NCBI RefSeq assembly: GCF_006094275.1
Contig: NZ_CP034412.1
Location: 1,922,001 to 1,986,000, forward strand
DNA length: 64,000 nucleotides
From: Glutamicibacter creatinolyticus
GTDB lineage: Bacteria > Actinomycetota > Actinomycetes > Actinomycetales > Micrococcaceae
Direction: 5' to 3'
Part shown: piece after piece, positions 1-64,000 of the stretch
How the letters are laid out: each line of letters opens with the position of its first letter
Numbering within the stretch: the stretch's first letter is position 1
Notes under the pieces: model-generated
Told to the model about the DNA's origin: nothing
What the model saw: the letters and a program-made list of their open reading frames with translations, nothing else
Databases searched by the model: none
Made by a program: the position numbers and the translations under genes

Positions 1-135
1 AAGTCCGCCACCGGCCACGGCTCCCCCGGCGCCGCCGTCGCGGACCCCGCCGCCGAGGACACTGCCGCCAAAGATACCGCCACCGAAGACACCACCGCGC
101 CGGACACCACGGCACAGGGCGCCACCGGGAACTGA
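1..135 (+). CDS. C-terminal tail of an unidentified protein (partial)
   Basis: Reading frame 1 is open from the window edge to a TGA at 133-135. The 44 visible residues are almost only Ala, Asp, Glu, Thr, Pro and Gly, with an irregular repeat of the type (E/P)DT(A/T). Such acidic, unstructured tails are common at the ends of actinobacterial surface, helicase or transporter proteins. The body of the gene lies outside the window, so no function can be given. It converges with the MFS transporter gene that ends at 225. Confidence 0.6.
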   Translation, partial: KSATGHGSPGAAVADPAAEDTAAKDTATEDTTAPDTTAQGATGN

Positions 136-224
136 CCGGCGCCCGCGGCACGAACAACGCCCTGCCCCGCGCATCAGTGGATGCGTGGGGCAGGGCGTGG
201 TCCTGTCCTTGGGAGGACTGGCCG

Positions 225-1484
225 TCAGGCGTCCGCGGCGGTGAGGTCCTCGGCGACCTCCTGTTCGCTCTCATGCGAGACGCCGATGTGGCTCAGCGTG
301 TGCCCGGCGAAGGCCAGCACCAGGATCGCCACCACGATCGACCCGGCGCCGAACCAGTACGGCGCGCCGGCCCCCAGGGCGGTGGCCAGCGGACCGGCCA
401 CGGCCGGGGCGATCGCCCCGCCCAGGAAGCGCACCCCGGAGTAGGTGGAGCTGGCCACGTTGCGCGGCAGGTCGGTGGCCTCCATCACGGCCTCGGTCAG
501 CGCCGTGTTCATCACGCCCAGCGCCAGGCCGGCGACGACGATCAGCACGATCAGGACCACCAGGTCCTCGTGGAAGACGGCCATCGCGCCCAGGATCACG
601 GCCAGCGCGCCGAGCATCGTGAACAGGGTGGGACGCAGCCCGAAGTTGCGGGTCAGCGGCGGGGCCACCAGCACCGAGGTGACCGCCAGGGCCAGGCCCC
701 AGCCGAAGAACACCAGACCCAGCTCGTGGGCGCCGAATTCCATGCCCTGGGCGTGTGCGGCGGCCTCCAGCGGGAACGGCGAGTAGGCCAGCAGCACGAA
801 GAACCCGAAGTTGTAGAACACGGCGGTGACCGCCAGCGCCAGCAGCGCCTTGTTGCGCAGCGCCCGGAACCCGGCCAGCAGGGACACCTGCACCGGCGCC
901 TGGGTGGGGGCGCGCAGGAACGCCAGGATCGCGACCAGGCCGATGGCCATCAGCACGGCGGTGCCGAAGAACGGCCCGCGCCAGGAGATGTCGCCCAGCA
1001 TGCCGCCCAGCAGCGGACCGGTGGCCATGCCCACGCCCAGTGCGGCCTCATAGAGCACGATCGCCTGGCGGCTGCCGCCGCTGGCGGCGCCGACGATGGC
1101 CGCCAACGCGGTGGAGATGAACAGCGCGTTGCCCAGCCCCCAGCCGGCGCGGTAGCCCAGGATCTGGTTGACGCTGCCGCTGGCCCCGGCCAGGGCGGCA
1201 AAGGCCACGATCAGCACCAGGCCGGTCAGCAGGGTGCGCTTCACGCCGATGCGGGCCGAGACCCAGCTGGTGAAGAACATCGCGATGCCGGTGATGAACA
1301 GGTAGCTGGTGAACAGCAGCATCGTCTGCGAGGCGCTGGCCTCCAGTTCGCGGCTGATGGCCGGCAGGATCGGATCGACCAGGCCGATCCCCATGAAGGA
1401 GACCATGCAGGCAAAGGCGATCGCCCATACCGATCCGGGCTGTCGCCATAGTGAGGGCTTGCTAGCGGTACTCGTGTGGATCAT
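225..1484 (-). CDS. MFS drug-efflux transporter
   Basis: A 419-residue major facilitator superfamily protein. It has about twelve hydrophobic segments, an N-terminal first helix containing GLVDPILPAIS, the loop 2-3 motif ARIGVKRTLL (the usual GxxxDRxGRR position, here divergent) and a motif-C-like GMATGPLLGGMLG stretch in helix 5, which marks proton-coupled drug antiporters. It probably exports toxic compounds at the cytoplasmic membrane. It lies 72 bases downstream of a marR gene on the same strand, the classic repressor-pump pair. A strong hairpin (1522-1553) sits in the gap. The substrate cannot be read from the sequence. Confidence 0.85.
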   Translation of the reverse strand: MIHTSTASKPSLWRQPGSVWAIAFACMVSFMGIGLVDPILPAISRELEASASQTMLLFTSYLFITGIAMFFTSWVSARIGVKRTLLTGLVLIVAFAALAGASGSVNQILGYRAGWGLGNALFISTALAAIVGAASGGSRQAIVLYEAALGVGMATGPLLGGMLGDISWRGPFFGTAVLMAIGLVAILAFLRAPTQAPVQVSLLAGFRALRNKALLALAVTAVFYNFGFFVLLAYSPFPLEAAAHAQGMEFGAHELGLVFFGWGLALAVTSVLVAPPLTRNFGLRPTLFTMLGALAVILGAMAVFHEDLVVLIVLIVVAGLALGVMNTALTEAVMEATDLPRNVASSTYSGVRFLGGAIAPAVAGPLATALGAGAPYWFGAGSIVVAILVLAFAGHTLSHIGVSHESEQEVAEDLTAADA

Positions 1485-1521
1485 CTTCTTTCTGTACGTT
1501 TGGTTCTCACAAAATCCGTGG

Positions 1522-1553
1522 GCGCCGGCCGCGGTCCGCGCCGCGGCCGGCGC
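1522..1553 (-). terminator. Hairpin between marR and the MFS gene
   Basis: A perfect 13-bp inverted repeat (GCGCCGGCCGCGG and its complement) with a 6-base loop lies between the marR stop and the MFS start. On the minus strand it is followed a few bases later by ATTTTG. It could be a partial terminator that lowers pump expression relative to the repressor, or a separate end for a marR-only transcript. Confidence 0.5.
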
Positions 1554-1556
1554 GGG

Positions 1557-2018
1557 TCAGGTCAGCTGGGATTCGAGGCTGGCCACCATCCGGGTGTACA
1601 GCTGCTGCGCCTGGCGCAGCGTGTCGAGCTCCGCCTGGCTCATCTGCCCCAGCGCCTGGGACAGGGCGGCGGTGGCGTGGGCGCGGTAGCCCTGCAACGC
1701 GGCTTGTCCCTGCCCGGTGATCTCCACCAGGGCGGCGCGCCGGTCCTGCGGGTCCGCCGAGCGGGTGACCAGCCCTTCGCGTTCCAGGCGGCCCACCAGG
1801 CCGGTCATGGTCGGCTGGGCGATCCGCTCGTGCCCGGCCAAATCCCCCACCCGTTGGGCGCCGTGGCGATCCAGCGTGGAGAGCACCCGCCAGGCGGTCA
1901 CCGAGCGGCCCTGCCCGGCCACCCGTCCCAGCAGCCGGCTCATGAACGCCGCGGAGGTGGAGATCTGCGAGGCGAGCTCGGCGAAGTTCGCGGCGTCGGA
2001 GGCTGGCTGGTCTGTCAT
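1557..2018 (-). CDS. MarR-family transcriptional repressor
   Basis: A 153-residue MarR-type winged-helix protein, the usual family length. The wHTH region runs about residues 40-105 and holds a recognition-helix region AQPTMTGLVGRLEREGL followed by the wing signature DPQDRRAALVEIT. Terminal helices form the dimer interface. It very likely represses itself and the downstream MFS pump and is released by an aromatic ligand. The start ATG at 2018 has no Shine-Dalgarno sequence. Instead a TATACT -10 hexamer (2031-2026) is 7 bases upstream, so the mRNA is probably leaderless. A perfect palindrome at 2039-2059 covers the -35 position. Confidence 0.9.
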   Translation of the reverse strand: MTDQPASDAANFAELASQISTSAAFMSRLLGRVAGQGRSVTAWRVLSTLDRHGAQRVGDLAGHERIAQPTMTGLVGRLEREGLVTRSADPQDRRAALVEITGQGQAALQGYRAHATAALSQALGQMSQAELDTLRQAQQLYTRMVASLESQLT

Positions 2019-2025
2019 GGGTACC

Positions 2026-2059
2026 AGTATAGAAGAAATTACATAGCATGGCTATGTAA
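2026..2059 (-). promoter_or_regulatory. marR promoter with palindromic operator
   Basis: Two 9-bp arms, TTACATAGC and GCTATGTAA, match perfectly around ATG (2039-2059). Perfect 9-bp arms with a 3-bp centre fit a MarR dimer site. The -10 hexamer TATACT (2031-2026) lies directly downstream, and the weak -35 (TAGCCA, 2054-2049) is inside the palindrome, so a bound repressor would block RNA polymerase. That MarR is the ligand of this site is inferred from position. Confidence 0.75.
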
Positions 2060-2116
2060 GAGCGTGGAGTGTGACTCTCCTCATCACCGGCCGGGGTGCG
2101 CGGGGGCGCCGGGCAT

Positions 2117-2155
2117 GCCAAGGGCCGGGACGGATGATCCGTCCCGGCCCTTGGC
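2117..2155 (-). terminator. terC terminator
   Basis: A perfect 19-bp inverted repeat (2117-2135 and 2137-2155) lies 54 bases beyond the terC stop. There is no T-run, as is common for actinobacterial terminators, so it may also act on the opposite strand. Confidence 0.7.
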
Positions 2156-2208
2156 GCGGTGGGAGGCCTAGTGCCGGCGGCCCGTGCCGGCCGGCTCCCC
2201 CGCGGGTG

Positions 2209-3228
2209 TTACTTCTCGTCCTTCGCTGCGGCCTCGGCCTCGGCGCGGGCCGCGGCACGGCGTCCGAGCGGGGTCCACAGCGACATGACGGTGGCGACCA
2301 CGATGGTGGAGGCGATCACGATCAGCGACAAGCTGGTGCTGATATCCGGCACCCACTCGATCGGCTGGCCGCCGTTGAGGAACGGCAGCTCGTTCTCGTG
2401 CAGTGCGTGGAAGATCAGCTTCACGCCGATGAACGCCAGGATGAAGCTGAGCGCGTGCTTCAGGAAGACCAGTCGGTTCATCAGCCCGCCCAGCAGGAAG
2501 TACAGCTGGCGCAGGCCCATCAGCGCGAAGATGTTCGCGGTGAACACGATGAACGCGGACTGGGTCAGCCCGAAGATCGCCGGGATCGAGTCAACGGCGA
2601 ACAGCAGGTCGGTCATGCCGATGGTAATGAAGACCATCACCATGGGGGTGAACATCTTCTTCCCGTCGACCTTGGTGCGCAGCTTGTTCCCGTCGTAGTC
2701 GTTGGCGATCGGCAGCTTGCTGGTCAGCCGCTTGACCAGACCGGATTCGCTTTCCTCGTCCTCGTCATCGTCCTTCAGCTGGTGCCAGGCGGTCCACAGC
2801 AGGAAGGCGCCGAAGATGTAGAAGATCCAGGACAGGTGCTCGATCAGGGTCGCGCCCAGCAGGATGAAGACCGCGCGCAGGATCAGCGCGATGATGATGC
2901 CGAACATCAGCACTTCCTGCTGGTACTTCCGCGGGACCGAGAAGCGGGTCATGATGATGATGAAGACGAACAGGTTGTCGATCGACAACGAGTATTCGGT
3001 GATCCAGCCGGCGTAGAATTCCTGGCCCAGCTGCGGACCGGCCTGCCACCACAGGATGCCACCGAAGATCACGGCCAGCATGACGTAGAAGGCGACGAAC
3101 AGGCCGGCTTCCTTCATGGAGGGCTCGTGCGGCCGGCGGACCACGTACAACAGGTCCAAAAGCAGGATCACGCACAGCGCGGCCAGCGAGATGATTTCAA
3201 ATTGGAGGGTTAACCCTGAAACGCCCAC
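2209..3228 (-). CDS. TerC/Alx-family membrane protein, likely Mn2+ exporter
   Basis: A 339-residue polytopic membrane protein of the TerC family with about nine hydrophobic segments. Family acidic residues are present in the membrane: EYSLSIDNLFVF (about residues 79-90) and GMTDLLFAVDSIPAIF (about 201-216). An acidic cytosolic loop, KDDDEDEESES (about 152-162), and an Ala/Glu-rich tail are also visible. The family name comes from tellurite resistance, but Alx/TerC proteins under yybP-ykoY control are known to export manganese. The start is GTG at 3228, with only a weak AAAGG upstream. A Mn2+-type riboswitch precedes it, so regulation is probably by manganese. Confidence 0.88.
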   Translation of the reverse strand: MGVSGLTLQFEIISLAALCVILLLDLLYVVRRPHEPSMKEAGLFVAFYVMLAVIFGGILWWQAGPQLGQEFYAGWITEYSLSIDNLFVFIIIMTRFSVPRKYQQEVLMFGIIIALILRAVFILLGATLIEHLSWIFYIFGAFLLWTAWHQLKDDDEDEESESGLVKRLTSKLPIANDYDGNKLRTKVDGKKMFTPMVMVFITIGMTDLLFAVDSIPAIFGLTQSAFIVFTANIFALMGLRQLYFLLGGLMNRLVFLKHALSFILAFIGVKLIFHALHENELPFLNGGQPIEWVPDISTSLSLIVIASTIVVATVMSLWTPLGRRAAARAEAEAAAKDEK

Positions 3229-3249
3229 AGAAAAGTAGCCTTTCGTCGT

Positions 3250-3378
3250 AAGGGTAGGACAAGGGAACCGAAGGTCTCTCCGCCGTCACAAGATCGTGTT
3301 GTGTTCGGCTGCTGCATCCGGCGGAACTTCCTCGTCCCACGTGTTGACGTTCACAGCATTTGGGATACTCCCCTACGT
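3250..3378 (-). promoter_or_regulatory. yybP-ykoY (Mn2+) riboswitch for terC
   Basis: Read on the minus strand, the leader holds the two conserved blocks of the yybP-ykoY class in the right order: GGGGAGTATCCC near 3373-3362 and GGAGAGACCTTCGG in the second half. A closing stem GTAGG/CCTAC pairs the two ends. The class senses Mn2+ and commonly controls TerC/Alx or P-type ATPase exporters. A TACAAT -10 hexamer (3394-3389) lies just upstream. The aptamer match is by motif recognition; a covariance-model search (Rfam RF00080) would settle it. Confidence 0.8.
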
Positions 3379-3504
3379 ACGAGAAACCATTGTATCCCAT
3401 CCCCCCGTCCCGGCCCATGGCCCCGGCCACCCCGCACCGCCACGCGCCGACACATCCATCCACGCCAGCGCCGCGGGCGGCGGCGTAGGCCGTAGGATGG
3501 ATGA

Positions 3505-3867
3505 ATGGAACAAATCGAGACCGACGGCAGCGCCAACCTCGAGGTCAGCCGCGGAACCCGAATCCATTTGGTAATGCCGGTCCCGGATGCCAGCGGCTTG
3601 TTGTGGACGCTGACCGAATGCGGCCAGGGACTGATGGTCGAGCGGGAGCCGGGCACGATCCGCCAGCAGCCCGACGGCAACGGCGCCGCCAAGCGCACCG
3701 TCCCGCGGCACCTGGACGCGTCACAGCGCGCGGACCAGGCCACCGCCACCCACGTGGCCTCGCTGCGCGCGATTACCGCCGGATACTGGTCGGTGGAGCT
3801 GCAGCTGAGCCGGGCGTGGGAGAACCGCACCGCCCAGGTGCGCCGCTTCACCGTCACCGTCATCTAG
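3505..3867 (+). CDS. Small protein with chagasin-like (I42 inhibitor) features
   Basis: A 120-residue protein with no signal peptide. Three blocks resemble the cysteine-protease inhibitor family I42 (chagasin): ASGLLW (29-34) where NPTTGYxW would stand, AGYWSVELQLS (92-102) and SRAWE (102-106) where RPWE would stand, then a final beta strand FTVTV (115-119). The similarity is weak and the canonical NPTTG loop is not kept, so it may be a relative with another role. The ATG at 3505 is preceded by TAGGAT ending 6 bases upstream, which suggests a leaderless mRNA. It stands alone, convergent with uvrB. Confidence 0.6.
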   Translation: MEQIETDGSANLEVSRGTRIHLVMPVPDASGLLWTLTECGQGLMVEREPGTIRQQPDGNGAAKRTVPRHLDASQRADQATATHVASLRAITAGYWSVELQLSRAWENRTAQVRRFTVTVI

Positions 3868-3891
3868 CCGCGGCCCGCACCGGGCGTGGCG

Positions 3892-5973
3892 CTAGGCGTG
3901 CCCGGCGCCCTTCATCTGGCGCAGCTCCTTCTTCAGCTCGGAGACCTCGTCGCGCAGCCGGGCGGCAAGCTCGAACTGCAGTTCGGCGGCCGCCGCATGC
4001 ATCTGCTCGGTCATCTGCTCGATCATCCCCACCAGGTCCTCGGCCGGGGCGGCGGCCAGCCCGTCGCTGCGCACCGGGGCGGACTTGCGCTTGGCGCCCT
4101 TGGCCAGCCGGTTGTTGTTCAGCAGCTCCTGGGTGTCGGCGTCCTCGCGGGCCAGCTGGTCGGTGATGTCCGCGATCTTCTTGCGCAGCGGCTGCGGGTC
4201 GATGCCGTGCTCCTCGTTGTGCGCCTGCTGGATCGCCCGGCGCCGGTTGGTCTCCTCGATCGCCTGGGCCATCGCGTCGGTCACCTTGTCCGCATACATG
4301 AACACCTGACCCGAGACGTTGCGCGCCGCACGCCCGATCGTCTGGATCAGCGAGGTCGCCGAGCGCAGGAAGCCCTGCTTGTCCGCGTCCAGGATCGCCA
4401 CCAGGGACACCTCGGGCAAGTCCAGGCCCTCACGCAGCAGGTTGATGCCCACCAGCACGTCGAAGGAGCCCATGCGCAGTTCGCGCAGCAGCTCCACCCG
4501 CCGGATCGTGTCCACATCCGAGTGCAGGTACTGCACCCGGACCTGGTGTTCGGTCAGGTAGTCGGTCAAGTCCTCGGCCATCCGCTTGGTCAGCGTAGTC
4601 ACCAGCACGCGCTCGTCGCGCTCCACGCGCACCCGGATCTCATCGAGCAGGTCATCGATCTGCCCCTTGGTCGGCTTGACGATGATCTGCGGGTCCACCA
4701 GGCCGGTGGGGCGGATGATCTGCTCCACCACCCCGTCGGACTTGCCCAGCTCGTACTTGCCCGGGGTCGCAGAGAGGTACACCGTCTGCCCGATCCGCTC
4801 CAGGAACTCGTCCCACTTCAGCGGCCGGTTGTCCATGGCGCTGGGCAGCCGGAAGCCGTGCTCGACCAGGGTGCGCTTGCGGGACATGTCCCCCTCGTAC
4901 ATCGCCCCGATCTGCGGGACGGTCACGTGCGACTCGTCGATCACCAGCAGGAAGTCATCCGGGAAGTAGTCCAGCAGGCAGTGCGGGGCCGAACCGGCCT
5001 CACGCCCGTCAATGTGCCGCGAGTAGTTCTCGATCCCGTTGCAGAAGCCCATCTGCTCCATCATTTCCAGGTCATAGGTGGTGCGCATGCGCAGCCGCTG
5101 GGCCTCGACGAGCTTGTTCTGCTGCTCCAGCTCCGCCAGCCGTTCGGCCAGCTCATCCTCGATCGACTTGATCGCCCGGTTCATCCGCTCCGCACCGGCC
5201 ACATAGTGGCTGGCCGGGAACACGTACATCTCGTCCTCCTCCCGCACCACTTCCCCGGTCACCGGGTGCAGGGTGTGGATCGCGTCGACCTCGTCGCCGA
5301 AGAACTCGATGCGCACCGCCAGCTCCTCGTACATCGGGATGATCTCCACCGTGTCCCCGCGCACCCGGAAGGTGCCGCGGTGGAAGTCCATGTCGTTGCG
5401 GGTGTACTGCATGGCCACGAACTGGCGCAGCATGTCGTCCCGGTTCAGCTGCATGCCGCGGCGCAGGGTGACCATCCCGGCGACGTATTCCTCCGGGGTG
5501 CCCAGGCCGTAGATGCACGAGACGGTGGCGACCACGATCGTGTCGCGGCGGGTGAGCAGCGAGTTCGTCGCCGAGTGGCGCAGCCGCTCCACCTCCTCGT
5601 TGATCGAGGAGTCCTTCTCGATGAAGGTATCGGTCTGCGGCACGTAGGCCTCGGGCTGGTAGTAGTCGTAGTAGGAGACGAAGTACTCCACCGCGTTGTT
5701 CGGCAGCAGTTCACGAAATTCGTTGGCCAGCTGCGCGGCCAGGGTCTTGTTCTGCACCATCACCAGGGTGGGGCGCTGCACCTGCTCCACCAGCCAGGCG
5801 GTGGTGGCGGACTTGCCGGTGCCGGTGGCGCCCATCAGCACAATGTCCTTCTCGCCGGCCTTGATGCGTTCGGCCAGCTCGGCGATCGCCTGCGGCTGGT
5901 CCCCGGCAGGCTGGTACTCGCTGATGACTTCAAAGGGGGCGACGACGCGCTTGATCGGCTGTGCAAGGCTCAT
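3892..5973 (-). CDS. uvrB: Excinuclease ABC subunit B
   Basis: A 693-residue UvrB, the normal length. It has a Walker A GATGTGKS (48-55), the beta-hairpin region around [16 protein letters not shown] (97-112) that clamps damaged DNA, the helicase motif DESH, further motifs up to QTIGRAARN, and a C-terminal UVR coiled segment that binds UvrC. It works with UvrA and UvrC in nucleotide excision repair. I place the start at ATG 5973 because the conserved N-terminus begins there and a TATGCT hexamer (5985-5980) sits 6 bases before it, indicating a leaderless mRNA; an upstream extension would add 12 unconserved residues. No LexA-type palindrome is seen in front. Confidence 0.96.
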
Positions 5974-6012
5974 GCACCCAGCATAACGAGCCGCACCCCC
6001 GCGCGGCACCCG

Positions 6013-6273
6013 TTATCGCCCTCGGCGCATCCCGCCGCGGATGATCGCCCGCTTGGCCGTGTTGGACATCATCGAGCCAAAGAAGCCGGCGGTAAGCACG
6101 GTCGCCGCGGCCAGCCCCAGCAGCGCCAGCCACCCGGAAACGTAGACCACCGGGGAGTAGGGCCCGTTCGAGGCGACGAACTCACTGCGCCCGCCAAAGC
6201 CCAGCCACAGCACCAGGGCGACGGCGAACGCGGCAAGCATCACCCACTTGGAGATCCGCAGGGTCAGCTTCAT
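6013..6273 (-). CDS. Small two-helix membrane protein
   Basis: An 86-residue protein with two hydrophobic helices (about residues 9-26 and 42-66), a short Gly/Ser/Tyr-rich outside loop between them, and a basic C-terminus (AIIRGGMRRGR) that should stay in the cytoplasm. Its ATG overlaps the coaE stop in an ATGA (6270-6273), so it is translationally coupled to coaE. I do not recognise a family. The fixed position between coaE and uvrB suggests co-transcription rather than a shared pathway. Confidence 0.75.
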   Translation of the reverse strand: MKLTLRISKWVMLAAFAVALVLWLGFGGRSEFVASNGPYSPVVYVSGWLALLGLAAATVLTAGFFGSMMSNTAKRAIIRGGMRRGR

Positions 6274-6866
6274 GCACTGAACCCGTTCCGGAAGACGCGG
6301 GTGACCTTCTCGTTCAGCTGCTCGATGCTCCCGTCGTTGTGGATCACCACGTCGGCCACGGCCGCGCGCTGCTCGTCGGTGGCCTGGGCCGCCATCCGGG
6401 CGACCGCCTCGGCCCGGTCCCAGCCGCGGTCCTCCATCATCCGCCGGATCCGCTCATCGTGCGGGGCCTGGACCACCAGCACCTTGTCAAAACGCTGGTG
6501 CTGGTCGCTTTCCACCAGCAGCGGGATGTCCTCCACCACCACCTCGGCGCCGTCGGCCACCGCCGCGGCGCGCAGGCGTTCGGCCTCGGCGCGCACCGCC
6601 GGGTGCACGATCGCGTTCAGCTTCTCGCGCTCTCCGGCGTCGGCGAACACCACCGCGGCCAGCGCGGCCCGGTCCAGGCTGCCGTCCTCGGCGAACACCT
6701 GCGAGCCGAAGGCCAGCCCGATCTGCTCCAGCGCCGGGGTCCCGGGCTCCACCACCTGCCGGGCGATCGCATCGGCATCGATCACCACCGCGCCCAGCTT
6801 CAGCAGCTGCGCGGCCACCGCCGATTTGCCCGAGGCGATGCCCCCGGTCAGTCCCACATGAATCAT
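6270..6866 (-). CDS. coaE: Dephospho-CoA kinase
   Basis: A 198-residue P-loop kinase that adds the 3'-phosphate to dephospho-CoA, the last step of coenzyme A synthesis. The N-terminal GLTGGIASGKS is the Walker A of the family, followed by VIDADAIARQVVEPG with the conserved Asp, then VVEDIPLLVES and the lid arginines in HDERIRRMMEDRGW. Some actinobacterial CoaE proteins carry an extra C-terminal GrpB-like domain; this one does not. A downstream small membrane gene overlaps it by four bases. Confidence 0.95.
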   Translation of the reverse strand: MIHVGLTGGIASGKSAVAAQLLKLGAVVIDADAIARQVVEPGTPALEQIGLAFGSQVFAEDGSLDRAALAAVVFADAGEREKLNAIVHPAVRAEAERLRAAAVADGAEVVVEDIPLLVESDQHQRFDKVLVVQAPHDERIRRMMEDRGWDRAEAVARMAAQATDEQRAAVADVVIHNDGSIEQLNEKVTRVFRNGFSA

Positions 6867-6925
6867 GACACCCGCTAAGTAAGAATGGCCTCAGGTCTAG
6901 AACTCCACCCTATAAACTAAGTCAG

Positions 6926-7615
6926 ATGAACAGCAACGTTTCGGTGGCGAGTCGGTACACCACCCTGGCCGCGGACCTGTCGCACGAAGTGGAGATCAAG
7001 CGTTCGCGCTTCATCACCTACCTGTACCGGGTGTCCTCCGAAACCGACGCCCGCGGGCTCATTGCCGCGCTGCGCAAGCAGCATTTCGACGCCCGCCACC
7101 ACTGCAGCGCGTTCGTGCTCGGCGCGGACCGGATGACCCAGCGCTCCTCCGACGACGGGGAGCCGGCCGGCACCGCCGGGATCCCGATGCTGGAGGCGCT
7201 GACCAAACGCGAAACCACCCACGGCACCGATTTGAGCGACGTGCTGGCCGTGTGCGTGCGCTACTTCGGTGGGATCAAGCTCGGCGCCGGCGGGCTGGTG
7301 CGCGCCTACTCCGACTCCGTCTCCAAGGCGCTGGACGCGGCCACCCTGGTCACCCGGCAGCGGATGCTGCGCTTGGCCGTGCCCGCCGCGCATTCGCAGG
7401 CCGCACGCTACGAAAACGATCTGCGCGCCGCCGGCTACCAGCTCGGCGCCACCGACTGGCAGGTCGAGGGTGCGCTGCTGCAGGTGGCGATCGCCGACGA
7501 GCCCGGCGCCGAGGACGAGTTCCAGCGCCAGCTGGCCACCCTCTCCTCCGGCGCCCTGCACGGGCAGCTGCAGGGCCACGACTGGGTGGACGTGCCCCAG
7601 GGCGGTGGGCGATGA
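6926..7615 (+). CDS. YigZ/IMPACT-family protein
   Basis: A 229-residue YigZ-type protein. The N-terminal IMPACT domain is marked by the block VRYFGGIKLGAGGLVRAYSDS (about 111-131) and the DDGEPAGTAG loop (about 77-86). The C-terminal half is the DUF1949 ferredoxin-like domain. The biochemical role of the family is not settled; a link to translation or stress response is usually proposed. TAAACT (6913-6918) lies 7 bases before the ATG, pointing to a leaderless mRNA. Its stop overlaps the next gene's start in an ATGA (7612-7615). Confidence 0.9.
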   Translation: MNSNVSVASRYTTLAADLSHEVEIKRSRFITYLYRVSSETDARGLIAALRKQHFDARHHCSAFVLGADRMTQRSSDDGEPAGTAGIPMLEALTKRETTHGTDLSDVLAVCVRYFGGIKLGAGGLVRAYSDSVSKALDAATLVTRQRMLRLAVPAAHSQAARYENDLRAAGYQLGATDWQVEGALLQVAIADEPGAEDEFQRQLATLSSGALHGQLQGHDWVDVPQGGGR

Positions 7616-8730
7616 GCGAGCTGCTGGACGCCCTGCGCCGCTACCCGGACGTGGAGGCCGAGAACCTGCACGCCGTGGACGCGGCCGAACGGCTGATCCT
7701 GGACACCGTGCACAGCTGGCCGGGCACGGTCAGCGTGCTCAACGACCACTACGGCGCGCTCAGCCTGGGCGCGTTGGCCGCCGGCGCCGAACGGGTGCTG
7801 GTGCACACCGATTCGCTCACCGCCCAGCGTGCGATCACCGCCAACCTGCAGCGCCTGGCCCCGCAGTGGCTGGAGCGGCTGCAGCTGCTGGACCCCGGAA
7901 CGGCGCTGCGGGATGCCGAACTGGTGCTGCTGAACCTGCCGCGCGGGCTGGATGTGCTCGACGAATTCGCCGCGCTCATCGCGGAACACGCCCACCCGGA
8001 GGTGGTGGTGCACGCCGGGGGGCGCATCAAGCACATGAACCGCTCCATGAACCAGGTCCTGCAGGCGCGCTTCGCCCGGCTCGACGTGTCCCTGGCCCGG
8101 CAGAAGTCCCGCGTACTCACCGCCCGCACCCCGCTGCCGCACCAGCCGGTGCCCAGCTTTCCGGCGCAGGCCACCCACACAGTCAACGGCCGGCGCTTTA
8201 CGCTGCGCGCCTCCGCGGCGACCTTCGGCCAGGCCCGGCTGGATCCGGGCACCCGGCTGCTGCTGGAGCACCTGCCGGATCTTTCCGGACAGGATGAACT
8301 GGTGGACCTGGCCTGCGGCAACGGCAGCATCGGGATCTACGCGGCACTGGCCACCCCCGGGCTGCGGGTGGCGGCCTCGGACCATTCGGCCTCCGCGGTG
8401 GCCTCCACCGCCGCCGGTGCGGCGCTGAACGGGCTGGGCGGGCGCATCAGCGTCGTGCAGGATGACGGGCTGTCCCGGCTGCCCGCCGCCAGCGCCCACC
8501 TGATCACCCTGAATCCGCCCTTCCACATGGGCAACACGGTGCATGCCGGGATCGCGCTGAAGCTGCTTGATGAGGCGGCCCGGGTGCTCGCCGACGGCGG
8601 CCAGCTGTTGTGCGTCTACAACTCCCACCTGCGCTACCGCGGGGAAATCACCCGGCGCATCGGCCCGGTCCGCCAACTGGCCCGCAACTCCAAGTTCACG
8701 GTGGTGCAGGCCACCCGGCAGCGGCACTAA
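7612..8730 (+). CDS. RlmG/RsmC-type SAM-dependent RNA methyltransferase
   Basis: A 372-residue two-domain class I methyltransferase. The degenerate N-terminal half (about 1-190) resembles the non-catalytic domain of RsmC/RlmG. The C-terminal half carries SAM motif I VDLACGNGSIG (about 231-241) and the guanine-N2 catalytic motif NPPFH (301-305). These enzymes methylate a guanine of 16S or 23S rRNA; which one cannot be told here. The ATGA overlap with the YigZ gene makes the two a translationally coupled pair. Confidence 0.85.
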   Translation: MSELLDALRRYPDVEAENLHAVDAAERLILDTVHSWPGTVSVLNDHYGALSLGALAAGAERVLVHTDSLTAQRAITANLQRLAPQWLERLQLLDPGTALRDAELVLLNLPRGLDVLDEFAALIAEHAHPEVVVHAGGRIKHMNRSMNQVLQARFARLDVSLARQKSRVLTARTPLPHQPVPSFPAQATHTVNGRRFTLRASAATFGQARLDPGTRLLLEHLPDLSGQDELVDLACGNGSIGIYAALATPGLRVAASDHSASAVASTAAGAALNGLGGRISVVQDDGLSRLPAASAHLITLNPPFHMGNTVHAGIALKLLDEAARVLADGGQLLCVYNSHLRYRGEITRRIGPVRQLARNSKFTVVQATRQRH

Positions 8731-8826
8731 ACCGGGGCATGTGGCCCGGCACCGCTGGGCACCGGAACGCCATGCCGCGCCAACCACCGGGCCCGGCAAC
8801 CACCGGGCACGGGAACACGAAAAGAG

Positions 8827-8835
8827 TTATCCACA
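8827..8835 (+). other. Single consensus DnaA box
   Basis: TTATCCACA, an exact match to the DnaA-box consensus, lies 51 bases before the DUF222/HNH gene. No further boxes or AT-rich unwinding region lie nearby, so it is not an origin. It could titrate DnaA or affect the following promoter, or be chance. Confidence 0.4.
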
Positions 8836-8885
8836 TCTTTCGCTGCCCGCCGCCGCCTCGCGGGTTGACGGCGCACACTGGGGCC

Positions 8886-10595
8886 ATGAGCAACAACAAC
8901 CTGCGCCAGGCGGTCGAACAGATCGCCGCGCACCTGCGACAACCGGCCGGGCTCAGCGCCCAGGACGCCGCGGCGCTGTGCCAGCTCATGACTTCCCTGC
9001 CCGCAGCCCTGCACCAGGCCGCCCAGGCGAACGCCGATCCCCGCTACGCCGTTCGGCTGGCCAGCAGCACCGAAAGCGCCGGGGACCACATCGCCCGCCT
9101 CAAGATCCTGTGCGCCCACCTGGCCGAGCGCCACGCCCTGCACTGCCTGGATCCCCGGGAGCTGGACGTGTTGCGCGATCATTGCGATTCCCCGGACACC
9201 GCCACGGACGAGGCATCCCCGGCGGCCCCCGACTCCGCCGACGTTGCGGCCCGCTACGCGCTGGGTCGGCCCACCTTCAAGGACCCGGCCGAATTCCTGG
9301 CCGGTTGGCTGCCGCTGGACTACCACGAGGCCAAACGCCGGGTGAACGCAGCCCGGCAACTGATTGGCCGGTTCGATGACGCCGGCGTGCCGGTCGACCC
9401 CCAATTCCCGAAGCTGGCCGCGAAATTCAACGACGCCTCTCTGCCGCCCCAACCGGTGATCTCCGCGGCCGGACGGCTGGCCACCTTGGAGCCCGTCGCC
9501 GAAGGCACCGAGCAGCCGCTGCCACCGGTGCTCACCCCGGAGGGCGCCACCGTGGAAGACATCGCCCAGAACCTGGTTGCCGAACCCAATCCGGCCACGC
9601 GCAGCAAGAAACTAAACCAGCTGTTCAAGCAGGCGCGGACCACCACCGAACAGCTCGATCCCGTCACGGCCACCGGCCTGTTCCGGACCGGGGCGAAGAA
9701 CGGGCTGGTGAACTATGCGTTGCGGCTGTTGCCCGGCGACGCGGAACTGATCGAATCACTGATCGCCCAGGCCGATAATCCGCGCACCGATGCCGGGAAC
9801 GACAGCCGTGTGCTCGACGATCCCGCGGAAGCTGGCACACCGAGTGGATCTGCGCCGGCTCCGGACGCCGAGGATCGCCCGGACTTTGTCACCGCAGAGG
9901 AAGCGGCGCAGAGCGGCCCGATCAGCTCGGTGGCCGCCAATGTCCCACAGCGCCGGCTCAAGGCCCTGCTCGGGTTCCTGCGCCTGGACATCGACAAGAT
10001 CCTGCGCGACCACTCGCGCCGCCAACGCAAGGCCAAGGGCAAGGCCCAAAAGCGGGCTGCATTGCCGCCACTGGTCCGGCCCCTGGTGATGGTGCACCTG
10101 ACACTGGCCGAGCTGCGCGGCGAAGCCAAAACCCACGGACTGACCGCACACGGGCTGGAACTGTCGGCCACCGACCTGCGCCGAATCCTGGCCCGGGCCA
10201 GAATCATCCCGATGACGCTGGGCGGCAAGGGGGAAATTCTCGATGTGGGCCGCAGCCAGCGCGAATACCCGCTGCCCATGGCCCGGGCGATCAAGGCCCG
10301 GGACCGCGGATGCATCGTCCCGGGCTGCAAAGTGCCGGTGGAGCACTGCGAGATCCACCACATCAGGTTCTGGAAGGATGGCGGAGTCACCGCCGTGCGG
10401 TGGGCCGCGACCATGTGCACGAAGCACCACCACGATGTGCATGCCGGGCTGCTCAAAGTCATCTCCAACGGCGGGGTGCCGCAGGTGATCCTGCCCAAAT
10501 TCCAGGATCCGCTGCAGCTTCCCCGCCGCAATTCCATCAACTACCGGCTCGGCGACCTGTTCCGGCCGGCGGACCCGGTCGCTCCTCCCCCATAG
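8886..10595 (+). CDS. DUF222 domain / HNH endonuclease protein
   Basis: A 569-residue protein of the actinobacterial 13E12-repeat type. The long N-terminal and middle part is DUF222-like, rich in Ala and Arg helices. The C-terminus (about residues 470-520) is an HNH nuclease: RGCIVPGC gives the first Cys pair, then CEIHHIRFWKDGG and a final CTKHHHDVH. All catalytic His and zinc Cys positions appear intact. Such genes are found in many diverged copies per genome and are suspected selfish or DNA-processing elements; their role is unproven. I start at ATG 8886 because residues before it are low-complexity. No partner gene is adjacent. Confidence 0.85.
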   Translation: MSNNNLRQAVEQIAAHLRQPAGLSAQDAAALCQLMTSLPAALHQAAQANADPRYAVRLASSTESAGDHIARLKILCAHLAERHALHCLDPRELDVLRDHCDSPDTATDEASPAAPDSADVAARYALGRPTFKDPAEFLAGWLPLDYHEAKRRVNAARQLIGRFDDAGVPVDPQFPKLAAKFNDASLPPQPVISAAGRLATLEPVAEGTEQPLPPVLTPEGATVEDIAQNLVAEPNPATRSKKLNQLFKQARTTTEQLDPVTATGLFRTGAKNGLVNYALRLLPGDAELIESLIAQADNPRTDAGNDSRVLDDPAEAGTPSGSAPAPDAEDRPDFVTAEEAAQSGPISSVAANVPQRRLKALLGFLRLDIDKILRDHSRRQRKAKGKAQKRAALPPLVRPLVMVHLTLAELRGEAKTHGLTAHGLELSATDLRRILARARIIPMTLGGKGEILDVGRSQREYPLPMARAIKARDRGCIVPGCKVPVEHCEIHHIRFWKDGGVTAVRWAATMCTKHHHDVHAGLLKVISNGGVPQVILPKFQDPLQLPRRNSINYRLGDLFRPADPVAPPP

Positions 10596-10677
10596 GGCAA
10601 CCCGCTCCCCTGCCGCTGGCACTGCTGGCTGCCCGTCGCGCGCCGACGCGATGAAGGTCTTCGGCCGTGGTGCGTGG

Positions 10678-12018
10678 TCAGCCCGCCTGGCGGTGCGGAA
10701 GCAGGTAGGGCCGCCGCCCCTCAACCCGCACGGCACTGCCGTCAATCCCGACCCCGGTCAGGGGGATGCGATCCAGTTCCTTGCCCGGTTGCCCCTGCCA
10801 CACCACCGGTTCCAGGGACACATCGCGCCGCGCCCGCCAGCGTACGGTGCGCCTGTTGCGGCGCAGCACCTCCGAAACCCGATGTGGGTACAGCGCCAAA
10901 CGGCCCTGCGGTGACCCAAGTGTGGAAACCGGGCCACTGTCCACCGGCAACGGGCGGCAGTCCCACCCGCTCAGCCCCACCACCTCCAGCTCGGTTCCGG
11001 CGGGAATCAGCTGGTCGTTCACGTGCTCTGCCCAGACCCACGGGTTCAGGGCGTGGCGCACAAACTCCTGCCTGCTCATGCTGTTGACAGCCTGCACCCC
11101 GTGCCGGGCACATTCTTCGTGGACCGGTACGAACTCGGCCAGCCAGGGATCGTCGTGTTCCGGTTCGGCGGCTGCCTCAAAGTTGCTTGCAGGTGCGCCG
11201 CACCTGCAGTCCTCCTCGGAGGCTTCCGAGCGCGCCACCACTCCGCTCAGTGCGCCCAGGTGAATCGCGCCGCCTTGTCCCCCACCGACCGGGATCCGCA
11301 GGACCAGGGGCCCGACGAATCGCTGGGCGGCGAAACGCACCAGCACCAGCAATCCCCAGAACGCGAGCCCGATCAGCCCATAGGCAGCGGTTTGCAGATG
11401 TTGTGTCTGGATCCGGTCCACCTGTTGCTGTGCATCGGTGAAATAGTCGAAGCCAACCCTCGCCAAGCCGTACACGAATCCGGCCGCGGAGAGTTTGGCC
11501 AGCCACGGGGCCACTTGTTTCCGGGCGGCGGTGTGCTGCAGCAAACTCTTCTCAACCATCACGGATTGCACTGCTTCACGTCGCCAGGTACGCAAGCTTC
11601 TGGTGAAACGCAGGCCACTGAGCATTCCGAGCCCACCCAGCAGGCCGAAACATCCGGCGCCCAGCGCAAGGACCCGCTGTTCCAGCGGCGGCCATGGCAT
11701 CCAGGCCACGAGGGCCAGGCAGGTGGCCGCGGCAACCCAGGGCGCCTGGCGTCCGCTGGCCACCATCACCGCCACCGCACCGACGGCGGCAGTGAGCCCA
11801 CCCCACCAGCCCTGCGCCAGCCAGGGAAGGTCATGCCCGCGGCAGCCGATGAGCCAGATGAGCAACCCCAGTACCGGCAGCCAGGTGCCAAGGCTTAAGA
11901 TCCAGTTGGGGACGCTGCGCGGAACATTGCCCCACTCCTGCTCGCTCAGGCGCCGGAACGGGACGCTGACCTTCTCGGTGCGCGCCAGGATACTTGCCAT
12001 CTCGGTTTCCTGTCCCAT
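10678..12018 (-). CDS. Orphan multi-pass membrane protein
   Basis: A 446-residue protein of unknown function. Four hydrophobic helices lie near the N-terminus (WILSLGTWLPVLGLLIWLIG, a GGLTAAVGAVAVMVASG helix, APWVAAATCLALVAWM, LALGAGCFGLLGGLGMLSGL). Two more follow a basic stretch (FVYGLARVGF and YGLIGLAFWGLLVLV). The last 200 residues are soluble and Cys-containing (EEDCRCGAP). The ATG at 12018 has AAAGGGG five bases upstream. It converges with the DUF222/HNH gene and has no operon partner. I recognise no family. Confidence 0.7.
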   Translation of the reverse strand: MGQETEMASILARTEKVSVPFRRLSEQEWGNVPRSVPNWILSLGTWLPVLGLLIWLIGCRGHDLPWLAQGWWGGLTAAVGAVAVMVASGRQAPWVAAATCLALVAWMPWPPLEQRVLALGAGCFGLLGGLGMLSGLRFTRSLRTWRREAVQSVMVEKSLLQHTAARKQVAPWLAKLSAAGFVYGLARVGFDYFTDAQQQVDRIQTQHLQTAAYGLIGLAFWGLLVLVRFAAQRFVGPLVLRIPVGGGQGGAIHLGALSGVVARSEASEEDCRCGAPASNFEAAAEPEHDDPWLAEFVPVHEECARHGVQAVNSMSRQEFVRHALNPWVWAEHVNDQLIPAGTELEVVGLSGWDCRPLPVDSGPVSTLGSPQGRLALYPHRVSEVLRRNRRTVRWRARRDVSLEPVVWQGQPGKELDRIPLTGVGIDGSAVRVEGRRPYLLPHRQAG

Positions 12019-12069
12019 CGGCCCCTTTGCCTCTCGTTCATGATCCCCGTTTAATTGGGAGTTCCCTAA

Positions 12070-12189
12070 ATCAAGACTAGTTTTGGCGAAGCGGGGAAGA
12101 AGGCCCGGAAGGAGGACTTTGCGGCGCGGCTCGTCAACATTTCGGAGGAGCTGCGCAGCCCGCCGCGGTGGCACGAGGCGTCCGATTAA
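12070..12189 (+). pseudogene. Possible 3' fragment of a lost gene
   Basis: An open frame from just after a TAA (12067-12069) to TAA 12187-12189 gives 39 codons ending SPPRWHEASD. It has strong G/C at third codon positions, as in real genes here, but no ATG, GTG or TTG start in frame. That combination suggests the surviving 3' end of a gene. It ends immediately before the rpsA terminator. I could not assign a family. Confidence 0.35.
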
Positions 12190-12192
12190 ACG

Positions 12193-12239
12193 ACGACGGC
12201 GGGTTTGCCCCTGGTATCAGGGACAAACCCGCCGTCGTT
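12193..12239 (-). terminator. rpsA terminator
   Basis: A long hairpin with 21-base arms, one mismatch and a 4-base loop lies 28 bases beyond the rpsA stop. It is nearly symmetric and may also end transcription arriving on the plus strand. Confidence 0.8.
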
Positions 12240-12266
12240 CAGCTAGCGCTGGACGCTACGCGGCAA

Positions 12267-13733
12267 TTAGTTGCCGGTCAGCTTCTCGCGCAGGGCAGCC
12301 AGTGCCTCGTCCGAAGCCAGGGTTCCGGAATCGGAAGCCGGTGCCTCGGAGGAGTACGAAGCCGGTGCCGGCTCGGCAGCGGTCGGCTCGGCGGTGGCGT
12401 CGGCGTTCATGGCCTCGGCAACCTGCTTCTTGTGAGCTTCCCAACGCTCCTGGGCAGCAGCGTACTGTGCTTCCCAAGCGGCGCGCTGGGTCTCGAAGCC
12501 CTCCAGCCATTCGTTCGACTCCGGATCGAAGCCCTCCGGGTACTTGTAGTTGCCCTCTTCGTCGTACTCTGCGGCCATGCCGTACAGAGCCGGATCGAAT
12601 TCGGTACCCTCCGGGTCGACACCCTCGTTGGCCTGCTTGAGGGACAGCGAGATGCGGCGGCGCTCCAGGTCGATGTCGATGACCTTGACGAACAGCTCGT
12701 CGCCCACGGAGACAACCTGCTCGGCCAGCTCGACGTGGCGCACGGCCAGCTCGGAGATGTGCACCAGGCCCTCGATGCCGTCTTCGACGCGAACGAACGC
12801 ACCGAACGGAACCAGCTTGGTGACCTTGCCCGGCACAACCTGGCCCAGGGCGTGGGTGCGGGCGAAGGTCTGCCACGGATCTTCCTGGGTGGCCTTCAGC
12901 GACAGGGAAACACGCTCGCGGTCCAGGTCCACTTCCAGAACCTCGACGGTGACTTCCTGGCCAACCTCGACGACCTCGGACGGGTGGTCGATGTGCTTCC
13001 AGGACAGCTCGGAGACGTGCACCAGGCCGTCGACGCCGCCCAGGTCCACGAAGGCACCGAAGTTGACGATCGAGGAGACAACGCCCGGGCGAACCTGGCC
13101 CTTCTCGAGCTTGTTGAGGAAGGTCGAGCGAACCTCGGACTGGGTCTGCTCCAGCCATGCACGGCGGGAGAGCACCACGTTGTTGCGGTTCTTGTCCAGC
13201 TCGATGATCTTGGCTTCGATTTCCTGGCCGATGTACGGGGCCAGGTCGCGAACGCGACGCATCTCGACCAGCGATGCCGGCAGGAAGCCGCGCAGGCCGA
13301 TGTCCAGGATGAGGCCACCCTTGACAACCTCGATGACGGTACCGGTAACGACGCCGTCTTCTTCCTTGATCTTTTCGATATCGCCCCAGGCACGCTCGTA
13401 CTGAGCACGCTTCTTGGAGAGAATCAGACGGCCTTCCTTGTCTTCCTTGGTCAGGACCAGGGCTTCGACGTTGTCGCCGACGGTGACAACTTCACCCGGG
13501 TCAACGTCGTGCTTGATGGAAAGCTCGCGGGAAGGGATGACACCTTCGGTCTTGTAACCGATGTCGAGCAGGACTTCGTCATGGTCAACCTTGACGACGG
13601 TGCCTTCGACGAGGTCACCATCATTGAAGTACTTGATGGTGGCGTCGACAGCAGCCAGGAAGTCCTCAGCAGATCCGATGTCGTTGATGGCAACGACCGG
13701 GGTGCTGTGCTTCTCGTTCGAGGTGATGGTCAT
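12267..13733 (-). CDS. rpsA: 30S ribosomal protein S1
   Basis: A 488-residue S1 protein with four S1 (OB-fold) RNA-binding domains starting near residues 34, 118, 205 and 290, each with the GxVxxxxxxGxxVDxG-type core (for example GFLPASLVEM and GLVHVSELS endings). Four domains instead of six is normal for actinobacteria. The C-terminus is an acidic/Ala-rich low-complexity tail. S1 unfolds mRNA on the 30S subunit during initiation. The start at ATG 13733 is set by the conserved MTITSNEK N-terminus; the codons upstream are leader. Codon use is the most biased in the window, as expected for high expression. Confidence 0.96.
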   Translation of the reverse strand: MTITSNEKHSTPVVAINDIGSAEDFLAAVDATIKYFNDGDLVEGTVVKVDHDEVLLDIGYKTEGVIPSRELSIKHDVDPGEVVTVGDNVEALVLTKEDKEGRLILSKKRAQYERAWGDIEKIKEEDGVVTGTVIEVVKGGLILDIGLRGFLPASLVEMRRVRDLAPYIGQEIEAKIIELDKNRNNVVLSRRAWLEQTQSEVRSTFLNKLEKGQVRPGVVSSIVNFGAFVDLGGVDGLVHVSELSWKHIDHPSEVVEVGQEVTVEVLEVDLDRERVSLSLKATQEDPWQTFARTHALGQVVPGKVTKLVPFGAFVRVEDGIEGLVHISELAVRHVELAEQVVSVGDELFVKVIDIDLERRRISLSLKQANEGVDPEGTEFDPALYGMAAEYDEEGNYKYPEGFDPESNEWLEGFETQRAAWEAQYAAAQERWEAHKKQVAEAMNADATAEPTAAEPAPASYSSEAPASDSGTLASDEALAALREKLTGN

Positions 13734-13849
13734 GTAGTAGGGACTCCGATGTGGATAGTTTATGGTCAGTCGAGACTCCGGAAGTCCCGGAATTTCGAGG
13801 TGTGTACTGCATAGCGAGTGGACATGGCAAAGCCATGACACACTTTTCA

Positions 13850-13879
13850 AGTTTACGCGCTTGCACAGGCCTCGGTCAA
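13850..13879 (-). promoter_or_regulatory. rpsA promoter
   Basis: On the minus strand a TTGACC -35 (13879-13874) and a TAAACT -10 (13855-13850) are separated by 18 bases, the best vegetative-type promoter in the rpsA upstream region. It predicts a leader of roughly 110 bases before the ATG at 13733. That leader includes a small CATGGC/GCCATG hairpin and could be a site of S1 autoregulation (inference). Confidence 0.6.
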
Positions 13880-13970
13880 AGTCACGTCGACATCCGGTGG
13901 ATGGCCGCGCAAGTGTTGTTGGACACAATTGCGCGGCGCCCCGTCCTACGTAATGCCGGCGCGGCTCGGC

Positions 13971-15263
13971 CTAGAACTCGTAGGGCGTGAACGCGCTGCG
14001 CGGTTGGGCGAACAGCATTTCCAGCTCGTTGAGGTCGCGGTCTGAACGACACTGCACCAGGCCCACGTCCACCAGATCGGCCAGCCGCGCGCTGGCGAGG
14101 TAGAGCCGCGGCAGCATCGAAACATCCATGAACAGCTCTGGCAGCCGGTGTTCGGTGGCGGGATTCGGCGTGACCTTTGCCCGGCCCTGCTCGATGCGCA
14201 CCTGATAGGTGCCGTCGGCCAGGCCCAGCTGATCACGCAGCACCAGCACGAAGGAACCGTCCCGGCTCCACGCGCGGGCCTGCAGCGCGGCGACGGGGTT
14301 CAGCAGCCGCAGCCACAGCACGTCCCGGGTCTCTTCCACCTTGTAGTTGCGGTCGTTGGCCAGCATCAGGCGCAGCGGGTCATCGACCGGCCCGGCGCCA
14401 AGCACCTCGCCGATCAGGTCGTGGTTGCCCAGGAATTCGAGCAGGGCCACCCGGGCGGCGGCGTTCTGGGCCAGCAGTCCACGCACCGTCATGGCCCGGG
14501 GCTTGGAGTCCCGGCTCTGGTACTTGTAGCTGAGCAGCCCGTCGAGCGTTCCGTGCTGGTCGTAGTGCGCGGCCAGACGCGCGTCCTTGGCCGGGGCGAG
14601 ATTCTCCCACCCGTCCAGCTGGCCCAGAATGTAGCCGCGGTCGAACGCCGAGGCGTCAATGGAACCGTAGGTGCCGGCCATGCAGCGTTCGGCGAGTTCG
14701 TCGAAGTGCGGTTCGATCTGCTCGGCGCTGACTTCCATGGCCCGCCCGGGCAACGGCTCGCGCAGCTTCAGGCCGTCGGTGCACTCCAGCGCGAAGCGGT
14801 TCTCGTAGCTGGCGATGCCGTAGCCCCAACGCCCGTAGATCCGGGCGTCCGAGGCGGTCAGCGCCGCCCACGGGTAGCCCTGCTGCTTCGCGTAGCCCAG
14901 ATCCTCGGTGATCTGGCGCCCCAGGATGCCGCGGCGCCGGTAGCTGGGGCTGACCGTGACTGCGGTGATCTTGTAGATCGGCAATTCGGTTCCGGCCCCT
15001 GCGTTCAGCCGCCCCGGGAAGCCGCCATAGGTGTGCACCGGTTCGTTTTCGTGCAGCGCCGGGCTGCCCGCACCCCGATCGTAGACCAGAGACATCCGCA
15101 TTTTCTGGGCCGCGGTAATCTGCCGCCAGCGCTCGGCCGCGTCCTCGTTGGTCACTGGACTGTGGAAGCCGCGGGCGGTGGCGCGGTGGAACCGGTCCAG
15201 GTGTTCCATTTCTTGCTCGGTGAGCTGGTCGGCCTGCCAGTGCTCGGTGTGCAGCTTGTCCAT
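13971..15263 (-). CDS. Eis-type GNAT N-acetyltransferase
   Basis: A 430-residue protein of the Eis family, which acetylates amines such as aminoglycosides at several positions. The N-terminal GNAT domain shows the acetyl-CoA loop VSPSYRRRGILGRQI and then DARIYGRWGYGIAS, which holds the Tyr used as general acid. A second GNAT-like domain and a sterol-carrier-like domain follow. In mycobacterial Eis the carboxylate of a C-terminal Phe acts as general base, and this protein also ends in Phe (TPYEF). I start at ATG 15263 because AAGGA lies 6 bases before it. The natural substrate is unknown. Confidence 0.85.
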   Translation of the reverse strand: MDKLHTEHWQADQLTEQEMEHLDRFHRATARGFHSPVTNEDAAERWRQITAAQKMRMSLVYDRGAGSPALHENEPVHTYGGFPGRLNAGAGTELPIYKITAVTVSPSYRRRGILGRQITEDLGYAKQQGYPWAALTASDARIYGRWGYGIASYENRFALECTDGLKLREPLPGRAMEVSAEQIEPHFDELAERCMAGTYGSIDASAFDRGYILGQLDGWENLAPAKDARLAAHYDQHGTLDGLLSYKYQSRDSKPRAMTVRGLLAQNAAARVALLEFLGNHDLIGEVLGAGPVDDPLRLMLANDRNYKVEETRDVLWLRLLNPVAALQARAWSRDGSFVLVLRDQLGLADGTYQVRIEQGRAKVTPNPATEHRLPELFMDVSMLPRLYLASARLADLVDVGLVQCRSDRDLNELEMLFAQPRSAFTPYEF

Positions 15264-15326
15264 GGTGGGTCCTTCCATCGGTTGATGGGACGTGGTGCGG
15301 GCCGCGCGGGTGTGCCGCCCGTCGAA

Positions 15327-15358
15327 TCGTGGATGGTGCCGTGAGTCGTGGATGGTGC
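15327..15358. repeat. Two 13-bp direct repeats upstream of the Eis gene
   Basis: TCGTGGATGGTGC occurs at 15327-15339 and 15346-15358, spaced 19 bases start to start. They lie 64-95 bases before the Eis start and could be regulator half-sites. No promoter hexamers are clear nearby. Confidence 0.4.
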
Positions 15359-15420
15359 TGGGGGTGGTGAAGGGTGCGGTGGGCGGTCAGTGGGAGCGCT
15401 GGCCCGTGGGGTGTGCGCCC

Positions 15421-15460
15421 CCGGTGTCCGATCCGGCTGCGGGACCGGATCGGACACCGG
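15421..15460 (-). terminator. polA terminator
   Basis: A perfect 16-bp inverted repeat (15421-15436 and 15445-15460) with an 8-base loop begins 20 bases beyond the polA stop codon. Confidence 0.75.
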
Positions 15461-15479
15461 CTAGGGGTTGCGTCGGCCC

Positions 15480-18167
15480 CTAGTGGCCGGCCTCGTGCCA
15501 GGAGTGGCCGATGCCGGGCTGCACGTCCAACGGGACACGCAGCTGGGCCGCGTTGCCCATCTGTTCGGTAACCAGGGCCTGCACCTGCTCCAGCTCCCCC
15601 TCGGCGATCTCCAGCACCAGTTCGTCATGGACCTGCAGCAGCATCCGGCTCTTCAGCCCGGCCGCCGCCAGTTCCGCGTCCACCTGCAGCATCGCGACCT
15701 TGATGATGTCCGCGGCCGAGCCCTGGATGGGGGCGTTCAGCGCCGCGCGTTCGGCGATGTCGCGCAGGCGGCGGTCGGAGCTGTTCAGTTCCGGCAGGTA
15801 GCGGCGGCGCCCGAAGATCGTTTCGGTGAACCCGTCCTTGCGGGCTTGGTCGACCACTGAACGCAGGTAGGTGCGCACCGCGCCGAAGCGGTCGAAGTAG
15901 TCCTTCATCAGGGTGCGGGCCTCGTCGACGGTGATCTTCAGCTGCTTGGACAGTCCGAAGGAGCTCAACCCGTAGGCCAGCCCATAGCTCATCGCCTTGA
16001 CCTTGGAGCGCATCTCGCTGGAGACCTCTTCGGGGCTGACGTTGAACACCCGCGAGCCGACGTAGCGGTGCAGGTCCTCCCCGTCCTGGTAGGCCTGGAT
16101 CAGGCCCTCATCCCCGGAGAGGTGGGCCATGATGCGCATTTCGATCTGCGAGTAGTCCACGGTCAGCAGCTTGTCGTAGCCCTCGCCGACGACGAACACG
16201 TCGCGGATGCGCCGGCCCTCCTCGGAGCGGATCGGGATGTTCTGCAGGTTCGGGTTCAGGCTGGACAGGCGTCCGGTGGCCGCGACGGTCTGGGCGTAGG
16301 TGGTGTGGATCCGCCCGTCCTCGGCGATCGACTTGCGCAGCCCCTCCACGGTCTGGCGCAGCTTGATCGCATCGCGGTAGGCCATCAGCGCGACCAGGAA
16401 CGGGTGCCCGGTCTTGACCAGCAGGTCCTGCAGCGACTCGGCGTCCGTGGTGTAGCCGGTCTTGATCTTCTTGGTCTTTGGCAGCTCCAGTTTCTCGAAC
16501 AGCACCACCTGCAGCTGCTTCGGGCTGGAGAGGTTCACCTCGTGGCCGATCGCGTCGTAGGCCTCCTGGGTGGACTGCTCCACCTGGGTGGTGAAGTGGT
16601 CGTAGAGCTCATCCAGCTTCGTGCGGTCCACCGCGATCCCGGCCCGCTCCATGTCGAACAGCACCCGCACCAGCGGCAGCTCAATGTCCTTCATCAGCTG
16701 TGCGGCGTGCTTTTCCTCCAGGCGCCCGACCAGGTACTCGGAGAGCTCGTTGATGGCCTGGCTCTGCGCCAAGGTGGCGTTCTTCAGCTCCGGGTCCACC
16801 CCCATCCCCAGGTCCAGCTGCCCCTTCTTCTCCGGCTTGACCACCGGGACGGTGGCCTTCAGGTGGTACTGGGCGATGTCGGCCAGGTCGTGGCTGCGCC
16901 GGTCCGGCTGGATCAGGTAGGCGCCGATCAAGGTGTCGTCGACGACGCCGACCAGGTCCAGGCCGCGTTCTGCCAGCAGGTGCATGCTGGCCTTCGCATC
17001 GTGCAGCACCTTCGGTGCGCGCGGATCCCCCAGGTAGTCGGCCAGCGCGCGGTCGGTCTGCTCATCCAGTTCAGTCAGGCTGATCCAGGCGGACTCGGTT
17101 CCGTGGGTCAGCGCCAGCGCGGCCGCTTCCCCGCCGCTGACGGCCGGCTGCAGGGCGATCTTCGCCCCGTTGGCGGCCTTGATGAACTCGTCCAGCTGCT
17201 GCGCGGTGGTGATCTCGGTGAGGTTGAACTCAATGACCTCGCGTTCGACCTCCTCTTCCTGGGCGGCGAACAGGTCAAAGAGGCGCTTGCGCAGGGTGTT
17301 GAACTCCAGCGCGTCGAACAGGTTTTCCACGGCCTCGCGGTTCGGGCTTTCCAGCACGGACTCTTCCAGGGTGACCGGCAGGTCCAGGTCGCGGTGCAGT
17401 TCGTTCAGGCGCCGGTTGCGCTTGACGTTCTCCACGTGCTCGCGCAGGTTGTTGCCCACCTTGCCCTTGATGGAGTCGATGTTCTCCAGCACCCCGTCCA
17501 GCGAACCGTACAGGCCCAGCCATTTCGCGGCCGTCTTGGGGCCAACCCCGGGCACGCCGGGCAGGTTGTCCGCGGTTTCCCCGACCAGCGCGGCCAGGTC
17601 GCAGTAGCGTTCGGGGCGGACGAAGTACTTGGCTTCGATAGCGTCGGCGTCCATCGGCGGGATGTCGCTGATGCCCTTCTTCGGGTAGAGCACCAGGGTG
17701 TCCTCGTTGATCAGCTGGAACGCGTCGCGGTCCCCGGAAACGACCAGCACCTTGAAGCCGGCGTCCTCACCCTGCCGGGCCAGGGTGGCCAGGATGTCAT
17801 CGGCCTCGTACCCCTCCAGGGTGATGCTGGGAATGTTCATCGCCTTCATGACCTCTTGGATCAGGTCGATCTGGCCGTAGAACTCCTCGGGAGTCTTGTT
17901 GCGCCCGCCCTTGTATTCGGTGTACTCCTGGGAGCGCAGGGTCGGGGTGTCCAGGTCGAACGCGACCGCCACGTGAGTTGGCTTCTGCTGGCGGATCATG
18001 GTCAGCAGCATGGAGACGAACCCGTGCACAGCGTTGGTGTGCTGACCGGTGCTCGTGGCGAAGTTCTCGGCGGGCAGCGCATAGAAGGCGCGGAACGCCA
18101 TCGAGTGCCCGTCAATGATCAGCAGTCGTCGGTCCGATTCGGACATCACTTTGGTTGTTTCACTCAC
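15480..18167 (-). CDS. polA: DNA polymerase I
   Basis: An 895-residue family A polymerase for gap filling and Okazaki-fragment processing. The N-terminal 5'-nuclease domain begins LLIIDGHSMAFRAFYALP. The middle 3'-exonuclease-like domain lacks the metal ligands (LQPAV replaces the FDTET type motif), so proofreading should be absent. The polymerase domain has motif A VDYSQIEMRIMAHLS, the O-helix KAMSYGLAYG and motif C LQVHDELVLE. The O-helix has Tyr where E. coli has Phe762. The start is uncertain: GTG 18167 fits the family N-terminus VSETTK, while ATG 18197 is preceded by GGGAAG, which would add ten residues. Confidence 0.94.
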   Translation of the reverse strand: MSETTKVMSESDRRLLIIDGHSMAFRAFYALPAENFATSTGQHTNAVHGFVSMLLTMIRQQKPTHVAVAFDLDTPTLRSQEYTEYKGGRNKTPEEFYGQIDLIQEVMKAMNIPSITLEGYEADDILATLARQGEDAGFKVLVVSGDRDAFQLINEDTLVLYPKKGISDIPPMDADAIEAKYFVRPERYCDLAALVGETADNLPGVPGVGPKTAAKWLGLYGSLDGVLENIDSIKGKVGNNLREHVENVKRNRRLNELHRDLDLPVTLEESVLESPNREAVENLFDALEFNTLRKRLFDLFAAQEEEVEREVIEFNLTEITTAQQLDEFIKAANGAKIALQPAVSGGEAAALALTHGTESAWISLTELDEQTDRALADYLGDPRAPKVLHDAKASMHLLAERGLDLVGVVDDTLIGAYLIQPDRRSHDLADIAQYHLKATVPVVKPEKKGQLDLGMGVDPELKNATLAQSQAINELSEYLVGRLEEKHAAQLMKDIELPLVRVLFDMERAGIAVDRTKLDELYDHFTTQVEQSTQEAYDAIGHEVNLSSPKQLQVVLFEKLELPKTKKIKTGYTTDAESLQDLLVKTGHPFLVALMAYRDAIKLRQTVEGLRKSIAEDGRIHTTYAQTVAATGRLSSLNPNLQNIPIRSEEGRRIRDVFVVGEGYDKLLTVDYSQIEMRIMAHLSGDEGLIQAYQDGEDLHRYVGSRVFNVSPEEVSSEMRSKVKAMSYGLAYGLSSFGLSKQLKITVDEARTLMKDYFDRFGAVRTYLRSVVDQARKDGFTETIFGRRRYLPELNSSDRRLRDIAERAALNAPIQGSAADIIKVAMLQVDAELAAAGLKSRMLLQVHDELVLEIAEGELEQVQALVTEQMGNAAQLRVPLDVQPGIGHSWHEAGH

Positions 18168-18307
18168 ACCTGCCAGCCTAGTTGCACTTCGGGACATTTT
18201 CACTTCCCGAACCACGCAATCTTTGGCACATCCGAAGGCCCTTGGCTCTGGCCGGAGCGGCAACATGGGCAGGTCAGGTGCGGGAGGGGGGCGGTGCTAC
18301 TGCCGGG

Positions 18308-18859
18308 CTACGGGGCGGCAATCCGGTAGCGGTCCTCCAATACCCCGTTCTCGTGGGCCGTGCGGTTGATCAGGGTGAAGTCGGCAGGGGTCTTGGTGTC
18401 GAAGACGCTCACCCCGCTGCCCAGAACCACCGGGACGGTGAGCAGCTGCAGCTCATCGAGCACCCCGGCGGTAAGGAACCGTCCGGCCAGCTGGGCCCCG
18501 CCCAGGATCCAGACGTCCTGCTGGCCGGCGCTGCGGGCAATGTCGTGCGACCACAGGTCAATGTCCCCGCGCACGAACGTCAGGTCGGCCCCGGGAGTGG
18601 AGGGCAGCTCGTGGTGGGTGAACACCCACACCGGTTTGCCGGCGTAGGGCCAGGGCCGCTCAAGTGCGGTGAGCTGCTTGACCAGCCACAGGTAGGTCTG
18701 GCCGCCAATGACGATCGCGCCGACCTCGTCGAAGAACTTCTGGAACCCGGGCAGCGCGCCCTGCGCGTCGCCGAAGGGTTCAAGCCAGCGGGTTTCACCG
18801 GCCGAATCGGCGATAAAACCATCGATGGAGGCACCCACATAGTATTTGAAGCTCGTCAT
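18308..18859 (-). CDS. Dihydrofolate reductase-like (RibD_C) protein
   Basis: A 183-residue protein of the RibD C-terminal / DHFR superfamily. It begins YYVGASIDGFIAD, the family's first strand with the substrate-pocket Asp, and later has VIGGQTYLW and the NADPH-binding VWILGGAQLAGRFL, then DELQLLTVPVVLGSG. This length and pattern fit the stand-alone YwjB/YyaP-type reductases common in actinobacteria, whose substrates are mostly unknown. It is not the folate enzyme or RibD, since a full RibD is encoded at 44593-45642. It stands between polA and a small membrane gene. Confidence 0.85.
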   Translation of the reverse strand: MTSFKYYVGASIDGFIADSAGETRWLEPFGDAQGALPGFQKFFDEVGAIVIGGQTYLWLVKQLTALERPWPYAGKPVWVFTHHELPSTPGADLTFVRGDIDLWSHDIARSAGQQDVWILGGAQLAGRFLTAGVLDELQLLTVPVVLGSGVSVFDTKTPADFTLINRTAHENGVLEDRYRIAAP

Positions 18860-18913
18860 GGCTCCAGTCTATGGGTGCCTCCATCGGTGAAGGTACTCAG
18901 GCGGGAAATTAGC

Positions 18914-19153
18914 TCAAACGCCCAGGATGCTGGCGCTCAGGGCCGGCACGATCAGGATGATGCCGAAAAGCACCACGATTCCGCAGAAGGCGAAGCAGGC
19001 GAACGCGCCGAAGCGGTTCAGGTCCTCATGGCGGTCGTCATCGCGGGCGACGGCCAGCAGGCGGACGCCAAACGAGTACGCGCTGACGATGAGGATGGCG
19101 GCGACCCAGGTGGTTACCGCGACGATCAGGAATGCTGCCCAGTCGATGGTCAC
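18914..19153 (-). CDS. Small membrane protein coupled to pit
   Basis: A 79-residue protein with two hydrophobic helices (about residues 7-31 and 48-75) separated by a charged loop, RDDDRHEDLNR. The start is GTG at 19153, overlapping the pit stop in a GTGA, so translation is coupled to the phosphate transporter. It may be a small accessory subunit of Pit, but that is inferred from position only; I do not recognise a named family. Confidence 0.75.
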   Translation of the reverse strand: MTIDWAAFLIVAVTTWVAAILIVSAYSFGVRLLAVARDDDRHEDLNRFGAFACFAFCGIVVLFGIILIVPALSASILGV

Positions 19154-20397
19154 TTCTTGGCCCCCTGCGTGGGATTCTTCTTGGCGTTGTTCTTCGCCGC
19201 TTCCTTCGCGGCGGCCTTGGCGGCCTTCTCGCGCTTGCGGCGTTCCTTCTTCGACAGGATCTTCACTGCGGCACCCGAGGAGTCGATGTCGGAGATCGCG
19301 TTGTCGTGGCCGACAACGTCACGGCGCGAGAGCACCCAGAACACCAGCAGGATTCCGGCGCCCAGCACGCTGACGACCAGGGTGCCGGCGTTGCCCAGGT
19401 GCATGACCAGGGCGGCCAGCGCGCCGACGACTGCCGCGGCCGGCAGGGTGAACAGCCAACCCAGCGCGATGCGCCCGGCGGTACCCCAACGCACCTCGGC
19501 GCCCTTGCGGCCCATGCCCGAACCAATCACCGAACCGGAGGCGACCTGGGTGGTCGACAGGGCGAAGCCCAGGTGCGAGGAGGCCAGGATCGCCGAGGCG
19601 GTGGACACTTCCGCGGAGAAGCCCTGCGCGGGCTTCACATCGGTCAGCCCCGAGCCCATGGTGCGGATGATGCGCCAACCGCCGGTGTAGGTGCCCAGCG
19701 CGATGGCCAGCGCACAGCTGGTGATGACCCACAGGTGCGGGCCGGTGCCGGCTTCCTGCATCCCGGCGGCAACCAGGGTCAGGGTGATGACGCCCATGGT
19801 CTTCTGCGCGTCGTTGGTGCCGTGGGCCAGTGCCACGAGCGAGGAGGAGAAGATCTGGCCGTAGCGGAAGCCGCCGCGCTTGGGCGAAGCGCCTGATTGA
19901 CGCTTGGTGATGGCGTAGGCCAGCTTCGTACACACGTACGCGGAGACACCGGCAATCACCGGGGCACACAGCGCCGGCAGCAGCACCTTGCTCATCAGCA
20001 CGCCGTAGTCGATGGCGCCCAGCCCGGCGCCGACGATGGCCGCACCGATCAGGCCGCCGAACAATGCGTGGGAGGAGCTGGAGGGAAGGCCCAACAGCCA
20101 GGTCAGCACGTTCCAGATCACTGCGCCCATCAGGCCGGCGTAGATCATTTCCGGCATGATTTGCACGCCGCCCTCGCCCTCCTTGATGATTCCGCCGGAG
20201 ATCGTCTTGGCAACCTCGGTGGAGAGGAACGCGCCTACCAAGTTGAGGGCTGCGGCGAGCAACACAGCTTTTTTCGCTGTGATGGCGCCGGTTGCGATTG
20301 GAGTGGCCATCGCATTGGCCGTGTCATGAAAACCGTTGGTGAAGTCGAAGAACAACGCCAAGGTAATGACCAGGACGACGATGAGCGTCAAATCCAT
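19150..20397 (-). CDS. pit: Inorganic phosphate transporter, PiT family
   Basis: A 415-residue PiT-family permease that takes up phosphate (as metal-phosphate) with the proton gradient. The first signature is DFTNGFHDTANAMATPI (about residues 18-34) and the second half repeats it as SLVALAHGTNDAQKTMGV, the inverted-duplication hallmark of the family. About ten helices are visible. The C-terminus is a long Lys/Ala-rich cytosolic tail (KKERRKREKAAKAAAKEA), unusual but seen in related genera. A TTGACT/TATGAT promoter and an 11-bp-phased PHO box lie upstream, so PhoP control is likely. A small membrane gene is coupled to its stop. Confidence 0.93.
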   Translation of the reverse strand: MDLTLIVVLVITLALFFDFTNGFHDTANAMATPIATGAITAKKAVLLAAALNLVGAFLSTEVAKTISGGIIKEGEGGVQIMPEMIYAGLMGAVIWNVLTWLLGLPSSSSHALFGGLIGAAIVGAGLGAIDYGVLMSKVLLPALCAPVIAGVSAYVCTKLAYAITKRQSGASPKRGGFRYGQIFSSSLVALAHGTNDAQKTMGVITLTLVAAGMQEAGTGPHLWVITSCALAIALGTYTGGWRIIRTMGSGLTDVKPAQGFSAEVSTASAILASSHLGFALSTTQVASGSVIGSGMGRKGAEVRWGTAGRIALGWLFTLPAAAVVGALAALVMHLGNAGTLVVSVLGAGILLVFWVLSRRDVVGHDNAISDIDSSGAAVKILSKKERRKREKAAKAAAKEAAKNNAKKNPTQGAKK

Positions 20398-20510
20398 TGA
20401 ATACCAGCCTGGGGGTCGAACGGCTAAGGGAAAGTTTTCTGCTCAGCACACCGCGATATCGATCCATCTGCACGGTGAACGACACGGCACAATGGCCGCG
20501 AGCCAGTTCA

Positions 20511-20538
20511 ATCATATGACTACCTGTCACTGAGTCAA
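20511..20538 (-). promoter_or_regulatory. pit promoter
   Basis: On the minus strand TTGACT (20538-20533) and TATGAT (20516-20511) are 16 bases apart, close to the vegetative consensus. The PHO box sits directly upstream of the -35. Confidence 0.65.
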
Positions 20539-20560
20539 TCTGGAAAGTCAACCCAGATCT

Positions 20561-20591
20561 GGCGAACAACGGGTGACACGCAGGTGAACCC
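20561..20591 (-). promoter_or_regulatory. PHO box upstream of pit
   Basis: Three direct heptamers read GTTCACC, TGTCACC and GTTCGCC on the minus strand, starting exactly 11 bases apart (20589, 20578 and 20567). The actinobacterial PhoP site is built from 11-bp direct-repeat units with GTTCACC cores. The array ends 22 bases before the -35 of pit, a position that suits activation. Binding is inferred. Confidence 0.65.
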
Positions 20592-20673
20592 GGATCGTCC
20601 TATGATCAAGCTAACAGGCGGTTTCCGCCGGCTTTTCGTTTCTGCGGATGCGGTGCAAAGCACTGCTGGCACG

Positions 20674-20717
20674 AAAAATCCCCACCGCGCAACCCGCAGG
20701 TCGTGCGAAGGGGATTT
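20674..20717 (-). terminator. tRNA-Leu terminator
   Basis: On the minus strand AAATCCCC pairs with GGGGATTT, followed by further T residues (TTTCG), about 11 bases after the tRNA. The interior can fold further. Confidence 0.7.
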
Positions 20718-20727
20718 CATCACCAGG

Positions 20728-20809
20728 TGCCCAAGGTGGGACTCGAACCCACACATCTTTCGATACCGCATTTTGAGTGCGGCGCGTCTACCGATTCCGC
20801 CACTTGGGC
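20728..20809 (-). tRNA. tRNA-Leu (CAA)
   Basis: An 82-base cloverleaf with acceptor arms GCCCAAG/CTTGGGC, discriminator A, the T-loop GTTCGAG, and an anticodon stem CCGCA/TGCGG enclosing CTCAAAA, so the anticodon is CAA (reads UUG). The long variable arm is typical of Leu. The genome does not encode the complete CCA end. It is a single tRNA, not part of a cluster. Confidence 0.95.
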
Positions 20810-20993
20810 TGGCACTTTTACGATAGTACTGGACGGATTTTGGATTTCCTAATCGAATCTTCCGCGTCATCGGGCATACTGGCCCCCAGGCAAGTAGGCT
20901 GTTCTTAGAAACCCCGGTTTCCCGCCCAGCATCTGCCTTCCGGCGTTAGCGAGCGACCAGAATTGCTGCCCGTGTGAACACAAAGGAAACGAA

Positions 20994-21611
20994 TTGAGCC
21001 AGCTGCCCGACATCACCAAGATCCCCGCCGAAACGCCTGGCACCGCCCGCCGCGTACTCGTGGCCGAGGATGAGACCCTGATCCGCCTGGACATCGTCGA
21101 AATCCTGCGCCAAGAGGGGTACGAGGTAGTGGCCGAGGTCGACAATGGGGAAAGCGCCATTGAGAAGGCCCGCGAGCTGAAGCCGGACCTGGTCCTGATG
21201 GACGTGAAGATGCCGGTGCTTGACGGGATCAGCGCCGCGGAAACCATCGTCAAGGAACGCATCTGCCCGGTCGTGCTGCTGACCGCGTTCAGCCAGAAGG
21301 AACTGGTGGACCGGGCCCGGGAGGCCGGCGCCATGGCGTACGTGGTCAAGCCGTTCACGGAGGCCGACCTGACCCCGGCCATCGAAATCGCGATCTCCCG
21401 GCACGACGAGCTGCGCGCCCTGGAGGAGGAAGTCAGCAACCTCAGCGAGCAGTTCGAGACCCGCAAGCTGGTGGATCGGGCCAAGAGCCTGCTGATCACC
21501 AAGATGGGGCTGACCGAGCCCGAGGCGTTCCGCTGGATCCAGAAGACCTCCATGGACCGCCGGCTGAGCATGCGCCAGGTGGCCGAAACCGTGATCGATC
21601 AGGTCAAGTAG
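20994..21611 (+). CDS. ANTAR-domain response regulator (PdtaR-like)
   Basis: A 205-residue regulator. Residues about 19-135 are a receiver domain: VLVAEDETLIR has the acidic pocket, VLMDVKMP the phospho-acceptor Asp, then LLTAFS and the VVKPF Lys. The C-terminal ANTAR domain (KLVDRAKSLLITKMGLTEPEAFRWIQKTSMDRR) binds tandem RNA hexaloops to prevent termination. It matches mycobacterial PdtaR, partner of the PdtaS histidine kinase, in layout. The start is TTG 20994 with AAAGGAAA eight bases upstream; no better start is available. It is a lone gene here, with no kinase beside it. Confidence 0.92.
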   Translation: MSQLPDITKIPAETPGTARRVLVAEDETLIRLDIVEILRQEGYEVVAEVDNGESAIEKARELKPDLVLMDVKMPVLDGISAAETIVKERICPVVLLTAFSQKELVDRAREAGAMAYVVKPFTEADLTPAIEIAISRHDELRALEEEVSNLSEQFETRKLVDRAKSLLITKMGLTEPEAFRWIQKTSMDRRLSMRQVAETVIDQVK

Positions 21612-21673
21612 GGACCACCCCAGCCACGGGTTCACCGCAAGACAGCCCGCCGCCGCTGCGGACCGAATCTCAT

Positions 21674-21702
21674 GCGGCCATCGCCTTGCCGGCGGTGGCC
21701 GC
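21674..21702 (+). terminator. Terminator of the ANTAR regulator gene
   Basis: GCGGCCATCGCC pairs with GGCGGTGGCCGC (one G-T pair) around a 5-base loop, followed by GTTTGACGTTTAAA. Confidence 0.65.
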
Positions 21703-21839
21703 GTTTGACGTTTAAATCGTGCCGTGGCGCCACAGCGGCGGAGCCGTCGTCGCACCCCGGGCGCGGACGCCGCGCTGCACGGCTTGCTGCCCGGCTCCGC
21801 AGGCCAGGGCCGAAGGCCGGGGCCCGGCAGCACGGGAAA

Positions 21840-21883
21840 CGGCCAGGGGCGCCATTCCCGCAAAGGATTGGCGCCCCTGGCCG
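21840..21883 (-). terminator. pyk terminator
   Basis: A perfect 15-bp stem (CGGCCAGGGGCGCCA and its complement) with a 14-base loop lies 41 bases beyond the pyk stop. Confidence 0.75.
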
Positions 21884-21924
21884 GTGGCCGTGAGAAACCT
21901 CGCGGCCCGAGTCGGCGGCTATGC

Positions 21925-23433
21925 CTAGATGGAGGTGCCGCGCACGTTCTCCGGCGCCCACGGTCCGACCTTCTCCCGGTCCGGCATCGGCTTGCCGTCC
22001 AGCAGCTGGCCGGCATCGGCAAGGTCACCGACCTTGTGGATGCGCAGGGTGTTGGTGGACCCGGCCTGCCCTGGAGGCGAACCGGCGGCGATGCACACCA
22101 GGTCGTTGACCTCGGCCAGCCCCTCGGAGAGCAGGCGTTCGTCGACCTGGGCGGTCATCTTGTCGGTGTGGTCGGCGTATTCCACCAGGCGGGCCTGCAC
22201 ACCCCACATCAGGGTCATGATGTTGTAGGTCTGCGGCAGCGGGGTGAAGGCCAGCACCGGCTTGTGCGGCCGCAGCCGGGAGAGGCGGCGCGCGGAGTCA
22301 CCGGACTGGGTGAACGCGACAATGTACTTCACATCGAGCTGGTCGGCGATCTCCACGGCGGCGCGGGTGATCGCCCCGCCGCGGGTCTTGGGCTTGGAGC
22401 CCAGCCGCGGGATGCGGTCCAGGCCGTGCTGCTCGGTGGAGGTGATGATCCGGGCCATGGTGGCCACGGTCTCCACCGGGTAGGCGCCCACCGAGGTCTC
22501 CCCGGAGAGCATGACCGCGTCGGCGCCGTCGATGACCGCGTTGGCGCAGTCCGAGGCCTCGGCCCGGGTGGGGGTCGGGGACTCGATCATCGATTCGAGC
22601 ACCTGGGTGGCCACGATGACCGGCTTCGCCCAGCGGCGGGCCAGTTCGATGGCGCGCTTCTGCACCATCGGGACCTCCTCCAGCGGCAGCTCCACGCCCA
22701 GATCGCCGCGGGCGACCATGATCGCGTCGAACGCGTCGATGATCTCCTCCAGGGCGGCGACGGCCTGCGGCTTTTCGATCTTGGCGATCACCGGCAGGCG
22801 GCGGCCTTCCTCGTCCATGATTTCGTGCACGCGACGGATGTCGCTGGCGTTGCGCACGAAGGACAGGGCGACCATGTCCACTCCGGCGCGGATCGCCCAG
22901 CGCAGGTCGTCCTCATCCTTCTCGCTCAGTGCCGGCACGTTCACCGCGACGCCGGGCAGGTTGATGCCCTTGTTGTTGGACACCTCCCCGCCGACGACGA
23001 CTTCGGTGAGCACCTTGACCTCGTCGACCTGCAGGGCGCGCAGCTGGACCTTGCCGTCGTTGACCAGCAGCATGTCCCCCGGCTGCACATCCCCGGGCAG
23101 GCCCTTGAAGGTGGTGGAGCAGATGCTGCGGTCCCCTTCGATGTCCTCGGTGGTGATGGTGAACCGCTCCCCCGGCTCCAGGATGTACTTCGCGTCGTCC
23201 TTGAACCGGCCCAGACGGATCTTCGGGCCCTGCAGGTCGGCGAAGATCCCCACCGCGCGGCCTACCTCACGGGAGGCGTTGCGCACGTTTTCCAGGTTGT
23301 TCGCGTGTGTGGAATGGTCGCCATGGCTCATGTTCAGCCGGGCGACGTCCACCCCGGCCTGCAACACCGCCACGGTGTTTTCGTAGCTCTCAATCGATGG
23401 TCCCCAGGTAGCAACAATCTTCGCGCGTCTCAT
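21925..23433 (-). CDS. pyk: Pyruvate kinase
   Basis: A 502-residue pyruvate kinase that makes pyruvate and ATP from phosphoenolpyruvate. It has the N-terminal RRAKIVATWGPS, ARLNMSHGDH, the signature VIAKIEKPQAV with the catalytic Lys, IMVARGDLGVELP, and a C-terminal regulatory domain. It is on the same strand and downstream of gltBD, but the 96-base gap contains its own -10: TAGGCT (23445-23440) ends 6 bases before the ATG, and there is no Shine-Dalgarno, so it is probably transcribed separately as a leaderless mRNA. Confidence 0.95.
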   Translation of the reverse strand: MRRAKIVATWGPSIESYENTVAVLQAGVDVARLNMSHGDHSTHANNLENVRNASREVGRAVGIFADLQGPKIRLGRFKDDAKYILEPGERFTITTEDIEGDRSICSTTFKGLPGDVQPGDMLLVNDGKVQLRALQVDEVKVLTEVVVGGEVSNNKGINLPGVAVNVPALSEKDEDDLRWAIRAGVDMVALSFVRNASDIRRVHEIMDEEGRRLPVIAKIEKPQAVAALEEIIDAFDAIMVARGDLGVELPLEEVPMVQKRAIELARRWAKPVIVATQVLESMIESPTPTRAEASDCANAVIDGADAVMLSGETSVGAYPVETVATMARIITSTEQHGLDRIPRLGSKPKTRGGAITRAAVEIADQLDVKYIVAFTQSGDSARRLSRLRPHKPVLAFTPLPQTYNIMTLMWGVQARLVEYADHTDKMTAQVDERLLSEGLAEVNDLVCIAAGSPPGQAGSTNTLRIHKVGDLADAGQLLDGKPMPDREKVGPWAPENVRGTSI

Positions 23434-23529
23434 ACCGTCAGCCTATTATGCCTTTCACTTTCCACGGTACGTCCGGCCGGGAATTCCAAGGCTGAAACTC
23501 CATGGCTGGCCGCAACGCACCCGTGACAC

Positions 23530-24979
23530 TCACATGATGCTGATGGCCCTATCGGTGGGGGCGACCGGTGCGGGCAACATGGTGTGCCCCTGCAGGTGAC
23601 GGTCCACCGCCGCGGCGACGGAGCGCCCCTCGGCGATGGCCCACACGATCAGGGACTGTCCCCGACCGGCGTCCCCGGCGGCGAACACATTGTCCGCGCC
23701 GGTGTGGTAGTAGCCATCACGGGCGACGTTGCCCAGATTGTCGAAATCGATACTGACCTGTTCATCCAGCCCGGCTTTTTCCGGTCCGGTGAACCCGAGG
23801 GCGAGCAGCACCAGATCCGCCTTGATCAGCTTCTCGGTGCCGGGCTTCGGGAGGCGTGAGCCAGCGACAAATTCCGTCTCTGCCACTGTAACACCGATCA
23901 CCCGGCCCTGCCGACCATTAAATCTCACAGTGGAGGCCAGGTAGCTGCGCTGCCCGCCCTCCTCGTGGGAGGACTGCACCTCAAACAGCGGCGGCACCGT
24001 CGGCCACGGGTGCCCGGGCCCGCGTTCGGCCGGGGGCTGCTGGCCGATGGCCAGGGTGGTGACGCTGGCCGCCTGCTGGCGCAGCGCGGTGCCCAGGCAG
24101 TCCGCCCCGGTGTCCCCGCCGCCCAGGATCACCACGTGCTTGCCGCGGGCGTCGATCCGCGGGCTGCGGCGCGCCTGGGACACCACCCGGTTGCTGTCGG
24201 TGAGGTACTGCATCGCAAAGTGCACCCCGTCCAGCTCCCGGCCCGGCACGGGCAAATCGCGCGGCACTCCGGCGCCGATGGCGATGATCACCGCGTCATA
24301 GTCCCGGCGCAGCTCATCCCAGCCGACGTCCACACCGATGTTCACCCCGGTGCGGAAGATGGTGCCTTCCGCGCGCAGCTGCTCCAGCCGGCGCTCGAGC
24401 ACCCGCTTGTCCAGCTTGAAGTCCGGGATGCCGAAGCGCAGCAGTCCGCCGGGGGCCTCGTCGCGTTCGAAGACCACCACGGTGTGCCCCACCCGGGTCA
24501 GCTGCTGGGCGGCGGCCAGCCCGGCCGGGCCGGAGCCGACCACCGCGATCCGCGCCCCGGTGTGCCGGGCCGGCGGCTGCGGGGTGAACGCCCCGGCGTC
24601 CAGCAGGTGCCCGGCCAGTTCGGCCTCCACCTGCTTGATCGTCACCGCCGGCTGGTTGATGCCCAGCACGCAGGCGGCCTCGCAGGGCGCCGGGCAGAGC
24701 CGGCCGGTCAGTTCCGGGAAGTTGTTGGTCTGCAGCAGCCGGTCGGCCGCCTCGTCCATCCGCTGGCGGTAGACCAGGTCGTTGAACTCCGGGATCAGGT
24801 TGCCCAGCGGGCAGCCCTGGTGGCAGAACGGGACCCCGCAGTCCATGCAGCGCGAGGCCTGGGCCTGCAGGGTGCCGGCGCGCTGGCGTTCGCTGACCTC
24901 CCGGTAGTCCAGCAGCCGCAGCGGCACCGGGCGCCGGGGCTGGGTTTCACGGTGGCGGATGTTCAGAAAGCCGCGTGGG

Positions 24980-24987
<8 letters not shown>
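23530..24987 (-). CDS. gltD: Glutamate synthase small subunit
   Basis: A 485-residue GltD. It takes electrons from NADPH and passes them by FAD and Fe-S centres to GltB. The N-terminal Cys cluster RCMDCGVPFCHQGCPLGN and LCPAPCEAACVLG bind [4Fe-4S] centres. FAD binding is at VVGSGPAGLAAAQQL, NADPH binding at ILGGGDTGADCLGTA, and a final FAD block reads NVFAAGDAGRGQSLIVWAI. The start is GTG 24987, overlapping the end of gltB by eight bases, so the two subunits are translationally coupled in the usual order B then D. Confidence 0.95.
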
Positions 24988-29629
<4,642 letters not shown>

Positions 29630-29962
29630 GAGCGTGCCTTTCAAGGGTGTGCCGTATTGCTTGGGGCAGCACGCAGGACGCTGGGTTTCAGCCCGAAAAA
29701 CGGAGGCTGCCGGTCATCGTCGCCGCCCCGGCGGCAGGCCGACGCCGCGGGCCGGGTTCGCCGATGGGTGGGATACCGGGGCCGGGCAGCGAAGGCACGC
29801 CGCGGGCCAGGGAGTGGGGCCCGAAGGTGTGGTGTGCGCACGATGGATCCACCGCGTTGTGGGTCGTGTCCGACCGGTGGGCCGCGAAATGGTGGTGCGG
29901 GCCGCAAGCGGGTCGGGTGTTCCACGCTACAAGTCGTTTGTTTCCGCCGCGTGTCCGATTGT

Positions 29963-29978
29963 GTTTCGGGGGCGTTAA
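29963..29978 (-). promoter_or_regulatory. Possible GlnR-type nitrogen box
   Basis: On the minus strand TTAAC, six bases, then GAAAC. The actinobacterial GlnR site is usually given as GTnAC-n6-GAAAC, so one position differs. Its place upstream of glutamate synthase makes a nitrogen-control role plausible, but it is 330 bases from the start codon and such short sites occur by chance. Confidence 0.3.
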
Positions 29979-30020
29979 CGAATTCCCCCGGTTGCCCCGG
30001 CAGGTGCGGGCGGGTTAACG

Positions 30021-30060
30021 CACCGTGGCGGCACCCCTGGTTCGGGGTGCCGCCACGGTG
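30021..30060 (-). terminator. lgt terminator
   Basis: A perfect 17-bp inverted repeat (30021-30037 and 30044-30060) with a 6-base loop, 43 bases beyond the lgt stop. It marks the end of the trp-lgt transcript. Confidence 0.8.
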
Positions 30061-30102
30061 GGCTGCCGGCCGGCACGGGCATTCCTGCCGGCGGCCGCCT
30101 TG

Positions 30103-31209
30103 CTACTTCTTTTGGGCGGGGCCGGCGGTGCCAGGGCCATTGCTGCCGGGGCCATCGGCAGGGTCCTGGCCGGCAGCATCCGGATTCCGCGCCGCGTTCC
30201 TTGCGGTGCCCGCGTCCTTCACGTCGCCCGTCTTCTTCACGCCCGCCGTTTTCTTGGTGTCGCGTCCCCGCGGCGCGCGTCCGGCGCCGGCCTCCAGGGC
30301 ACTCGAACCGCCCTCCACTGCGGCGGCCTCGGCCACCGGTTCCCGCCCGGGCAGGTAGATGGTGTCCTGGTGCTCCGAGCGCAGCCGGCCCAGCGAGTAC
30401 GCCAGCCCGATCACCCCGCCGATCACCAGCAGGATCGCCAGCAGCTGGTGGATGCGCAGGTCCAGCGGGCCCAGGCTGATCACCTCGGCCGGGTCGATGC
30501 GGAACGATTCCATGATCGTGCGCCCGATGCCGTACCAGATGACGTAGCAGGCGAACATCGCCCCGCGGCGCAGCTTGTACTTGCGGTCCAGCGCCAGCAA
30601 GAGGATCACCCCGGCCACGTTCCACAGCGACTCGTAGAGGAACGTGGGGTGAAAGAGCGTGTCGGCCGGCAGCCCGGCCGGGAAGTTGTAGCTGTCCGGG
30701 TCGATCTCCAAGCCCCAGGGCAGGGTGGTGGGTGAACCGAACAGCTCCTGGTTGAACCAGTTGCCCCAGCGTCCGGCGGCCTGCGCCAGCAGCACGCCCG
30801 GGGCGGCCGCGTCGGCGAACGCCGAAAGCCGGATCCCGATGCGCCGGCAGCCGATCCACGCGCCGACCGCGCCCAGCGCCACCGCGCCCATGATGCCCAG
30901 CCCGCCCAGCCACAGCTGCGGGATCTCGGCCAGGTGCGCCGGGCCGCCGCCCAGCCCGAAGTAGTACATCGGGTCGGTGATCAGCACGTGGTAGAGCCGC
31001 CCGCCGACGATGCCGAACGGGATCGCCCAGATCGCGATGTCCCACAGCGTGTCGCTGGTGCCGCCGCGGGCGCGCAGCCGGCGGCCGGTGAGCCACAGGG
31101 CCAGCACGATGCCGAGCAGGATGCACAGCGCGTAGGCGTGGATGGTCAGCGGCCCCAGCGTGAAGCGGGACCATTCAATGGGCGGGGAGGGGATCGCGGC
31201 GCTGATCAT
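30103..31209 (-). CDS. lgt: Prolipoprotein diacylglyceryl transferase
   Basis: A 368-residue membrane enzyme that moves diacylglycerol from phosphatidylglycerol to the lipobox Cys of prolipoproteins. About seven helices are visible. Family motifs are IPFGIVGGRLYHV and the signature GRWGNWFNQELFG, plus HPTFLYESLWN. A long C-terminal cytosolic extension (about residues 285-368) rich in Ala, Lys, Asp and Gly is typical of actinobacteria. The ATG overlaps the trpA stop in an ATGA, so lgt is the last gene of the trp transcript. A lipoprotein substrate candidate is encoded at 38271-38918. Confidence 0.95.
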   Translation of the reverse strand: MISAAIPSPPIEWSRFTLGPLTIHAYALCILLGIVLALWLTGRRLRARGGTSDTLWDIAIWAIPFGIVGGRLYHVLITDPMYYFGLGGGPAHLAEIPQLWLGGLGIMGAVALGAVGAWIGCRRIGIRLSAFADAAAPGVLLAQAAGRWGNWFNQELFGSPTTLPWGLEIDPDSYNFPAGLPADTLFHPTFLYESLWNVAGVILLLALDRKYKLRRGAMFACYVIWYGIGRTIMESFRIDPAEVISLGPLDLRIHQLLAILLVIGGVIGLAYSLGRLRSEHQDTIYLPGREPVAEAAAVEGGSSALEAGAGRAPRGRDTKKTAGVKKTGDVKDAGTARNAARNPDAAGQDPADGPGSNGPGTAGPAQKK

Positions 31210-31994
31210 GCGCTGGCTCTCCCGCTCAGCTCGGCGGCCAGCGCCCCAACCGCCTCCACCCCGCCGTCACGCAGCGCCGCGACCAGGGCGGTGCCCACGA
31301 TCACCCCGTCCGCGTACGCGCCGATCTGCTGGACGTGCTCCCGCTTGGAGACCCCCAGCCCGACGCAGGCGTTTTCCGCCCCGGCCGCGTGCGCGGCGGC
31401 GACCACGTCCTGGGCGGCGGCGGAAACCTCGCTGCGCGCCCCGGTCACCCCCATCACCGAGACGCAGTACACGAACCCGCTGGAGGCCTGCACGGTCATC
31501 TTCACCCGGGCCTGGGAGGAGCTGGGCGCAATCAGGAAGACTCGCTCCAGGTCGTACTTTTCACTGGCGGCCACCCATTCCCCGGCCTCGTCGGGCACCA
31601 GGTCCGGGGTGATCAGCCCGGACCCGCCGGCCTCGGCAAAGCGGCGGGCGAACTCCTCCACGCCCATGCGCAGCACCGGGTTCCAGTAGGTCATCACCAT
31701 CACCGCGGCGTCGCAGCGGGCGGTGATCCCGGCGATGATCTCAAAAATCTGGGACACCCTGAAGCCGTTGCCCAGCGCCTGGGTGGTGGCCTGCTGGATC
31801 ACTTCCCCGTCCATCACCGGGTCCGAGTACGGGATCCCGATCTCGATGATGTCCACCCCGTTGTTGGCGACCGCCACGGCCGCGTCAATGGTGGTGGCCA
31901 CGTCGGGGAACCCGGCGGGCAGGTAGGCGATCAGCGCCGGGCGGCCCTCGGCCTTCGCGGCGGCGATCTTCTGGGCACTTCTCACCCGGGTCAT
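31206..31994 (-). CDS. trpA: Tryptophan synthase alpha subunit
   Basis: A 262-residue TIM-barrel subunit that cleaves indole-3-glycerol phosphate to indole. Catalytic residues are visible in IIEIGIPYSDPVMDG (Glu and Asp), phosphate-binding VGLGVSKREHV and VIVGTALV follow. It directly follows trpB with no gap, and its stop overlaps lgt. Length and motifs are normal. Confidence 0.95.
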   Translation of the reverse strand: MTRVRSAQKIAAAKAEGRPALIAYLPAGFPDVATTIDAAVAVANNGVDIIEIGIPYSDPVMDGEVIQQATTQALGNGFRVSQIFEIIAGITARCDAAVMVMTYWNPVLRMGVEEFARRFAEAGGSGLITPDLVPDEAGEWVAASEKYDLERVFLIAPSSSQARVKMTVQASSGFVYCVSVMGVTGARSEVSAAAQDVVAAAHAAGAENACVGLGVSKREHVQQIGAYADGVIVGTALVAALRDGGVEAVGALAAELSGRASA

Positions 31995-33251
31995 CTATTT
32001 CCCCTCCCCGGCCGCGTCGGCCGCATCAAGTAATCCAAACCATTCGGCGGCGGTGGACACGTCCTTGTCACCGCGCCCGGAGAGGCTGACCACGATCACC
32101 ACGTCCTGCGGGTCGCGGCCCTCGGCGATCTTGCTCTGGGCGACCTTGATGGTCCCGGCCAGCGCGTGCGAGGACTCGATCGCCGGCAGGATCCCCTCGG
32201 TGCGGCACAGCAGGCGGAACGCGTCCATCGCCTCGGTGTCGGTGATCGGCTCGTAGCTGACCCGACCGATGTCGGCCAGGTGCGCGTGCTCCGGGCCCAC
32301 GCCCGGGTAGTCCAGCCCGGCGGAGATCGAGTGCGATTCGATGGTCTGCCCGTCGTCGTCCTGCATCAGGTAGCTCTTGGCCCCGTGCAGCACCCCGGGC
32401 TTGCCCAGGGTGATCGTCGCGGCGTGGCGGTCGGTGTCCACCCCGTCCCCGCCGGCCTCAAAACCGTAGAGCTCCACCTCGGCGTCGTCCAGGAAGCCGT
32501 GGAAGATGCCGATCGCGTTGGAGCCCCCGCCGATGCAGGCGGTCACCGCGTCGGGCAGGCGTCCGGCCTGGGCCAGGATCTGCTCGCGCGCCTCCTCGCC
32601 GATGACCTCGTGGAAGTAGCGCACCATGGCCGGGAACGGGTGCCCGCCGGCGGCGGTGCCCAGCAGGTAGTGGGTGTTCTCCACGTTCGCCACCCAGTCG
32701 CGCAGCGCCTCGTTGATGGCGTCCTTCAGGGTCTGGCTGCCCACGGTCACCGGGATCACGGTGGCGCCCAGCAGCTCCATGCGCGCCACATTCAGTGCCT
32801 GGCGGCGGGTGTCCTCCGCGCCCATGTAGACCACGCACTCCATGCCCATCAGGGCGGCGGCGGTGGCGGAGGCGACCCCGTGCTGGCCGGCGCCGGTTTC
32901 GGCGATGATCCGGGTCTTGCCCATCCGCTTGGCCAGCAGCGCCTGGCCGAGCACGTTGTTGATCTTGTGGCTGCCGGTGTGGTTCAGGTCCTCGCGCTTG
33001 AGGAAGATCCGCGCCCCGCCGCAGGCCTTGTGCCCGAAGCGCTTGGCCTCGGTGAGCAGCGAGGGGCGCCCGGAGTAGTTCTTGTTCAGGTCGTTGACCT
33101 CTGCGATGAACGCCGGATCGTGCTTGGCCTGCTCGAAGGTGGCGGCCAGCTCATCCATGGCGGCCATGAGGGACTCGGGCATCCATCGCCCGCCGTAGGC
33201 CCCGAAGTATGGTCCGCTGGCGTGCTTCAACGAGCCGTCGGAAGTGCTCAT
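31995..33251 (-). CDS. trpB: Tryptophan synthase beta subunit
   Basis: A 418-residue PLP enzyme joining indole and serine to make tryptophan. The PLP lysine is in [14 protein letters not shown], the phosphate loop is GGGSNAIG, and [15 protein letters not shown] shapes the indole site. The start is ATG 33251 with GAGGGA six bases upstream; conserved sequence begins just after ([14 protein letters not shown]). The 167-base gap to trpC is the largest inside the trp unit and holds a hairpin at 33282-33318. Confidence 0.96.
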
Positions 33252-33281
33252 TGTTCCCTCTTTTCCCTCGCAATGTTGGCA

Positions 33282-33318
33282 GGTGCCCCCGCGGCGCTTC
33301 TCGCCGGGCGGGGGCACC
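33282..33318 (-). promoter_or_regulatory. Hairpin in the trpC-trpB gap
   Basis: GGTGCCCCCGC pairs perfectly with GCGGGGGCACC around a 15-base loop, ending about 30 bases before the trpB start. It has no T-run, so it is more likely an mRNA processing or stability element, or a weak attenuator, than a full terminator. Confidence 0.45.
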
Positions 33319-33418
33319 ACCGTGGATCGTTCGGATCGTGCGGCGTGCGCCGCTGGCCGTCAACTGTTGATTCTCTTTAACTGTGGCCGTTCACCGGCGG
33401 TTTGCGTAGTTTGTTGCG

Positions 33419-34255
33419 TCAGTTGTCCTGGCCGCGTGCGGGCTTCGCCGCGGTGCCGGCCCGGATGAATTCGGCGACCGTTTCCCGCGGGGCGGCGTGC
33501 TTCACCAGTGCCTCGCCGACCAGGATCGCATCGGCGCCCGCGGCCGCGTACTGTGCCACCTGCTCGGTGGATTCCACACCGGATTCGGCGATCACCACGG
33601 CCTCGCGCGGCAGCAGCGGGGCCAGCTTGGCGAAGGTGGCAGGATCCACGTCCAGGGTCTTCAGGTTGCGCACGTTCACCCCGATGATCTTCGCACCGGC
33701 GGCGACCGCGCGCTGGATCTCCTCGGCGGTGTGGGTTTCGACCAGGGCGTGCATGCCCAGCTGTTCGGTCAGCGCCAGGAAGCGGCGCAGTGTCGCGTCG
33801 TCCAGGGCGGCGACGATCAGCAGCACCAGGTCGGCCCCGTGGGCGCGGGCCTCGTAGATCTGGTACTCGTCGACCGTGAAGTCCTTGCGCAGCACCGGAA
33901 TATCCACGGCCTGGCGCACCGCGTCCAGGTCCTGCAGCGAACCGTTGAAGCGGCGCTGCTCGGTGAGCACGGAAATCACCGAGGCACCGCCGGCGGCGTA
34001 TTCGGCGGCCAGGGTGGCCGGCTCCGGGATCTCGGCCAGCGCCCCCTTGGACGGGGAGCGGCGCTTGACCTCGCTGATCACCCGCAAGGTGGTGTCCCGG
34101 GCGGACTGGTCGGTGTTTCCGCCCAGCGCAGCATAGGCGTCGCGGGCCGGGGCGGCGGCGTGGGCGGCGCCGATCATCGCCTCAAGGCCGGTACGTGCAC
34201 GTCGGGCGTCCAGGTCTTCCCGGACGCCCGCAATGATTTCGTCGAGAACGCTCAA
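33419..34255 (-). CDS. trpC: Indole-3-glycerol phosphate synthase
   Basis: A 278-residue (beta/alpha)8 enzyme that closes the indole ring. Family motifs include ISEVKRRSPSKG with the catalytic Lys, VLRKDFTVDEYQIYEARAHGAD with the second Lys, IIGVNVRNLKTL and VIAESGV. It follows the HGxxPAAW small membrane gene by two bases. trpD, trpF and trpG are not in the window. Confidence 0.96.
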   Translation of the reverse strand: MSVLDEIIAGVREDLDARRARTGLEAMIGAAHAAAPARDAYAALGGNTDQSARDTTLRVISEVKRRSPSKGALAEIPEPATLAAEYAAGGASVISVLTEQRRFNGSLQDLDAVRQAVDIPVLRKDFTVDEYQIYEARAHGADLVLLIVAALDDATLRRFLALTEQLGMHALVETHTAEEIQRAVAAGAKIIGVNVRNLKTLDVDPATFAKLAPLLPREAVVIAESGVESTEQVAQYAAAGADAILVGEALVKHAAPRETVAEFIRAGTAAKPARGQDN

Positions 34256-34256
34256 C

Positions 34257-34505
34257 TTAGTGGTGTGCTCCGCTACGCGAGCCGCCCACGCCGTAGCCGG
34301 CCTTGCGCATGATCCAGCCGACCACCAGACCCAGCAGGATCACGCCGCAGCTGATGTACACCAGCAGGTGGGCGTGGTTGGCGAAGGCGATTCCGCCCAC
34401 GATGGCACCGACCATCATGATGATTACAGCCGTCCAGGCTGCGATCGAGTTACCGTGTCCAACCTCTTCGGCAAAGATCGGGTCGATCTCGGTCTTCTGC
34501 GACAT
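34257..34505 (-). CDS. HGxxPAAW-family small membrane protein
   Basis: An 82-residue protein with the family hallmark HGNSIAAW (residues 17-24) followed by two helices (about 25-43 and 45-66) and a short Gly/His tail. It is known as a conserved actinobacterial gene inside trp clusters, but no function has been shown. ATG 34505 is chosen because the family N-terminus starts there and AAGGAG lies about ten bases upstream. It sits between the trp-associated membrane gene and trpC. Confidence 0.85.
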   Translation of the reverse strand: MSQKTEIDPIFAEEVGHGNSIAAWTAVIIMMVGAIVGGIAFANHAHLLVYISCGVILLGLVVGWIMRKAGYGVGGSRSGAHH

Positions 34506-34660
34506 AACGGAACGTCTCCTTGGTTTTCTACCCATGTCCGCGCGGTGGCCCGGGCGGATCCTTAAGCTTCCTGCTCTATTCTGCCACCAGTTCACACCGA
34601 TGACACATTTGGGGGCAATCGTGTTGCCCACCGCCGCGGCCCTCCGCCGCGGAGCGCGAA

Positions 34661-35251
34661 TCAGCGCCCGGACTCGGTGGGATCATCCCCCGCCGAGAGC
34701 TGCTCCCAGTCCGAGATGCGGTCGTTGCGCGGGGATTCGCCGGTGGGTTGCGCCTCGGAGCGCACCCGGTCGTATTTGGTGGTCTTGGACCAGTGGCCGG
34801 CGGCCAGCAGCACGCAGATGCCCTGCAGCACGATCAGCGCCCCGGCCACCGCAACCACCATCGGCCACGCGCTGACCTGGTAGTCGGCGACGATGTCCTT
34901 CAGCCCGGTCGCCTCGGCCACGGCCCCGGCGGCCGCGCCCTGCGGGTTCAGTGCGCCGTTCAGCCCGGCGCTGATCACCCCGGCCCCGGCCAGCACGGAG
35001 ATCGCGCCGATGATGTAGCGCACCACCTTCCCGCCGATCAGCAGCGCCAGCGCCGCGGCCAGCACCACCACGCACAGCGCGGTGACCGCCGGGGCGGCCT
35101 GGGAGCCGTCGACCACGATCTGCGGCACCTGGACGGTGGTGGCCTGGACGTCGACCAGCACCCAGGTGCGGGTGGCGGCCCACAGGCCCAGCCCGGCGGC
35201 GACCACCCCGAACAGTGCCACGTTCCTCAGGCTCAGCATCTTGCGCATCAT
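34661..35251 (-). CDS. trp operon-associated membrane protein (TIGR02234 type)
   Basis: A 196-residue protein with four helices: one N-terminal (about 10-30), two in the middle and one near residue 135-155. The first loop contains TRTWVLVDVQ, matching the TIGR02234 pattern of a Trp-containing extracellular loop. It is found in trp clusters of many actinobacteria, next to trpE as here, and might move tryptophan or an intermediate; this is not proven. Its ATG overlaps the trpE stop in an ATGA (35248-35251). Confidence 0.85.
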   Translation of the reverse strand: MMRKMLSLRNVALFGVVAAGLGLWAATRTWVLVDVQATTVQVPQIVVDGSQAAPAVTALCVVVLAAALALLIGGKVVRYIIGAISVLAGAGVISAGLNGALNPQGAAAGAVAEATGLKDIVADYQVSAWPMVVAVAGALIVLQGICVLLAAGHWSKTTKYDRVRSEAQPTGESPRNDRISDWEQLSAGDDPTESGR

Positions 35252-36810
35252 GCACCTTCCGTCACGTCGGTGGCCTGGCGCAGGCTCTGCGCGGCCCAGA
35301 CCGCGCGCAGCGGTGCGGCGGCCTTGTTGATGGTTTCCAGGGCCTCGTCGGCCAGCTTCGAATCGTTGACAATCCCACCGCCGGCCTGCACATAGGCCCG
35401 CCCGTCCTTCAGCAGCGCCGAACGGATGGTGATGGCCATGTCCATGTCCCCGGCGAAGTCCAGGTAGCCAACCACTCCCCCGTACACCCCGCGGCGGTAG
35501 GGCTCGTACTCATCCAGCAGTTGCAGGGCGCGGGGCTTGGGCGCCCCGGAGAGTGTGCCGGCCGGGAACGTCGCGGCCAGCACGTCGTACGCTTCGATTC
35601 CCTCACGCACCTTGCCCACCACGTTGGAGACCAGGTGCATGATGTGGCTGAAGCGCTCCACCTCCATGAACTGGGTGACCTCCACCGTGCCGGCCTGGCA
35701 AACCTTGGACAGGTCGTTGCGGGAGAGGTCGACCAGCATCAGGTGCTCGGCGCGTTCCTTCTCGTCGGCCAGCAGCGACTTCTCATGCAGCTGGTCCTCC
35801 TCGTAGTTCGCACCGCGCGGGCGGGAGCCGGCGATCGGGTGGGTGACCACGTGCCCGTCGTTCACGGTCACCAGCGCCTCCGGGGAGGAGCCGACAACCT
35901 GGAAGGGCTGGCCGTCCTCGTCGACGAAGTTGTACAGGTACATGTAGGGGCTCGGGTTGGTGGCGCGCAGCACCCGGTAGATGTCCAGTGCGCTGGCCTG
36001 GGTTTCCAGCTCGAACCGGCGCGAGACCACGATCTGGAACACCTCACCATCCACAATCGCCTGCTTCGATTCGCGGATCGCCTGCAGGTACTGCTGCTCG
36101 TCCCAGGAGTGGGTGACCGCCTCCATCAGCTCTTCACGCGGCACGTCGGTGCCCTGCAGCACCGCCCCGCCGGTGGGCAGGTGCCCGTCCAGCTGCTCCA
36201 GCATCCGGTGCAGGCGCTGGACCGCGTCATCATAGGCCTGCTCCGCGCGTTCGGCCCGCCCGTCGAAGTTGATGGCGTTGGCGATCAGCGTGACCGTGCC
36301 CTCCGCGGCGTCGTGCACGGCCAGGTCGCCGACCAGGTTCATGCTCAGCTCCGGCAGCTTCAGGTCATCGGCCGGCGGGTTGGGCAGCTTTTCCCAATGC
36401 CGCACGCACTCCCAGCCGATGAAGCCGACCATGCCGCCGGTCAGCGGGGGCAGGCCCGGCATCGGTTCGGTGCGCAGGGCCCGCACGGTGTCGCGCAGCA
36501 CCTCAACCCCGACGCCCGTGGTGGGCAGCCCGGCCGGGGCCTGGCCCTGCCAGTACGCCTGCCCGTCGCTGCGCGTGGAGAGCGTGGCCGGGGAGTTGAC
36601 CCCGATGAAGGAGTACCGCGACCAGACCCCACCGGCTGCCGCCGACTCCATCAGGAAGGTGCCGGCCCGTCCCCCGGCCAACTGCCGGTAGAGACCGATC
36701 GGGGTCAGTGAGTCGGCCAGGATCCGCACCGAGACGGGGATGACCCGCCGCGTGGAGGCCATCGCCAGGAACTGCTGGCGGGTCGGGGAAATGCTACCTA
36801 GGGTTTTCAT
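35248..36810 (-). CDS. trpE: Anthranilate synthase component I
   Basis: A 520-residue chorismate-binding enzyme making anthranilate with ammonia from TrpG. The N-terminal LLES-type motif for Trp feedback binding appears as LMESAA (ESAAAGGVWSRYSFIG). The C-terminal domain has EVFQIVVSRRF, PSPYMYLYNF, SPEALV, HPIAGSRPRG and EIGGYV-type ends (GVYGGVVGYLDF). TrpG is not adjacent. I start at ATG 36810, preceded by an AAGAAG-type site that is part of three 14-bp repeats (36812-36853); the open frame runs further upstream but is not conserved-looking. Confidence 0.95.
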   Translation of the reverse strand: MKTLGSISPTRQQFLAMASTRRVIPVSVRILADSLTPIGLYRQLAGGRAGTFLMESAAAGGVWSRYSFIGVNSPATLSTRSDGQAYWQGQAPAGLPTTGVGVEVLRDTVRALRTEPMPGLPPLTGGMVGFIGWECVRHWEKLPNPPADDLKLPELSMNLVGDLAVHDAAEGTVTLIANAINFDGRAERAEQAYDDAVQRLHRMLEQLDGHLPTGGAVLQGTDVPREELMEAVTHSWDEQQYLQAIRESKQAIVDGEVFQIVVSRRFELETQASALDIYRVLRATNPSPYMYLYNFVDEDGQPFQVVGSSPEALVTVNDGHVVTHPIAGSRPRGANYEEDQLHEKSLLADEKERAEHLMLVDLSRNDLSKVCQAGTVEVTQFMEVERFSHIMHLVSNVVGKVREGIEAYDVLAATFPAGTLSGAPKPRALQLLDEYEPYRRGVYGGVVGYLDFAGDMDMAITIRSALLKDGRAYVQAGGGIVNDSKLADEALETINKAAAPLRAVWAAQSLRQATDVTEGA

Positions 36811-36811
36811 C

Positions 36812-36853
36812 AGCTTCTTTTCAACAGCTACTTGCCAACAACTACTTTTCAAC
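36812..36853 (-). repeat. Three 14-bp tandem repeats at the trpE start
   Basis: On the minus strand, just before the trpE ATG, GTTGAAAAGTAGTT, GTTGGCAAGTAGCT and GTTGAAAAGAAGCT follow one another without gaps. They cover the ribosome-binding region of trpE. The 14-base period is neither a codon multiple nor a DNA helical turn, which favours an RNA-level role or simple slippage. Confidence 0.7.
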
Positions 36854-36895
36854 CGCTTGGGGCGCCGCGGGATCTCCCGCGGCCCGCGGGAACCG

Positions 36896-36915
36896 GCCCT
36901 GCCGCCTTCGGCAGG
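36896..36915 (-). terminator. Hairpin after hisI
   Basis: CCCTGCCG pairs with CGGCAGGG around a 4-base loop, starting 5 bases beyond the hisI stop. It has no T-run and may only partly separate hisI from trpE. Confidence 0.45.
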
Positions 36916-36920
36916 GGTGC

Positions 36921-37322
36921 TTAGGCCGGGCGGTGGCCGACCTGCGCCGGCAGCTGCCGGTCGGTGAAGCACGTCGGGGCCCCGGTGTGGCAGGCCGCCC
37001 CCACCTGGTCCACCTGCACCAGCAGGGCGTCCCCGTCGCAATCCAGCGCCACGGACTTGACGTACTGGGCATGGCCGGAGGTGTCCCCCTTGCGCCAGTA
37101 CTCCTGGCGTGAACGGGAGAAGAACGTGACCCGCCCGGTGCTCAGGGTGCGGCGCAGGGCCTCGTCGTCCATCCAACCCAGCATCAGCACTTGGAGGGTG
37201 TCGGCCTGCTGGACGATCGCGGCCACCAGGCCGTTGGGATCGCGCTTGAGGCGGGCAGCGATCTGGGGGTCAAGCTGCGCCGCATCCGGCTGGGATTCGG
37301 CGCTGGAATTAGTAGTAGACAT
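36921..37322 (-). CDS. hisI: Phosphoribosyl-AMP cyclohydrolase
   Basis: A 133-residue enzyme of histidine synthesis that opens the purine ring of PR-AMP. It has the family blocks [34 protein letters not shown] and the zinc-binding [13 protein letters not shown]...GAACHTG. It is the monofunctional form; hisE is separate at 41690-41953. A TATGCT hexamer (37335-37330) lies 7 bases before ATG 37322, so a leaderless mRNA is likely. It heads the trp block. Confidence 0.95.
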
Positions 37323-37457
37323 CCCCTCAAGCATACTTGCTGGGCCTGTGCGTCCCCACCGTGTGACAAGACTCAATGCCCCTAGTTCGGGGCATTGCCT
37401 CGCAACATGTCTTTATAGGTGCTCAAGGTGCCGCACTCCATGCTAGGTTCAGAGGTA

Positions 37458-38099
37458 ATGCACCTGGTACATGCTTCTCGACTCGCCCTGGCCGAGGCCC
37501 TGTTGGCAGCTGGCCCCTCGGCTGATACGTTGTGCGCGGGATGGGAAACCCGCCACCTTGCCGCGCACCTGGTTCTGCGCGAAAATTCGCCGCTGGGCGC
37601 CGGGGCGGTTCTCAAGCCGCTTTCCGGGAAGCTCGACGCGAAGATTAAAAAGTTAGCCGACGAGGCCCAGCGCCCCGAAAGCTATGCCGGGCTGGTGCGG
37701 CGTTTCCGCACCGGGCCGAGCAAGTACTCCCCGTTCTCCATCGAGCGGGTCAGCACCGCCGCGAACATGTCCGAGTTCTTCATCCACACCGAAGACGTGC
37801 GCCGGGCACGGACCCAGTGGGCTCCGCGCATCCTAGATCGCGGCTACACCGAAATGCTCTGGAATGACCTCACCCGACGCGCCCGCATGTACTACCGCCA
37901 CTGCCCCGTCGGCGTCATCCTGGCCCGGCCGGACGGCAAACGCCATGTGGCCAAGAAGGCGGCCAACCCGGTGACGATCACCGGCCCCGTCACGGAGCTG
38001 ATCATGCACGCTTCCGGTCGCATCGACAGCGCGCTTGTTACCTTTGAGGGCAGCGACGAATCAATCAAGGCGCTGAAGAAGACGAAGCTGGGTTTCTAG
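37458..38099 (+). CDS. TIGR03085-type DinB-superfamily protein
   Basis: A 213-residue protein with the N-terminal pattern of maleylpyruvate isomerase-like DinB proteins: LCAGWETRHLAAHLVLREN, where the His residues would bind metal, and later EFFIHTEDVRRA. This matches the TIGR03085 group common in actinobacteria, whose reaction is unknown and may involve mycothiol. It is divergent from hisI. TAGGTT (37444-37449) precedes the ATG by eight bases and AGAGG is very close to the start, so a leaderless or near-leaderless mRNA is possible. Confidence 0.82.
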   Translation: MHLVHASRLALAEALLAAGPSADTLCAGWETRHLAAHLVLRENSPLGAGAVLKPLSGKLDAKIKKLADEAQRPESYAGLVRRFRTGPSKYSPFSIERVSTAANMSEFFIHTEDVRRARTQWAPRILDRGYTEMLWNDLTRRARMYYRHCPVGVILARPDGKRHVAKKAANPVTITGPVTELIMHASGRIDSALVTFEGSDESIKALKKTKLGF

Positions 38100-38270
38100 C
38101 CTCCCCTGGCTTCAGTGCCGCGCGTTGACGCCAGTTGCATTCGATGGCGTTTGCTGCCTTAGCGGCAGCAGTAGTTTTCCCCAGTTATTGCCGCGCCCTC
38201 CCAAAGCTGACCGTTCCGGTCTAGGATGTCGAACAATCGTGACGGCATTCGAAGGCAACGGAGGTTCGAA

Positions 38271-38918
38271 ATGTCTAGCCGATCCCGCGCACTTGCGCTA
38301 TTCGCCGTTCCCCTAGCATTCTCGTTCGCGCTTACCTCCTGCCAAGACGGCAACGACCCGGCAGCAACAACTTCACCGTCCGAGTCACCCGCCGCCGCTT
38401 CGCCCACAGCCTCACCGTCGCCGACAAAATCACAGCCACCGAAGCCAGTGCCAGCAAGCGCGGAAGGACCCGCGAAAAACATCCCGGTACCCGAGATGCC
38501 CGAGGAAGCTGAATCAATTGACGAGCACGGCGCCACGGCATTTCTCGTCTTCTACTTCGAGCTCATGAACCACGCTTTAGAAACGTATGACTCCACGCCG
38601 CTGGAGAAAGTGACCTACAAGTCATGTCGTGCTTGCTACGAAGGATTCATATTTCCGCTCGAAGCCAATGCGGAATTAGGACACTGGCAAGTGGGAGGAA
38701 AGTATAATGTCGCAATCACTGCTTCGAACTTGAATAAACATGGCGAGGCGACTTTAAGATTCAATTACGATATCAGCGCTCAAACTATGTACGAAGCTCC
38801 AAACAAGCCTCTAGAAAGTATCCCCGCGGCTCCTCAAAGGAACGAGGGAGTTGCAGTGCTCAAAGAAGACTCCGGGTGGAAACTTCTAGACTTCAACTTT
38901 GCGCCGACTAATGAGTGA
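38271..38918 (+). CDS. Secreted lipoprotein (DUF6318-like)
   Basis: A 215-residue lipoprotein. Residues 1-24 are a signal peptide ending in the lipobox LTSC, so the protein should be lipid-anchored on the outer face of the membrane by Lgt. A 45-residue Pro/Ser/Thr/Ala linker follows. The folded part has a Cys pair (KSCRACYEGF) and aromatic-rich strands, and resembles the DUF6318 lipoproteins of Arthrobacter. GGAGG lies 6 bases before ATG 38271. The second half is clearly less G+C-rich than neighbouring genes. It overlaps the next gene by four bases (GTGA). Confidence 0.82.
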   Translation: MSSRSRALALFAVPLAFSFALTSCQDGNDPAATTSPSESPAAASPTASPSPTKSQPPKPVPASAEGPAKNIPVPEMPEEAESIDEHGATAFLVFYFELMNHALETYDSTPLEKVTYKSCRACYEGFIFPLEANAELGHWQVGGKYNVAITASNLNKHGEATLRFNYDISAQTMYEAPNKPLESIPAAPQRNEGVAVLKEDSGWKLLDFNFAPTNE

Positions 38919-39844
38919 TCATGAAACTGCTTTCGATCCTAGTTTCGATATTACTGAGTGGCCTTCTGGTGCCGTCTGTTCCTGGAAGCTTTAGCGGAGT
39001 AAAGGCCGAAAAGTGTACCTACTCATTCAGGATCAATCCTCACGATATTCAGTCGCGCAAAGAGAAGTGCCGCAAACTGTTGGAAATGCAGGAACGGCTC
39101 AGCAGGATTCCGATGGAGTGGACACGCGAGCTGGATAAAGAGGACTCAAACCGTAAGCAGATCTACCGTGTCGAATACTCAAACAACTGTCAACTCGGTA
39201 GAGAGTTCTTCACCGGTTGTGACCAGAACCCCGATGAACGCACCTGCCCTGACGGAACCGCCCCATATATGAGGATCATAAAATATAACGAAGGTCCGCG
39301 AGAGGGCCAAGTTCATTCTCAATCGCGCTTTTGCCCAGGAGAGGAAACACCGGCGGACGGCATCGCCCCGGAGCAATTTGTTCAAGTAATACGCATATCT
39401 CCAGAGCAATTTCGACGGTTTCCGATCAAAGCATCAAGAATCAATAGCGACCCAAAGCAATTTTCTCTTCGGAACGGACACACGCACCTCTGGGCGGCCT
39501 CGGAAACCCAAACATTCGGCACGGTCATTGACGGTACGCCAGTAGAAGTACGAGCCATACCAACTCATTGGAATTGGAGCTATGGAGATGGGTCATCTCG
39601 TAGCTTTACCCAGCCCGGCAACCCGATGCCGGAACATAGTCTTCATGACAAAACCTCAACCAGCCATTCCTACACAGAAACAGGGACTTTCAGCGTTGAT
39701 CTCACAACACTGTATCGCGGAGAGTTCAGAGTCTCCGATGGCACATGGCAAACAATCCCCGGTCAGGCGGCGGTCCCAAGCGAAGCAGTTCCGATCGATG
39801 TATGGAGGACCGAGAAAGAACTCATCGCTGGCGAGGGAGAATAA
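38915..39844 (+). CDS. Secreted protein with PKD-like domain
   Basis: A 309-residue protein beginning MKLLSILVSILLSGLLVPS, a signal peptide. The central part has several Cys (NCQLGREFFTGCDQNPDERTC) likely to form disulfides outside the cell. Near residues 215-275 the pattern HWNWSYGDGSS...HSYTETGTFSVDLTT is typical of PKD/Ig-like beta domains. Base composition is close to even, far below the genome average, with many AT-ending codons, so it looks transferred. Start is GTG 38915 overlapping the lipoprotein stop, or ATG 38921. The role is unknown; it is probably translated together with the lipoprotein. Confidence 0.75.
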   Translation: MIMKLLSILVSILLSGLLVPSVPGSFSGVKAEKCTYSFRINPHDIQSRKEKCRKLLEMQERLSRIPMEWTRELDKEDSNRKQIYRVEYSNNCQLGREFFTGCDQNPDERTCPDGTAPYMRIIKYNEGPREGQVHSQSRFCPGEETPADGIAPEQFVQVIRISPEQFRRFPIKASRINSDPKQFSLRNGHTHLWAASETQTFGTVIDGTPVEVRAIPTHWNWSYGDGSSRSFTQPGNPMPEHSLHDKTSTSHSYTETGTFSVDLTTLYRGEFRVSDGTWQTIPGQAAVPSEAVPIDVWRTEKELIAGEGE

Positions 39845-39858
39845 GCCGGAAACAACAG

Positions 39859-39900
39859 GGTCCCCAGTCCAAGAAGTATTAGATCTCCAGACTGAGGACC
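39859..39900. terminator. Terminator between the PKD gene and hisF
   Basis: GGTCCCCAGTC and GACTGAGGACC pair with one mismatch around a 20-base loop, between two converging genes, and could serve both. Confidence 0.5.
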
Positions 39901-39919
39901 TTGCGAGGGTTCGACGCAA

Positions 39920-40690
39920 CTAGCGGACGGGGTATCCTGCTTCGCGAATTCTGTCCTTGACCTTGGCGATCATATCGTTCGGTCCGAAGTGGAAGATCGA
40001 TGCAGCCAGGACCGCGTCTGCACCCGCTTCAATGGCAGGCGGGAAGTCCTCAGGCTTTCCTGCTCCCCCGGACGCGATCAGCGGGACCTTGACCTCCGCA
40101 CGGACAGCGCGAATCATCTCCAGATCAAAACCATCCTGGGTGCCATCGGCATCAATGGAGTTCAGCAGGATCTCCCCGACACCACGTTCAGCAGCTTCCT
40201 TGGCCCACGCAACTGCGCACGTTCCCGTACCGGTGCGTCCACCATGGGTGGTGACCTCGAATCCGGAAGCGATGTCCGGGTTATCGGTCCGCCGTGCATC
40301 CAGAGACAGAACTAGAACCTGCGACCCGAAACGGTCAGTGATTTCGTTGATCACCTCGGGACGGGCGACAGCTGCGGTGTTGATCGAGGCCTTGTCCGCA
40401 CCCGCACGCAGCAGACGATCGACATCCTGTGCTGTACGCACTCCGCCACCGACGGTCAGCGGAATAAAAACCTCGTCAGCGGTGCGGCGAACCACATCGT
40501 AGGTGGTTTCCCGATCCGAGCTGGAGGCGGTGACGTCGAGGAAGGTGATTTCGTCTGCCCCGGCCTCGTTGTAGCGGCGAGCCAGCTCCACCGGGTCACC
40601 GGCGTCACGCAGCCCTTCGAAATTGATGCCCTTCACGACGCGTCCAGCATCGACATCCAGGCAGGGAATGACGCGGATAGCCACAGTCAT
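39920..40690 (-). CDS. hisF: Imidazole glycerol phosphate synthase, cyclase subunit
   Basis: A 256-residue HisF. With HisH it makes the imidazole ring and AICAR. The N-terminal [15 protein letters not shown] contains the catalytic Asp, and the second half repeats the half-barrel with [13 protein letters not shown] holding the other Asp. Phosphate loops are GGGVRTAQD and [14 protein letters not shown] 40690 has AAGGAGAAG at normal spacing. Its codons are somewhat less G+C-rich than hisG. HisH and HisA lie outside the window. Confidence 0.95.
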
Positions 40691-40715
40691 TTTCTTCTCC
40701 TTGGTTGGTGCCGAA

Positions 40716-41564
40716 CTAGATGCGGCAGGCGTGGATCTGGCTGACGAGGATGGCGCGGGCGCCCAACTCGTAGAGCTCATCCATGATGTTGTTGGTTTGC
40801 GACTTTTGCACCATCGCACGCACCGCGCACCAGTCCGAGTCCTGCAGTGGGGACACGGTCGGTGATTCCAGACCCGGGGTCAGCGCGGCGGCCTGCTCGA
40901 CCTGTTCAACGCGCACGTCGTAGTCAAGCATCACGTATTGGCGGGCCACCAGCACGCCGGACAGGCGGCGGATCAGCACTTCCAGACCGGAGGGCTTGTG
41001 ATCCGTGCGGCCCAGCAGGACCGCTTCGGAGGCCAGCAGCGGGGGCCCGAAGATCTCCATGCCGGCGGCCTTGATGGTGTTTCCGGTTTCGACGACGTCG
41101 GCAATGGCATCGGCTACGCCCAGGCGGACCGAGGATTCCACGGCTCCGTCCAGGCGGACCACCGAGGCGTTGATTCCGGTTTCCTTCAGGTAGTGATCCA
41201 GCAATACGTCGTAGCTGGTGGCGATGCGCTTGCCATCCAGCTCATCCACGGAGCTGAAGGTGCCAACCGGGGCGGCGAAGCGGAACGCGGACTTGCCGAT
41301 GCCCAGCGGGAGCAGCTCCTCCACCGCATCGTCCACATCGGCGTCACGGTACAGGTCGCGGCCGGTGATGCCGACGTCCAGGATGCCGCGCCCAACGTAC
41401 ACGGCGATGTCGCGCGGGCGCAAGTAGAAGAATTCGACGTTGTTGTCCGGGTCGATGATGACCAGTTCGCGGTTGTCGCGGCGCTGCAGGTAGCCGGCTT
41501 CCTTGAACATGGTGGAGGCGATGTCTGACAGAGCACCCTTGTTGGGCAGTGCTACGCGAAGCAT
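40716..41564 (-). CDS. hisG: ATP phosphoribosyltransferase (long form)
   Basis: A 282-residue HisG of the long, homohexameric type with a C-terminal ACT-like domain for histidine inhibition. It begins [12 protein letters not shown], has [36 protein letters not shown] for PRPP binding, and ends with a regulatory domain containing [22 protein letters not shown]. It catalyses the first step of histidine synthesis. It lies between hisE and hisF on the same strand. Confidence 0.95.
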
Positions 41565-41689
41565 GTGGTTCTCTTTTCTGCTGTGGCGCACGGCAGGATG
41601 CTCACCTGCGGCGCCAAGGGATGATGGCTTGCCGGTGTCTATGCCGTCGGGCAGGGTGGGTTCGGGCTGGCGAACCCACCGCGCGACGG

Positions 41690-41953
41690 CTACAAATGCT
41701 TGTAGATATCGGCCAGGTCCAGTCCCTTGGCGATCATCATCACCTGGACGTGGTAGAGAAGCTGCGAGATTTCCTCGGCTGCCGCCTCGTCACTTTCGTA
41801 TTCGGCGGCCATCCACACTTCGGCGGCCTCCTCGACGATTTTCTTGCCGATTCCGTGGACTCCGGAATCCAGTTCTGTGACGGTACGAGAGCCTTCAGGT
41901 CGGGTTTGGGCCTTGAGCGAGAGTTCGCTGAAGAGCTCGTCAAATGTTTTCAC
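41690..41953 (-). CDS. hisE: Phosphoribosyl-ATP pyrophosphatase
   Basis: An 87-residue all-helical MazG-like enzyme, second step of histidine synthesis. The metal-binding motif is [25 protein letters not shown]. It is the stand-alone form seen in actinobacteria. A TAGGCT hexamer about 13 bases upstream may be its own promoter after the hairpin at 41975-42002. Confidence 0.94.
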
Positions 41954-41974
41954 GTGTCTTAGCCTAGCGTTTTT

Positions 41975-42002
41975 GGGTACGCCGGTTCATCACGGCGTAC
42001 CC
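41975..42002 (-). terminator. Hairpin between ribH and hisE
   Basis: A perfect 10-bp stem GGGTACGCCG with an 8-base loop lies 24 bases beyond the ribH stop. On the minus strand it is followed by A residues, so it is not a classical intrinsic terminator, but it marks the border between rib and his genes. Confidence 0.5.
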
Positions 42003-42025
42003 ATTGTGACGAAGCGGTAACCGGT

Positions 42026-42502
42026 TCAGCGCAGGGCTGCGGCGGTCATGACCGCGGCCGAGAACGCCTCATGCCCCTTGTCCTCCGAGGATCCTTCCAA
42101 TCCCGCCCGGTCCAGTGCCTGCTGCTCATTGTCGCAGGTGAGCACGCCGAAGCCGATGGGGGATCGGGTCTCCACGCTGACCTGGGTCAGACCCATGGTC
42201 GCCGCCTGGCAGACGTAGTCGAAGTGCGGGGTGCCGCCGCGGATCACCACCCCCAGGGCGATGACGGCATCGTACTTTTCGGCCAGGACCCGGGCGGCGA
42301 CCGGCAGCTCGAAGGAACCCGGGACGCGCACCAGGTGTACGTCGGCGATGTTGGCTTCCTGCGCGGCGCGCTGGGCTCCGGCGATCAGCCCGTTCATCAC
42401 GGTTTCGTGCCAGCTGGCCGCGACGATGGCGACCTTCAGGTTCGGGGTGTCCAGCGCCTTGAGCTGCTCGCTGGTGTTGGTGGGGGCTCCGTGCTTGCTC
42501 AT
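42026..42502 (-). CDS. ribH: 6,7-dimethyl-8-ribityllumazine synthase
   Basis: A 158-residue lumazine synthase subunit that joins the ribityl pyrimidine and dihydroxybutanone phosphate. Typical blocks are [46 protein letters not shown] and [18 protein letters not shown] 42502 begins the conserved N-terminus. It is the last gene of the rib unit. Confidence 0.95.
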
Positions 42503-42605
42503 GATTTTCCTTCTCTTGTGGTTCGTTGCCGGGTGGCTGGCGGCGGTGCGGCGCCCCGGCGTTGCTGTTTGCCGTCGGTGTGGGGCCGAGGGGCCCGGGC
42601 GCGCG

Positions 42606-43838
42606 TCAGGGCAGCTGCAGGTTGTGACCGAAGCGCTGCTGCTTGGTGCGCAGGTAGCGTTCGTTCTCGGCGCGCGGGGCGACCAGGCTGGGGACCTGCT
42701 CACTGACCTCGATCCCGGCCTCGCGCAGCTTGGAGACCTTGTCCGGGTTGTTCGTCAGCAGCCGGACGCGGTCGATGCCCAGGGTGCGCAGAATGGAGAC
42801 GACCGCATAGTATTCGCGGGCATCCACCGGCAGGCCCAGGTGCTCGTTCGCGTCGGCGGTATCCAGCCCGTGCTCCTGCAGCGAGTAGGCGCGCAGCTTG
42901 TTCAGCAGCCCGATGCCGCGGCCCTCGTGGCCGCGCACGTAGACCAGGTGCCCGCCCTCGGCGGCGATCTGCGCCAGGGCGGCGTCCAGCTGTTCGCCGC
43001 AGTCACAGCGGTAGGAGCCGAACACGTCCCCGGTCAGGCATTCGGAGTGGATCCGCACCAGCGGGGCCCGGCCCGCGGACCGGGCAGGGTCCGTTTCGGC
43101 GCCGCGGCCCGGGTGGCTGAGCACGATGTGCTCGTTGCCCTCCACCAGGGTGGCCCGGGCCGTGAATTCGCCGAACGCGGTGGGCAGGTGGACCGGGGCG
43201 GTCAGCTCAATGGCGTCGTTCACCCGGCGCCAGCGGGCCAGGTCCTCGATCGAGATCAGCGGCAGCCGGTGTTCTGCCGCGAAGCCGCGCAGGTCATCCA
43301 GGCGCATCATCGACCCGTCATCGTGCACGATCTCCACCAGCACCCCCACCGGCTCCAGGCCGGCGGCGACGCACAGGTCCACGGCCGCCTCGGTGTGTCC
43401 GCGGCGTTCAAGCACCCCGCGTGGGTTGGCACGCAGCGGGAAGATGTGCCCGGGGCGGTTCAGCTGGCCCGCAGTGGTGCCCGGGTCGGCCAGCAGGCGT
43501 GCGGTCAGGGCGCGGTCGGCCGCGGAAATGCCGGTGCTGATCCCTTCGGCGGCATCGCAGGAGACGGTGAAGGCGGTGCCCTTGGCGTCCTGGTTGATCC
43601 CCACCATCGGGGCCAGGCGCAGCTCGTCGGCGCGGGCGGCGCCCATCGGCACGCAGATCACCCCCGAGGAGTGGCGGATGGTGAAGCCCATCAGCTCCGG
43701 GGTGGCGAACTGGGCGGCGAAGATGATGTCGCCCTCGTTCTCGCGGTCCTCATCGTCCACCACCACAACGGCCTGCCCGGCGGCCATGGCGGCCAGGGCG
43801 GTGGGGATGGAGTCGAACTCCTTTGTGCTGGTGCTCAT
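42606..43838 (-). CDS. ribBA: Bifunctional DHBP synthase / GTP cyclohydrolase II
   Basis: A 410-residue fusion. The N-terminal RibB half has [18 protein letters not shown] and [10 protein letters not shown] and the HTEAAVDL motif. The C-terminal RibA half has the zinc site [35 protein letters not shown], and the end block [10 protein letters not shown]. It makes both riboflavin precursors, from ribulose 5-phosphate and from GTP. The ATG overlaps the ribE stop in an ATGA. The upstream rpe gene also uses ribulose 5-phosphate, though rpe lies before the riboswitch. Confidence 0.95.
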
Positions 43839-44458
43839 CGGATGACCTCCTGGAATTCGTTGAGCCGGGCGACGTACTTGGCCAGCACGTCGACCTCGAT
43901 GTTGACCTCATCGCCCACCTGGCGCGTTCCCATGGTGGTTTCGCGCAGGGTCGTGGGAATGATGCCCACCTCCACCCAGTGGGTTTCTGCGCCGGCCGGG
44001 CTCACGGCGGTGAGGGTCAGTGAGATCCCGTCCAGTGCGATGGACCCCTTTTGCGCGGTCAGCGGCGCGTACTGGGTGGGCACAGCGACGCGGAAGCTGA
44101 CCCATTGCCCGTGGTCTTCGCGTGAAAGCACGCGGCCCACGGCGTCCACATGTCCCTGCACGACGTGGCCATCGAGCCGGGCCCCGGCCTTGGTGCAGCG
44201 CTCCAGGTTCACGCTGGCCCCGGGTTCCAGGGCGCCGATGGTGGTGCGGCGCAGCGTTTCTCCCATCACGTCCACGCTGATTCGCGGGCCGTCGATGGCG
44301 GTGGCGGTCAGGCACACCCCGTTGATGGCGATGGAACCGCCAAGTTCGAAGTCCTGCGCGTGCCCTGGAATGTCCAGGTCCAGCACGGCGCTGTCGCTGT
44401 GCGCGTCGTGCTGCAGCCCCAGCACGGTGCCGCGGCCGCTGATGATTCCGGTAAACAT
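43835..44458 (-). CDS. ribE: Riboflavin synthase
   Basis: A 207-residue enzyme built of two similar lumazine-binding barrels ([14 protein letters not shown] in the first, [14 protein letters not shown] in the second), which dismutates lumazine to riboflavin. The N-terminal [12 protein letters not shown] is invariant in the family. Called ribE here; some nomenclatures use ribC. Translationally coupled to ribBA. Confidence 0.95.
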
Positions 44459-44592
44459 TGAAAACTCCTTGTGGTGGTGCGCGGTCCGGTGGGTCGCCGC
44501 AGGACCCCTGCGGCAAGGGCCGGGGTTGGGGTGGGCGGTGGCGACCGGCCGCGCTGATTCTGGCGTCTGGTGCCCGGGGCCGGGCGGCGCGC

Positions 44593-45642
44593 CTAGGGCC
44601 GGGTGTCGGGATCCGGCAGGGGCTCCAGGTGCAGCAGCACGTCGGGGCCCAGCCGGGTGAGCGCCTCCTGGTGGGCGGCGTCGAGCCGGAAGCGGCGGGC
44701 CTGGCTCAGTGTGGTCACGGTGGGGATGTTCACCGCGGTGGTGCCGGCGCCGAGGATCATCGGCGCCTGGTAGCAGTACAGTTCGTCGGCCAGATCCGCT
44801 TCGATGAAGGCGGAGGCGATCGTAGCCCCGCCTTCGATGAGCAGGTGGTGCAGCCCCAGTTCACGGGCCCGCTCCAGCAGCTGCTGAAGGTCGTGGGTGG
44901 GCAGCTGCTCCCAGTTCGCGTCGTGCGCCAGGGCCAGCTGGTCGGGCAGCTGCCGTTTGCCGAGCACCAGCCGGTAGGGCTGGCGTTCGTGCAGTCCCCC
45001 GGCGGCGGTGCGCGCGCTTAGCCGGGGGTCGTCGCTGAGCACCGTGCCGGTGCCCACCACGATCGCATCCACCCGGGCCCGCAGCTGGTGGGCGTGCACC
45101 CGGGAGGCGTCGGAGGTGATCCATTGGCTGCTGCCGTCCGGTGCGTTGATCCGCCCGTCCAGGGATTGGGCGGTCTTCACGGTGATGAACGGGCGGTTTT
45201 GCGCCTTGGCGCGGAACCAGCGGTGGTTCAGTTCCCAGCTGGCCCGGTCCGCGGCCTGGCTGACAGTCACCCCGTGGGCGCGCAGGTACTCGGCCCCGCC
45301 GCTGGCGGCGGTGTCATCGCTCATCGCGTAGTGCACGTGCCCGATCCCGGCGGCGGCGATCGCCTGCGAGCACGGACCGGTGCGTCCGGTGTGGTTGCAG
45401 GGCTCCAGGGTGACAACCATGGTCAGCTTCGCCGCGGCCTGGGCATCCAGCCGTCCCAGTCGGCGCAGCGCGTCGACTTCGGCGTGCGGGTGCCCGGCCC
45501 CCTGGTGGAACCCGGTGGCGATGACCCGGGCCTGCTCATCCAGGATGCACGCGCCCACCAGCGGGTTCGCCCCGCGGGTGCCGCGCGCGGCGGTCTCCAG
45601 GGCGGTGCGCAGCGCCTGCTTCAGGTCCTGGCCGGTGATCAT
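44593..45642 (-). CDS. ribD: Riboflavin deaminase/reductase
   Basis: A 349-residue bifunctional RibD. The deaminase half has the zinc ligands GHPHAEVDAL and EPCNHTGRTGPC. The reductase half has ITVKTAQSLDGRI, VGTGTVLSDDP and LIEGGATIASAFIEADL. It carries out two successive steps on the pyrimidine from GTP. Its ATG overlaps the ribM stop in an ATGA. Confidence 0.95.
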   Translation of the reverse strand: MITGQDLKQALRTALETAARGTRGANPLVGACILDEQARVIATGFHQGAGHPHAEVDALRRLGRLDAQAAAKLTMVVTLEPCNHTGRTGPCSQAIAAAGIGHVHYAMSDDTAASGGAEYLRAHGVTVSQAADRASWELNHRWFRAKAQNRPFITVKTAQSLDGRINAPDGSSQWITSDASRVHAHQLRARVDAIVVGTGTVLSDDPRLSARTAAGGLHERQPYRLVLGKRQLPDQLALAHDANWEQLPTHDLQQLLERARELGLHHLLIEGGATIASAFIEADLADELYCYQAPMILGAGTTAVNIPTVTTLSQARRFRLDAAHQEALTRLGPDVLLHLEPLPDPDTRP

Positions 45643-46343
45643 TCGGTACCGGCCTGGATGCGCGGGTCGGGCAGCTGGGTTTCCACGCTGGGCTTTTCAT
45701 GGGACTTGGCGCGCATCCACACGAAGAAGCCGACAACGGTGAACGCCCCGTAGAACAGGTACATGAAGGCGGTGGCGTAGTAGCCGGCGGAGAACAGCAG
45801 CGGCACCCCGACCGCGTCCACGGCCACCCAGATCAGCCAGAATTCGACCCAGCCCTTGGCCATCCCCCAGGTCGCCAGCAGGGATCCGACGAACGTCCAG
45901 GCGTCGGCCCAGACCGGTTCGTAGGAGCCCAGCACCCGAAACAGCGGGGTCAGGGCGATGGTGCCGATGACCAGCACGGCGGCCAGGCCCATGCGTTCGC
46001 CCAGGCTCGCCCAGCGCGGGGTGACCGCCTGGCCGCCCTCGTGCTTGGCCTTCTTCCAGCGCACCCACCCGTAGATGGCCACGGTGATGAACATGATCTG
46101 GCGTCCGGCCTGCCCCAGCAGGTTCGCCGTGCTGTCATGGCCGAACAGGCTGCCCAGGAATACCGTGAGCAGCAGCAGGTTGCCGATGATGCCCACCGGC
46201 CAAGCCCAGATCTTGCGGCGCATGCCGCCAAAGGCGCTGGCCAGCCCGAAGACGTTGCCGACGACCTCGCGCACCAGCAGCGCGGAGGAGCCGATCGTGA
46301 TGTAGGAATTAAAAGCTTCTGTGAGCCACCGCAGGAAATCCAT
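45639..46343 (-). CDS. ribM: Riboflavin transporter, RibM/PnuC family
   Basis: A 234-residue PnuC-type permease with about seven helices. Family features are the N-terminal GLASAFGGMRRKIWAWPVGIIGN with the WPVG motif, and WVEFWLIWVAVDAVGVPL near the end. As the first gene after an FMN riboswitch and coupled to ribD, it fits the RibM riboflavin (and roseoflavin) uptake type, not the nicotinamide riboside type. GAAGGG lies about seven bases before ATG 46343. Confidence 0.9.
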   Translation of the reverse strand: MDFLRWLTEAFNSYITIGSSALLVREVVGNVFGLASAFGGMRRKIWAWPVGIIGNLLLLTVFLGSLFGHDSTANLLGQAGRQIMFITVAIYGWVRWKKAKHEGGQAVTPRWASLGERMGLAAVLVIGTIALTPLFRVLGSYEPVWADAWTFVGSLLATWGMAKGWVEFWLIWVAVDAVGVPLLFSAGYYATAFMYLFYGAFTVVGFFVWMRAKSHEKPSVETQLPDPRIQAGTE

Positions 46344-46456
46344 CTCTACCCTTCTCGAAGCGGCGGCTCCGGGGGTACCTCATTTGACGGCCTGCAATCG
46401 AATCACCCTGCCGCGGCTTAACGCCGCCGGCCGGATGGACTCCAGCTAATCAAATT

Positions 46457-46593
46457 CGTGCTTCTCCCATCCAGACTTTAACTGTCGGTACCGGAATTTC
46501 ACCGGTTCAGCCAAGCCGGAGCCCCTGCTGGGGTTCCTGCTCGGGTCGCGGACTATCACCGCCGGTTCGGACTTTCACCGACCCCGGAGCACG
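46457..46593 (-). promoter_or_regulatory. FMN riboswitch (RFN element)
   Basis: Read on the minus strand, all conserved blocks are present in order: GGGGTCGGTGAAAGTCC, GAACCGGCGGT, GAGCAGGA, GTGAAATTCCGGTACCGACA and AAAGTCTGGATGGGAGAAG, closed by a CGTGC/GCACG stem. It binds FMN and shuts off the downstream rib genes. The 110-base expression platform before ribM holds a GCGGC-GTTAA-GCCGC hairpin near 46412-46431. A CATAAT -10 hexamer (46620-46615) lies just upstream. Confidence 0.97.
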
Positions 46594-46626
46594 TAATTGT
46601 TGTTACTACGCTCGATTATGGCACAT

Positions 46627-47280
46627 TTAATGCCCACCGAGGGCAAGATTTCGTAACACATCGATTTCGACGGCCGGTTCGGGGGCGGAATACACCGCGG
46701 AGCCGGCCACGAACACGTCCGCGCCGGCCTCGGCGGCCCTAAGGATCGTGTCCCGTGAGATGCCGCCGTCGACCTGCAGGGCGATCGGCTTGCCGCTGCC
46801 GTCGATCGCGGCCCGGGCGCGGCGGATCTTGGGCAGCACCAGGTCCAGGAACTTTTGTCCGCCGAACCCCGGCTCGACGGTCATCAGCAGCAGCATGTCC
46901 AGCTCGCCGAGCATGTCCAGGTACGGTTCGACCGGGGTGGCCGGGCGCAACGCCATGGAGGCCTTCGTGCCGGCCGCGCGCAGCTCGCGGGCCAGGCGCA
47001 CCGGGGCGGTGGAGGCCTCCACGTGGAAGGTCACCGAGTCCACGCCCAATTGCGCGTATTCCGGGGCCCAGCGGTCCGCGTCGGCGATCATCAGGTGGAT
47101 GTCCAGCGGCAGCGTGGTGCTGTTGGCGATGGCCTGCACCACCGGCTTGCCGATGGTCAGGTTCGGCACGAAGTGGTTGTCCATCACGTCCACGTGCACC
47201 GCGTCGGCGGTGTGGATGCGTTCCAGCTCGCTGGCCAGGTTCGCGAAGTCCGCGGACAGGATCGAGGGGTTGATGCGCAC
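46627..47280 (-). CDS. rpe: Ribulose-phosphate 3-epimerase
   Basis: A 217-residue TIM barrel that interconverts ribulose and xylulose 5-phosphate. It begins [13 protein letters not shown], has [16 protein letters not shown] with the metal ligands, [12 protein letters not shown] and [28 protein letters not shown]. Start is GTG 47280 with AGGAGA six bases upstream. It precedes the FMN riboswitch and is close to rsmB, with which it may be transcribed. Confidence 0.95.
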
Positions 47281-47377
47281 CGTGTCTCTCCTAGGTGGTG
47301 GGGCCCGCCGCGGTGGCCGCGGCCGGCGGTGTTGGCGGGTGGGCGGTCCGGTCCCGGGGCTTGGGTGGCCCGGCCGG

Positions 47378-48889
47378 TCAGGCGGTCTTGGTCAGCAGCG
47401 CCAGGAACATCGCGTCGCTGCCGTGGCGGTGCGGCCACAGCTGCACCGTGGAGCCCTCCCCCAGCGGGTGGCCGCTGGCGGCGGCGCCCGGCAGCAGGAC
47501 CTGCTCCACCGCGGCGGCGGTGTCCAGCAGGCGTGCGTTCCGGGTGGATTTGAGGAAGTCCTCGATCACCAGCCGGGTCTCGGCCTGGTGCGGCGAGCAG
47601 GTGACGTAGCCGATCACCCCGCCCACGCGCACCGCGTTGAACGCGGCCCGCAGCAGCTGGCCCTGCAGTTCGGTCAGCTCCGGGATGTCGCGGGGGGATT
47701 TGCGCCAGCGGGCCTCGGGGCGGCGGCGCAGCGCGCCGAGCCCGGAGCAGGGGGCGTCGAGCATGATCCGGTCGTAGTCCCCGGTGTACTGCTGCTGGGC
47801 GTAGTCCCGCCCGTCCTGGTTGGTGACCATCCAGTAGTCCTCGGGCACCCCGGCCAGGGACTTCCCCACCAGCCGGGCACGGTGTTCGGCCAGTTCGTTG
47901 GCGGTCAGCCGCGCGTCGCGCTGCAGGGCGTGGGCGCCGAGCACGGCGGCCTTCCCGCCGGGGCCGGCGCACATGTCCAGCCAGTAGCGGTCCTCGCCGG
48001 GCACCGGCAGCGGCACCTCGGCCAGGGCGTGGGCGACCACCTGGCTGCCGGCGTCCTGCACGCGCACGCTCCCCTCGCGCACCCCGGGCACCCGGGTGAC
48101 GTCCCCGTGCTGGTAGGTCGCGGACCCGGCCACCAGCGGCCCGGCCTGCGCGCCGGCCTCAAGCACCGCGTCAAGGTCCCCCAGACCGGGCAGGGCCACC
48201 AGGTTCACCACCGGTGCGGCATTGTCGGCCTGCAGCAGTTCGGTGATTTCCTCGGCCGGGCGCCCGTGGGTGACCAGGGCCTGGCGCAGGGCCCGCACGA
48301 TCCATTCCGGGTGCGCGTGCTCCAGACCCAGGCGCTGGGATTCGTTGGCGGCGGTGGCGGTGATCTCTTCCTTCCAGGCCTGGGCGTCCTTCGCGCTGAC
48401 CCGGCGCAGCACCGCGTTGATCAGCCCGGAAGGCCCGGCACCGATCTGGGCGCGGGCCAGGGACACGGTTTCATCCAGCGCCGCATGGTTCGGCACCCGC
48501 ATCGCCAGCAGCTGGTGGGCACCCAGACGCAGGGCGTCCAGGATCGCCGGGTCCAGTTCGCCAAGTTCACGGTCGACCAGGGTGGCCAGCACCGCGTCGT
48601 AGAAACCCTGGGCGCGCAACGCGCCGTAGGCCAGCTCGGTGGCGAACGCCGCGTCCCGCTTGTCCAGCCGGTGGTCGCGGATCAGCCGGGGCAGCACCAG
48701 GTTCGCGTAGGCGTCCGAGCCGGAGACCTCCCGCAGCGCCTTGAAGGCCACCAGCCGGGCCGGGTCCGCGCTGCGCTTGCGCTGGCCGGGGGCGGCGGCG
48801 CTGTACTGGCGCGGGCCGCGCTGCCCGCGGTTGCGGGTGCGCCCGTGTTCGTTGCGCCGTGGGGCGGAATCCTGGCTGCTGGGGCTCAT
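47378..48889 (-). CDS. rsmB: 16S rRNA m5C967 methyltransferase (RsmB/Sun)
   Basis: A 503-residue protein with a basic, disordered N-terminus ([10 protein letters not shown]), a NusB-like RNA-binding domain (about 45-175) and a Rossmann methyltransferase domain. The SAM motif is [10 protein letters not shown], the catalytic Cys lie in DAPCSGLG (with [12 protein letters not shown]) and [11 protein letters not shown]. The enzyme methylates C967 of 16S rRNA. Its ATG overlaps the fmt stop in an ATGA. Confidence 0.94.
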
Positions 48890-49818
48890 GCGAAACTCAC
48901 TTCCGTGCCGTTGGCCAACAGGCCGCGGGCCCAGTCGGCGGCGTCCATCATTTTCTTGCCCGGCGGCTGGATCTGGGTTGGCTCCAGCGCCCAGGTGCCG
49001 GTGCCCACCAGCACCCGGGGGCGCTTGCCCGGTTCGATCCGCACCTGGCCGGGCGCCAGGTCGGTGACCTGCGGGTGTTCACGCAGCGCGCCGAACTTGA
49101 AGCGCCCGTCGGCGACCTTGATCCAGGGGCCCGGGAACGGGCTGGTGCCGTGGGCGCGGCGGCGGATTTCGGTGGCGGGGCGGGTGAAGTCCAGCTGCGC
49201 ATCGGCATCGGTGATCTTCGGCGCGTAGCTGCCCGATCCGGTCTGCGGTTCGGGGCGGGCGACCCCCGCGTCCAGGGCCTGCAGCGTGTCGACCAGCAGC
49301 CGGGAGCCGCTGTCGCTCAGCCGCTGCAGCAGGGCCCCGGCGGTGTCCATCGCCCCAATCGGCTCGGTCACCTGCCCGAACACCGGGCCGGTATCCAGCC
49401 CGGTTTCCAGTTGGAAGGTCACCGCACCGGTGATGTCATCGCCGAAGATGATGGCGTGCTGCACCGGCGCGGCCCCGCGCCACTGCGGCAGCAGGGAGAA
49501 GTGCAGGTTGATCCAGCCGTGGCGCGGCACCTGCAGCGCGTCCTGCGGCACCAGTCCCCCGTAGGCGACGATGGCGGCGGCGTCCAGGTCCAGCGCGGTT
49601 AGCTGTTCGGTGACCTGCGCGTCGATCTTGGCGGCCTTGACGATCTGCAGGCCCAGCTCCTCGGCCCGCTGGGCGACCGGGGAGGGGGTGAGCACGCGTT
49701 TGCGCCCCAGCGGGGCGTCGGGCCGGGTGAGCACCGCGGCCACGTCGAAGCCCGCGTCCACCAGGTGGTCCAGGGAGGTGACGGCGACCTCCGGGGTGCC
49801 GGCAAAGAGGATGCGCAT
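48886..49818 (-). CDS. fmt: Methionyl-tRNA formyltransferase
   Basis: A 310-residue enzyme that formylates initiator Met-tRNA. It begins MRILFAGTPEVAV, has the catalytic block INLHFSLLPQWRGAAPVQHAI with Asn and His, and LETGLDTGPVF with the Asp. A C-terminal OB-like domain follows. ATG 49818 comes one base after the def stop, so def, fmt and rsmB form one unit. Confidence 0.95.
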   Translation of the reverse strand: MRILFAGTPEVAVTSLDHLVDAGFDVAAVLTRPDAPLGRKRVLTPSPVAQRAEELGLQIVKAAKIDAQVTEQLTALDLDAAAIVAYGGLVPQDALQVPRHGWINLHFSLLPQWRGAAPVQHAIIFGDDITGAVTFQLETGLDTGPVFGQVTEPIGAMDTAGALLQRLSDSGSRLLVDTLQALDAGVARPEPQTGSGSYAPKITDADAQLDFTRPATEIRRRAHGTSPFPGPWIKVADGRFKFGALREHPQVTDLAPGQVRIEPGKRPRVLVGTGTWALEPTQIQPPGKKMMDAADWARGLLANGTEVSFA

Positions 49819-49819
49819 G

Positions 49820-50386
49820 CTAGTTGCCTCCCAGTCCGGCGCCGAAGCTGGAGCCCAGGGCCCCGGAGCGCTGCTGAACGGTGCTGGCGGCGGTGTTCTG
49901 GTAGTTACTGGCCCGCAGCTTCTTCCACGCGGCCTTGCGTTCGGCCTCGGAAAGGCGCTCCAGGAACAGGATCCCGTCCAGGTGGTCGGTTTCGTGCTGG
50001 ATGCAGCGCGCCAGCAGCCCCTCGCCCTCGATCGTGATCGGGTTGCCGTACTTGTCAAAACCGGTGGCCTTGGCGTGCCGGCGGCGCGGGACCGGGGCGG
50101 CGATGCCGGGGATGGACAGGCACCCCTCCACCACGTCCGGCTGGTAGTCCTGGCTTAGTTCCAGCACCGGGTTGATGATGTGCCCGCGCTGCCCGTTGAT
50201 CTGGTAGGTGAACACCCGCAGCGACACCCCGACCTGGGGTGCGGCCAACCCGGCGCCCTCGACGTTCTCCATGGTCTGGTCCATGTCCTCTACGAGCTTT
50301 TGGACCTCGGGCCCGAACTCGGTGACCTCCTGTGCCCTGGTGCGTAGAACAGGATCCCCGATAATCCGAATTCCCAATACCGCCAT
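49820..50386 (-). CDS. def: Peptide deformylase
   Basis: A 188-residue metallo-enzyme removing the formyl group from new proteins. All three motifs are intact: GAGLAAPQVG, EGCLS and QHETDHLDG. The C-terminal 30 residues, rich in Ser, Ala and Gly, are an extension beyond the core. It pairs functionally with the adjacent fmt. Confidence 0.95.
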   Translation of the reverse strand: MAVLGIRIIGDPVLRTRAQEVTEFGPEVQKLVEDMDQTMENVEGAGLAAPQVGVSLRVFTYQINGQRGHIINPVLELSQDYQPDVVEGCLSIPGIAAPVPRRRHAKATGFDKYGNPITIEGEGLLARCIQHETDHLDGILFLERLSEAERKAAWKKLRASNYQNTAASTVQQRSGALGSSFGAGLGGN

Positions 50387-50504
50387 AATCGGTGCGTCGT
50401 CCTTTCAACGTGTGACTTCTCAGCATGCGGCCCCGCCAGGATTTGAGGATCTCTGCCCGTGGCGTCAGCGCAGGGATCCGGCCAGGGCCGGATCAACTCT
50501 TGTC

Positions 50505-51371
50505 CTAGTCTACGGGCCGGGCGGCGCCGGGCTGCGGGGGCGGGCCGATCTCGATCAGCCCCGAGGGCTGCTGCAACAGCTGGTACTGCGCCTGCCAGGT
50601 GCGGTGCAGTGCCCAGAACTTGGACCAGTAGGCGGGCATGGAGCTGGGCCGGGCGGTGAAGGTGCGCGCCCCGACCTCGCCCAGCGCGACTGCCAGCAAC
50701 ATCACATCGGTATCGAACGGCCACGGCTCCCAGGTCCCGGCGACCGGGTCGATGCTGTGCTCCTCGGCCTTCGCGGCCGCCGCCAACTGCATGATGACCT
50801 TCGGGTCCGGGGACTTGACCTGTCCCTCACGGTCGGTGCCGCGGGTCTTGTAGTCCACCAGGCACACCTGGCCGCCGATGCGGGCGACCAGGTCGATGGT
50901 GCCGGCGTAGCCCACGCTCTGGTTCCACACGGTCACCTCCGCGGCGATCGGCTCCACCTTGAAGTCGCGCCACCAGGTCTCGAAATGCCGCACGAAGCCC
51001 AGTTCGCCGTTCTCCCGCAGCGCCGCCAGCGCCGCGTCCAGCTCATGCGGCTTGCCCATTTCCCGCAACGCGTACTGCTCCGCGTAGTTGTGTACCCGGT
51101 CCCCGCGGGCGGCGGCCAGGTCCCGGTGGCCTTCGGCGGCGGAGGCCGAATCGCGCACCAGCCGGCGCATGGTCGATGGGTCGCCGGTGGCCAGCGGCAG
51201 CCGGGCGTCCTCGGACAGCGTCTTGGCGGCCAGGTAGCCGGCCCACCCGGTCAGATCGACCTTCTCCATGCCGATCACGGTGGTGATGGACGGGACGGTT
51301 GGCTGCCCGCCGACCTCGCGGGCATACATTCGTCCCAGTGCTGTCTGTACGGCCAACCGAGGGGAAGTCAT
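50505..51371 (-). CDS. PD-(D/E)XK family nuclease
   Basis: A 288-residue RecB/Cas4-like nuclease. The core is GDRVHNYAEQ (helix with His), then AEVTVW, GYAGTIDLVARIGG with the Asp, and LVDYKT giving the D-x-K pair, then a QL helix (KVIMQLAAAAKAEE). There is no helicase domain and no CRISPR nearby. Such genes lie next to def in Micrococcaceae; the DNA substrate is unknown. No Shine-Dalgarno sequence is clear at ATG 51371. Confidence 0.75.
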   Translation of the reverse strand: MTSPRLAVQTALGRMYAREVGGQPTVPSITTVIGMEKVDLTGWAGYLAAKTLSEDARLPLATGDPSTMRRLVRDSASAAEGHRDLAAARGDRVHNYAEQYALREMGKPHELDAALAALRENGELGFVRHFETWWRDFKVEPIAAEVTVWNQSVGYAGTIDLVARIGGQVCLVDYKTRGTDREGQVKSPDPKVIMQLAAAAKAEEHSIDPVAGTWEPWPFDTDVMLLAVALGEVGARTFTARPSSMPAYWSKFWALHRTWQAQYQLLQQPSGLIEIGPPPQPGAARPVD

Positions 51372-51566
51372 AGTGCGATCATGGCATACCGCCCCGACAC
51401 TTCAGCCCTAGTCCGCTCCAGATTCGGCACCGATTCGCGGGGCGCGGCGGGGAAAAAGCGGCTGTGAACCAGATCTCAGCTTTTGGATTTGGTGCTTCGG
51501 CATTTTCTCGTATAGAGTTTTTACTCGTTGGAAAGACGCCGAAACGGCAGATGAACTTCCAATTTT

Positions 51567-51635
51567 GCGGACATAGCTCAGCTGGTAGAGCGCAACCTTG
51601 CCAAGGTTGAGGTCGCGAGTTCGAACCTCGTTGTT
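51567..51635 (+). pseudogene. Truncated tRNA-Gly (GCC) copy
   Basis: Identical to the next tRNA-Gly for 68 bases, but the sequence then runs straight into the second copy instead of finishing the acceptor stem. The 3' strand would need TGTCCGC; here it reads TGTTGCG, so only four of seven acceptor pairs can form. It therefore lacks a usable 3' end. It appears to come from a 69-bp tandem duplication. Confidence 0.8.
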
Positions 51636-51708
51636 GCGGACATAGCTCAGCTGGTAGAGCGCAACCTTGCCAAGGTTGAGGTCGCGAGTTCGAACCTCGT
51701 TGTCCGCT
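51636..51708 (+). tRNA. tRNA-Gly (GCC)
   Basis: A complete 73-base cloverleaf: acceptor GCGGACA/TGTCCGC, anticodon stem CAACC/GGTTG around TTGCCAA (anticodon GCC), T-loop TTCGAAC, discriminator T. No CCA is encoded. Confidence 0.95.
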
Positions 51709-51765
51709 CGCAAAAAGATCACCGGATCGGTTCGCCGATCCACGCCCGGTTTACCGACCGGACCT

Positions 51766-51836
51766 GGTGGGGTGGCCGAGAGGCGAGGCAGCGGCCTGCA
51801 AAGCCGTATACGCGGGTTCGAATCCCGTCCCCACCT
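51766..51836 (+). tRNA. tRNA-Cys (GCA)
   Basis: A 71-base cloverleaf with acceptor GGTGGGG/CCCCACC and the anticodon loop CTGCAAA (GCA). Discriminator T as expected for Cys. No CCA is encoded. Confidence 0.95.
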
Positions 51837-51870
51837 CGCTGGAGGCATTTGCCTCAGGCATTATCTTTTT

Positions 51871-51942
51871 TCGCGATTGGCGCAGCGGTAGCGCGCTTCC
51901 CTGACACGGAAGAGGTCACTGGTTCGATCCCAGTATCGCGCA
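51871..51942 (+). tRNA. tRNA-Val (GAC) with mismatched first pair
   Basis: A 72-base cloverleaf with anticodon loop CTGACAC (GAC), stem CTTCC/GGAAG and T-loop TTCGATC. The acceptor 3' strand ATCGCGC would pair with GCGCGAT, but the 5' strand reads TCGCGAT, giving a U1-C72 mismatch. The first base is the last of a six-T run. No CCA is encoded. Confidence 0.88.
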
Positions 51943-51980
51943 CTGGACATTCATCGTATGATTAATGTTCAACACAACAT

Positions 51981-52053
51981 GCGGACATAGCTCAGCTGGT
52001 AGAGCGCAACCTTGCCAAGGTTGAGGTCGCGAGTTCGAACCTCGTTGTCCGCT
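51981..52053 (+). tRNA. tRNA-Gly (GCC), last copy
   Basis: Identical to the 51636 copy over all 73 bases, and followed directly by an encoded CCA (52054-52056). Confidence 0.95.
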
Positions 52054-52060
52054 CCACTGT

Positions 52061-52090
52061 CAGAAGGCCACCCCCACGGGCGGCCTTCTG
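52061..52090 (+). terminator. Terminator of the tRNA cluster
   Basis: CAGAAGGCC pairs perfectly with GGCCTTCTG and is followed by CTTTT, a good intrinsic terminator 4 bases after the last CCA. Confidence 0.85.
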
Positions 52091-52253
52091 CTTTTCCCGC
52101 CAGCACCTCCAGCCCATGCACGCATGCATCTCGCTGATGGCTGAATTCTTGCCGACGGCGGTTCAAACCTTCCCCCGGCGCCGCTGTTCGGTTTACCATA
52201 TCCACAAGAGTGGGGACGGCAGGTGTTCCCAGCGTTGAAGGGAGGTGGCCTTT

Positions 52254-52472
52254 TTGTCAGGTTTTGACGAGCTGAAGGGCAAAGCCGAAGGACTGGCGCA
52301 CAAGGCTGGCCAATTTGCCGCAGAGAATTCAGAAAAGGTGGCCAACGGCATCGATAAGGCCGGAAACTTCGTCGATGAGAAGACCGGCGGCAAGTACGCC
52401 GACAAGGTCGACTCGGTTCAAGACGGAGCGCGCAACCTCCTGAACAAGCTCAAGGGCGATAACACGCCATAG
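52254..52472 (+). CDS. MT0933-type antitoxin-like protein
   Basis: A 72-residue, highly charged helical protein. KAGNFVDEKTGGKYADKVDSVQDGA matches the MT0933/Rv0909 antitoxin family. The start is TTG 52254, placed by AGGGAGG seven bases upstream; a GTG at 52245 would put the start inside that site. No toxin gene is adjacent on either side (tRNA cluster upstream, benE downstream), so it is an orphan and may act in another way, for example as a stress protein. Confidence 0.75.
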   Translation: MSGFDELKGKAEGLAHKAGQFAAENSEKVANGIDKAGNFVDEKTGGKYADKVDSVQDGARNLLNKLKGDNTP

Positions 52473-52514
52473 CCGTTTATTGCGCGTCAAGTCGGGCATC
52501 GCCCCAAGCGCGTA

Positions 52515-52547
52515 GAAGGGCGTCGAACCACCGGTTCGGCGCCCTTC
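52515..52547 (+). terminator. Terminator after the antitoxin-like gene
   Basis: Fifteen-base arms with one G-T pair around a 3-base loop (GAAGGGCG... and ...CGCCCTTC), 42 bases beyond the stop. Confidence 0.75.
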
Positions 52548-52741
52548 GCCTATCTGCAGCCGCGTGTCCACCGCTCCAGGGCGCTTCCCGCAAGGCGGAC
52601 ACTGCCCCGCCTCCCCCGGGCGGACAAGTGTCCGCATCGCCCATTCCTCACAGGCCGGCGCCGCCCCCACCATGGCCCGGCCAGCGCAACAGCCTGAAAC
52701 AAATTTCGCCAACATCACAGGTGGCGGCTAGGAAAGGAGTC

Positions 52742-54055
52742 ATGCCCACAGAACTGCCAGCACGCCCCAACGCCCTCTCCGACGCGGTCATGGCCGGGTT
52801 CGTCACCACCATGGTCGGGTTCACCTCCTCCTTCGCGGTGGTGCTGACCGGGCTGCTGAATGTGGGAGCCGACGAAGGCCAGGCCGCCTCCGGTCTGCTG
52901 GCCCTGACGCTGCTGACCGGGCTGAGCACCATGCTGCTCTCGCTCTGGCACCGGATTCCGATCACGATCGCCTGGTCCACCCCGGGTGCGGCGATGCTCG
53001 CCAGCCTGGGCTCGGGCTCCTACGGCTTCGCCGAGGCGGTGGGCGCGTTCATCGTCAGTGCCGCCCTCATTGTGCTTTCCGGGCTGCTCCCGGTGCTGCA
53101 GCGGCTGCTGGGACGCATTCCGGTGCCGATCGCCCAGGGCATGCTGGCCGGGGTGCTGATCCCGCTGTGCCTGAAGCCGTTCACGTCCCTGGCGGTGATC
53201 CCAATGGCCGCGCTGGTCATCCTGCTGGTCTTCCTCATCGGGCTGCGGCTGCTGCCGCGCTTCGCGGTGGCGGTGACAATGCTCGCCGCCGTGCTGCTGG
53301 GCATGTGGCACATCACCAGCACCGGAACCTGGGGTGAGGTGTCGGCGCTGCCGCAGATGCAGTGGGTGGCCCCGGAGTTCAACCCCACCGCCATCGCCGG
53401 GATCAGCGTCCCGCTGTTCATCGTCACCATGGCCTCACAAAATGTGCCGGGCGTGGCGGTGATGTCCTCCTTCGGCTACCGGGTGCCCTGGCGGCCGGCG
53501 ATGCTGGTCACCGGGACCGGTTCGGGGATCGGGGCGCTCTTTGGCGGCCACGCGATCAACCTGGCAGCGATCTCCGCCGCCCTGGCCGCCGGGGAACAGG
53601 CCGGGCAGGATCCGGCCCGGCGCTGGCGCGCCTCCTTCAGCTCCGGCGCGTTCTACCTGCTCTTCGCGGCCGGTTCCACCGCCATCGCCACCCTGGCGGC
53701 CGCCTCACCGGCCGGCTTGTTCGAGGCGGCCGCGGGCCTGGCCCTGCTGGCCACCCTGGGCAATGCGCTGATGGGCGCAATGCAGGAACCGGCGTGGCGG
53801 TTGAGCGCGCTGGTGACGGTGCTGATCGCCGCGGGCAATGTGACCCTGTTCGGCATTGGCGGGGCCTTCTGGGCGCTGCTGGCCGGGCTGGTGACCCACC
53901 TGGTCGTGGAGCGTCCGGCCCTGGCGCGCCGGGACAACAGGGGGCAGCACGGCACCGGCAACCCCGATGCCGCTGGGCAGCCGGAACACCGAACCCAGGA
54001 ACCCGCTACGGAAGCGGAAGCGGCGCAGGACAGCGCACCGCCTGCGGGCGGGTAG
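52742..54055 (+). CDS. benE: BenE-family benzoate/H+ symporter
   Basis: A 437-residue permease with about twelve helices. Family landmarks are TTMVGFTSSFAVVLTGL, ITIAWSTPGAAML, RIPVPIAQGMLAGVLIPLC, MASQNVPGVAVMSSFGYR and GGHAINLAAISAALAAGEQAG. A Pro/Glu/Ala-rich tail of about 40 residues follows. AAAGGAG lies directly before ATG 52742. No benzoate degradation genes are near, so the transported compound may be a different aromatic acid. Confidence 0.88.
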   Translation: MPTELPARPNALSDAVMAGFVTTMVGFTSSFAVVLTGLLNVGADEGQAASGLLALTLLTGLSTMLLSLWHRIPITIAWSTPGAAMLASLGSGSYGFAEAVGAFIVSAALIVLSGLLPVLQRLLGRIPVPIAQGMLAGVLIPLCLKPFTSLAVIPMAALVILLVFLIGLRLLPRFAVAVTMLAAVLLGMWHITSTGTWGEVSALPQMQWVAPEFNPTAIAGISVPLFIVTMASQNVPGVAVMSSFGYRVPWRPAMLVTGTGSGIGALFGGHAINLAAISAALAAGEQAGQDPARRWRASFSSGAFYLLFAAGSTAIATLAAASPAGLFEAAAGLALLATLGNALMGAMQEPAWRLSALVTVLIAAGNVTLFGIGGAFWALLAGLVTHLVVERPALARRDNRGQHGTGNPDAAGQPEHRTQEPATEAEAAQDSAPPAGG

Positions 54056-54060
54056 CGCAA

Positions 54061-54114
54061 AGGCCCGCCAACGCTCGCGTCGTTCACGCGATGCGGGCGG
54101 GCCTGCTGCGGTGT
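54061..54114. terminator. Convergent terminator benE/zapE
   Basis: AGGCCCGCC and GGCGGGCCT form a 9-bp stem with a structured loop between two converging genes. Confidence 0.65.
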
Positions 54115-54155
54115 GCAAAGCCGGCTGCCGGAACACAGGGACCCGGCGTGCGGGG

Positions 54156-55205
54156 CTATTCGGCGTTCTCGCCGATCTGGCCTTCGCGGGCCAGGGCAGT
54201 GAGGCGGGAGACCGCGCGGAAGTACTTCTTCTGGTAGCCGCCGGACATCATCTCCGGGGTGAACAGCTCGCTGAACGGCTTGCCGGAGGCGATGATCGGC
54301 ACGTCCTTGTCGTAGAGCCGGTCGGCCAGCACCACGAAGCGCAGCGCAATGGACTGGTCGGTGATCGTGTCCACGTTGTGCAGCACCAGCACGTCGGCCT
54401 CGGCCAGCAGCTGGCGGTAGCGGCTGGGGTGCACCTTGGACAGGTGCGCGACCAGCTCATCGAAGTTGTCCACCGCCAGCGTCGCTTGCGGGAAGCGCTG
54501 CTGGGCGTAGGCCTCGATGTCAGCGTCCTGCAGCGGGTCGGGAGCTTCGGGCAGGCCGCGGTGGCGGAAGTCCTCCCCGTCCACCCGGTGCACGTCGAAC
54601 TGGTCGGATAGTGCCTTGATTTCGCGCTGGAAGTCCACGGCAGCGAAGCGCCCCTCCCCCAGCGCCCCGGGCAGCGTGTTGGAGGTGGCGGCCAGCTTGA
54701 CCCCGGCGTCGGAGAGCTCGCGCATCAGTCGGCTCATCAGGACGGTGTCCCCCGGGTCATCGAGCTCGAACTCGTCGATGCACACCAGCTTGTACTGGCT
54801 GAGCACGTCCACGGTCTGGCGGAAGGAGAGCGCCCCGACCAGGTTCGTGTACTCCACGAACGTGCCGAACGCCTTCGGCCCCGGGGCGGCATGCCACAGC
54901 GAGGCCAACAGGTGGGTCTTGCCCACGCCGAACCCGCCATCGAGGTAGATCCCGTTCTTGGTGGTCTTGGCCTTGCCGAACAGCTTGGCGAACACCGAGC
55001 CCTTCGGGTTCTTGCCGATGGAGTCCGCGAACGCCTTGAGCTTGGTCACCGCCTCGGCCTGGGAGGGCTGGGAGGGATCCGGATGGTACGTGTCGAAGGA
55101 CACCTCGCCGAAGCGGTAGGAGGGGTGGAACCCGGCCAGCAGCTCCTCGACGGAGACGTTCGGTGTCGTTTCCGTCAGGTGTGTAATCGTGGCCATGCGC
55201 TCCAT
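54156..55205 (-). CDS. zapE: AFG1/ZapE-family ATPase
   Basis: A 349-residue AAA-type ATPase of the ZapE/AFG1 family. Walker A is LDGGFGVGKTHLLASLWH, Walker B LVCIDEFELDDPGD, then LMRELSDAGVKLAATSNTLPGAL (sensor 1) and later RFVVLADRLYDKDVPII. In gammaproteobacteria ZapE acts at the divisome; in actinobacteria the role is not established. ATG 55205 follows AAGGA by five bases; an internal ATG at 55196 is the alternative. It is divergent from the sulfurtransferase gene. Confidence 0.9.
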   Translation of the reverse strand: MERMATITHLTETTPNVSVEELLAGFHPSYRFGEVSFDTYHPDPSQPSQAEAVTKLKAFADSIGKNPKGSVFAKLFGKAKTTKNGIYLDGGFGVGKTHLLASLWHAAPGPKAFGTFVEYTNLVGALSFRQTVDVLSQYKLVCIDEFELDDPGDTVLMSRLMRELSDAGVKLAATSNTLPGALGEGRFAAVDFQREIKALSDQFDVHRVDGEDFRHRGLPEAPDPLQDADIEAYAQQRFPQATLAVDNFDELVAHLSKVHPSRYRQLLAEADVLVLHNVDTITDQSIALRFVVLADRLYDKDVPIIASGKPFSELFTPEMMSGGYQKKYFRAVSRLTALAREGQIGENAE

Positions 55206-55446
55206 AAAGTCCTTCAATCCCGTGCTCGTGTGCCCAAGCGTGCTCAAGTGTGCCCTGCTCGACCGGCGGGCTGGTCCATCGGCCAGTTTACCCCGAACCG
55301 TGGTGGGGATTGTGGCCGGATGTGACGTATGACGGCGCGAAATATTACGGCGGGGACTAACCTAGATAGGGAGTCGAGGCTGCTGCCCGCATCCGGGCGT
55401 CAGCGCTCCAACCAGCGAACCAAGCAGTTAGGAAAGTGAACGCCGC

Positions 55447-56361
55447 ATGTCGCTCCCCATCGACACGAACCCAGCGTACGCCCAGTACGCCCACCCCGAA
55501 CGGCTGGTCTCCACCCAGTGGGTCGCCGACCACCTGGGCAGCGACGGGCTGGTGGTGCTGGAATCGGACGAAGACATCCTGCTGTACAACACCGGGCACA
55601 TTCCCGGGGCCCTGAAGATCGACTGGCACACCGAACTGAACGACGAGGTCACCCGCGACTACGTGGATGGCGAGGGTTTCGCCGCGCTGATGAGCGCCAA
55701 GGGCATCACCCGCCAGAGCACCGTGGTGCTCTACGGGGACAAGTCCAACTGGTGGGCCGCCTACGCGCTGTGGGTCTTCACCCTGTTCGGCCACGAGGAC
55801 GTGCGCCTGATGGACGGCGGACGGGACAAGTGGATCGCCGAGGGCCGGGAGCTGAGCACCCAGACCCCCACCGTGCAGCCCACCGAATACCCGGTGGTGG
55901 AGCGCGAGGACAGCGCCATCCGCGCCTACCTGCCCGAGGTGCTCGAGCACCTGGGCAAGCCGCTGATCGACGTGCGCTCCCCGGAGGAGTACACCGGCGA
56001 GCGCACCCACATGCCCGCCTACCCGGAGGAGGGCGCGATGCGCGGCGGGCACATCCCCACCGCGGCCTCCGTGCCGTGGGGCCGGGCCGCCGCCGAGGAC
56101 GGAACCTTCCGCCCGCGCGCCGAGCTGGAGGCCATCTACCTGGGCGAGGCCGGTCTGCAGCCCGGGGACGATGTGATCGCCTACTGCCGCATCGGGGAAC
56201 GCTCCAGCCACACCTGGTTCGTGCTGCAGCACCTGCTGGGCTTTGAGCGGGTGCGCAACTACGACGGATCCTGGACCGAGTGGGGCAACGCGGTGCGCGT
56301 GCCGATCGTGCGCGGCGCCGAGGCCGGGCAGCTGCCGGCAGGATTCGGGGGCCACGCATGA
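55447..56361 (+). CDS. Thiosulfate sulfurtransferase (two-domain rhodanese)
   Basis: A 304-residue tandem rhodanese. The N-terminal domain lacks the catalytic Cys ([10 protein letters not shown]) and the C-terminal domain has the active loop [22 protein letters not shown] and [13 protein letters not shown] are family landmarks. It transfers sulfane sulfur, probably to its neighbour: the stop overlaps the sufE start in an ATGA, as in the conserved actinobacterial sseA-sufE pair. Confidence 0.92.
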
Positions 56362-56798
56362 GCACCATGCCCGACGCGCTGAACGAAATCGTCGAGGAGT
56401 TCACCGAGGTGCCCGAGCCCGAGCGCCTGGAGCTGCTGCTGGAGTTCTCCCGCGAGCTGCCGGCCCTGCCCGAGCGCCTGGCCGACCACCCGGAACTGTT
56501 CGAACAGGTCGTGGAGTGCCAGTCCCCGCTGTTCCTGGTCGTCGAGGTGGCCCAGGATGCCCAGCACACCACCCGGCTGTTCTTCTCCGCCCCGCCCGAG
56601 GCGCCGACCACCCGCGGCTTCGCCTCGGTGCTGGCCGCCGGGCTGGACGGGTCCACGGCCGCGGACATCCTGGCGGTGCCCGAGGACATGCCCCAGCAGC
56701 TGGGGCTCTCCCGGGCCCTGTCCCCGTTGCGGATGCGCGGGATGAGCGCCATGCTGGCGCGCATCAAGCGCCAGATCACCGAGCAGCTGGGGGCCTAG
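56358..56798 (+). CDS. SufE-family sulfur acceptor protein
   Basis: A 146-residue SufE-type protein. The sulfur-accepting Cys is in [11 protein letters not shown] (about residue 54). It has the flanking helices of the family and LTPLR-like [10 protein letters not shown] near the end. It would accept sulfane sulfur from a desulfurase or, by the coupling here, from the rhodanese. Translationally coupled to that gene by an ATGA. Confidence 0.9.
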
Positions 56799-56808
56799 TA
56801 CCGCGGCG

Positions 56809-57312
56809 ATGGGAAAGAAGCCGAAACTCATCACCACCCCGGCGACGCTGGCCCTGGGCCAGGCCGGGGTGGCGTTCACCGAGCACCCCTATGAGCATGA
56901 TGCGCGGGCCACGGACTACGGCGCCGAATCCAGCCGCGCCCTGAGGGCCGACCCGCGCCGGGTGTTCAAGACCCTGATGGCCACCGGCGGCAGCGGGGCC
57001 TCCACCGACTTCGTGGTGGCCCTGGTGCCGGTCAGCGCCCACCTGGATTTGAAGGCGCTGGGCAGCGCGGTGGGCCTGAAGAAGCTGGCGATGGCCGACC
57101 CGGCCGCGGCCCAACGCCGCAGCGGCTACGTGCTGGGCGGGATCTCCCCGCTGGGCCAGCGCCAGCACAGCCCCACCTTCATCGATGCCTCGGCCGAAGA
57201 GTGGCAGACCATTTTTGTTTCCGGCGGACGCCGGGGGCTGAGCCTGGAAATCGCGCCCCGCGATTTGGCGGCCGTCGCCGGCGCCCGGTTCGCGCCGATC
57301 GCCGCCGCATAG
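56809..57312 (+). CDS. ybaK: Cys-tRNA(Pro)/Cys-tRNA(Cys) deacylase (YbaK/EbsC)
   Basis: A 167-residue YbaK-type trans-editing enzyme that removes Cys from mischarged tRNA-Pro. The catalytic lysine is in RVFKTLMA, and GYVLGGISPLGQ is the family signature. It starts 10 bases after the sufE-like gene, so cysteine-sulfur handling and cysteine proofreading genes are contiguous. Confidence 0.92.
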   Translation: MGKKPKLITTPATLALGQAGVAFTEHPYEHDARATDYGAESSRALRADPRRVFKTLMATGGSGASTDFVVALVPVSAHLDLKALGSAVGLKKLAMADPAAAQRRSGYVLGGISPLGQRQHSPTFIDASAEEWQTIFVSGGRRGLSLEIAPRDLAAVAGARFAPIAAA

Positions 57313-57330
57313 CCTCGATATCGCCGACGC

Positions 57331-57375
57331 CCGCCGGCAGCCTCCCCGCCGGCAGCCTCCCCGCGGGCAGGCTAC
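57331..57375. repeat. Three 15-bp tandem repeats
   Basis: CCGCCGGCAGCCTCC occurs twice without a gap (57331-57345, 57346-57360), then a third copy diverged at three positions (57361-57375) that enters the end of the hydrolase gene at 57372. Confidence 0.7.
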
Positions 57376-58604
57376 CGGTGGGCGGTCACCGAGGGCGCCG
57401 CCTGCAGCCGCGCGGCCATGAACGCCTCGATCGCGGCGGCGAAACCCTGGGGGTCGACATTCGGCTCCCGGGTGTGCGCCGCCCCGGTGAAGGTGCGCAG
57501 CTGCACCAGATCAGGGCGCAGGCGCGCCAGCTGCTCGCTGGGGCCGCTGGGCACGAAGTCGTCGTCCCGGCTGTGCATGATCAGCACCGGGTGGCGCAGC
57601 TCCGCGGCGCGTTCCACCCAGTTCAGCCGCTTGAGGTTCACCGGCGCGGCGAGCCCGGTGATCCAGCGCCCGGCCCGGTTGCTCAGCAGCCACTGGGCGA
57701 AGAGCCCCACGGTCTGCGGGATGCGGTTCATCCGCGCCTGGTGGGAGAGCACATCCACCCAGTTGATCACCGGCCCGACCAGCATCAGGGAGTCGATCTG
57801 CTCCGCCAGGTAGGAGCGGTCCGCGGTCTGCAGGCTGATCGCCCCTCCCATGGACCAGCCCAGCAGCACGATGCGCTTAGCCTGGTGTTCGATGGCGTAG
57901 CGGATGGCGCTTTCCACGTCATGCCATTCGGTGTCCCCCAGCCCGTAGCGTCCGTCGCTGGCATCGGGTGCCACCCCGTCGTTGCGGTAGCTCATCAGCA
58001 GCGCGGTGACCCCCAGCCCGCGCAGCGTGGGCAGCGCGCGGATGGATTCGGTCGGGCGGGCCCCGCGCCCGTGCACGCAGATCACCCACGTGTCCGGGTG
58101 CTCGGTGCCGGGCATCAGCCAGGCCGGGCCGGGCCCGACCTCCAGCTCGAGCTGCACCTGGCGCACGTCGATGCCCACGTCGTTGGGGTGCTCGTAGACG
58201 CTGCCCGAGAGGTTGGCCCGCCGCGCCCCGGCCAGCTGGCCGTAGTAGGTGTGCAAGACCTTGCGGGCCACCAGCTTCGGCTTGCCCGGCACCGGTTCGG
58301 GCCCGGAGAGGCGCACGCAGCACGCCCCGGCGTGGGTGAACATGCTGTGCTCCCCGGCCGCGGCGGTTTCCGCGTCGCGCACCAGATGCACCCACATCTG
58401 CCCGTGCTCGTCGGTGTGGATCGAGCGGATGACGTCCCGTCCGATGCGGCTGTCCTCCGGGGTGACCACGCGGCGGGCGAAGTAGGCGGCCAGCGCGGAG
58501 ACGCTGGCGGCGACCAGGGACCCGGCGGTGACGCCGATCAGGGTGCCCAGCAGCGTGGCGGGGACCGTCTTGCGCGGTTCAAGGGACTTCACGATCTGGG
58601 CCAT
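57372..58604 (-). CDS. Membrane-anchored alpha/beta hydrolase
   Basis: A 410-residue protein with an N-terminal helix (about residues 16-43) that anchors it in the membrane, an all-beta region with Cys-Cys (HAGACCVRL), and a C-terminal hydrolase. The oxyanion region is VICVHGRGA, the nucleophile elbow GWSMGG, the acid in HSRDDDFVPSG and the final His in GAAHTREP. These complete a Ser-Asp-His triad. The substrate is unknown. The last residues overlap a short tandem repeat. Confidence 0.87.
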   Translation of the reverse strand: MAQIVKSLEPRKTVPATLLGTLIGVTAGSLVAASVSALAAYFARRVVTPEDSRIGRDVIRSIHTDEHGQMWVHLVRDAETAAAGEHSMFTHAGACCVRLSGPEPVPGKPKLVARKVLHTYYGQLAGARRANLSGSVYEHPNDVGIDVRQVQLELEVGPGPAWLMPGTEHPDTWVICVHGRGARPTESIRALPTLRGLGVTALLMSYRNDGVAPDASDGRYGLGDTEWHDVESAIRYAIEHQAKRIVLLGWSMGGAISLQTADRSYLAEQIDSLMLVGPVINWVDVLSHQARMNRIPQTVGLFAQWLLSNRAGRWITGLAAPVNLKRLNWVERAAELRHPVLIMHSRDDDFVPSGPSEQLARLRPDLVQLRTFTGAAHTREPNVDPQGFAAAIEAFMAARLQAAPSVTAHR

Positions 58605-58691
58605 GGGTTCATCCTCTCAAATGCCCGGCGCAGATTCATCCGGGTTTCCTGCCGTCCGGGCCGGGGTTGGACGGCGAAGTTGGCCGCAGCG

Positions 58692-58718
58692 GGGAATCTT
58701 CTGCCGCGGCGGCGCGTT
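58692..58718 (+). promoter_or_regulatory. SigR/SigH-type promoter of msrB
   Basis: GGGAAT (58692-58697), then exactly 18 bases, then GTT (58716-58718). The oxidative-stress sigma factors SigR/SigH of actinobacteria use GGAAT-N18-GTT, and methionine sulfoxide reductases are known regulon members. Transcription from this element would start at or next to the msrB ATG (58727). Confidence 0.65.
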
Positions 58719-58726
58719 AAAGGGGT

Positions 58727-59215
58727 ATGACTTCCAACGATCCTGCTGCCCGTAATTCCGCGACCCCCAACCCCGCATCCCCGAACCCCGCATCCCCGAA
58801 CGCCGCCGGCGGCGCGGCGGGGGAAAAGACCGAACTGGACTGGCGCCAGGTGCTCAGCCCGCAGGAGTACCACGTGCTGCGCGAGGCCGGCACCGAACGT
58901 CCGTTCACCGGCGAATACTGGGACACCACCACCGAGGGGGTGTACTCCTGTCGGGCCTGCGGGGCCGAGCTGTTCGCCAGCACCACGAAGTTCGATGCCG
59001 GCTGCGGCTGGCCCTCGTTCTTCACCCCGCTGGCCGAGGACCGGGTGCGCTACCTCACCGATGAGACCCTGGGCATGAAGCGGGTGGAGGTACGCTGCGC
59101 GGCCTGCGACTCGCACCTGGGGCACGTTTTCGAGGGCGAGGGCTTCAACACGCCCACCGACCTGCGCTATTGCATCAACTCGCTGTCGTTGACGCTGCGC
59201 GAGGCCAACGCCTAA
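58727..59215 (+). CDS. msrB: Peptide-methionine (R)-S-oxide reductase
   Basis: A 162-residue MsrB that repairs oxidised methionine. Zinc is held by CRACG and CAACDSHLGH, the substrate site is GCGWPSFFTPL, and the catalytic Cys is in RYCINSLSL. The first 32 residues are a low-complexity tail with the repeat PNPAS, encoded by two exact 15-bp repeats (58769-58798). The ATG lies 8 bases after the GTT of a SigR-type promoter, so the mRNA is probably leaderless; the AAAGGGG before it is too close to serve as a ribosome-binding site. Confidence 0.94.
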   Translation: MTSNDPAARNSATPNPASPNPASPNAAGGAAGEKTELDWRQVLSPQEYHVLREAGTERPFTGEYWDTTTEGVYSCRACGAELFASTTKFDAGCGWPSFFTPLAEDRVRYLTDETLGMKRVEVRCAACDSHLGHVFEGEGFNTPTDLRYCINSLSLTLREANA

Positions 59216-59228
59216 GCCTCCCGGAGGA

Positions 59229-59266
59229 ACCGGTTGCCCCGACCGCAGGCGGCCAGGGCAACCGGT
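59229..59266 (+). terminator. msrB terminator
   Basis: ACCGGTTGCCC and GGGCAACCGGT pair perfectly around a 16-base loop, starting 13 bases beyond the stop. Confidence 0.75.
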
Positions 59267-59409
59267 GTCGATGCCAGATGAGGTGAACACCACACCAAGC
59301 ATTAGACCTGCTTTGGCTCAGGCCGGGCGGCATTACGAAAACCTGATTCTGGGCGTAGCGTGAGGGGTAGCAACCACTGATCCCGATCGACACGATGAGG
59401 TGAACGTAC

Positions 59410-60783
59410 ATGACCCAGAGCCCAGTACATCCACAGGTAAACGCCGACGAACTGGTGAACTCCGATGCCTGGCAGAACCTGAAGGCCGCCGCCACCGAGT
59501 TCCAGTCGCTGCAGGTGAAGGACGGCTCGCTGGCCGACGCCAAGGACTTGGGCCGGGCCCGCGAACTGCTGCAGACCGTGATCGCCTCGGTGCAGTCCCT
59601 GGCCCCCAGCTTCCCGCACGACGCCTCCTACCTGCAGAAGCTGGTGGCGGACCTGCGCCGCTGGTCCGAAGAGGGCGTGGGCGTTCCGGACTTCCTGGAT
59701 TCGCTGCTGCAGTTCCAGCCGCAGGGCCAGCGCCAGGACGGGCTGCTGCACCTGGTCGTCTTCCCCATGTACACCCAGAACGGCTCGACCAACCGCCACT
59801 TGGAGGCCGTGCTGGTCCAGGTGATGTGGCCGGACTTCATCGCCGAACTGGAGGCGTCGAACTACTCCAACGCGCTGTTTGTGCCGCTGCGCTTCCTGGA
59901 CTTCACCCCGGGCTACGACACCAACTCCGCGGTGCTCTTCCCCGAGTCGGTGGCCATCCGCGAGACCCCGTCCTTCACCTGGGGCGCGATCTTCCAGGAC
60001 CGCGAGGCCGTGCGCTTCCGCAAGGTGCTGAAGGAGGCGGCCGCGGTGACTAACCTTGAGCTGCCGGCCGACGCCGCAGAACTGCTGGAGGACCAGCAGC
60101 TGGCCGAGGACACGTTCATCATGTGGGACCTGATCCACGACCGCACCCACATGCGCGGGGACCTGCCCTTCGACCCGTTCATGATCAAGCAGCGCATGCC
60201 CTACTTCCTGTACTCGCTGGAGGAGCTGCGCTGCGATTTGACCGCGTTCCGCGAGTGCGTGAAGATCGCCAACGACGCCAAGGCCGATGAGCGCACCACC
60301 AAGACCGCCAAGCTGGTGCAGTACGCGGTGATCTTCGACCGGATCTTCCGCTTCGCCATCACCGGCAGCCGGGTGCGCAACTACGACGGGCTGGGCGGGC
60401 AGCTGCTGTTCGCCTGGATGCACCAGAACCACGTGCTGCACTGGACCGACACCAAGCTGTCCATCGACTGGGACGAGGTCCCGGCCGTGGTCTCCGCCCT
60501 GGGAGACGCCATCGACGAGCTGTACTGGAAGTCCATCGACCGCCCGAAGCTGGCGCACTGGCTGGCCGCCTACGAGCTGGTCTCCACCACCGTCACCCCG
60601 CATCCGGCCTCCACCTGGGCCAAGGGCCCGGACGCGCTGCCGCTGACCGCGCCGCTGCGGGAGATCACCGACCAGGTGATGGACGACGAGTTCCCGCTGT
60701 CGATGTTCTACGAGGCGCTGAGCAAGAAGATGAAGCAGACCATCGAGTCCACCCGTGGCATGTATGGCGCCAGCCTCATCTAG
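59410..60783 (+). CDS. DUF6421-like protein
   Basis: A 457-residue soluble protein that resembles the DUF6421 family of actinobacteria. Near the middle WDLIHDRTHMRGDLPFDPFM carries an HxxxxH-like pair and acidic residues that could bind metal. Just after it is an aromatic helix, RMPYFLYSLEELRCDL. There is no signal peptide or membrane segment. It precedes an SDR gene by nine bases and the two are probably one unit. ATGAGGTGAAC occurs 10 bases before the start and again at 59278. The function is unknown. Confidence 0.75.
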   Translation: MTQSPVHPQVNADELVNSDAWQNLKAAATEFQSLQVKDGSLADAKDLGRARELLQTVIASVQSLAPSFPHDASYLQKLVADLRRWSEEGVGVPDFLDSLLQFQPQGQRQDGLLHLVVFPMYTQNGSTNRHLEAVLVQVMWPDFIAELEASNYSNALFVPLRFLDFTPGYDTNSAVLFPESVAIRETPSFTWGAIFQDREAVRFRKVLKEAAAVTNLELPADAAELLEDQQLAEDTFIMWDLIHDRTHMRGDLPFDPFMIKQRMPYFLYSLEELRCDLTAFRECVKIANDAKADERTTKTAKLVQYAVIFDRIFRFAITGSRVRNYDGLGGQLLFAWMHQNHVLHWTDTKLSIDWDEVPAVVSALGDAIDELYWKSIDRPKLAHWLAAYELVSTTVTPHPASTWAKGPDALPLTAPLREITDQVMDDEFPLSMFYEALSKKMKQTIESTRGMYGASLI

Positions 60784-60792
60784 GCTCGGCGT

Positions 60793-61497
60793 ATGGATAA
60801 CACAACTATCGCCGATCGCACGATCCTGATCGCCGGGGCCACCTCCGCCAGCGGAGTGGCCACCGCCCGCGCCCTGTCCGATGCCGGGGCGCGGGTGCTG
60901 GTGGTCGGCTCCAACCAGCAGCGCCTGGAGGAACGCCTTGATTTCGCCACGGCCCGCTACCAGGCCGACTTGGGGGACGAAACCGAAGTCCAGTCCCTGG
61001 CCAAGCAGGTGCACGACGAGCATGGGCGGATCGACGCGCTGATCCACCTGGTCGGCGGCTGGCGCGGCGGCAAGGGCATCGTCGGGCAGTCCAGCCAGGA
61101 CTACGACTTCCTGCACCGCTCGGTAATGACCACGCTGCGCAACACCACCCGCGCCTTCTACCAGGACCTGGTGGACTCCCCCGCCGGACGTCTGGCGATC
61201 ATCAGCTCGCAGGCGGTGGCCACCCCCACCCCCTCGAATGCGAACTACGGGTCGGTGAAGGCGGCCGCCGAGTTCTGGGTCCAGGCCATCGCGCGCGCCT
61301 TTGCCAAGCAGGCCCCGCAGGCCGCGGCCGTGATCTGGGTGGTCAAGGCGCTGACCGAGCAGCGCCCGGAGGCCCCGGGCTCGAAGCTGGCCGGGTTCAC
61401 CCATGTGGATGCGGTCGCCCAGGCGGCCCTGGGGCTGCTGGGCACCAGTGCCGGGCAGCTGAACGGCCGGCGGCTGGACCTGCCGGCGATCGACTAG
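60793..61497 (+). CDS. SDR-family oxidoreductase
   Basis: A 234-residue short-chain dehydrogenase. The cofactor motif is IAGATSASGVATARAL (TGxxxGxG-like), the catalytic pair is in ANYGSVKAA (YxxxK), and ISSQ supplies the Ser region. TAGGCT at 60781, overlapping the upstream stop codon, ends 6 bases before the ATG, so a separate leaderless transcript is possible in addition to read-through from the DUF6421 gene. The substrate is unknown. Confidence 0.88.
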   Translation: MDNTTIADRTILIAGATSASGVATARALSDAGARVLVVGSNQQRLEERLDFATARYQADLGDETEVQSLAKQVHDEHGRIDALIHLVGGWRGGKGIVGQSSQDYDFLHRSVMTTLRNTTRAFYQDLVDSPAGRLAIISSQAVATPTPSNANYGSVKAAAEFWVQAIARAFAKQAPQAAAVIWVVKALTEQRPEAPGSKLAGFTHVDAVAQAALGLLGTSAGQLNGRRLDLPAID

Positions 61498-61529
61498 CAC
61501 TGCCCGCGCCCACACAACCATCCACCGTG

Positions 61530-61579
61530 CTGTAGCGTGTCCTTGGAACGAAAATTGGGACACGCTACAGCCGTCTTTT
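61530..61579 (+). terminator. Strong hairpin with T-run before ltaE
   Basis: A perfect 13-bp stem (CTGTAGCGTGTCC and its complement, 61530-61542 and 61558-61570) with a 15-base loop is followed by CCGTCTTTTT. It looks like the terminator of the DUF6421-SDR unit, but it ends only 38 bases before the ltaE start, so an attenuator role for ltaE is possible. Confidence 0.75.
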
Positions 61580-61617
61580 TGAGAGAACCGACTCAAACGC
61601 AAAGGATTGCACCGCTA

Positions 61618-62679
61618 ATGAGCATCAGCCACGACACCACCCTGCGCGGATTCGCCTCCGATAACTACTCCGGAGTGCATCCCGAAATCCTTGAGGCGAT
61701 CGCCCGCGCCAACGGCGGGCACCAGGGTGCCTACGGCGATGACCACTACACCGCCAAGCTCGATGAACTGGCCCGCGAAACCTTCGGCTCCCAGGCCGCG
61801 ATCTTCCCGGTGTTCAACGGCACCGGGGCGAACGTGACCGCCCTGCAGTCGCTGCTGCCGCGCTGGGGTGCGGTGATCTGCGCCAGCACCGCGCACATCA
61901 ACGTCGACGAGAACGGCGCCCCCGAACGCATCGGCGGCATGAAGCTGCTGCCGGTGGACGCCGAGGACGGCAAGCTGACCCCGGAGCTGATCGACCGCGA
62001 GGCCTGGGGCTGGGGCGATGAGCACCGCGCCCAGCCGCTGGCCGTGTCGATCACCCAGGCCACCGAGCTGGGCACCGTCTACACCCCGCAGGAGATCGAG
62101 GCGATCACCTCCCACGCCCACTCCAAGGGCATGCGGGTGCACCTGGACGGCTCGCGGCTGGGCAACGCCGCGGCCAGCCTGGGGGTGCCGCTGCGCGCGC
62201 TGACCACCGACGTGGGGGTGGACATCGTGTCCCTGGGCGGCACCAAGAACGGGATGCTGCTGGGCGAGGGCGTGCTGACCCTGCACACCGAACTGGCCGC
62301 CGACATGAAGTACCTGCGCAAGATGAACATGCAGTTGGGCAGCAAGATGCGCTTCATTTCCGCCCAGCTGCTGGAGCTGTACGGCACCGATTTGTGGCAC
62401 CGTTCGGCCTCCCACTCCAACGCCATGGCCGCGCTGCTGGGCCAGGCCGTGCAGGGCTCGCAGGGCGCCGAACTGGTCTACCCGGTGCAGGCCAACGGCG
62501 TCTTCGCCCAGCTGCCCAACGCCGTGGCCGACAAGCTGCGCGAGACGTTCCGCTTCTACGACTGGGACCGCGCCGCCGGGCACGTGCGCTGGATGTGCTC
62601 CTTTGACACCACCGAGGATGACGTGCGGGCGTTCATCGCGGCGCTGAACAGCGAACTGGCGGCCCACCACGCCAAATAG
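61618..62679 (+). CDS. ltaE: Low-specificity L-threonine aldolase
   Basis: A 353-residue PLP enzyme of the aspartate aminotransferase fold that splits threonine to glycine and acetaldehyde. It has FASDNYSGVHPEIL, HINVDENGAPER, RVHLDGSRLGNA and the PLP lysine in VSLGGTKNGMLLGEG. ATG 61618 is taken because the family N-terminus begins there and AAAGGA lies about 11 bases upstream. Confidence 0.93.
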   Translation: MSISHDTTLRGFASDNYSGVHPEILEAIARANGGHQGAYGDDHYTAKLDELARETFGSQAAIFPVFNGTGANVTALQSLLPRWGAVICASTAHINVDENGAPERIGGMKLLPVDAEDGKLTPELIDREAWGWGDEHRAQPLAVSITQATELGTVYTPQEIEAITSHAHSKGMRVHLDGSRLGNAAASLGVPLRALTTDVGVDIVSLGGTKNGMLLGEGVLTLHTELAADMKYLRKMNMQLGSKMRFISAQLLELYGTDLWHRSASHSNAMAALLGQAVQGSQGAELVYPVQANGVFAQLPNAVADKLRETFRFYDWDRAAGHVRWMCSFDTTEDDVRAFIAALNSELAAHHAK

Positions 62680-62693
62680 GTCTTCCCGGCGTG

Positions 62694-62716
62694 CCGTAAC
62701 CCAACCCCGGTTACGG
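62694..62716 (+). promoter_or_regulatory. Inverted repeat before the DUF3000 gene
   Basis: CCGTAACC and GGTTACGG form a perfect 8-bp inverted repeat with a 7-base spacer. It ends 7 bases before the TAGACT -10 (62724-62729) and thus covers the -35 position, fitting an operator; it also lies 15 bases beyond the ltaE stop and could be a weak terminator. Confidence 0.45.
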
Positions 62717-62736
62717 TGCGCCTTAGACTCGGAAAT

Positions 62737-63375
62737 GTGAACCGCGAGCAACAGCAAAAGCCCGTTCCCCAGGCCTTCCGCCGGGCCCTGGAGGAACTCT
62801 CGCGCGCCAAAGTCCGCCAGGAGCTGCGCATCGCCGAAATCCCGGCGCCGCTGCGCCTGGCGCCCTACGCCCTGGCCCTGAGCGGCGAGGTGGAACAGCA
62901 TTCACGCTCACTGCACGGCCAATACGGCCAGGAATTCGCCAAGACGCCGCTGCTGGAAGAACACCATTCCCTGGCCACCGGCCGCTTCGTGCTGCTCTAC
63001 GACCCGGCCAGCCAGGACCTGTGGAACGGCACCTTCCGGGTGGTCACCTACATCCGGGCCCGCATGGAAGAGGACATGGGCCAGGACACGATGCTCTCCT
63101 CCGTGGCCTGGAGCTGGTTTGAGGACGCGCTGCGCGGCCGGCAGGCCGGCTACCACTCGGCCGGCGGCACCGCCACCCGGGTGATTTCCGAATCCTTCGG
63201 GCAAATGGCCACCGACGAGACCAGCGTGGACATCGAACTGCGGGTCTCCTGGTCCCCCGCCACTGAGGACCTGGGGGCGCACCTGAGCGCCTGGGCGGAC
63301 ATGGTCTGCACTTTTGCCGGGCTTCCCCCGCTGCCCGAGGGCGTCGAGCAGCTGCCGCTGCGCCGCCTGAGCTAG
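62737..63375 (+). CDS. DUF3000 protein
   Basis: A 212-residue soluble protein matching the actinobacterial DUF3000 family, with PQAFRRALEELSRA near the start, the strand-rich LYDPASQDLWNGTFRVVTYIRA, and SSVAWSWFEDAL. The function is unknown; the gene is typically next to RNase D as here. The start is GTG 62737: TAGACT ends 7 bases upstream and there is no Shine-Dalgarno, so a leaderless mRNA is likely. Confidence 0.85.
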   Translation: MNREQQQKPVPQAFRRALEELSRAKVRQELRIAEIPAPLRLAPYALALSGEVEQHSRSLHGQYGQEFAKTPLLEEHHSLATGRFVLLYDPASQDLWNGTFRVVTYIRARMEEDMGQDTMLSSVAWSWFEDALRGRQAGYHSAGGTATRVISESFGQMATDETSVDIELRVSWSPATEDLGAHLSAWADMVCTFAGLPPLPEGVEQLPLRRLS

Positions 63376-63468
63376 CCTGCCGCGGCGCGACACGCGCCGG
63401 GGCGCGCCGTGCCCGCTTGGTCACCTTTGCCCCGCCACCACCGGGCCCGGTCGTAGAATGGGGCTATC

Positions 63469-64000
63469 ATGAGCAGTCCTGAACCCACCTCCAGCGCACA
63501 CCCCACCCCCGTCTCCGCCGCCAACGGCGCGCCCGCCGACCCCGTCGAGGGGCCGCAGCCAGCCGAACCGGTGCTGGTGCCGCTCAGCGCCCCGAGCGAG
63601 GGCATCCCGGAAGTCATCAACACCGCCCCGGGCCTGAACCGGGCGATTCGCGCACTGCGCGGGGGGCAGGGGGCGCTGGCCGTGGACACCGAGCGGGCCA
63701 GCGGGTTCCGCTACGGACAGCGCGCCTTCCTGATCCAGCTGCGCCGCGAGGGGGCCGGGACCTGGCTGATCGACCCGGAGGAACTGGACACGCTGCAGCC
63801 GCTGGCTGACTTCGTGAACAGCGAGGCCTGGGTGCTGCACGCCGCCACCCAGGATCTGCCCTGCCTGCACGCCGAGGGGCTCTACCCCGATGAACTGTTT
63901 GACACCGAACTGGCCGGGCGGCTGGCCGGGTTCCCGCGCGTGGCGCTGGGCACCATGGTCGCGCAGCTGCTGAACCTGAAGCTGGCCAAGGAGCATTCGG
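63469..64000 (+). CDS. rnd: Ribonuclease D (partial)
   Basis: The open frame runs from ATG 63469 off the window edge, with 177 residues visible. After an Ala/Pro-rich N-terminus, VDTERASG holds the first DEDD pair (D-x-E) and LHAATQDLPCL the second motif (HxxxxD). The third motif and HRDC domain must lie beyond the edge. It is a 3'-5' exoribonuclease for tRNA and stable RNA trimming. TAGAAT (63454-63459) lies nine bases before the start. It follows the DUF3000 gene in the usual order. Confidence 0.88.
   Translation, partial: MSSPEPTSSAHPTPVSAANGAPADPVEGPQPAEPVLVPLSAPSEGIPEVINTAPGLNRAIRALRGGQGALAVDTERASGFRYGQRAFLIQLRREGAGTWLIDPEELDTLQPLADFVNSEAWVLHAATQDLPCLHAEGLYPDELFDTELAGRLAGFPRVALGTMVAQLLNLKLAKEHS

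Follow-up and report, generated by a model that had tools for sequence, protein, structure and literature searches.

The window analysed here is a 64,000-nucleotide stretch of the Glutamicibacter creatinolyticus genome. It carries on the minus strand a low-affinity phosphate transporter gene, pit, preceded by a predicted core promoter and, further upstream, by an array of three 7-nt repeats (Table 1). The starts of the three units are spaced by exactly 11 bp and the units follow each other head to tail, as had been pointed out in an earlier note on this DNA. The TTGACT/TATGAT promoter that the note placed after the units is also present, with a 16-bp spacer and hexamers identical to the consensus at 10 of 12 positions. 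The array is found 164-192 bp ahead of pit, and 22 bp separate its end from the -35 element. A further TTGACT (20551-20546) is separated from the -10 by 29 bp, a distance too great for it to pair with the TATGAT at 20516-20511. Transcription of pit would start near 20504, which would give the units approximate positions of -85, -74 and -63. When a PHO box is defined as at least two GTTCACC-like 7-nt units arranged head to tail with an 11-nt period, the array is such a box with three units. The isolated GTTCACC in the predicted leader is either an ancillary unit or a chance occurrence; it sits in sequence that congeners do not share.

Table 1. Features of the pit promoter region (positions in the window)
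Feature	Position	Strand	Basis and remarks
PHO direct-repeat unit 1, GTTCACC	20589-20583	-	7/7 versus GTTCACC; offset -73 from -10
PHO direct-repeat unit 2, TGTCACC	20578-20572	-	5/7 versus GTTCACC; offset -62 from -10
PHO direct-repeat unit 3, GTTCGCC	20567-20561	-	6/7 versus GTTCACC; offset -51 from -10
-35 element, TTGACT	20538-20533	-	Promoter search; TTGAC here in 18/18 genomes of the genus
-10 element, TATGAT	20516-20511	-	Promoter search; TA(T/A)GAT in 18/18 genomes of the genus
pit, low-affinity phosphate transporter, 415 aa	19150-20397 (ATG at 20397)	-	PHO4, PF01384, E 2.7e-86
Isolated extra GTTCACC, predicted 5' leader of pit	20474-20480	-	+36 from -10; off the 11-bp phase of the array by one base
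tRNA-Leu, upstream of the array	20726-20809	-	

Alignment with congeners is lost upstream of the array, in the segment 20600-20994. At the congener locus L004 a gene coding an ANTAR regulator ends ahead of pit and is read in the same direction. This genome has the tRNA-Leu gene instead and the ANTAR gene (20994-21611, plus strand) is divergent, an arrangement that suggests a rearrangement close to the box. The search for RNA families between 20300 and 21000 gave the tRNA alone above threshold. An RNA element was thus discarded as an explanation, the one weaker match being antisense to the tRNA. A 6-bp dyad (ATCTGG/CCAGAT, 20558-20538) was rejected because its left arm is not conserved in the congener alignment. 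Sites for GlnR, searched with up to one mismatch to the consensus, were found five times in the window, which is no more than chance.

Rarity and conservation of the array

The array scores 18/21 against a GTTCACC triplet while the next best triplet position of the window reaches 15/21. When up to three mismatches are tolerated, the triplet has a single match on the two strands of this genome (G000; 3.31 Mb), the pit site itself, and its backwards-read control has none. The same search in the 18 genomes of the genus yielded 8 matches distributed over 7 genomes (control: 0). Two of the 8 are assigned to a locus, one at pit of this genome and one 169 bp upstream of pit in G007. From base composition alone, a score of at least 18/21 is expected 0.056 times in a genome and 2.6e-6 times in any 300 bp of one strand. 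Over 19.9 million positions simulated with a first-order Markov model, no site reached 18, 2 reached at least 17 and 28 at least 16. These expectations are probably too low since pairs of units occur in excess over controls and shuffles: GTTCACC-N4-GTTCACC with up to three mismatches is found at 619 places in the genome versus 182 for the control, and the first pair of the array, GTTCACC-N4-TGTCACC, 17 times in the window at the same tolerance versus 6.7 in shuffles (with zero mismatches, at the pit site only). What counts most is therefore the triplet itself, together with its location and with the register found in relatives.

Across the 18 aligned genomes the core promoter is very well conserved. 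The register of the repeats was assessed in 17 congeners anchored on the -10 and scored against GTTMACC at all offsets (background mean 1.99, SD 0.72). The best offsets are -62 (5.59/7) followed by -51 (4.41/7), where this genome has units 2 and 3. The offset of unit 1, -73, has a mean of 3.24 and reaches at least 5/7 in 4 of the 17 genomes. The -62 unit attains at least 5/7 in 14/17 congeners; the core unit is weak or absent (<5/7) in three (L084, L088 and L089), and 9/17 have two neighbouring units that each score at least 5. The complete triplet is not conserved across the 17 congeners. The phasing that the earlier note looked for in related genomes is thus retained as the register of units 2 and 3 but not as a three-unit array: the register is conserved, and the number and quality of units vary. 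G004, which branches earliest in the Pit tree of the genus together with G000, lacks the register (L084) and has another array further upstream, GTTTACC/GTTTGTC/GTTCACC in 11-bp phase (L084 1251-1279, ~250 bp upstream of pit), possibly a relocated box.

The PHO motif at other phosphate genes of the genome

The pit gene of the window lies at 1.94 Mb and is not adjacent to pst. The pstS gene is found at 115 kb, followed by genes for two permeases and an ATPase (ABC transporter), with a second, distant pit at 121 kb. GTTAACC-N4-GTTCACC precedes the pstS linked to the second pit in 18/18 genomes of the genus, among them the one analysed here. Its unit, spacing and orientation match those of the pit array. 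However, the pstS box has two near-perfect units positioned nearer to the -10 (assigned by eye), whereas the pit array is made of three weaker ones. Among seven further pstS-like copies retrieved in the genus search, one (L158) has GTACACC-N4-GTTCACC and the other six have no pair above 11/14. This genome has a second pstS-like gene (L152; G000:C1:1547210-1548169) that matches TIGR00975 better than the pit-linked copy; no PHO pair was found in the 520 bp upstream of its profile match (best 9/14).

The intergenic region between phoU and phoR of this genome contains GTTCACCAAACGTTCACC (L189:2457, minus strand), a GTTCACC-N4-GTTCACC pair. PhoU from this locus scores over the TIGR02135 cut-off. 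The closest solved structure to the response regulator encoded beside phoU is RegX3 (2oqr, E 8.1e-108). This regulator and the neighbouring histidine kinase matched the PhoB and PhoR models of NCBIfam, yet below their cut-offs, and the same holds for all 25 models listed for each of the two proteins. Their designation as putative PhoP and PhoR is based on similarity and neighbourhood.

The gene ahead of the second pit has a weak PhoU_div match (21.3 bits versus a cut-off of 24.4) and resembles the pap gene of Streptomyces. The best neighbouring pair upstream of it scores 11/14. In the same region (L151, upstream of 14364, minus strand) GTTAACC, GTTCAAC and GTCCTCC are found at positions 0, 22 and 33 of an 11-bp phase; the scores at 0, 11, 22 and 33 are 7, 1, 6 and 5 of 7, position 11 being empty. 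A weak PHO box ahead of this PhoU_div-like gene is possible, whereas no PHO box is reported at the pst-linked (pitH1-type) pit of Streptomyces.

Orientation and side of pit boxes in other genera

The named pit loci are the best 80 of 572 relatives, with titles mostly from Micrococcaceae and Microbacteriaceae and including one locus of the genus of the window (L004). They were scanned for phased pairs scoring at least 12/14 within 220 bp upstream of pit. The forward-only scan of these best 80 of 572 detected such pairs at 3 loci (0.13 expected). When both orientations were considered they were found at 32/80 (0.32 expected), and 30 of the 32 scoring loci, nearly all from other genera, carry them reversed. 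The reverse orientation was added after the forward-only scan, so this result was found by looking and not predicted, and many of the named loci are close relatives that do not count as independent events. As a control, pstS of other genera has pairs of at least 12/14 at 26/30 loci, all 26 forward. Each of the remaining four is a second pstS of a genome in which the first copy does score, and the contig-end pstS locus L239 has a forward pair of 13/14.

The position of the box relative to the promoter was surveyed in 103 regions (the 80 named loci, that is the best 80 of 572 and L004 among them, plus 23 of the family; L213-L216 were left out). The 101 distinct regions comprise 12 with a recognised TTGAC-N-TA promoter. 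In all 12 of these, sister genus included, the highest-scoring pair has reversed orientation and follows the -10; 8 of the 12 pairs score at least 11, a value reached by about 3% of shuffled regions. The sister genus is g23 (Paeniglutamicibacter, as judged from its locus L003): in the Pit tree, which includes 12/15 of its loci, the 18 congeners form one clade (100/99) that groups with it (99/90). From its 16 regions L255 and L003 were dropped as duplicates and L253 as a contig-end locus. The 13 left, once anchored, have reversed units at +20 (6.62/7) and +42 (5.46/7) with a weak position (3.0) in between, and they lack a forward peak at the offsets where the genus of the window has its units. 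One of the genomes (L259) is weak throughout. The two genera share a similar core promoter (TTGACT-N-TATGAT) and an orthologous Pit (83-86% identity), but the repeats of Paeniglutamicibacter are reversed and downstream of the -10 whereas the array described here is forward and upstream of the -35. Two more genera have a similar promoter followed by reversed units, namely g11 (read by eye) and, weakly (9 and 10 of 14), g18. TATGCT, a candidate alternative -10, adjoins the reversed boxes of Arthrobacter loci.

Other layouts exist. Leucobacter and Cryobacterium loci (L016, L022, L032, L064) have reversed PHO-like repeats upstream of a TTGACC, which by eye appears to be a third layout. In the class-wide set, where 92/148 genomes had a match, 21 of the 28 new pit loci (best matches only) score at least 12/14 (0.11 expected), 12 forward and 9 reversed. 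Among these best-match loci, the box of g55 is forward in 9/10 genomes. The g55 genomes (7.1-9.9 Mb, two or three pits) probably belong to Streptomyces. Their pair lies 72-75 bp before pit, unlike the array of the window, which is more distant from the gene and ahead of a conserved TTGAC -35. The Leucobacter/Cryobacterium and class-wide loci indicate that there is no strict link between the orientation of a box and its side of the promoter, and that reversed boxes predominate only among the named loci (best 80 of 572).

Probable control of pit and possible history of its operator

Regulation of Pit genes through a PHO box is already known, and pit of this genome adds one member to the group. 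In Streptomyces coelicolor four core 11-nt units of pitH2 are bound by PhoP and the promoter is inactive in a phoP mutant (PMC7866108). The view of the earlier note that such control is unexpected for a Pit transporter is out of date given the PhoP dependence of pitH2 (PMC7866108) and the binding of PhoR at pitA of Corynebacterium glutamicum (PMC3353115). The literature search found no report, among the matches listed, of a PHO box at pit in Glutamicibacter. The locus described here is similar to pitH2 in having a Pit-family gene with upstream GTTCACC-type 11-nt repeats and a RegX3/PhoP-type regulator, and in the genomic layout, with this pit apart from pst and another pit linked to pst. It differs by the number of units, three instead of the four core units of pitH2.

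The three repeats are very probably a PhoP operator, because motif, spacing, position and regulator fit and the same repeat is found at pstS and at phoU/phoR; the PHO-box reading of the earlier note is supported to that extent. Among the points against it, the middle unit is poor (5/7) and the array is further upstream of its promoter than the pstS box (whose -10 was assigned by eye); the incomplete conservation of the triplet, the sub-cut-off scores of regulator and kinase and the abundance of pairs count in the same direction. In phosphate starvation the PhoR-like kinase would phosphorylate the RegX3/PhoP-type regulator encoded beside phoU, PhoP~P would bind the three repeats head to tail and, positioned just upstream of an intact sigma-70-type promoter, would raise transcription of pit. 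We infer binding, phosphate dependence and the sign of control, the latter from position and orientation: the array is upstream of the -35 and shares its orientation with the boxes of pstS and of the g55 pit genes. That the repeats are a PhoP operator and that PhoP~P also activates pit under starvation is, taken jointly, a reasonably probable reading.

The identity of the gene does not give the sign of control. C. glutamicum pitA is called constitutive and not PhoR-regulated in one report (PMC7866108). Another describes binding of PhoR~P to the pitA promoter and a drop in pitA expression when phosphate is limiting, with PhoR as a possible repressor of the gene (PMC3353115). As at pitA, a low-affinity phosphate transporter gene has a site for the phosphate response regulator here (a predicted one), but activation is favoured at the locus of the window. 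An unlikely alternative is a genuine PhoP operator from which PhoP, in starvation, lowers pit transcription or leaves it without measurable change. Repression would agree with the pitA case and with the repressor-like place, downstream of the -10, that the box can have in related genera, and absence of effect with the verified PHO boxes of genes that show no evident regulation by phosphate (PMC4415409). The array stands, however, upstream of an intact -35, and in the orientation of the 26 scoring pstS loci and of the pit boxes in nine of the ten g55 genomes (among the best-match loci), all of which argues against repression. The OmpR-type regulator MtrA of C. glutamicum activates from upstream of the -35 and represses near the -10 (PMC3353115).

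There is little probability that another regulator (e.g., GlnR, MtrA or a PolR-like protein) reads the repeats and that pit is not primarily controlled by phosphate. A precedent is PolR of Microlunatus phosphovorus, a non-PhoP protein that binds GTTCACn5GTTCaC at pit and pstS and that binds less at pstS and at one pit when oxygen is lacking (PMC6754071). The presence of the same motif at pstS and phoU/phoR of this genome speaks against it, and no GlnR-like site with at most one mismatch to the consensus was found near the pit promoter. Least probable of all is a chance resemblance ahead of a constitutive pit promoter, since the abundance of three-mismatch pairs (commoner in the window than in shuffles) and the three congeners with a weak or missing core unit are outweighed by the composition-only expectation for the triplet, the fixed register in congeners and the phased pairs before pit at 32 of the 80 named loci (best 80 of 572).

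The comparison between genera has a further implication. It may be read most simply as a move and flip of the operator on the branch leading to Glutamicibacter. That the operator passed there from reversed and downstream to forward and upstream of the -35, with reversal of the sign of control, is a tentative proposal that we consider doubtful at present. The ancestral reversed box downstream of the promoter would have stood in a repressor-like place, the one it has in the sister genus and certain other genera. The proposal would not hold if boxes reversed in sister genera were activating as well, e.g. through a second promoter, and the repressor reading of the Arthrobacter loci is weaker if TATGCT acts as their -10. 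If it is correct, pit would have gone from being shut off to being switched on in starvation, convergently with Streptomyces pitH2.

Regulation of Pit varies between species (PMC4415409). The comparison suggests that this variability has a simple physical basis, with one regulator and one motif that can lie before or after the pit promoter and point either way. With opposite box placements at a similar core promoter, the two sister genera would allow a direct comparison of the rule that sets the sign of control.
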